Below are positions 1-24,095 of a stretch of 24,095 nucleotides of DNA, one piece after another. Source of the DNA: a virus; the IMG/VR virus record IMGVR_UViG_3300023116_000350, positions 1-24,095 of that record; one strand, given 5' to 3'. Below the pieces are notes generated by a model, which did not search any database, was not told the origin of the DNA, and was given only the letters and a program-made list of their open reading frames with translations. How positions within the stretch are numbered: position 1 is the first letter of the stretch; the number at the start of each line of letters is the position of its first letter. A program made the translations under genes and the position numbers.

Positions 1-134
1 TGATACGCTTCGTCTGCATTGTTTCTGCGGTTAGCCTGGCCGATTGCCTGAGCGGCATTGACTAGTGGGTTCAATGCTTGAATTGAAGGACTGGGCTGTT
101 TTGAATATCTGATTATTTCGTCTAAAGAAAGCAT
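1..134 (-). CDS. Partial CDS, putative virion DNA-ejection protein (gp20 position)
   Basis: This is the first 44 codons of a gene that continues beyond base 1 of the window. The start ATG (132-134) shares one base with the TAA of the upstream gp7-like gene in a TAATG overlap, so the two are translationally coupled. The visible residues are mostly polar and Ala/Gln/Asn-rich and probably helical. In P22 the gene after 7 is 20, which encodes another ejected protein, so by position this could be its counterpart. That rests on gene order only. I recognise no motif in the fragment. Confidence 0.6.
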   Translation of the reverse strand, partial: MLSLDEIIRYSKQPSPSIQALNPLVNAAQAIGQANRRNNADEAY

Positions 135-850
135 TACACAGTCGCTCCATAAATTTGGGCACCAATAGAGCCAAGCTGAAGATATGGGGCAATACCGGGT
201 GACGCCCCAGCAATAGCCGCAGCACCTTGTGCTTGTGCAGCTTGATTCATGCCTTGAATTGCTTGATTGGTGAAGTTTTGACCAGCTTGATTTTGCCCAG
301 TAGCACCGAACTGGCTCAACCCGACAAGATCTTGGAGTCCTGCATTTCTTAATCCGTAAGCGTTTACAGCTTCATCATAGGCGAATTTGTTTAGATAGTT
401 TGATGCGTCAAGAGCAGCACCACCAGACCCTAGCGTTCCAGAAAATGCAGCAGATTGGCTTAGATCGCCAATCACGTTCTCTTGTCGCTGCAAATAAGGC
501 TCAGAGGTCAAATATTCTTGCTGGAACTGCTCAAAACCACCTGGAGATAAACTTGCCACCAAGTCATCAAGACTGCCCAGTCCTGCTTGGTAGAATGGAT
601 CAAGGCGCTCAAATGTAAGGTCTCGTGTTTCTCTTGCAAGGTCAACGCCAGCTAGAGCGGCCTCCTCTTGAGCCTGTGCCGCCTCTTTTGCAGCATCTCG
701 TTGCTCCTGTCCAGTTAGCGAATCATCAAATCTGGCAAGAGCGTCACTAGCCTCACCAACAGCCAGTGACCCACCACCCGTAGCAATTGCTAGCTGACCT
801 TCTGGAGTTGTAGGGTCGAATTTTGCAACTGTATTGCTAACAGCTCCCAT
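134..850 (-). CDS. DNA transfer/ejection protein, P22 gp7-like
   Basis: A 238-residue protein rich in Ala, Gly and Gln. It has a helical charged segment at about residues 45-85 (many Glu, Ala and Arg) followed by a segment with DPFYQAGLGSLDDLV. Then comes a Gln/Ser/Gly-rich stretch with EYLTSEPYLQRQENVI and a low-complexity Gln/Ala C-terminus. This pattern (helix, F-x-AG-x-G-x-L, then short Q/G-rich repeats) matches the DNA transfer proteins of P22-like podoviruses. Those are virion proteins ejected into the cell envelope to help DNA cross it. The gene follows the gp14-like gene as in P22 and overlaps it by 14 bases. The start has a GAGGAA ribosome site inside the upstream gene. The family call rests on pattern and position, not on an alignment. 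Confidence 0.7.
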   Translation of the reverse strand: MGAVSNTVAKFDPTTPEGQLAIATGGGSLAVGEASDALARFDDSLTGQEQRDAAKEAAQAQEEAALAGVDLARETRDLTFERLDPFYQAGLGSLDDLVASLSPGGFEQFQQEYLTSEPYLQRQENVIGDLSQSAAFSGTLGSGGAALDASNYLNKFAYDEAVNAYGLRNAGLQDLVGLSQFGATGQNQAGQNFTNQAIQGMNQAAQAQGAAAIAGASPGIAPYLQLGSIGAQIYGATV

Positions 851-1301
851 TTCTCATTTCCTCTCTAGTCAATCCTAGAATGTGCTGATCATATAAAACC
901 CCGTCTCTTACAGATGAAAGCCTATCAAGACCTTCGTCTTTAAACCCGTGTTTAATCGCGTGCTTATACACGTCAGGGTAGCAGGTTGGTATCTTTGCAT
1001 TCACCTTGTGAATATTAGGCATCATTTCATAAATAAAATCAATAATGCCTCTTGTTGCTTGGCTGCTCTTATCTCTATGCTTAAGCAGTATGTTTGCATG
1101 AATCTGTACTGTTACGCTGTTTTCATGGTGCATCCAGTAGAAGCCTATTAAATCTTCATCATCAAAAGCGCCAACATAAATATGATTCTCTGGCATAGAG
1201 AAATTTTCATACGATATCGAGCCATCACCAATGCGATTAAATAGCTCACTGTCTGATATTAACTCGTATGCTTGAGCGGGTGATATTTGCTGCATCCTCA
1301 T
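837..1301 (-). CDS. Head assembly protein, P22 gp14-like (GNAT-related DUF2824 type)
   Basis: 154 residues. The N-terminus has QISPAQAYELI, a central strand region reads YVGAFDDEDLIGFYWMH, and later come KVNAKIPTCYPDV and YKHAIKHGFKDEGLDR. That order (a beta segment where the cargo is assessed, then a helix, then 'hGF..EG..R') is the layout of GNAT-like folds. P22 gp14, annotated as a head assembly protein in the DUF2824 family, sits at the same place between genes 10/26 and 7. A classical acetyl-CoA loop (Q/R-x-x-G-x-G/A) is not obvious, so catalysis is doubtful. The start ATG overlaps the upstream stop as ATGA; a second in-frame ATG lies two codons on. The fold assignment is an inference from motif spacing plus synteny. 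Confidence 0.6.
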   Translation of the reverse strand: MRMQQISPAQAYELISDSELFNRIGDGSISYENFSMPENHIYVGAFDDEDLIGFYWMHHENSVTVQIHANILLKHRDKSSQATRGIIDFIYEMMPNIHKVNAKIPTCYPDVYKHAIKHGFKDEGLDRLSSVRDGVLYDQHILGLTREEMRNGSC

Positions 1302-1588
1302 AGCGTCACCGGAATTGTCTGGCCTTCACTGTAAAGAGTTGAGTCCGACAACCTGCGCCACTTTGGCAATGGCGTAGGGTCGTCAGTCCATATGCCCTCA
1401 TAAGCGCCTTTACGGGTTGTTAGGATGCCGCCAAACTCTGGAACTGGCGGGAATTCCGTTAGTTCGCTGTCTTGCGTCAGGTCGTTGATTTTGCGCATAT
1501 CATCCTGAAGCGCCAGTATGAGCTGATTAAAGGCATGCACGCCGCCCGGGATTTGACTCTCGCTTACTAGGTTTTGTTTTGTTGTCAT
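1298..1588 (-). CDS. Small protein of unknown function in the tail-needle position
   Basis: 96 residues, not recognised. The first half contains a helical segment (HAFNQLILALQDDMRKIND, about 18-36). The second half is Pro/Trp-rich (PPVPEFGG, GIWTDDPTPLPKWRRL), which suggests a compact beta domain. It is coupled on both sides by ATGA overlaps: its ATG overlaps the stop of the gp10-like gene and its TGA overlaps the start of the gp14-like gene. In P22 this slot holds gene 26, the tail needle, but this protein is far shorter and lacks the long heptad coiled coil of gp26. It may be a different plug or adaptor protein. Confidence 0.7.
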   Translation of the reverse strand: MTTKQNLVSESQIPGGVHAFNQLILALQDDMRKINDLTQDSELTEFPPVPEFGGILTTRKGAYEGIWTDDPTPLPKWRRLSDSTLYSEGQTIPVTL

Positions 1589-3207
1589 CTCTGCCTAAAC
1601 CCCTTCTCAATCTGTGCAAGTACTTTGACAATCTGGTGCGCGTATGGATGCTTGGTTCGTAATTTAATAACGAAAGCCTGCCTGAACATGCCAAGATTTA
1701 GCCAACGCAACAATCTGTTTCTGACACCTTGCTCTCCGAACTGGCGTGATTTCTCAGGCCCGAATGAATAGCCGTAGTCTTTAGACGTTGACAAGTTAAT
1801 ATTAGGCTCCGGCCAGTTATCATCTAACGGATCATTATCAATATCACTGATTGCCTGAATCTCTCTTAGGTTGTTAGTAACTCCATTGGAGTTATAGGGG
1901 GCTGATATAGCGGTACGCTCTACCAGTTGTCCGAACTCGGTGCCGATGTTTTTATTCACGCGGCCAGCATTGAATAGCATCCTGTTCTGGTTGTTTACCT
2001 CTCTAATTATTCTCATTCCAACCATTAACGAAGCTCCCTCCCCATTGCCAAGCGGAAAGCCTGAAGCTAGTGCAGAACCCGCTATATCCCATTGCTGACC
2101 ATTAGCGTTAAGCTCGCTCGACCTGTTGTGAAACAAGCCGGATTCAGGGTCATAGCAAATCGTTTTTCCATTGAATGTAAATGCAACATAGGAGCGGCCA
2201 GCATCAACAAAAGCAAATACGCGAGACAGATAGGAGAAATAATTTACACGATTCCACCAGTCGCCATCATTTAAAATATCATCAATAGCTGGCGTGCTGA
2301 TCTTCTGTATTGATCCGCCTGAAATCCTTAGCAATTGAATTCTACCCTGTGAATTTCCTATAAAATAAACAGAACCGTTAAGCTCAGCTTTACATGATGC
2401 GCTAATTAATCCGTAATCAAGCCTTGATCCTTGCTGCTCAACAAATGGGATTGTGTTTGAATTGTTCTTGTTAAATACAGATACCTGTCGCTCACTAAAC
2501 ACATACAATCGACCTGACAGAACATGCAGACCACGATATTCTCCAATATCCTCTGTTGTGCCAATGAATGAATTTGCATTGTCAACATCAGGATCTGCTA
2601 CCTTGCTAAAATATACCCGCTTGTAATTATCATCAAAGGCCGGTGCTGAACTAAGATAAAGCCATCTGTCGCCAAAATATGCAGTATCGGCTAGGAATAC
2701 TGATTCATTCTGACCTGGTGATAATGAACCGCTAAGTGGAGATATATCTACCGGAGTTATTAAGCCGTTTGCTCCATCGAGTTTTTGGCAAAAAGATGAG
2801 CCGCCTTGCGTTGTACCTACGACAACTAACGTATCTGAATTCGATGAAAACCTAGCAGCTTGTGAGGATGATGACGAGGTTAGTCCTGATATTGAGAATA
2901 CAGTTGATTGGGAGCCTGAGAATTGGATCAGTCGTTCGTTCCAATACGCCCAGGCACTTCCACCAATCCCTCCTTGCAACCCGTTAAATTGATATATCTC
3001 GCTATAAAGATGGCCAAGCCCGTCATTAATAAGTCCGGTGCTTGATGGATTAGGGCCATCTATGCCTGTGGTTGAATATAACGACACCTGGCCGCCGTTT
3101 AGATCATTAGCAGTCGTGGGAAAGGGAATGTAATTAATGCAGTTCTCAGCGCTTTGCTTCTCAGACTGCCCGGAATTGAATCCGATTGTTGATAGTGGCT
3201 GTGCCAT
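1585..3207 (-). CDS. Packaged DNA stabilisation/tail protein, P22 gp10-like
   Basis: 540 residues; P22 gp10 is about 470. In P22, gp10 assembles as a hexamer below gp4 and closes the head-tail channel. The N-terminus (residues 1-60) has the family-like 'hNxxP' feature (NCINYIPFP) and a GIDGPNP segment. The middle consists of repeated beta blades with Tyr/Phe and Asp turns (GEYRGLHVLSGRLYVFSERQ, about 223-242, then YGLISASCKAELNGSVYFIG). The C-terminus ends in a charged segment matching the gp10 end: KDYGYSFGPEKSRQFGEQG followed by RWLNLGM and VIKLRTKHP. Predicted fold is beta-propeller-like. The order gp4, gp10, gp14, gp7 supports the call. The start follows a weak ribosome site but is the first ATG after the 3244-3271 terminator. 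Confidence 0.85.
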   Translation of the reverse strand: MAQPLSTIGFNSGQSEKQSAENCINYIPFPTTANDLNGGQVSLYSTTGIDGPNPSSTGLINDGLGHLYSEIYQFNGLQGGIGGSAWAYWNERLIQFSGSQSTVFSISGLTSSSSSQAARFSSNSDTLVVVGTTQGGSSFCQKLDGANGLITPVDISPLSGSLSPGQNESVFLADTAYFGDRWLYLSSAPAFDDNYKRVYFSKVADPDVDNANSFIGTTEDIGEYRGLHVLSGRLYVFSERQVSVFNKNNSNTIPFVEQQGSRLDYGLISASCKAELNGSVYFIGNSQGRIQLLRISGGSIQKISTPAIDDILNDGDWWNRVNYFSYLSRVFAFVDAGRSYVAFTFNGKTICYDPESGLFHNRSSELNANGQQWDIAGSALASGFPLGNGEGASLMVGMRIIREVNNQNRMLFNAGRVNKNIGTEFGQLVERTAISAPYNSNGVTNNLREIQAISDIDNDPLDDNWPEPNINLSTSKDYGYSFGPEKSRQFGEQGVRNRLLRWLNLGMFRQAFVIKLRTKHPYAHQIVKVLAQIEKGFRQR

Positions 3208-3243
3208 GGTGTAACCCGTATATCATTTAATCAGATAGTACAA

Positions 3244-3271
3244 TAAAAAAAGCCCCCTGAGTAGGAGGCTT
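3244..3271 (-). terminator. Rho-independent terminator after the coiled-coil gene
   Basis: On the minus strand an 8-bp stem (AAGCCTCC with GGGGGCTT, one G-U pair) closes a 6-base loop, followed directly by a T-rich run (plus-strand A tract 3244-3251). It lies just after the stop of the 3277-3579 gene and before the gp10-like gene, so it would reduce read-through into the tail genes. Confidence 0.85.
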
Positions 3272-3276
3272 GGTTA

Positions 3277-3579
3277 TTAGTCTAAATCTGCTAGCTCTTG
3301 CTCGATTTCAGACTTTAGCTTTTTGTACAGGCTAATCTGAAATTCGTAGACTTCGATATTCATGGTGCCTTGGCGCAGCATTGGAACAGTGCACTCCTCG
3401 ACTTCCATCTGCTCTTTTGTGTTTTCGATCGACTTTTCAAGATTAAGGATAGACTGATCACATACTGAGATTTGACTCTCAATATCTGCTTTCTCTTCAT
3501 CCTTAATCATTTCAACCAGCTTTTCTTTAAGTTCTTCAGCCGTAAGGTCGATTAAGTCTTTAATATCTTCAGTGTGCAT
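3277..3579 (-). CDS. Coiled-coil protein of unknown function
   Basis: 100 residues, very rich in Glu, Lys, Ile and Leu, and almost entirely helical. Heptad-like spacing runs from about residue 13 to 58 (LTAEELKEKLVEMIKDEEK and ILNLEKSIENTKEQMEVEE) and again at 78-98. Two Cys occur (about 39 and 63). There is no signal peptide or membrane segment. The gene stands apart from its neighbours: a 118-base leader with strong inverted repeats precedes it and an intrinsic terminator follows it. The ribosome site AAGGGTG lies just before the ATG. It may be a trimeric or dimeric virion rod, or a small accessory gene with its own control. I cannot name a family. Confidence 0.75.
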   Translation of the reverse strand: MHTEDIKDLIDLTAEELKEKLVEMIKDEEKADIESQISVCDQSILNLEKSIENTKEQMEVEECTVPMLRQGTMNIEVYEFQISLYKKLKSEIEQELADLD

Positions 3580-3589
3580 TTATCACCCT

Positions 3590-3670
3590 TTTGGATTCTA
3601 TGGATTCAAGGTTGACCGCCACCCCTGAGCATAACAGGGGAATCCAAACCCTTTCAGGCAGGAGTGGCAG
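3590..3670 (-). promoter_or_regulatory. Structured 5' leader with competing hairpins
   Basis: The leader of the 3277-3579 gene can form three helices as minus-strand RNA. One is a 12-bp helix (3659-3670 with 3616-3627) that needs two G-U pairs. The second is a 6-bp CCCCTG/CAGGGG hairpin (3635-3640 with 3622-3627, 7-base loop) that reuses one arm of the first. The third is a perfect 9-bp helix TTTGGATTC/GAATCCAAA (3640-3648 with 3590-3598), which ends against the AAGGGTG ribosome site. The wobble pairs work only in the minus-strand transcript. This suggests RNA-level control or a processing site. Confidence 0.55.
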
Positions 3671-3697
3671 TCATGACGGATGATAACACAATAACAC

Positions 3698-4495
3698 CTA
3701 AACAACATACGCAGGATTGTATTCTGCCTCTAAAGTCCAATACATATTATTATTTGAATGGTGAGTAAATATTCCCTTGTATTTGTACCGCCATGGCCCG
3801 CTTCCATCTGATGTGCTGTGGATATACGTATCTATTTGAGCTGTCTCACCATCTGTTGATGACGCATCGATTATAAAAGACTCAACAGATCCCGTTATAT
3901 TTCCAATCACCCTAGTGACGCCAGAGGTATTTTGATTGATGTATTTATGTACGCACTTATAAACTCCGCCAAAAACCTGCAGTTGCATGTTAACAGTAGT
4001 GCCGTTGTTTGTTATCTCATGCCGAACCCTTACGAAATCGTCAATAGCCCAGCTTGATGTCAAGTTACCCTGAAGGATAGATCCGCTGCCAACAACTGTT
4101 CGCTTTCCTGCTTTTAGTTCGTATGTCTGGGCAGTTTCGCTCAGCGATCTTACATAATCGTACCCGTCATACTTAACCCGCCATAAATAAGGCGTTGAGC
4201 TACTGTTTTTGTGTCGGTATATCTCAACAGGATTGTTGGTCATATACCTAATCGTATGATGAGAACTACCACTACTATCCAAAGGTAGTAAAACTTCAGA
4301 ATACTCATCCGAACTCTGATCTGCATCCCATGGAATAAGTCTAATCCTATCAACGCATGGTGATACCGTTGCTGTCTTCATTGATTCAACAGCCCAATTA
4401 TTCAGCATTACGGTTGAGTTTTTATCAATAACTTCGCCACCGACAGAATAGATGCCAAATTCCATCTCAGTACTGCGAACAGTAGAAAATCCCAT
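3698..4495 (-). CDS. Probable virion protein, beta-rich, unknown function
   Basis: 265 residues, not recognised. Composition is Ser/Thr/Asn/Tyr-rich with alternating hydrophobic residues throughout, typical of beta-sandwich or fibre domains. There is no signal peptide and no membrane segment. Notable segments are PYLWRVKYDGYDYV (about 102-115), VRVRHEITNNGTTVNMQLQV (about 156-175) and a C-terminal SGPWRYKYKGIFTHHS followed by WTLEAEYNPAYVV. Its ATG shares a base with the upstream stop (TAATG), so it is translated together with the short fibre-like protein before it. By position it is likely to decorate the tail or head. The repeated HHS and HKN histidines have no clear metal-site pattern. Confidence 0.75.
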   Translation of the reverse strand: MGFSTVRSTEMEFGIYSVGGEVIDKNSTVMLNNWAVESMKTATVSPCVDRIRLIPWDADQSSDEYSEVLLPLDSSGSSHHTIRYMTNNPVEIYRHKNSSSTPYLWRVKYDGYDYVRSLSETAQTYELKAGKRTVVGSGSILQGNLTSSWAIDDFVRVRHEITNNGTTVNMQLQVFGGVYKCVHKYINQNTSGVTRVIGNITGSVESFIIDASSTDGETAQIDTYIHSTSDGSGPWRYKYKGIFTHHSNNNMYWTLEAEYNPAYVV

Positions 4496-4842
4496 TACAC
4501 AACCCCTGCTTTACTTCGCCCATGGTCTATAAAATTCCAGCCGCCATTGTCATCAGAATAGAATTCTAGATAATCACCAGAAGCCTGCAATACGACATTG
4601 CCTGAGCTTCCGCCTAGAGATACTGTGCATGTATTGACCTGGCTGAAGCTTTGGTTTCTATCAAATACAATAAACGAATCAAGGTCTGGCGAGCTAGATA
4701 CCGTAATTGTTATCGGCCCGGATGACGTGTCAACTGACAGCCTGTTGTTTTTAGTTATCGTGTAGTCTTCAGACACTAGCACCGGCCTTTTTACTGGCTG
4801 GTCAACTGGTGCTGAGTTCATTGGCTGCGGCCCTCTGCTCAT
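4495..4842 (-). CDS. Small fibre-like virion protein
   Basis: 115 residues from the ATG at 4842, chosen because GGAG sits 8 bases upstream; an in-frame GTG three codons earlier is the alternative. The centre reads NNRLSVDTSSGPITITVSSS, then SFIVFDRNQSFSQVNTCTVS and finally DYLEFYSDDNGGWNFIDHG. This 'D-T-S-x-GP-hThThPxSP ... h.F.D....F..N..TV ... h.F.xDG.W' pattern is familiar from small beta modules in phage tail-fibre and appendage proteins. The N-terminus is Pro/Arg-rich and probably unstructured. It is likely a trimeric fibre or adaptor piece acting with its overlapping neighbour. Its exact place in the virion is unknown. Confidence 0.7.
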   Translation of the reverse strand: MSRGPQPMNSAPVDQPVKRPVLVSEDYTITKNNRLSVDTSSGPITITVSSSPDLDSFIVFDRNQSFSQVNTCTVSLGGSSGNVVLQASGDYLEFYSDDNGGWNFIDHGRSKAGVV

Positions 4843-4880
4843 CTTATTCACTCCGTGTAGTGGCTTGGATCAGGGCCGTT

Positions 4881-6329
4881 TTAGTTGTTTCTAGTGTAGT
4901 AGATATTGACGCCCGCATCAACAACAGCGCCGCCGTTGTCCTTTATTTGAGCGGCTAGATTCACAACCCTGTTTGGCAGTGGATTTACTACTGTTGGCAC
5001 CTCAAAGATCTTTGCCTCGATCCCTGTGTCCGTATTCGTCCCAGAGAAATAAACAGTGCCATCATCGTCATCGACTAACTGAAAATCAATCGTTCTGCTT
5101 GCTGATGTGTTTTGCTGATAGCGCACTATAATTGAATCAACAGTGTCAGGCGTTGGTGTGGTGGCATCAATCTGCAGGAATCCAAACTTAGAGTATGCAA
5201 GGTTTATATTCCCTGACTCAAAGAAGTCTGAGAGGTACTCGGTGCCGTTAACCCATGTTCCATACCTGACACCGTTAATCATTCCGTTTAGAATGCCTGA
5301 ATTAATGATTGAGCCAGTATGGTCGTCAATAGTGGCTGTCAGTGTGCCTGAGTTGGTTATATCCCCTGTCAGCTTAACCGCTCGATAGTTGGATGTTCCT
5401 GAGTTAGTCAGGTTGCCTGTGTGGTTGTCTATGTTAGATATTGACTCGCCGGAATTAGTAAAATCTCCGCTGCTTGAATGGGCGGAGTAGTTAAGCGACC
5501 CATCGTTAATAATCGCTCCCGTCATGTTTACGCCGTTTAGCACAAGATCGCCGCCAGACTCGATGTTGGCAACGGTTTCAATATTAGCTTCAACACAATA
5601 ACCGGACATTAGTCCATTAACGATATTGAAAGCAACGCAGCCAGCACCAGTGCCAGTTAGGCCGGATTCATAGGTGATCGCCCCGACCCTGAACGCAGCA
5701 ACAGTGCTTGCTGTTGTATTGCAATTAAAAGCTATGCAGTTGTCGCCCTCAACGTTCATTTCGTTGTATGCGTAATAGCGTGGCTGATTTCCCGTTGACT
5801 CTATATTTAGCAGAGTAGAGTCTCCAAACCTAGCAGCAGCCTGTCCTACGTCCTGAAAAGAGTCATCGGTAGCCCCTGTGATGTTTGAACCTATCTGATC
5901 AGGCCCATTCAGGATAATTGCCCTAGCATCAAGAGATACGCGGCTTTTACCATTGGTTGAGTAGGCTACATCACCACTGCCTGCGCTTGTTGTAATAGTT
6001 AGGAGTGATACCTGTGCATTGGCTGGAGCATTCAACATGGTCGCGCCTGCCGTCCAGTCGTTAGCGGTTGCAACTGTGCAAAACCTAAGCGCAGCTTGGA
6101 CATTGTCAGTAATGGTTAAAGTCTCGGATAGTGAATATCGACTAATTCCTATGTCAACAATACCAGCCGGATTAAATAGCCCTGGAGGAGGAACCAGAGC
6201 GTTTATTCTACTAACAACGGTAGGCAGGTCTGCTACTGGGAATATTACATTAGAGCCGTCATTGTCATTATTACCGGAGTCCTTGACGTATTTGTCTCGA
6301 ACCCCATTTCCTGGTAGTAAGTTGCTCAT
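4881..6329 (-). CDS. Putative beta-solenoid tail fibre/spike protein
   Basis: 482 residues from the ATG at 6329, which overlaps the upstream TGA as ATGA; an ATG four codons earlier is the alternative. The N-terminal 55 residues carry the conserved-looking DKYVKDSGNNDNDGSNV segment. Residues about 60-265 have the short alternating Val/Ile/Asn/Gly pattern of parallel beta-helix rungs. Residues about 270-354 form five tandem 17-residue repeats with the core N-S-G. The last 120 residues resemble a separate beta-sandwich (SIIVRYQQNTSASRTIDFQL and PNRVVNLAAQI). I see no enzymatic motif. It is coupled to the gp4-like gene, which suggests a structural appendage near the tail hub. Host-receptor binding is an inference from architecture. 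Confidence 0.7.
   Translation of the reverse strand: MSNLLPGNGVRDKYVKDSGNNDNDGSNVIFPVADLPTVVSRINALVPPPGLFNPAGIVDIGISRYSLSETLTITDNVQAALRFCTVATANDWTAGATMLNAPANAQVSLLTITTSAGSGDVAYSTNGKSRVSLDARAIILNGPDQIGSNITGATDDSFQDVGQAAARFGDSTLLNIESTGNQPRYYAYNEMNVEGDNCIAFNCNTTASTVAAFRVGAITYESGLTGTGAGCVAFNIVNGLMSGYCVEANIETVANIESGGDLVLNGVNMTGAIINDGSLNYSAHSSSGDFTNSGESISNIDNHTGNLTNSGTSNYRAVKLTGDITNSGTLTATIDDHTGSIINSGILNGMINGVRYGTWVNGTEYLSDFFESGNINLAYSKFGFLQIDATTPTPDTVDSIIVRYQQNTSASRTIDFQLVDDDDGTVYFSGTNTDTGIEAKIFEVPTVVNPLPNRVVNLAAQIKDNGGAVVDAGVNIYYTRNN
5268..5522 (-). repeat. Five tandem 17-residue (51-bp) coding repeats
   Basis: Within the spike candidate, residues 270-354 divide without gaps into five units of 17 residues. 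They begin TGAIINDG, SGDFTNSG, TGNLTNSG, TGDITNSG and TGSIINSG. The consensus is [ST]-G-x-[ILF]-x-N-[SD]-G followed by nine variable residues. The DNA copies are diverged, so these are old repeats kept by protein selection. One unit per solenoid turn is the natural reading. Confidence 0.85.
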
Positions 6330-7297
6330 GAGGCCAGCCATCCAAATTCAGTAGGCGTCAATTCTACCGAATTCCCGGCAGTTACATTGGCAATATTGAC
6401 AGAATCACCTGCCCCTACTGCGAAGGTACATGTGCCATCAGTAGCAATGATCTTAATCTCTTTGACTGCAGTGGCTGAGTTGTGCAGTGTCAGAGTACCT
6501 GTTCCGGTCACTGTTAAAACGTCATCCTGAGCCGTTGAGATTCCAGGTAGTGCCAATGTGCGCTCAATGAATGAGCAGCCACTGCCCGAAGGTGCTTGGC
6601 CTATAATCTTGCTGTCATTGTCAACGCACTCAGTCACATTGTATTTAATGCAGCTTACAATCTCTTCGCCACCACTATATGTGGCCTTGATCTTAACGTC
6701 ATACTGACCAAGCGTAGAGAATTGGACAAAGGCGCTCGCTGTGGCTCCAAGCAGCGCCTCATCCGTGATGGTAATGGTTCCAGTAATATCAGACCACTCA
6801 GCCGCTAAAATAGTCCCAGTCCCGCCCTTGAGTTCAATCTCAGCCTTAACTTTTGACCCAATGGCGGCGTCAATAATCTGATCTGGATTCTGGAAGTAAT
6901 CGTCAAATAAGTAGTTGTTGTAAATTCGACCACCAGCACCAGTCGGAAGCATTGAATCATTTTGGCGTGCTGGGATATCAATTGATATTAGCTTTGTGTA
7001 AAGGTCTCGCGCTTCGCCAGCATAACCGGGCGGCAAGATAACTGAAAACACATTAGCCATGATGACGCCTAGATTCTGGATTAGTGCATTCTCATCATTC
7101 GCACGTACGCCAGAATCATCAGTAGGCAATACTGGATCGGTTCGCAGATACGGAATATAAACACCGTTATTCGCCCAGCCTGTAATCATGCGCTCTAGCC
7201 GCTTCACTGCTTTTGAAAGATCATCAGCATCAATCGGCAGATCAAAGCCAATGTCTTCTAATGCCTCTGTCGCCAATTCGCCTTTTGTCTTTGCCAT
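6326..7297 (-). CDS. Tail accessory factor, P22 gp4-like, with long C-terminal extension
   Basis: 323 residues from the ATG at 7297, which has AGGAA upstream; an in-frame earlier start exists at 7318. Residues 1-140 match the P22 gp4 pattern. First comes TKGELATEALEDIGFDLP, then a helix 'DDLSKAVKRLERMITGWANNG', an alanine-rich helical segment, and the LPTGAGGR end corresponding to MPTGSGN in P22. In P22, gp4 is the first protein to bind the portal after packaging; it has also been reported to hydrolyse peptidoglycan. P22 gp4 has 166 residues. This protein adds about 170, made of an Ig-like segment (about 150-225) and a beta-rich end (about 235-323). The extension could be a decoration or a docking surface for the next gene's product. 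Confidence 0.82.
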   Translation of the reverse strand: MAKTKGELATEALEDIGFDLPIDADDLSKAVKRLERMITGWANNGVYIPYLRTDPVLPTDDSGVRANDENALIQNLGVIMANVFSVILPPGYAGEARDLYTKLISIDIPARQNDSMLPTGAGGRIYNNYLFDDYFQNPDQIIDAAIGSKVKAEIELKGGTGTILAAEWSDITGTITITDEALLGATASAFVQFSTLGQYDVKIKATYSGGEEIVSCIKYNVTECVDNDSKIIGQAPSGSGCSFIERTLALPGISTAQDDVLTVTGTGTLTLHNSATAVKEIKIIATDGTCTFAVGAGDSVNIANVTAGNSVELTPTEFGWLAS

Positions 7298-7305
7298 ATC
7301 TATTC

Positions 7306-7554
7306 CTAATCGTGCCAAAAGCCATCAAAGCAATGGCGTATTTCATGGCCTATTATTTCATGTGTGTAATGTTTTCGCTCTATTTTTATTAAGCATGGCT
7401 TTGTTTCTGGCCATGCTAGTGCGTATGCTTCCTTTTCGCCTGTCTGCTTTAAGTCATAATCAACTACAATAATCCGAACATCTACAGTCTTGTCTGTAAA
7501 TGTCGGATCATAAGCACACCCACTAAGCATTAGTGCTATCAGTATCAGTCGCAT
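7306..7554 (-). CDS. Small lipoprotein with HExxH zincin-like motif
   Basis: 82 residues. Residues 1-12 form a lipoprotein signal peptide ending in the lipobox LSGC, so Cys13 should be lipidated and the protein membrane-anchored on the periplasmic side. The mature part is about 70 residues and ends in HEIIGHEIRHCFDGFWHD. This contains HEIRH (His70, Glu71, His74), a downstream Gly and a possible third ligand at His81. HExxH is the zinc-binding and catalytic signature of zincin metallopeptidases. Small phage lipoproteins with a terminal GHE-x-RHCF-DG-x-WH motif are familiar to me, but their function is unknown. The gene overlaps the preceding one by 32 bases. Catalysis is unproven, and the domain is very small for a peptidase. 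Confidence 0.75.
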   Translation of the reverse strand: MRLILIALMLSGCAYDPTFTDKTVDVRIIVVDYDLKQTGEKEAYALAWPETKPCLIKIERKHYTHEIIGHEIRHCFDGFWHD

Positions 7555-7756
7555 ACTTAGCCTTCCACTCTTTCATGCGTGTGCGAGTAACATCCTCACA
7601 GTGGTCAGGGTATTGTGATTGATAGCAGTTACGTACAATGTACTCACCATCTGGATTCGGTTCGCCGAAGACGTGACCCGGCGGCAATACAATGTCATCG
7701 GGTATGCTGCTAAAGATGCAGTATAGTTTTGGTTCTTCGTAAACTTCTTCTTCCAT
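7523..7756 (-). CDS. Small acidic cysteine-containing protein, unknown
   Basis: 77 residues with no recognised family. The first ten residues are strongly acidic (MEEEVYEEP), and the centre reads DDIVLPPGHVFGEPNPDGEY. Three Cys (13, 44, 53) could bind metal or pair in an oxidising compartment, but there is no signal peptide. The start is coupled to the LamG-like gene by a TAATG overlap with an AAGGG ribosome site. The last 32 bases overlap the lipoprotein gene in another frame, so the two are probably made together. Both frames look coding: ATG starts, a good ribosome site and non-random composition. Confidence 0.65.
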   Translation of the reverse strand: MEEEVYEEPKLYCIFSSIPDDIVLPPGHVFGEPNPDGEYIVRNCYQSQYPDHCEDVTRTRMKEWKAKYATDTDSTNA

Positions 7757-8760
7757 TATGCGACCCTTAGTAGGCGTTTGATTGTTAGATTATTGAATGA
7801 GCATACTGCTGAGACCCTACCAAACAGCCTAACATCAGGCCCGCTTGTACTTACAAAGTCACCGCCGACAGTGTCGCCAATACTTGGTGTCGTAGCTCTA
7901 AATGGAGGTGTTGCTGGTATTCCATTTGATACACCACCTGTGGCAGTTGTCGTCCATCCGCAGTCAGACGACCCTGAGAATGTCAAAACTGTCGCAGATA
8001 TCCTATATTCATTCCCACCTATTATGCTCGCAACAGGAAAGAACTCAGGATCAGAAGTGTCTCCAAGCACAGGAGATACGCTACTAGTAGCCAATTCCTG
8101 CCCCAGATAATCCCCGTCAGCCTGCTGATTGAATAGCTCCCAGTCTGAGGCGTTGCCGTTTACTACTGAGCCGTCCTGACCGTTTCCGCTAATATCTGCA
8201 ATGATATTTGAGTTATCATTAATAGGGTAATTGCGTACCAGTGTGCCGTTGTCGTACATCAAGACGTTGGCGAGGATGCCAGACATATTGCTAAAACCAC
8301 CTGAACGACAAAACTCATCAGTAACACAATCCGCTACTGTAATATTACCCGAGGCAACCTGAACTCCATTTAACAATATCTCACACACAGTGCCTGTGCG
8401 CTGAAATTTGATAAGATTCAAAGTATTAACAATAACGCTACCAGCAGGAGCGCTGATCTCACCAAGCCCAGTGCTTGTTGGTCTGAAATTAATGGAGCCA
8501 TTAGAGTCAACAAGACCTCGGCTGTCAAAAGTTACAGAATTGCCGAACAGTGCAGACCGAGTCCCATCGAAGTAGAACAGTGACTCAATCTCAAAATCTC
8601 CACTAAACGTAACCTCTGGTATAGAGATATAGTCATTACTGCCGTCATTGGTGCGGAAGTAGCGATTAATGGCAGCAGGCGCTAGACCTGAGCCTAGAAA
8701 CGAGCCAAAAGGACGAGGCCCGCGCCCCGCGAACTTAGGTGGAAGTGGGCCTCTAGGCAT
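7756..8760 (-). CDS. LamG/concanavalin-like virion protein
   Basis: 334 residues. Residues 1-30 are Pro/Gly/Arg-rich, probably a flexible anchor. Residues about 33-200 look like a LamG or concanavalin-type jelly roll: YFRTNDGSNDYISIPEVTFS, then GDFEIESLFYF, a KFQRTGTVCEILLNG strand pair and VLMYDNGTLVRNYPIND. Residues about 205-334 look like a second beta-sandwich of the carbohydrate-binding type (NEYRISATVLTFSGS ... DVRLFGRVSAVCSFNNLTI). No catalytic motif is seen. It lies between coat and gp4 genes among small virion-like proteins, so it is likely a head decoration or adhesin that could bind glycans. The domain call is by pattern only. Confidence 0.7.
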   Translation of the reverse strand: MPRGPLPPKFAGRGPRPFGSFLGSGLAPAAINRYFRTNDGSNDYISIPEVTFSGDFEIESLFYFDGTRSALFGNSVTFDSRGLVDSNGSINFRPTSTGLGEISAPAGSVIVNTLNLIKFQRTGTVCEILLNGVQVASGNITVADCVTDEFCRSGGFSNMSGILANVLMYDNGTLVRNYPINDNSNIIADISGNGQDGSVVNGNASDWELFNQQADGDYLGQELATSSVSPVLGDTSDPEFFPVASIIGGNEYRISATVLTFSGSSDCGWTTTATGGVSNGIPATPPFRATTPSIGDTVGGDFVSTSGPDVRLFGRVSAVCSFNNLTIKRLLRVA

Positions 8761-8761
8761 T

Positions 8762-9085
8762 TTAGGTACCTGTGTTGTTTGCGTCTGTTACGTTCAAAAT
8801 ACCAACACCGTCAGAGCCGGACACGGTGAACTCATACTCTGTGGTCTTATACTGGAATGTCAGGCCGCTAAGGTCAGTCAGTTGAATAACTCCGTCAGGA
8901 ACAACCTCGAAGCCTTCAGAGCTTGGGCCTTTAGCCTTGATCTCGACCTGTCCAGCCGTTGGCGTTGAAGTGGCATTAAGACTGAAGTTCATTTGATGGT
9001 TCATGTTGAAGTTGTACACATCAAGCATAGGCAAATCTTTTGACAGATAAACCCCGTTAGCCAGTGGAACTTGAAAAGTAGCCAT
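8762..9085 (-). CDS. Small beta-rich protein, possible head decoration protein
   Basis: 107 residues, no recognised family. Alternating hydrophobic residues throughout (NHQMNFSLNATSTPTAGQVE, then GVIQLTDLSGLTFQYKTTEY, then FTVSGSDGVGILNVTDANN) suggest an all-beta fold such as an Ig-like sandwich. There is no signal peptide. The ribosome site GAGGG is 6-8 bases before the ATG and overlaps the stop of the preceding gene. Being made right after the coat protein, and in the same region as a lectin-like protein, fits a capsid-surface role. This is inference from position and composition. Confidence 0.65.
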   Translation of the reverse strand: MATFQVPLANGVYLSKDLPMLDVYNFNMNHQMNFSLNATSTPTAGQVEIKAKGPSSEGFEVVPDGVIQLTDLSGLTFQYKTTEYEFTVSGSDGVGILNVTDANNTGT

Positions 9086-9086
9086 A

Positions 9087-9386
9087 TCAGCCCTCGCTTA
9101 GCTCAGCATATTGCTTTTCTAATGTCTCAACAGTAGAGCGGCCACCCGGCTTCTTGCCTGTTAGTTTCTCGATCTCATCACGTAGGAATCGCTCACGATC
9201 TGACATTTGCTCGCCTGACTTGTTATCTTCTGCTTTTGGCTCAGCCTTCTTTAATTCAGAAAGATTGCGAACCCAGCCATTGGCCAAGCGTTTTTTCAAT
9301 TCAATGGCAGTGTGTACGATCTCAGAAGTGTATTCAACGCCTTCCTTAGTCTTCCATGCACCGCCAGCTTTATAAACAGGAATCAT
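9087..9386 (-). CDS. Small protein with possible C-terminal HeH/LEM-like helix pair
   Basis: 99 residues. The N-terminus (residues 1-20) reads like a short beta motif (MIPVYKAGGAWKTKEGVEY). A lysine-rich segment follows, then a charged linker. The last 30 residues (RFLRDEIEKLTGKKPGGRS then TVETLEKQYAELSEG) look like the helix-extended-loop-helix units found at the ends of several phage head or connector proteins. The gene lies directly after the coat terminator and before other virion genes, with an AAGGTG ribosome site. It may be a head completion or head-surface protein. I cannot assign it more precisely. Confidence 0.65.
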   Translation of the reverse strand: MIPVYKAGGAWKTKEGVEYTSEIVHTAIELKKRLANGWVRNLSELKKAEPKAEDNKSGEQMSDRERFLRDEIEKLTGKKPGGRSTVETLEKQYAELSEG

Positions 9387-9400
9387 TCTATCACCTTAAA

Positions 9401-9423
9401 GTAAAAGCGCCCCGAAGGGCGCT
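9401..9423 (-). terminator. Rho-independent terminator after the coat gene
   Basis: On the minus strand, AGCGCCC pairs perfectly with GGGCGCT around a TTCG tetraloop, followed by TTTACTTT. Only 14 bases separate it from the next gene start, so there is little room for a new promoter. Downstream genes need read-through. Confidence 0.88.
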
Positions 9424-9430
9424 GTGTTGG

Positions 9431-10729
9431 TTATGCTACGCCGTAAACCTTCTCACCGAAGAAAGGATTTAAACACGCGAACGTAGGACGGAAGTCGATA
9501 CGAATCTGGTGCTTGTTGGCAACCCCGTTAGCAAAACGGCTGATACGGAAGTTCAGGCCATCCTTAGTGGTGAAACTGGAGTCAGTAGCATCCAAGGTCT
9601 TCAGTTTGATGGAACCCATTGCAAAGAAACCTTCATGGAAGGCTAAGCCTGGGCCGTAGGTAGTAGACGCTGCTTCCTGAATGGTTACAGTGTCACCAGC
9701 CTGAATCAGGCGGTCAATGGTGTTATAAGCGCCATCAACGCCAGTCTCAAACACACCGCAGCCTGATACGGTTGCTGTTGCATTGTTCGAGCCATCAAAG
9801 GTGATGTCTTCCAGCAGGGATACAGTCAGCGGGATAAATGCGCCAGCCGAACCCTTAACGGGCTTGCGGTTGCGGAAGTGAACCATGTTGACGCTTGAGA
9901 TAACCAGGGTAGTGCCAGCAGTCAGAGTATTACCAATACCGCCGCCAGTCAGGGTGATCACCTGCTCGTAGCTGTCTTTAACTGCGTTATACGTCTGCGT
10001 AGGAGCCGCCAGAACAGTGATGCCAGTAGTAGCGGTACCAGAGGTAAAGCTGGGCATATTATCCGTGGTGAACACATTGTCAAAGCCTGCGTAGTTGTTA
10101 GCAATAGCCGCTTTAGCCAATGCGCTGCCAACTTCAGGATTAACCGCCAGACCTTTTTGCTCGTTAGCCAGTGGCAGTCCGTCAAATGTGCTTAAAGCAC
10201 AGTATTTGCGGCCAGCAGGAAGGCCAAACGCATCCAACTTAGTGCCAGCAGATGCGATATCTAGCCAGTCAGCAATTGGAGTCTGAGGATTACCGGATGC
10301 GAAAGCCGCAGCTTTCATCATGCGATCACCTAGCTCACTTTCGATCTCGTTGCAGATATCTTCGGCAGCAGGATCGACCAATTGCAGCATTGATTCTGCT
10401 ACATTCTTAGACTCAAGGGCGCGCTCAACGTCAGTCATCTCAATGAAGACCGTTGCGTACTGACCAACCTCAGCAGGAGCAGTACCTACAATCACTGGAT
10501 TAGTATCGCCAGAGGTAAAATCACCGTCAGCAGTACGCTGTGGCACAAACTGCAATGGTCGCTTGATGCGTACCGCGCCTTTTGTGTCGCCTGTTGATTC
10601 ATCAAAACCATTCACTAGGTTCTGAGCATTGGTTGAGATTGCCATAGACAGCTTTCGTTTCGACTCAAACGCCGGAATGAAAGCCTCCATGAGTTTATTT
10701 GTTACGTTACTTGTTAAGCTGTTAGCCAT
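9431..10729 (-). CDS. Major coat protein, P22 gp5 family
   Basis: 432 residues, against 430 for P22 gp5. The protein forms the icosahedral shell with an HK97-type fold. Helices in residues 1-50 correspond to the N-arm; VRIKRPLQFVPQR lies where P22 has its 'IWMPVEQ' strand. Residues 95-145 contain the conserved spine helix (VERALESKNVAESMLQ and DICNEIESELGDRMMKAA). The segment NNYAGFDNVFTTDNMPSF (about 211-228), followed by SGTATTGITV, matches the P22 feature 'AGFDDVLRSPKLP...TGITV'. Residues about 235-345 are Gly/Thr-rich and lie where P22 carries its extra I-domain. The C-terminus ends PFFGEKVYGVA. The gene follows scaffold and precedes a strong terminator, fitting high expression. Ribosome site AGGTGAAC. 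Confidence 0.93.
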   Translation of the reverse strand: MANSLTSNVTNKLMEAFIPAFESKRKLSMAISTNAQNLVNGFDESTGDTKGAVRIKRPLQFVPQRTADGDFTSGDTNPVIVGTAPAEVGQYATVFIEMTDVERALESKNVAESMLQLVDPAAEDICNEIESELGDRMMKAAAFASGNPQTPIADWLDIASAGTKLDAFGLPAGRKYCALSTFDGLPLANEQKGLAVNPEVGSALAKAAIANNYAGFDNVFTTDNMPSFTSGTATTGITVLAAPTQTYNAVKDSYEQVITLTGGGIGNTLTAGTTLVISSVNMVHFRNRKPVKGSAGAFIPLTVSLLEDITFDGSNNATATVSGCGVFETGVDGAYNTIDRLIQAGDTVTIQEAASTTYGPGLAFHEGFFAMGSIKLKTLDATDSSFTTKDGLNFRISRFANGVANKHQIRIDFRPTFACLNPFFGEKVYGVA

Positions 10730-10742
10730 TTTAGTTCACCTA

Positions 10743-11606
10743 TTAGTTTTCAAAGTGCCCGTATTGACTCAAGTCAATGCCTTTCTTGACGCCTCCGCCA
10801 TTTATGGCTTCTTCGGGCTTTGTGTCGACTTTGGGTTTCTGTCGAGTTTTAAGCTTGCCTGCTTCACGCTCAAGGATTTTTGCAATCTTCAATTGGATCT
10901 GAAGATCACTACCTCTTAACGAATTAATCTCGTTAATGAGCTTGCCTGCGTTACGGCTAGCCATATACATAGCCTTGCCTACATCAACGCCAGCAGTGTG
11001 AGCAATGCTAGCAAGATGATTGTAAACAGCGTCAGGATTAGCAATTCCTGCCCCTGTCACAACAGAATCAAAGTTTTCGCGCTGTTGCTGATAGTCGCTA
11101 ATGCCGCCCCTCTTAAGAGCTTCAATGCCTTCATCCAGCGCATCCTCGACATCATAACCAAGCATTGCTGGCTGCTGAGGCTGTGCCGCTGACTCTGGTT
11201 TCTGCCCTTGAGACTTACCATTCCATTTTTCCAAATCAGCATAGAATTCTTCTGAGCTGGTATAGTTCATTGGATCAGGCTTAGGGCCTCTGCGAATATC
11301 TGCAACACTGGCTTTGAGCTTGGCAAGTTCGGCTTCTAAAGCCTCCCTTTTCTCTTTCTCAGCCCTTGCAGCTTCCTGGGCTTCGCGTTTCTTCTGCTTA
11401 GCCTTAGCGAATGCTGCACGCCGCTTTAATTCTTCCTCATCTTCTTTAGGCGTGTTGTCGTCGCCTTCACCTTCAATTACAAATTCTTCCGCCTCGGTAT
11501 CGTCAGCAGGTGGCACTGCTTCGGCTGCCTCTGTATCTGTCGCCACAACATCAACAGGTTGAGTGGTTTCTTCTGTATTCTCTGGCATATTTTCCAAATC
11601 CGACAT
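10743..11606 (-). CDS. Scaffolding protein, P22 gp8-like
   Basis: 287 residues from the ATG at 11606, which has GGAGAA upstream; an in-frame ATG at 11660 lacks such a site. P22 gp8 has 303 residues and guides coat assembly, then leaves the shell. The N-terminal 75 residues are strongly acidic (many Glu, Asp and Thr). Residues about 75-115 form a long Lys/Glu/Ala helix. A Pro/Gln-rich linker (KPESAAQPQQPAMLG) precedes further helices. The C-terminus is basic (AGKLKTRQKPKVDTKPEE), fitting the coat-binding helix-turn-helix of gp8. There is no similarity to enzymes. Position between portal and coat is exactly that of P22 gene 8. Confidence 0.85.
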   Translation of the reverse strand: MSDLENMPENTEETTQPVDVVATDTEAAEAVPPADDTEAEEFVIEGEGDDNTPKEDEEELKRRAAFAKAKQKKREAQEAARAEKEKREALEAELAKLKASVADIRRGPKPDPMNYTSSEEFYADLEKWNGKSQGQKPESAAQPQQPAMLGYDVEDALDEGIEALKRGGISDYQQQRENFDSVVTGAGIANPDAVYNHLASIAHTAGVDVGKAMYMASRNAGKLINEINSLRGSDLQIQLKIAKILEREAGKLKTRQKPKVDTKPEEAINGGGVKKGIDLSQYGHFEN

Positions 11607-11751
11607 ATTTTCTCCGTCTATCGGTGAACGAAATCTAAGTAAGCCACTTAGTAGGCGCATTCACTGGATTAATGAACGCTATAAAATGAATTTATAATAA
11701 ATCAGATGAATATGCAAATAGGCTGCATTCATAGCGTGAATATAGACAGGT
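11607..11751 (-). promoter_or_regulatory. AT-rich leader of the scaffold/coat genes, possible promoter
   Basis: About 145 bases between the 11752-11777 terminator and the scaffold start hold no other gene. On the minus strand TTGCAT (11712-11717) lies 15 bases before TATAAA (11691-11696), a weak sigma70-like pair. ACGCTAT (11676-11682) and ATAGCGT (11731-11737) form an inverted repeat flanking it, and several TGAAT/ATTCA words recur. This could be a separate promoter for scaffold and coat, but the match is weak. Confidence 0.35.
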
Positions 11752-11777
11752 ATTAAAAAGCCCTCACTTGGAGGGCT
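11752..11777 (-). terminator. Rho-independent terminator before the scaffold gene
   Basis: On the minus strand, AGCCCTC pairs perfectly with GAGGGCT around a CAAGT loop, followed by TTTTAATA. It ends the short portal-proximal cluster and separates it from scaffold and coat. Confidence 0.85.
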
Positions 11778-11781
11778 GTTG

Positions 11782-11988
11782 TTATTGCGCATATAGCCTA
11801 ATGGACGAAAGCAAAATGCCAGTCATGCTTGCCTGATGCCATTGCTTGGCTATCTTATTGTCTGAAGCTACCTGCTTATAATTGTAAGCAATCGGTTTTT
11901 TAATACCAATAATCATGCCGTTCTTGTATCTAATTCTTATCTTCTGTCTTTTCTTTCGCCAAAACAAAAGACTCTTTAATCTCACCAT
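11782..11988 (-). CDS. Small basic protein, unknown
   Basis: 68 residues from the ATG at 11988, which has AAGGAG 8 bases upstream. The first 25 residues are very basic (FWRKKRQKIRIRYKNG). They overlap the 3' end of the Phd-like gene (11930-12091) by 59 bases in another frame. A second ATG at 11916 would give a 44-residue protein that starts 13 bases after that gene ends; its ribosome site is weaker. The C-terminal part is mixed (YNYKQVASDNKIAKQWHQAS) and the protein is followed directly by a terminator. It resembles no toxin that I know. The choice of start is uncertain. Confidence 0.45.
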   Translation of the reverse strand: MVRLKSLLFWRKKRQKIRIRYKNGMIIGIKKPIAYNYKQVASDNKIAKQWHQASMTGILLSSIRLYAQ

Positions 11989-12091
11989 TAGTTCTGCTCC
12001 TTACAATTAAAACTGGTTCTTTTCGCGCTTGCTCATACACCTTTTCAGGACTCCTGGCGAACTCGCTTGCTTTGTAGGTTTTTATAGCCAT
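11930..12091 (-). CDS. Phd/YefM-like small protein (possible orphan antitoxin)
   Basis: A 53-residue gene. The ATG lies in the last ten bases of the upstream gene and the stop is TAG at 11930-11932. The sequence begins MAIKTYKASEFARSPEK, continues VYEQARKEPVLIVRSRT, and ends in NGEIKESFVLAKEKTEDKN. The order 'TYxASEFxxxxxKVhExAxxEPVhIxR...GE....VL' is the N-terminal DNA-binding fold of Phd/YefM antitoxins. It lacks the extra 20-40 C-terminal residues that normally wrap the toxin. No typical Doc, YoeB or RelE toxin is adjacent; the overlapping 68-residue basic protein is the only candidate partner. It could be an autoregulator, or an antitoxin that counters host systems. Similarity is by eye. 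Confidence 0.6.
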   Translation of the reverse strand: MAIKTYKASEFARSPEKVYEQARKEPVLIVRSRTNGEIKESFVLAKEKTEDKN

Positions 12092-12459
12092 TTTGCCAGC
12101 TCCAAACCACTATATCCATGCAAAGACTGAGATGCTGCAAGCCCAGTCAATCCTGAAGCGGATCCGCCAATTCCGTGATATATCAAGCCTCCCTCTGACT
12201 CCCTGCTATACTGGTTAAGGCCACTCAATGAGCCTGAATGACCATTGCTTGCTATGTTTTCTACAAACCTATTTTCCACGCCAAGCCTCGCTGCTCCTTC
12301 GCAAAGCCTAGAAACTCCATCATTAACAACCTTTTTTAGTTCATCACTACCTAGAACCAGATCAGTTACAAGAAAAACAAGCTCTTTATCTGCTATAACA
12401 GACTCAACCTTGCTCATAATCGCAGGCTCTATGCTGTCGTATATGTTTTGTAGCCTCAT
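12082..12459 (-). CDS. Hypothetical protein in the portal-scaffold interval
   Basis: 125 residues, not recognised. Residues 1-65 are helical and charged (AIMSKVESVIADKELVFLV then DELKKVVNDGVSRLCEGAAR). Residues 70-120 are Gly/Ser-rich and low in charge (SNGHSGSLSGLNQYS, GLIYHGIGGSASGLTGLAAS) and look flexible. It starts four bases inside the end of the previous gene (ATGA-type overlap) and its stop overlaps the Phd-like gene start. The helical head with a Gly/Ser tail could suit an accessory head protein, but there is no direct support for that. Confidence 0.65.
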   Translation of the reverse strand: MRLQNIYDSIEPAIMSKVESVIADKELVFLVTDLVLGSDELKKVVNDGVSRLCEGAARLGVENRFVENIASNGHSGSLSGLNQYSRESEGGLIYHGIGGSASGLTGLAASQSLHGYSGLELAKWL

Positions 12460-12830
12460 TCTAATGCCTCTTTAGGTGGGATTGCTCCGACACTGCCAAG
12501 AAAGAACAAGAAATCAGCAACAGTTAGCAATGACTCTTTCGTATCGCCTGTAGTGTCGCTAGAGTGAGCCTTCCATAATTTCAACCACTCATCACTAGCG
12601 ATTTTACGGCCTGTGCAGTCTGGCCTTATATTTCCTACATGATGCGCCTTTTTAAATGTGAACACGCCCTTGCAGTGCTCAAAATCTCTATTAAGCTCTC
12701 CGACCGCTTCAACCATAACCTGCCCACCTCTTGCTTTTCCGCAATATATAGCAGGCTGCCACCTTCCACCTTGATGAGTTCTGACCTCACAAGCATCTCC
12801 AACATCAAAGGTAAAATGCCTCTCAACCAT
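12456..12830 (-). CDS. Hypothetical protein with SH3/Tudor-like N-terminal strands
   Basis: 124 residues from the ATG at 12830, with AAGGAG 6 bases upstream. Residues 1-60 read as a small beta-barrel (HFTFDVGDACEVRTHQGG, WQPAIYCGKARGGQVMVEAV). The 'GDxCEVRxxxGxW..A.h.G' pattern is typical of SH3-like or Tudor-like folds. The middle has CKGVFTFKKAHHVGNIRPD, and the end is a helical acidic tail. Three Cys are scattered without a zinc pattern. It comes directly after the portal terminator, and no virion family is recognised. Confidence 0.7.
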   Translation of the reverse strand: MVERHFTFDVGDACEVRTHQGGRWQPAIYCGKARGGQVMVEAVGELNRDFEHCKGVFTFKKAHHVGNIRPDCTGRKIASDEWLKLWKAHSSDTTGDTKESLLTVADFLFFLGSVGAIPPKEALE

Positions 12831-12874
12831 TTTCTTCTCCTTATTCAATTAACACGAATAAGATAGTAAAGATA

Positions 12875-12894
12875 AAGGGCTGTGTAAAGCCCTT
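12875..12894 (-). terminator. Hairpin terminator after the portal gene (weak U tract)
   Basis: On the minus strand, AAGGGCT pairs perfectly with AGCCCTT around a 6-base loop. The following TATCTTTACT is only partly T-rich, so termination is probably incomplete and some transcripts continue into the next genes. Confidence 0.6.
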
Positions 12895-12899
12895 ATGTA

Positions 12900-15026
12900 T
12901 TACTGAATCATCCCGCTCAGCTTTTCGGCTGACTCTAGCTGGTTCTTAGCCGTTTCTGACTGAATCTTTTCAATGTCAGCCCCAACCTTTTGTGCATCAA
13001 TAGCAAGCTTGATCTTGTCATTATTGACCTTCTCCATCGCAATGGCGTTTTTAACTGCGTCATTTTGCTCATTCTGAAGTGCCGCTTGACCTTCCATTAG
13101 CCGGGCCTGTCCTTCAGCCATTGCTGCCTGCTGAATAACCTGCTGTTGCTGCATCATTGCCTGCTGTTGCTGAGCTTGAATCTGTTGCGCCTTCATTTGC
13201 ACATATTGCGCTTCTTCTTCGTTCTCAGGTTCAAAAGGAATCTGCATGGCTATGATCTGATCTAGCATTCGATAGCGGGCCACTTTACGCATCATGTCGC
13301 CGCCCTCGCCATTGGTCAGAGTCATTGCGTTCAATGCTATAAGCTGGCCAAACTCAGTATCAGTGCCAACGTATTGCAGCATTTCAAGGTTTGTTTCACG
13401 TTCAGCACTTCTCTGGTCTTTGTATGCCTCACCCTGCTCAACGCGAACAGCATACTTGCCTGGAGTAGTATTGCCATAAGGGCCGTACTCGCCTGTCTGT
13501 AGCTGCGCCATCTCCATTGTTGTTACTTGGCCATAGTTTCCATCTATTTCCATTACACGCAATTTACGAGGCATTGAGAAGTAAAGCTTTTGCGCCGCAG
13601 GTATCCAGCATTCGCAAGCACCTTTAATGCTGTGCAGGATGTTTTTAACAATAGGGAGGAATGTGTCATCCGCCCGCTGATTTGCAATTTGTATGGCCTC
13701 ACCTGAGCTATTGGCAGGAACGGTAGACTGACCGCTGCTAGCCATTTGATTCAGATTCTGCTCAAGGAAGTTGCCAGCCGTTGCTAAGCCTGAGCCAATC
13801 TGTGGAGGCTGAGTAAATCCGACTGGCCCCATTTGGATAATGTTTCCGTTAGCATCCCTAACAGGATCAGATGATACATAAGACAAATCGTCAATATCAT
13901 CACGCGCCCGTTGCTCTGCATGTCTAGCAATCTGTTCCGGCAGGTATTCCGGTTTAGACACTTGAGGCTTAGACATGATTTTCATCAATGTTGAGCCGAA
14001 ATAGTTGTGGAATAGCTCGTGATCTATCTGTTTGCGAACCTCGCCACAAAAGAACTCTTGCCCATTAATCACTGTGTAATACGCATAGCGAGGGATCAGT
14101 GGGATTCGCTTAAACGGCATCTTCTGAGGTTTTGTCAGGTACTTTTCACCATCTGCTACGGCGTACATGACATACTTGGTTTTGCGCTTGCGTGTTGGTA
14201 CTGATTCGCCTGTTTCTTCCAGGTAAAGCTGCTTTAGCTCGCTCAACTCATCACGGGTGTACTTTTTTCCTTCCTCGTCCCTAATGCCATCACCTGAAGT
14301 AATCTTCAAGGGCGCGATCAATGAGAAGTCATGCTCTGTCAGTGTTTTATCTATCAGCTCATAATAGTGCGCAATATACGAATCACGCTGCTCTGTTGAG
14401 TTGTTTAGATCGTAAAAGCCTGGACGTTCATTCGGGAACGACACAATACGATCAACGCCAAACTGTTCTTTGAATGCCTCGCTATTGCCAGCAACCAAGT
14501 GCCAGCCCCAGCGAGAATCGGATTTATCCTTTTTGACTGATCCAGAATCAAATCGCACAGAGTTGGACGCATCGTTAACAATCTCAAGCGTCAAATATTG
14601 CTTTTCTGGGTCTGGGTCTTCTTCGTCTTCGTACTTTGACACCACCTTCAGGCAACCAAAACCACCCACAATGGCCTCAGAGTTCGCGTTCTCACTTGCT
14701 TCGATACCCTCGGATGATTGAAAGTCATTGCGCCAACGCTTCTGCATCAGCTCAGCGCCTTCATCTGTCGCATCATCTGAATTGGAGATAATGACAGAAT
14801 TCAACTCCATATCATTAACATCACCGATCAGGCGATTGATAGGCCGCCACAGCTTATTGAATTCTGGTTTAGGTCTATTTTTAAACTGCTTCTTATGTGC
14901 GCCTTCCCACCATGCGCCGGATATATAGAATTTCTGCCTGTCGCTTGTGCAGTTGTCGTAACACTCATTGACCGAGAACGCATCGTCTCGATTCTTCATC
15001 ATGTCTTTGTGTGGTGTTATTGCCAT
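12900..15026 (-). CDS. Portal protein, P22 gp1-like
   Basis: 708 residues; P22 gp1 has 725. Portal dodecamers form the head vertex through which DNA enters and leaves. The N-terminal region has the expected early helices and the FNKLWRPINRLIGDVNDMEL segment (about 56-75), followed by an EGIEASENANSEAIVGGFGC stretch. The long mixed clip and wing region carries KKYTRDELSELKQLYLEE and the KTKYVMYAVADGEKYL strands. Residues about 610-708 form a Gln/Ala-rich helical barrel (QMKAQQIQAQQQQ onward) like the long C-terminal barrel of P22 gp1. The order TerL, portal, scaffold, coat supports the call. Fourteen bases separate it from the terminase stop. Confidence 0.92.
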   Translation of the reverse strand: MAITPHKDMMKNRDDAFSVNECYDNCTSDRQKFYISGAWWEGAHKKQFKNRPKPEFNKLWRPINRLIGDVNDMELNSVIISNSDDATDEGAELMQKRWRNDFQSSEGIEASENANSEAIVGGFGCLKVVSKYEDEEDPDPEKQYLTLEIVNDASNSVRFDSGSVKKDKSDSRWGWHLVAGNSEAFKEQFGVDRIVSFPNERPGFYDLNNSTEQRDSYIAHYYELIDKTLTEHDFSLIAPLKITSGDGIRDEEGKKYTRDELSELKQLYLEETGESVPTRKRKTKYVMYAVADGEKYLTKPQKMPFKRIPLIPRYAYYTVINGQEFFCGEVRKQIDHELFHNYFGSTLMKIMSKPQVSKPEYLPEQIARHAEQRARDDIDDLSYVSSDPVRDANGNIIQMGPVGFTQPPQIGSGLATAGNFLEQNLNQMASSGQSTVPANSSGEAIQIANQRADDTFLPIVKNILHSIKGACECWIPAAQKLYFSMPRKLRVMEIDGNYGQVTTMEMAQLQTGEYGPYGNTTPGKYAVRVEQGEAYKDQRSAERETNLEMLQYVGTDTEFGQLIALNAMTLTNGEGGDMMRKVARYRMLDQIIAMQIPFEPENEEEAQYVQMKAQQIQAQQQQAMMQQQQVIQQAAMAEGQARLMEGQAALQNEQNDAVKNAIAMEKVNNDKIKLAIDAQKVGADIEKIQSETAKNQLESAEKLSGMIQ

Positions 15027-15040
15027 TCTCTTATATCCGG

Positions 15041-16588
15041 TTAGTAATAACTGACAGTTTGCGCGTAAACGTCTTCAAGTGGTATTTCCTTGGTTTTCGA
15101 GACAGGCTCAGCAAATGTCAGCGCCGCCGCATCTCCGTAGTCAGGACTAAATCCAAATTCAGACTTGATTTTATCTTTCGGTAATAGTACACGTCTATCG
15201 TTTGAATCTCTAGTATATGGGCTTGCGCATATATCAGCCTGAAATTCGTCATCGTCAGGGATATCTACAGGCAACGACTCATCAGTAAGCCAGTAACTCA
15301 TTTCGCCCCATATCTCATTGCGCTTGTTCTTGTATTTTTCAGGATCTAATGGAGTTGATCCAAAGTGTACGGCCCTTACTCTATCCTCATAACCAAGCTC
15401 GTGCAGCCTATCAACGATATCCGCCCCAGACCCAAAGTCTATGAACATCATATCCGGCTTCTTTTCTGCTATCTCATCATCGGCGTCCAGGATTGCCTTG
15501 CATATAGCGACATTCTTACCCAGCTTGTCACACTCCGCTCCTTTGTACGACTCCATCCCCCACATTTTCCGACCTTGACGCCTAATGATAGCGAATCTGT
15601 CGCCTCCCCTTGATGGGTCAACACCGACAATTAAGGGGCCGTTTCCGTTAAAGTTGTTTGATCTAGCCCTCATACAGTGATCAGCATTAATGAGAGTGTC
15701 CAGCCCGTTAGTAACTTGAAACGCCTCTGCCGCATTCATCGGATATTCTTGCTTAAATGCTTTCTCACCATCCACACCGTCAGCGCTGAGCTCAGATATT
15801 TTTCTGCGCCTCCAGAACAACTGATCATTATCTAGACCATATGTATTGGCAAGCTCAATCTCATAATCAGACAGCGTGAAATCGACAGGCGTTTTCTTTC
15901 TATACTCAGACTGCCAGAACCAAGGCACAAAGATAGCTATAAACTCACTCTCTCCCTTTTCTGCCATCTTCCACTGCTGGTGAAAATAGTTGTTAAGACC
16001 ATTACCAGTTGATTCAAGTATAACCTCTGTATCTGGAGCATCAGGCACAGCCTGAAGTACGCCCTTTGTTAGCTCTCCCGCGTTCTGCCAAAAAGCAACC
16101 TCCGATCCGTGAAAGTATTGGATTGTCTGGCCGCGACCAATGGATTTATTGCCCGCCGTGCCAATCTTGTAGCCAGAATCAAGCTGATCAAATTTGAGTT
16201 CCTTAGCGTTTGACTTCTCAATGGACGGCTTAACAAACTCAGGAAGGAGATCATAATAGCGTTTAGTCATTTCAAATAGCGCGTTAGTAGACTCTCCATC
16301 ATGGGTAAGAATGAAGGCGCGAACACCTTTGTTGTGCGTGGTCTTGTGAATAAAACGGCCTTCAACATAGGTTGACGCCCCCTGCTGACGACCTTTCAGG
16401 ATAATAGCCCTGATTCGCCCTGTGAGGCTTAGTTGCTCTTGCAGCTTATTGTGAATGTATTGCTGGGCCTCGTTTATCGAGAATGGGACTATACCCGACT
16501 CTTTAGTTCTAATATTTAGGCAATTCCTAGCATAGAACGGGAAGTCGTCTTTTAGCTTTTGACGCTTTGCCAACTGCTCTGAATTCAT
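15041..16588 (-). CDS. terL: Terminase large subunit (ATPase and nuclease)
   Basis: 515 residues. This motor protein cuts concatemeric DNA and pumps it through the portal. The ATPase domain has a P-loop-like KGRQQGAST (65-73). It also has the strand and acidic motif YFHGSEVAFW (158-167, Glu163 as the Walker B glutamate) and the coupling motif ILESTGNG (190-197). The nuclease domain of RNase H type has IVGVDPSRGGDR (320-331, Asp324), MFIDFGSG (381-388, Asp384) and SPDYGDAAAL (481-490, Asp483/486), the three acidic positions expected for metal binding. Its ATG overlaps the small subunit stop as ATGA, the usual coupling. Complete and apparently intact. Confidence 0.95.
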   Translation of the reverse strand: MNSEQLAKRQKLKDDFPFYARNCLNIRTKESGIVPFSINEAQQYIHNKLQEQLSLTGRIRAIILKGRQQGASTYVEGRFIHKTTHNKGVRAFILTHDGESTNALFEMTKRYYDLLPEFVKPSIEKSNAKELKFDQLDSGYKIGTAGNKSIGRGQTIQYFHGSEVAFWQNAGELTKGVLQAVPDAPDTEVILESTGNGLNNYFHQQWKMAEKGESEFIAIFVPWFWQSEYRKKTPVDFTLSDYEIELANTYGLDNDQLFWRRRKISELSADGVDGEKAFKQEYPMNAAEAFQVTNGLDTLINADHCMRARSNNFNGNGPLIVGVDPSRGGDRFAIIRRQGRKMWGMESYKGAECDKLGKNVAICKAILDADDEIAEKKPDMMFIDFGSGADIVDRLHELGYEDRVRAVHFGSTPLDPEKYKNKRNEIWGEMSYWLTDESLPVDIPDDDEFQADICASPYTRDSNDRRVLLPKDKIKSEFGFSPDYGDAAALTFAEPVSKTKEIPLEDVYAQTVSYY

Positions 16589-17103
16589 TCCAGCCCATCC
16601 AGCCAGCTTTCATGAGTAACGGTGGCAACCACCTCCTGCTTCTCCTTGAATGCCTGCACGTCAATATGCTTACCAAGCAGCTCAAGGTTTTTTACCTTGT
16701 CTGGCCATTTGACCTTCTTGAGCATACCTACCATTTCCCTTTGGTCGCCATTTCCTTCCCACATTTCAGCAAGATCAATTCCTGACAAATACTGCCTCCA
16801 AACCTTTGGCCATTCTCCAATAGGTTTGAATGCGTGATCTGAATTGAGAATATCAGCAAAGTCCATTTGATCTATTTCTATCAAGCGCTTAAGCACATAC
16901 TCAGCGTCAACTTGAGTTTTATTCATACGCTCTGCTTTTAAACATGAAATTCTTTCAGCTATATAAGGTTTTGACAAGTTCTCACTAGCTATCACATTTG
17001 CCGTATCTTCACTGTATCCGGCACGTATCGCGGCCTGAGTTGCGTTCAGGTCTATTAGGTACTCTCGGCAGAATGCCTCTTGTTTGTCGGTAAGCTTTTT
17101 CAT
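16585..17103 (-). CDS. terS: Terminase small subunit
   Basis: 172 residues. It recognises the packaging site and activates the large subunit. The N-terminus is the classic Terminase_2-type helix-turn-helix: LTDKQEAFCREYLIDLNATQ then AAIRAGYSEDTANVIASENL (residues 4-43). The middle continues with KPYIAERISCLKAERM and an oligomerisation helix around residues 60-90. The last 40 residues, with WPDKVKNLELLGKHIDVQ, are the usual end that contacts the large subunit. It follows an intrinsic terminator, and the ribosome site before the ATG is weak (GTAAAG). Placement directly before TerL fits. Confidence 0.93.
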   Translation of the reverse strand: MKKLTDKQEAFCREYLIDLNATQAAIRAGYSEDTANVIASENLSKPYIAERISCLKAERMNKTQVDAEYVLKRLIEIDQMDFADILNSDHAFKPIGEWPKVWRQYLSGIDLAEMWEGNGDQREMVGMLKKVKWPDKVKNLELLGKHIDVQAFKEKQEVVATVTHESWLDGLE

Positions 17104-17127
17104 ATTGGATTCTTTACTTTAACCTTT

Positions 17128-17146
17128 AAAAACCCCTTTCGGGGCT
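17128..17146 (-). terminator. Short GAAA-loop terminator before terS
   Basis: The minus strand has AGCCCC, a GAAA tetraloop, then GGGGTTTTTAAA, giving a 4-bp GC stem plus two weaker pairs and a five-T tract. It begins within the stop codon of the 40-residue zinc-ribbon gene. The stem is short, so it probably acts as a partial stop between the lysis-type cluster and packaging genes. Confidence 0.6.
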
Positions 17147-17267
17147 AATCTATTCTAATATCTATCTTCTTGCAGCGCTTACACTTGTAAGCATACGGAC
17201 TAACCCGTCCGTCTTGCGCCATTCTTCGCCATTTATGTCCTAACAATAGGCATTTAATTTTATTCAC
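17145..17267 (-). CDS. 40-residue zinc-ribbon-like phage protein (DUF1660-like)
   Basis: A short gene with GTG start (17265-17267), overlapping the preceding gene by 8 bases, and stop TAG at 17145-17147. The peptide begins VNKIKCLLLGHKWRRMAQDG and ends in RVSPYAYKCKRCKKIDIRID. The pattern K-x-x-C-x-x-x-G-H-K-W near the start and C-x-x-C near the end (Cys6, His11, Cys29, Cys32) is that of small phage zinc-finger proteins annotated DUF1660. It may bind one zinc ion. The weakest point is the start codon: no ATG precedes the first Cys in frame and the ribosome site is only moderate. Function is unknown. Confidence 0.7.
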   Translation of the reverse strand: MNKIKCLLLGHKWRRMAQDGRVSPYAYKCKRCKKIDIRID

Positions 17268-17463
17268 CCGCTTCTAATGCCCTTATCTTAATCGCATGAA
17301 GCTCTTTCTCTCGCTGGTTCTTCTGTATCGCTATCAGTACGTGAGCAAGTCCGAATATAAACATTCCCACTAAGTACCAGTTTTCAGTCAGGAATGTTCC
17401 TGTCACGGTCATTAGATAGACTACGATATTTGTGCTGTTGCTCCCTGTGTCGATAGTACTCAT
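17260..17463 (-). CDS. Putative class II holin
   Basis: 67 residues. There are two hydrophobic segments (about 12-24 and 29-47, the second reading WYLVGMFIFGLAHVLIAIQ) and then a charged helix with KNQREKELHAIKIRALEAGE. The layout (short N-terminus, ENW turn, second membrane helix, charged C-terminus) resembles T7 gp17.5-type holins, which open the inner membrane to let murein enzymes out. It lies in a cluster of small membrane proteins downstream of the DUF5675 gene and before terminase. Start ATG couples with the upstream stop (TAATG). Other small membrane roles cannot be excluded. Confidence 0.6.
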   Translation of the reverse strand: MSTIDTGSNSTNIVVYLMTVTGTFLTENWYLVGMFIFGLAHVLIAIQKNQREKELHAIKIRALEAGE

Positions 17464-17945
17464 TAATGACGCCCGTGCCGCTTGTGATGGTCGCCCAGGT
17501 GAAGAAGGCTGACAAAGCTATCCCTAAAATCATCAACCAGTCCATTCAAACTACCTCGGCAATCTTTCATCATTAATACCGCTAGTAACTGCGCATACCC
17601 TATGATTCCTGTCAAATTACCTGTCCAAGCTGACAGATATCCCGTATTTGCACTATATATCAAATGACCAAAGTTTACAGCCGATTCAACACTCAACAGC
17701 AAGGTAATAATAAGCGCAACACTGGACTTTGTTTTAAAGAAATGAGCGGCGCAGGCCGCAGCAGCAAGTGAGTTTGCAAAGATAATCCACATGAATAGCT
17801 GCCAATAAACAGGATTACTCATTGATACCATAAACCCGAAACAGGCTACCACCATCAACCATAAAGACGTTTCAGTACGTTTATAAAGCGCAGCGGCTAT
17901 CATTAATAGCGGAAGAATACCAAATAGTGGAAGGTAGTGATCCAT
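17463..17945 (-). CDS. Multi-pass membrane protein, unknown
   Basis: 160 residues with about five membrane segments (3-20, 27-42, 46-70, 75-93, 110-127) and a soluble C-terminal tail ending in a histidine/arginine-rich HHKRHGRH. Short loops contain KRTET and KTKSS. There is no signal peptide and no recognised family. It is coupled to the holin-like gene by TAATG, which suggests a joint role in lysis or inner-membrane function. The His-rich tail could bind metal or nucleic acid, but this is only a composition-based remark. Confidence 0.8.
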   Translation of the reverse strand: MDHYLPLFGILPLLMIAAALYKRTETSLWLMVVACFGFMVSMSNPVYWQLFMWIIFANSLAAAACAAHFFKTKSSVALIITLLLSVESAVNFGHLIYSANTGYLSAWTGNLTGIIGYAQLLAVLMMKDCRGSLNGLVDDFRDSFVSLLHLGDHHKRHGRH

Positions 17946-17947
17946 TG

Positions 17948-18103
17948 CTAAGCCCTCTTAGACTTCTTTTGGCTTCCAAAACCAGCACCAGCTCCAGCAA
18001 GCTTGCCGCCCTTTTTCTTGCCATTTCCGCCAGTCATAGCGGTTTTCTTTGGCTTTGATTTGTTTTTAGCTGCGCGTTGACCGCGTGTTGGTTTACCTGG
18101 CAT
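17948..18103 (-). CDS. 51-residue Lys/Arg/Gly-rich basic protein
   Basis: A small gene, ATG at 18101-18103 and TAG at 17948-17950. The peptide starts MPGKPTRGQRAAKNKSK, continues PKKTAMTGGNGKKKGGK, and ends in LAGAGAGFGSQKKSKRA. It is almost wholly basic and Gly/Ala-rich, with no hydrophobic core, and is probably disordered and able to bind nucleic acid. Its start shares a base with the TAA of the upstream gene (TAATG), and the next ATG follows two bases after its stop. This tight packing within the membrane-protein cluster and the good coding signal support a real gene. No family recognised. Confidence 0.75.
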   Translation of the reverse strand: MPGKPTRGQRAAKNKSKPKKTAMTGGNGKKKGGKLAGAGAGFGSQKKSKRA

Positions 18104-18336
18104 TATTTTTCACCTTTAAAGTTTCTTAATACAGAGGATAGACCAGCTTCGATTGCGTCTTTGTGCTCTTTGAATGTCTCATACAGTACATCGTCGAATT
18201 TTGTGTCAGTACTGCGAACCTTTGCTAGCATCCATTTGTCAGCAGAATTGAGCGCCCACCGGATAAGCTTCGCAAGCATGGTGAAGCCAATATCAATCAA
18301 AATAGGCTTAAGAATCAGCCAAATAATCTTTTCCAT
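18103..18336 (-). CDS. Small membrane-associated protein, unknown
   Basis: 77 residues. Residues 1-28 are hydrophobic with Lys at the edges (EKIIWLILKPILIDIGFTML then AKLIRWALNSADK), and look like one membrane helix and perhaps a second short amphipathic helix. The rest is charged and helical (RSTDTKFDDVLYETFKEHKD). The ribosome site AAGGA lies 9 bases before the ATG. It opens the membrane cluster 18336-17145, so it may join lysis as holin or antiholin, but no family is seen. Confidence 0.7.
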   Translation of the reverse strand: MEKIIWLILKPILIDIGFTMLAKLIRWALNSADKWMLAKVRSTDTKFDDVLYETFKEHKDAIEAGLSSVLRNFKGEK

Positions 18337-18459
18337 TGTATGGATTCCTTGGTTATGTTTAGGCCAGATTATCAGCTATTGAAGGGATGAGCAAGAAAGG
18401 TGGCGACCAAGGCAAGGAGAAGGGAAACCAAGGCCGCCGAAGGAGTTTAACTATAACAG
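18337..18459. other. Gene-free stretch, GA/CT-biased
   Basis: Between the 77-residue gene and the DUF5675 gene lie 123 bases with a purine-rich plus strand (AAGG, GGCGACC and CCAAGG words repeated). I see no hairpin with a T tract and no convincing promoter. A 38-codon plus-strand frame starting at 18387 runs antisense into the DUF5675 gene and has no proper ribosome site. I list the stretch as empty. Confidence 0.5.
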
Positions 18460-18864
18460 CTATTCCATGTGATTGTCAGCATGTGGATTATATTGTCGAA
18501 TAATAAGCTGCCAATCTTCATCACCTACAAAGCCTAGTAATGCGTCTAGCCCATCATCTGAGCCATTCAGGTTAAACATGTTATCCCTATCAGTACCAAC
18601 CAGAATACACCCGTCAGAGTGAAATGGCGTAATTCCACCATGAAGCTCAATAAACGTGCGCCCTGTTACATCCTGAACAGCAAACCACTGATGTCTACCT
18701 GTGGTATCACGCTTAACAATGTATCGCCCCTCTGGGATGCAGCTTATATCTCGCTCGTTATCATTCCATGGGCGCTCCAGTGTCTTCAGTAGCCAGTGGC
18801 CAGCTTTGATGGTTCCAATGGTGCGATCAGGTAGATATGAACGTATTAATTCAAGTGTTTTCAT
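18460..18864 (-). CDS. DUF5675 protein, candidate murein-active enzyme
   Basis: 134 residues from the ATG at 18864, with GGAGAAG upstream; an ATG 21 bases earlier is also in frame. Hallmarks of DUF5675 are visible: TLERPWNDNERDISCIPEGR (28-47), then a strand-turn region, then FIELHGGITPFHSDGCILVG (71-90). The last segment, with His75 and Ser83-x-Gly-Cys86, resembles the H...S-x-G-C active-site pattern of L,D-transpeptidases. A peptidoglycan role in lysis is therefore possible. It lies just before the membrane cluster that includes a holin-like gene, and no other endolysin is seen here. The family itself has no proven function that I know. Confidence 0.8.
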   Translation of the reverse strand: MKTLELIRSYLPDRTIGTIKAGHWLLKTLERPWNDNERDISCIPEGRYIVKRDTTGRHQWFAVQDVTGRTFIELHGGITPFHSDGCILVGTDRDNMFNLNGSDDGLDALLGFVGDEDWQLIIRQYNPHADNHME

Positions 18865-19033
18865 TGATTCGCTTCTCCATTGCATATAAATGCTCTAGGT
18901 CATTTTTAAAGTTATGTATTTGCGCCTTCAGTTTTTGGCGCTCAGCTTCGTTTTCTTCCTGCAATAGCCGACACTCTAAGTCAGCTATCACTTCATTAAA
19001 AACCCGCTTTTCATTTTCAAAGCAGACTACCAC
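18851..19033 (-). CDS. Small coiled-coil protein
   Basis: 60 residues. The GTG start at 19033 follows an AAGGATGG ribosome site and overlaps the stop of the MazG-like gene (TAGTG). Nearly all of residues 8-55 is a charged helix with heptad-like Leu and Ile spacing (NEVIADLECRLLQEENEAER then AQIHNFKNDLEHLYAMEKRI). No membrane segment is present, so it is not a spanin of the usual kind. Overlap of 14 bases with the DUF5675 gene suggests coupled translation. Function unknown. Confidence 0.6.
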   Translation of the reverse strand: MVVCFENEKRVFNEVIADLECRLLQEENEAERQKLKAQIHNFKNDLEHLYAMEKRINENT

Positions 19034-19335
19034 TATTCGCCATCCTTTATAAAAACACCGTCTTTCGTGCTGCCAGTGCGATCTTTGATCTCATCCCATG
19101 CCGCACCCAGACACTCTGCAAGCGTCATGTTGTGCTGCTGAGCAAGTATAATCAATGTTACAACAGCGTCGCCAATGCCATCTTTGATATTAGGTTCATC
19201 ACCACGGGCCATGGCTGCTGCAATTTCGCCAACTTCTTCAATCACTTTTAGAAACTGAGCGCGAGGGTCTGCTTCATCAAGCCCTTTTGCCTTTGACCAT
19301 GCTTCTACGTTACTTACTAATTCTTCTATGTTCAT
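19033..19335 (-). CDS. MazG-like nucleotide pyrophosphohydrolase
   Basis: 100 residues, a single all-helical MazG-like domain. Two metal-binding clusters stand out: VIEEVGEI (Glu33, Glu34, Glu37) and KDGIGDAVV (Asp52, Asp56), the ExxE...ExxD-type arrangement of MazG and dUTPase-like enzymes. The end (DEIKDRTGSTKDGVFIKDGE) is the usual tail of phage members. Such enzymes cleave nucleoside triphosphates to monophosphate and pyrophosphate; phage versions may adjust nucleotide pools or lower alarmone. The ribosome site AAGGAG is 6 bases before the ATG. The substrate cannot be told from sequence. Confidence 0.9.
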   Translation of the reverse strand: MNIEELVSNVEAWSKAKGLDEADPRAQFLKVIEEVGEIAAAMARGDEPNIKDGIGDAVVTLIILAQQHNMTLAECLGAAWDEIKDRTGSTKDGVFIKDGE

Positions 19336-19352
19336 ATCCTACTCCTTGTTAT

Positions 19353-19372
19353 GCGCCCAGGTTAGTGGGCGC
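19353..19372 (-). other. GC-rich intergenic hairpin without T tract
   Basis: On the minus strand GCGCCCA pairs with TGGGCGC around CTAACC, in the short gap before the MazG-like gene. The bases after it read ATAACAAGG, so it is not a terminator; it may protect the mRNA or separate translation units. Confidence 0.6.
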
Positions 19373-19380
19373 TTTGTGAT

Positions 19381-19791
19381 TTAATCTTCGCTAGGGAAAA
19401 AGTCGCTAATATCAGCATCCTTAACAAAGTTTGACAGCTTTCCAGTATCGTCAATCTTGAGAGCGATATAGTCGCCATATTCATTTGGAACTATGCATGG
19501 AACATAATCTTGATGAATTGATGCGATTTCCTCATCATTCTCATCAAGCAATGTGTAAGTACCCTCGTCACAAATCTTCTCAAAGATATCGACAGGCCTA
19601 CCTTCTGGCCAGCCAATAACAACTCCAGTATCAGGGTCAAACTCAATCTTGAACCGCTCACCATCAAAAAAAGGAAGCTTTTCATTTCCATGGTAAAAAG
19701 AGCTTTCTTCTTCATCCGTGTATCTTGGGCAAAAATCAACTACAACCTTTTTGATATCAACTTCTTTCTTTACTACTACATTAGCTTTCAT
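19381..19791 (-). CDS. Conserved phage hypothetical protein
   Basis: 136 residues from the ATG at 19791; a GTG two codons earlier is in frame. The central segment FFDGERFKIEFDPDTGVVIG, then WPEGRPVDIFEKICDEGTYT, then DYVPCIVPNEYGDYIALKID, and a C-terminal DISDFFPSED are features I know from small phage proteins of unknown role in DNA-metabolism operons. Acidic overall, mixed beta, no motif for catalysis. The YGDY-x-x-LKID segment is very typical. It lies between the HNH and MazG-like genes. Function cannot be stated. Confidence 0.8.
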   Translation of the reverse strand: MKANVVVKKEVDIKKVVVDFCPRYTDEEESSFYHGNEKLPFFDGERFKIEFDPDTGVVIGWPEGRPVDIFEKICDEGTYTLLDENDEEIASIHQDYVPCIVPNEYGDYIALKIDDTGKLSNFVKDADISDFFPSED

Positions 19792-19849
19792 ACTCACTTA
19801 CTCTTAGTTATGCACCTTAGCGCTGGTTAAATTTTAAACACAGGTGTCA

Positions 19850-20356
19850 CTAGAACGGACAGCTAGAAATGATTGATAAATCATGGCTAATTTGATCCGA
19901 AGACAGCCTGTAATCAGTACTGTGTATATTCGACTTCTTTATATTGCAAGATGCACACAGCGGCTGAAGGTTATCAAAACAGTATGAAAGCTCTGGGTAA
20001 ATTGATTTTGGTTTTATATGATCAACCTGTATGTCATCAACAGATCCGCAGCACAGGCAAACCTTCCCGTACTTGTCAAAAACCCTATCCCTAAGCTTCA
20101 TCCACTTTAAATCCTTAATTGAAAAAGGCTTTACCTTTTTTCTTGAATGTGACCTTACTCGCCTATTATTCTTTATCTTTTTTATGGATTTTGCTTCATC
20201 CTGAAGATCCTTATACACCTTTGATATTACCGAATAGGAGTCTCCAACAATTAAATACTTGTTTGAAAGAAAGTTGGCTAATTCACCAATCTCACTACAC
20301 CCATCAATAGATAAGTAGTGCCTTATTACTTCGGATTTTCTAGATATTGAAGCCAT
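19850..20356 (-). CDS. HNH endonuclease
   Basis: 168 residues. Residues 1-75 form a helical, basic N-terminal part (KVYKDLQDEAKSIKKIKNNR) that may bind DNA. Residues 88-142 contain the HNH module: KVCLCCGS (Cys100, Cys103), IQVDHIKPKS (Asp112, His113), FDNLQPLCASCNIKKSN (Asn129, Cys134, Cys137, Asn138). The four Cys would bind zinc and His113 would be catalytic. Free-standing HNH genes in phages are either homing endonucleases or helpers of packaging. Unlike the packaging type, this one is far from terminase. It has gaps on both sides and inverted repeats upstream, which fits an inserted mobile gene. The ribosome site GAGGAA is good. Confidence 0.9.
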   Translation of the reverse strand: MASISRKSEVIRHYLSIDGCSEIGELANFLSNKYLIVGDSYSVISKVYKDLQDEAKSIKKIKNNRRVRSHSRKKVKPFSIKDLKWMKLRDRVFDKYGKVCLCCGSVDDIQVDHIKPKSIYPELSYCFDNLQPLCASCNIKKSNIHSTDYRLSSDQISHDLSIISSCPF

Positions 20357-20392
20357 GAGAATTCCTCGTTAAAGAATTATCGTTACTATAAG

Positions 20393-20485
20393 TGCGCTCG
20401 TCTGGGTAACGAATCCAGATATTCCCCCGCTAAAGGTAGAGCGCAATAAAATTATAGACATAGGGGCTACCAATGCAACCCCTAT
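20393..20485 (-). promoter_or_regulatory. Structured gap between ssb and the HNH gene; weak terminator
   Basis: The 141-base gap holds nested inverted repeats. TGCGCTC (20393-20399) matches GAGCGCA (20439-20445), enclosing TCTGG/CCAGA (20401-20405 and 20415-20419). Separately, ATAGGGG (20460-20466) matches CCCCTAT (20479-20485) with a 12-base loop; on the minus strand this could act as a weak terminator after ssb. TATAGT on the minus strand near 20385-20390, 17 bases from TTCGTT, is a poor promoter match. Confidence 0.45.
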
Positions 20486-20497
20486 TAACACCAACTA

Positions 20498-20977
20498 TCA
20501 GAAAGGGATTGGATCGTCACCTTGCGGGAATCCGTTTTTCGGCGCAGCCTGGTGCACTCCCATTGGCTGATTCTGAGGCGGTGCTGGCGGATTATTAGGG
20601 TTAAACCCCTGTTGTGCTGGCGCTTGCTGAGGCTGGAAGCCACCTTGCTGAGCTGGTTGCTGTGTTTCAGCACCAGACTTAATCAATGTCAATTCACTGA
20701 CATTAACCTTTAGCATCGAATGCTTTTGACCGTCCTTTTCCCACTCATCAAGTGTTAGCTCACCACTGATTGCAACATGAGCACCAGTTCCAAGATACTG
20801 TGGCAATTGACCTTCAGCGCGCTTGCCAAACATGCCACACTTAACCCATGTTGTTTTTTGCTTATCCCCGAATCCTGACTTAACAGCAACTGAGAATGTG
20901 CATACAGCCGATCCGCTAGGTAAGTATTTTACCTCGGCGGCCTTTCCTATATTCCCTGTAAATGTAAAAACATTCAT
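20498..20977 (-). CDS. ssb: Single-stranded DNA-binding protein
   Basis: 159 residues from the ATG at 20977. This start gives the family N-terminus MNVFTFTGNIGKAAEV, and GAAGAGAG lies upstream inside the exonuclease end; a longer frame reaching 21040 would add unrelated residues. The OB fold covers residues 1-105, with VCTFSVAVKSGFGDKQKTTW, then VKCGMFGKRAEG, and GAHVAISGELTLDEWEKDGQ. Residues 110-150 are a Gln/Pro-rich linker. The acidic tip GDDPIPF is the partner-binding tail. It coats single-stranded DNA made by the exonuclease, and the gene lies next to exonuclease and ERF genes. Confidence 0.94.
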   Translation of the reverse strand: MNVFTFTGNIGKAAEVKYLPSGSAVCTFSVAVKSGFGDKQKTTWVKCGMFGKRAEGQLPQYLGTGAHVAISGELTLDEWEKDGQKHSMLKVNVSELTLIKSGAETQQPAQQGGFQPQQAPAQQGFNPNNPPAPPQNQPMGVHQAAPKNGFPQGDDPIPF

Positions 20978-20978
20978 T

Positions 20979-21641
20979 TTACTTACTCTCTTCTGGTTGG
21001 TTGCGATCAATGCCGAATTCTTCCAGCAACATCTGATCAAGTTTAGTTACAAAGTTTTCTACTTTAGCTCTTAGTTTTTCAATGTAGTCGTCGTCACGGT
21101 GTACGCGAACAACAAAGAATCTGCCTTTACCTTTGATTCGTGGATCGTAGCTGATGAAGTCGCACCACTTACGACCATTAATCATCATATTGCCCTGAAC
21201 CTGCGGAATGTGCTCTTTTGGCATCTCACCAGAGACAACTGTCTTGATGTGATTAACAGTATTGTAAGGGCACTTGATTTCAATCATGCCATCCTCGCCC
21301 ACAAGACCATCTGGGCTTGCGCCGTACTTTCCAGAGTCATGCAGGATAATTCCGACATGACTCACATCGTCGCATGATAGCTCGTACAAATCACAAGCGC
21401 CTGATTCGTGCTCAGCGCCCCAGTCCAGCGCCTTGCCTGATAGCTGCGCCTGCTCACCTGTTAGGCATTCAGCCGCTAATTCGCAAAGATAGCTATATGC
21501 GGTATCAGACAACGCCCCAGATTCTTTATCCGCCTTGCTACGTGGCTCAGTCATAATGTCTTTAAATCGGCTAGCAGAGGCAAGCCCTAGTCGAGCCTCT
21601 AGCCACTCATCAGAACCTTGTTCTACATCAAGAATAATCAT
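20979..21641 (-). CDS. YqaJ/lambda-type exonuclease
   Basis: 220 residues. PD-(D/E)xK-type recombination nuclease that resects 5' ends to give 3' single strands. Motifs: QGSDEWLEARLGLASASRF (8-26, the usual N-terminal substrate loop), YGASPDGLV (106-114, with Asp111), IEIKCP (120-125, Glu121 and Lys123 as metal/catalytic residues), and HIPQVQGNM (144-152). All four are intact. ATGA overlap couples it to ERF upstream, and it runs to within two bases of the ssb ATG. With ERF and SSB this is a complete annealing system. Confidence 0.93.
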   Translation of the reverse strand: MIILDVEQGSDEWLEARLGLASASRFKDIMTEPRSKADKESGALSDTAYSYLCELAAECLTGEQAQLSGKALDWGAEHESGACDLYELSCDDVSHVGIILHDSGKYGASPDGLVGEDGMIEIKCPYNTVNHIKTVVSGEMPKEHIPQVQGNMMINGRKWCDFISYDPRIKGKGRFFVVRVHRDDDYIEKLRAKVENFVTKLDQMLLEEFGIDRNQPEESK

Positions 21642-22303
21642 TTGACTTTATCCAGCAAGGAGGCAATGTGGGCACGATAACTGGGGTCTTCAATGTCATC
21701 AATCTTTTGAACCCCTGACTTAATAGCTCTAACCCATGTTTTATCGTTAGCACTAATTCCGCTAGATGCCTCAACTCTACCATCAGAGTCTTCATCAGCA
21801 GTAACGATTCCAAGCGCACCTGTGAGAGTGTAGCGACGCAAGTAAGTAACGGTTGACCCCACTGATTGAACCGTATTCTTGCTTCCGCTTGTGTCAGGTT
21901 GAGCTGTCATTTCTAAGCTTTCAGAGTGACCAGATACATGACTGGTAACACATCTAACGGTTATATTCCCAGAATCCTGAGCCTGTTCAAATCTATAAGA
22001 CAACCCACAGCTACTAAGCAAATCTTTAATCTGAGCAACAATATCAGACAAAGGCGCGTACTTGTAATTGTGCCCCTTCTTCATGCTAACGATAGCCGGG
22101 CACTCGGATTGAAACCGAGATAGCGCAACCAGGTAATCAGACTTAGCCTGTTTTGCGTCATATCGTTCTTGAAGATCCATTAGCTTCTCCAGCTTATCGA
22201 TATCTGCATCCTGCTGAATAGCTAACTCAAGCATCTTTGCTGGCATTGCTGACTGCTGAGCAGGAGTATTAATCTCCTGATTTACCACTACTTCATTACT
22301 CAT
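21638..22303 (-). CDS. erf: ERF-family single-strand annealing protein
   Basis: 221 residues from the ATG at 22303, with an ideal GAGGAGA ribosome site; an earlier in-frame start at 22330 would lie deeper in the upstream gene. Residues 20-60 form a helical segment. The core from 63 to 175 has FQSECPAIVSMKKGHNYKYA, then LSDIVAQIKDLLSSCGLSYR, and the ERF signature GSTVTYLRRYTLTGALGI (149-166) with TADEDSDG. P22 Erf is the type member and circularises phage DNA by annealing. Its ATG lies 8 bases before the upstream stop. The C-terminal part (190-221) is a short helical tail. Confidence 0.93.
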   Translation of the reverse strand: MSNEVVVNQEINTPAQQSAMPAKMLELAIQQDADIDKLEKLMDLQERYDAKQAKSDYLVALSRFQSECPAIVSMKKGHNYKYAPLSDIVAQIKDLLSSCGLSYRFEQAQDSGNITVRCVTSHVSGHSESLEMTAQPDTSGSKNTVQSVGSTVTYLRRYTLTGALGIVTADEDSDGRVEASSGISANDKTWVRAIKSGVQKIDDIEDPSYRAHIASLLDKVK

Positions 22304-22622
22304 AGCTATTCTCCTCTGCTGCTTGTTCACGGTCTGCGAAAAACTCTTTTACTTTGTTGTAACACCACTCACTAATCATACTGTGTAGTTCGTCGCTGTG
22401 GTTTCTGGTGCTCTGCTCATTGATGACTGCACATAGCATAGAGCTTAACTCATCACCCATGTCGTACTCGGCGTCAGCCATTATATCAATCACCACACCT
22501 GCAATGTCGTAAGGCCCGATAGATTGACCATTAGACAACTGTTCAACCAGTTCGCGTGATAACTCATCCTGTCCCATGCCAGCTCGACGGTGCTCTTCGA
22601 TGCCCTTAAATAACTCACTCAT
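22296..22622 (-). CDS. Unknown first gene of the leftward early operon
   Basis: 108 residues, not recognised. The protein is acidic and mostly helical: LSRELVEQLSNGQSIGPYD, then IAGVVIDIMADAEYDMGDEL, then SSMLCAVINEQSTRNHS and a C-terminal WCYNKVKEFFADREQAAEEN. No membrane segment and no DNA-binding helix-turn-helix is evident. AAGGAG lies 8 bases before the ATG. As the first gene after the divergent promoter it would be made early and in quantity, so it could act on the host or regulate recombination. This is positional inference. Confidence 0.75.
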   Translation of the reverse strand: MSELFKGIEEHRRAGMGQDELSRELVEQLSNGQSIGPYDIAGVVIDIMADAEYDMGDELSSMLCAVINEQSTRNHSDELHSMISEWCYNKVKEFFADREQAAEENSYE

Positions 22623-22640
22623 TTTATTTCTCCTTGGTGT

Positions 22641-22680
22641 TGCCTTGTGAATATAATCACTATACTATGTGAGAATAATC
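22641..22680. promoter_or_regulatory. Divergent promoter/operator region
   Basis: The short gap between leftward and rightward genes holds overlapping dyads built from GTGA/TCAC half-sites. One is GTGAATATAATCAC (22647-22660) and the other TCACTATACTATGTGA (22657-22672). Rightward -10 candidate TATACT (22661-22666) has TTGCC near 22640-22645 as a partial -35. Leftward TATATT on the minus strand (22649-22654) has TTATTC 17 bases upstream. The small HTH protein encoded next door is the natural binder. Confidence 0.6.
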
Positions 22681-22698
22681 ATGTTTGCAAGGTGTTTT

Positions 22699-22980
22699 AT
22701 GAAAACAAAAGAACAACTAGAAAAATTAGCCATTCAGGGCTACGACTTAGAGGAAGGGTTTGAACTATTGTGCAAGCACCAGGGTGACAACCTATCATCA
22801 ATTGCTAAGAAAGCAGGCCTAAACCCATCAACAATAAGGCGTGCCATTGAGTACAACAATATAAGACTTGAAACACTTGGAAAGATAGCCATTCATACTG
22901 GCCATACCTACAAGTGCAAGGCAACAGGCGAAACCAAACCATCAGTAAAAAAGCTGCTGGTTACTATGGGCATTAAGTAG
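22699..22980 (+). CDS. Small helix-turn-helix repressor (Cro/CI-like)
   Basis: 93 residues from the ATG at 22699, chosen because AAGGTG lies 6 bases upstream; the ATG at 22681 and a GTG at 22669 are in frame but would sit inside the promoter. A helix-turn-helix is seen at about residues 31-52: NLSSIAKKAGLNPSTIRRAI. The second part (RLETLGKIAIHTGHTYKCKA) is the usual shape of short phage Cro-like proteins. A basic C-terminus (KPSVKKLLVTMGIK) follows. It faces the leftward early operon across overlapping GTGA/TCAC dyads. It probably represses its own and the leftward promoter. Whether it favours lysis or lysogeny is unknown. Confidence 0.8.
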   Translation: MKTKEQLEKLAIQGYDLEEGFELLCKHQGDNLSSIAKKAGLNPSTIRRAIEYNNIRLETLGKIAIHTGHTYKCKATGETKPSVKKLLVTMGIK

Positions 22981-22996
22981 ATAAGGAGAAAGACCA

Positions 22997-23269
22997 ATGA
23001 ACACAATAAACGCTAGTGAGATTAAAGGGGATTCTGCGCGAGAAAACCCGTCACCCGTGTTCTTTGCAGTGATCTTTTCTTGTATTGCCATTGTGGTTTT
23101 CATTATCTACGTTGCTTTCGACCTGGGCAAAGAATCGGTTTTAAGCTCTAAGGACTGGCACTGCGTAGAATCCCCGTCAGTAGAGACTATGGCCGAGGCT
23201 AAGCAGCGTGTGGAAGATGGCTGGAAACGGTTTGAAAACGGCGTTCCTGCTGACCTGGAGGCTAAGTAA
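22997..23269 (+). CDS. Single-pass membrane protein, unknown
   Basis: 90 residues. Residues 1-20 are polar, residues 21-42 form one membrane helix (VFFAVIFSCIAIVVFIIYVA), and the rest is soluble with a WHCVESPSVETMAEA segment and a helical end. No signal peptidase site is evident. Topology by charge is unclear. AAGGAG lies 8 bases before the ATG. It lies in the HTH operon with an RMF-like protein, so it might belong to a host-takeover or exclusion function. That is inference from the position only. Confidence 0.75.
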   Translation: MNTINASEIKGDSARENPSPVFFAVIFSCIAIVVFIIYVAFDLGKESVLSSKDWHCVESPSVETMAEAKQRVEDGWKRFENGVPADLEAK

Positions 23270-23439
23270 TGGCTAAAGAATACAGCAAGAACAAAATCAA
23301 AAGCACATACAGGGACGGAAGGGTAAGCAGGCTAAACGGCAATGATACTGAATCATGCCCATACCCTATTTCATTAATGCAGCTTCGGTCTTGGTGGCTT
23401 GCAGGCTGGCATGATGTCGACATGGAGTGCGGGCGATGA
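23269..23439 (+). CDS. Ribosome modulation factor (RMF)-like protein
   Basis: 56 residues; E. coli Rmf has 55. The start ATG overlaps the TAA of the preceding gene (TAATG). The end TGA overlaps the next start as ATGA. The sequence begins MAKEYSKNKIKSTYRDG and its second half reads CPYPISLMQLRSWWLAGWHD. The pattern 'G...G....S.CPY....R..WL.GW.....' matches the Rmf core, where E. coli has CPYQTLNQRSQWLGGW. Host Rmf binds 70S ribosomes and pairs them as inactive 100S dimers in stationary phase. CrpP-type plasmid proteins share this family. A phage copy could modulate translation during infection. The similarity is by eye but motif-dense. Confidence 0.8.
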   Translation: MAKEYSKNKIKSTYRDGRVSRLNGNDTESCPYPISLMQLRSWWLAGWHDVDMECGR

Positions 23440-23798
23440 AGGGTGCAAAGAATAGACTTAAAAAGCAGATGATCGGCGCCTACGTTAAATTTGATGGCAA
23501 TGAATCCAATGATCAAGTTGGCAAGCTTAGGAATGGCGTTAATTTTCTTCGTCAGCATTTAGACGCGTTCAGCCATTGGTCGTGGAAGTGGAATCTTGAT
23601 ATTTGCTTTGTTTTTGAGAATGGCAAGCTACCAGAGCGTCATTGCGAAATTTCAGTAGATACCGATACGCCACTAAGGCTTGGACACTTGACTGACCTGG
23701 TACTTGATAAGCAGACAGAGGCGGCATTGGAGCAGCCGGACGGGTACAAGTACAAGACAAAAATCTGGACGGCAAGGATAACTGGATCGGCCATATAA
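23436..23798 (+). CDS. Hypothetical protein, last gene of the HTH operon
   Basis: 120 residues from the ATG at 23436, overlapping the RMF-like stop (ATGA) with GGAG upstream. A basic start (KGAKNRLKKQMIGAYVKFDG) leads into a helical middle (VGKLRNGVNFLRQHLDAFSH), then a beta stretch (KWNLDICFVFENGKLPERHC). The C-terminal part has TDTPLRLGHLTDLVLDKQTE and KYKTKIWTARI. No family recognised. It is followed within 10 bases by a strong terminator that closes the operon. Confidence 0.7.
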   Translation: MKGAKNRLKKQMIGAYVKFDGNESNDQVGKLRNGVNFLRQHLDAFSHWSWKWNLDICFVFENGKLPERHCEISVDTDTPLRLGHLTDLVLDKQTEAALEQPDGYKYKTKIWTARITGSAI

Positions 23799-23802
23799 CC
23801 CC

Positions 23803-23826
23803 AGCCCGCTTCGGTGGGCTTTTTTT
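23803..23826 (+). terminator. Strong rho-independent terminator
   Basis: On the plus strand AGCCCGC pairs with GTGGGCT (one G-U pair) around a TTCG tetraloop and is followed by seven T. It closes the rightward HTH operon. Confidence 0.93.
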
Positions 23827-23864
23827 GTGCCTGAAATTAATTTTAATTATTTGTATAAAAAGGC

Positions 23865-23933
23865 TTTACAGATATCAATGGTGCATATATAATGTTTACA
23901 TCAACTGAGGGATTGGCCCGAAGTGATAAGGAG
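23865..23933 (+). promoter_or_regulatory. Near-consensus sigma70 promoter and ribosome site
   Basis: TTTACA (23865-23870), 17 bases, then TATAAT (23888-23893) gives a near-perfect -35/-10 pair. AAGGAG (23928-23933) is the ribosome site, 6 bases before the ATG at 23940. Its strength suggests early, host-polymerase-driven expression of the following gene. Confidence 0.85.
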
Positions 23934-23939
23934 AAAAAT

Positions 23940-24095
23940 ATGAACGCATCAAAAATCGCAATGAATCAAGACTTTCAAGCAATGGCCGCTATTGACGCAA
24001 TCAAACTACTAGCAGAGAAAAGCGGATTTAATTCACTTGAGCTTATGAAGCAATTTGTATCAGGCAAAAATCCTGAACTGACAAAAAGAGTGGCT
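23940..24095 (+). CDS. Partial CDS at right end, unknown
   Basis: The first 52 codons of a gene that leaves the window; no stop is reached. The start has a strong promoter and AAGGAG site. The visible part begins MNASKIAMNQDFQAMAAI and continues DAIKLLAEKSGFNSLELMKQ, a helical Ala/Met/Lys-rich N-terminus without a membrane segment or clear DNA-binding motif. No family is recognised. Its expression signals suggest an early rightward gene. Confidence 0.7.
   Translation, partial: MNASKIAMNQDFQAMAAIDAIKLLAEKSGFNSLELMKQFVSGKNPELTKRVA

Follow-up and report, generated by a model that had tools for sequence, protein, structure and literature searches.

A short HExxH lipoprotein encoded among the virion genes of a P22-like virus, a candidate envelope-anchored mini-metallopeptidase

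The window analysed here, a virus record of 24,095 bases, encodes a P22-type portal, coat and gp4 protein according to Pfam, and PHROG identified a gp10-like head closure protein among the neighbours. No tRNA was found in the window. Upstream of gp4, on the minus strand, lies a gene for a protein of 82 residues (MRLILIALMLSGCAYDPTF...THEIIGHEIRHCFDGFWHD) that ends in GHEIRHCFDGFWHD and carries an HExxH motif (Table 1). A sequence-only reading of this DNA had described a lipobox protein with HExxH in a domain of about 70 residues, overlapping the gene of an acidic three-Cys protein by 32 bases and situated within virion genes. All of this was borne out; the mature part, C13-D82, has 70 residues, the numbering of Glu71 is correct, and the neighbouring genes are of P22 type.

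The N-terminus (MRLILIALMLSGC) contains an n-region, a hydrophobic stretch and a lipobox of the form [LVI][ASTVI][GAS]C, with signal and lipobox reading MRLILIALMLSG-C13 (LSG-C13). The signal is short, 12 residues, and Pfam LPAM_1 is matched only weakly, at 12 bits where the cut-off is 20. Under the +2 rule, Ala after the lipobox Cys directs a lipoprotein to the outer membrane. The lipoprotein and gp4 genes look translated in series, because the former has a ribosome-binding site of its own and the AGGA of the likely gp4 start overlaps its stop codon.

Table 1. Features of the lipoprotein locus, in window coordinates
Feature	Position	Strand	Evidence or remark
gp4-like tail accessory factor with C-terminal extension	6326..7297	(-)	PF11650, E 1.3e-7; phrog_637, E 2.2e-17; likely start ATG 7297
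82-aa lipoprotein gene with HExxH	7306..7554 (stop included)	(-)	phrog_27783 match, E 5.5e-10, and family
His81 codon, putative third metal ligand (HExxHx6H)	7312..7314	(-)	spacing conserved; absent from retrieval patterns
Cys75 codon, adjoining the second motif His	7330..7332	(-)	invariant in alignment A2
HEIRH, residues 70-74, putative metal/catalytic motif	7333..7347	(-)	kept in 42/42 motif-independent complete phage relatives
Cys54 codon, possible disulphide partner of Cys75	7393-7395	(-)	invariant in A2; pairing putative
Cys13 codon, lipobox Cys (LSG-C), next residue Ala	7516..7518	(-)	sequence
GGAAGG ribosome-binding site of the lipoprotein gene	7561..7566	(-)	6 nt before ATG
77-aa acidic three-Cys ORF	7523..7756	(-)	Glu/Asp-rich; 32-base overlap (7523-7554) with the lipoprotein gene
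Four-gene stretch separating gp4 from the 99-aa gene, missing in Vibrio phage 1.061.O	7306..9085	(-)	gene-order comparison

When the 82 residues were shuffled 200,000 times, HExxH arose in 1.7% of the shuffles, so that the pentapeptide alone is weak evidence; the longer HExxHx6H occurred in 0.05%. A chance reading frame or a chance motif nevertheless has a negligible probability, and we reject it on the family match and the residue conservation, to which the ribosome-binding site adds. The protein matched phrog_27783 over nearly its full length (residues 2-81 on positions 4-80 of 88), a family listed by PHROG as of unknown function and with no structure attached to it. All 19 members of our first alignment, A1, matched the same family at E 0.01 or better; five intact bacterial members gave weak matches (E 3.7e-5 to 0.01), and two bacterial members lacking HExxH gave none. 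Scored against a profile HMM built without it, the window protein reached 42.8 bits. Residues 67-82 alone scored 30.8 bits and residues 13-66 alone 1.4, while 2 of 2000 shuffles of residues 13-66 reached the full score. By these sequence scores the window protein is a real but divergent family member, its N-terminal part being the divergent one.

Searches of Pfam, NCBIfam and PDB sequences with the window protein gave no relevant match, and neither did those with the A1 members and the A2 profile, nor that of NCBIfam with ten relatives. Seven proteins, that of the window among them, were used as tblastn queries against 50,697 phage records and returned nothing convincing at E-value limits of 10, 0.01 and 0.1, the only matches being at E 9 and E 0.07. 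In a library of open-access papers we found neither a paper that describes the family nor one that mentions phrog_27783 by number. The family comprises short exported proteins of phages and Burkholderiales; in the libraries searched it has neither a curated name nor a structure.

Relatives were collected with a degenerate DNA pattern, which retrieved 20 viral loci, and with a pattern derived from the alignment of these loci. The second pattern led to confirmed relatives numbering 145 in viral contigs and 117 in bacterial genomes, and from each group 80 were kept. Most members were therefore retrieved by the motif itself, and the invariance of GHExRHC in alignments A1 and A2 is biased accordingly. 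Retrieval free of the motif was by a pattern outside the signature, which covered one phage subfamily, and by HMM searches, one of which ran on many motif-fetched loci. A2 consists of the window protein and 105 of the 113 non-redundant relatives; the eight left out include L103 and a copy in L171 in which the Cys54 position is missing. A3, used for the model and the tree, has 91 rows, with 15 of 106 left out.

The 158 distinct proteins, the window protein included, are short, begin with a lipobox or signal-like stretch, bar a few fragments, and end at or soon after the motif. By regular expression, 16 of the 68 phage proteins, counting that of the window, have a lipobox, as do 60 of the 86 bacterial proteins long enough to judge; most of the others have signal-like N-termini by eye. 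Export thus appears to be general in the family, lipidation not. All four family cysteines were aligned in 181 of 202 distinct sequences of the HMM-aligned set. The window protein and L017 are without the first two, and such joint loss (co-loss table 192/1/5/4, in which several rows are fragments) is suggestive of disulphides C1-C2 and C3-C4. In the tree 21 of 88 inner branches were starred, and the window branch, of length 3.19, was unplaced. The label phage or bacterium needs 7 changes on it, of which at least 2 are forced. As the tree is poorly resolved, we claim neither a phage nor a bacterial origin.

The signature is better written HExxH-C-x5-H, with His81 as a third histidine. This histidine lies outside the retrieval patterns, and its spacing is the same in 68 of 68 distinct phage proteins and 88 of 89 bacterial ones, L103 being the exception. 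An independent test of the motif itself was made by searching viral contigs with GxGV..AC(S/T)FW, a pattern outside the signature. This search gave 43 loci, one of them cut at a contig end; GHExxHC-x5-H is kept in all 42 with a complete C-terminus (21 distinct C-terminal parts), and the two x positions of HExxH vary, including R to L or Y. The set represents one phage subfamily, other than the branch of the window protein, and some of its contigs were already in the earlier set. Furthermore, dN/dS was about 0.03 to 0.28 in the 23 of 24 close phage pairs of equal length for which dS was defined, the pairs not being independent of each other (for example 0.026 against 0.836 and 0.132 against 1.99). 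These ratios show purifying selection on the sequences of the phage relatives. In the window's own lineage the only coat-based relatives are L002 (100%) and L237 (97%), and neither of them reveals selection on the lipoprotein in that lineage.

Copies without HExxH do exist. An HMM search of the six-frame reading frames of all loci collected by that stage gave 273 matches, duplicates and fragments included, of which 30 lack HExxH, and all 30 are in bacterial loci of the Limnohabitans kind. The sequence-only reading had named loss of HExxH with retention of the rest as a point against a peptidase. Such copies were found among the bacterial paralogues, which keep the Cys pattern; the complete phage members seen, mostly fetched by the motif, all have HExxH. 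Among 80 loci from bacterial genome contigs, 13 contain an intact and an HExxH-less copy, 10 two intact copies and 57 a single one. The HExxH-less copy lies directly upstream of the intact one, on the same strand, in 12 of the 13 mixed loci; the thirteenth, L161, has a second copy truncated at the end of the contig. Other paralogues without the motif (LGNAVRxC type; for example L222, L228 and L235) do not adjoin an intact copy. The family occurs in 50 of 90 genomes, with up to seven matches each, in the genus of the genome that holds Limnohabitans locus L107, and in 3 of 150 genomes drawn from the wider family of that genome, itself included.

AlphaFold2 models of the window protein (pLDDT 83.5) and of the relative L102 (pLDDT 93.1) both have the order beta-alpha-beta-beta-alpha, which we take to be the minimal zincin core, with HExxH on the last helix. 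A fold search with the window model gave abylysin as the best match, at Z 4.2 over 50 residues. Judged by their titles, 16 of the 26 PDB matches listed are zincin-fold metallopeptidases or their kin, several repeating one protein: abylysin, jannalysin, selecase, LTA4H (five times), SPRTN, IrrE, snapalysin and others. Besides these, two rows of anthrax lethal factor and two of Certhrax were among the matches listed. For the L102 model, the one with the higher pLDDT, glyoxalase-like chains came first, dynein and Ras-like chains appeared as well, and the only related kinds among its 50 matches listed were YbeY (Z 3.4) and an M61 peptidase (Z 3.1). Plain Foldseek gave no match under E 0.1 with either model, the first rows for the window model being baculovirus and G-protein chains. 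A "viral" structure library returned uncharacterised, SprT-like, IrrE-like and "metalloprotease" rows, none under E 0.001. The predicted fold is thus compatible with a minimal zincin, and the searches with the two models conflict.

The portal is 64% identical over 83% to that of Vibrio lentus phages. In Vibrio phage 1.061.O the coat gene is followed by one whose product has 98 residues and shares 49% identity with that of window 9087-9386 (the 99-aa gene); gp4 comes immediately after it. The window has four extra genes at this site (8762-9085, 7756-8760, 7523-7756 and 7306-7554), and Aeromonas phage 4_4512 has one gene more there than 1.061.O. The family profile gave no match on the whole records of 1.061.O, 4_4512 and PVA1. 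An empty result of this kind says nothing unless a positive control accompanies it; on 50 whole viral records chosen as carriers, the same profile gave exactly one match in each. Because a related Vibrio phage is without the gene between coat and gp4, the lipoprotein gene looks like accessory cargo. The other two genes of the insert, at 7756-9085, encode proteins of 107 and 334 residues of no confident family. The C-terminal extension of the gp4-like protein, about 175 residues encoded at 6326-6859, gave no alignment to Vibrio phage gp4.

Co-occurrence of the lipoprotein gene with that of the acidic three-Cys protein, which the sequence-only reading had proposed to look for, was not found; in the viral contigs the acidic protein has no relative beyond an identical one in L002. 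In other phages the family gene stands in scattered contexts. It follows a head-tail-adaptor/portal-type gene in L026 and a tail gene, with one small ORF between, in L029; in L033 it is closely preceded by a pair of phrog_18771 genes, one of which matches a holin weakly (E 0.0049); in L055 and L066 it lies near a DNA polymerase gene, with its neighbours on the other strand; and in L064 and others it heads a group of small genes. Such contexts fit mobile cargo and, differing as they do, point to no one purpose. Neighbouring genes were called simply as the longest ORFs, which is a crude rule; among GC-rich bacteria some of these calls are in the wrong frame. An IF-1-like protein of 72-82 residues (by eye) is encoded near the family gene in L047 (7530-7775) and 24 other phage loci, and a radical SAM protein on its other side in L089, the cluster of which has 25 loci. 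In L026 a 777-aa ORF (498-2828) precedes the head-tail-adaptor/portal-type gene, at the usual place of a terminase, and has an intein-like N-terminal stretch by eye.

The lipoprotein shares with zincins (clan MA) an HExxH that the models place on a helix and a conserved third residue, His81, as a putative ligand. In gluzincins the third ligand is a distal downstream Glu. The family has no invariant Glu after HExxH, position 77 being E, Q, D, M or others, and its invariant residue is His81, so that membership of the gluzincins by motif is rejected. The minigluzincins and selecase (abylysin 4JIU, jannalysin 4JIX) are likewise small one-domain HExxH proteins, with chains of 104-109 residues, whereas the window protein is secreted by prediction and bears cysteines, and its invariant His stands at the seventh position beyond the second motif His. 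Minigluzincins were absent among the 50 matches listed for L102. Metzincins have HExxHxxGxxH/D and a Met-turn; this class is rejected as well, since the spacer here is six residues long and the chain, with its 82 residues, leaves no room for a Met-turn.

Enzymes at the cell surface offer analogies. According to PMC7950410, the M48 proteins YcaL and LoiP of E. coli are HExxH metallopeptidases lipid-anchored to the outer membrane. They resemble the window lipoprotein in its motif and predicted placement. YcaL is described as acting on unfolded outer-membrane proteins at the Bam complex and the substrates of LoiP as uncharacterised; M48 proteins also have, at a long distance after HExxH, a Glu ligand and a plug, HPx4R (PMC7950410). 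In the window protein only eight residues follow HExxH, and Pfam gives no M48 match; membership of M48 by motif is rejected. In Listeria, a phage-derived metzincin (Mtz) and a TIMP-like lipoprotein (Tim) sensitise the cell to lysins (PMC8235301). Like the window protein they are phage-derived, and they combine a secreted metallopeptidase and a lipoprotein at the cell surface. Mtz and Tim are, however, two proteins of a Gram-positive host, one of them a metzincin, whereas here a single short lipoprotein carries HExxHx6H. YcaL/LoiP and Mtz/Tim are analogies to the mechanism considered below.

Small lipoproteins that bind a host envelope protein, Cor and Llp, serve phages in superinfection exclusion. 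Neither these nor Ltp of TP-J34 are known to contain HExxH. Ltp is reported to be a phage superinfection-exclusion lipoprotein (PMC3952083). All are small, phage-made and located in the host envelope, as predicted for the window protein.

Our preferred reading, with a probability of about 0.5, is an outer-membrane-anchored mini-metallopeptidase that is made late and acts on a host envelope protein. The protein would be exported by Sec, cleaved before Cys13 and lipidated, and Ala at +2 would place it in the outer membrane, facing the periplasm. There a domain of 60-70 residues would take up the order beta-alpha-beta-beta-alpha, its final helix bearing HExxH. One metal ion, probably zinc, would be held by His70, His74 and His81, and Glu71 would activate a water molecule, as in zincins. 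Since the gene is inserted among virion genes, as optional cargo of a P22-like phage, the protein was probably made late in infection. A host outer-membrane or periplasmic protein is the most likely target, and its cleavage may aid progeny release or block re-adsorption or superinfection. Weak hints of a lysis context come from the genes upstream in L033 and from the endolysins of some loci, taken up below. The sequence-only reading had likewise proposed a membrane-anchored mini-zincin. Its support has grown through the conservation of the third His and the retention of HExxH in 42 of 42 motif-independent phage relatives, in addition to the lipobox and the small size; on the fold, the searches with two models disagree. 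Against it speak the best Z of only 4.2, the mostly unrelated folds matched by the L102 model, the family score that comes mostly from the 16 C-terminal residues, the missing first two cysteines and very long, unplaced branch of the window protein, the coverage of a single, different phage subfamily by the motif-independent test, the HExxH-less bacterial copies, and the differing phage contexts.

The chief rival is a metal-stabilised binder without catalysis: an envelope lipoprotein in which a zinc site and disulphides stabilise the fold and which binds a host envelope protein in the manner of Cor or Llp. The domain is very small, the fold scores are weak, the bacterial paralogues retain the Cys pattern when HExxH is gone, and one of the 19 A1 members matches the Cor family (phrog_1119) at E 8.6e-4, possibly through its signal only. 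A structural zinc site needs no Glu, however, and the Glu of HExxH is kept throughout the 42 motif-independent relatives; the window protein itself has no match to the Cor family at 0.01. We regard such a binder as rather unlikely, and a lysis helper, for instance a spanin-like or cell-wall-acting lipoprotein, as more unlikely still. The latter would be in line with the phrog_18771 genes of L033, with the Listeria pair, which sensitises cells to lysins (PMC8235301), with one A1 member that matches an Rz-like spanin family at 0.006, and, as a weak hint, with an endolysin in 8 of the 100 loci L003-L102 (one endolysin query, some loci being near-copies). By that one query, however, lysis genes were recognised in few phage loci; the window protein has no match to the Rz/Rz1-type spanin family at 0.01, a proline-rich spanin stretch was not seen by eye, and the gene lies among head genes, about 10 kb from a DUF5675 ORF and small membrane-type ORFs at 17260-18885, which were taken by eye as the lysis region.

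A component of the virion, such as a packaged protease or anchor brought into play at entry, would explain the position between coat-proximal genes and gp4, the coupled translation signals, and the places after structural genes in L026 and L029. Its N-terminal export signal, though, would take the protein to the periplasm, away from the cytoplasmic assembly of capsids, the three related Vibrio and Aeromonas phages gave no match, and the copies in L055 and L066 run opposite to their neighbours. This explanation is very improbable.

If the anchored metallopeptidase is the right reading, a wider proposal can be made, which is speculative and rather doubtful: a widespread family of disulphide-stapled, envelope-targeted phage metallopeptidases, of 60-70 mature residues in the smallest, which cut a host envelope protein by means of an unusual HExxHx6H. 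Bacteria of the Limnohabitans type would keep the same fold as a tandem of an intact and a dead copy, the latter perhaps a regulator or decoy. What appears to be new is a zincin-like protein with unusual ligand spacing and size. We know of no smaller zincin. Should fold and activity hold, these proteins would be among the smallest metallopeptidases known, and a phage tool on the host envelope would be shared by phages of several types and a genus of freshwater bacteria. The intact and dead tandem copies offer a ready genetic test of the importance of the active site. In Limnohabitans, tandems with the HExxH-less copy directly upstream of the intact one are seen in L162 (5348-6054), L217-L221, L226 and L234. 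The surroundings of L219, L162 and L220 include genes for an Ig-like repeat protein, an OmpA-family protein, a solute-binding protein and a sigma-54 activator. A tex-like gene (by eye) lies upstream of the family gene in 47 bacterial loci, for example at 1980-4478 in L230, on the opposite strand in 46 of the 47 and at a median distance of 193 bp.
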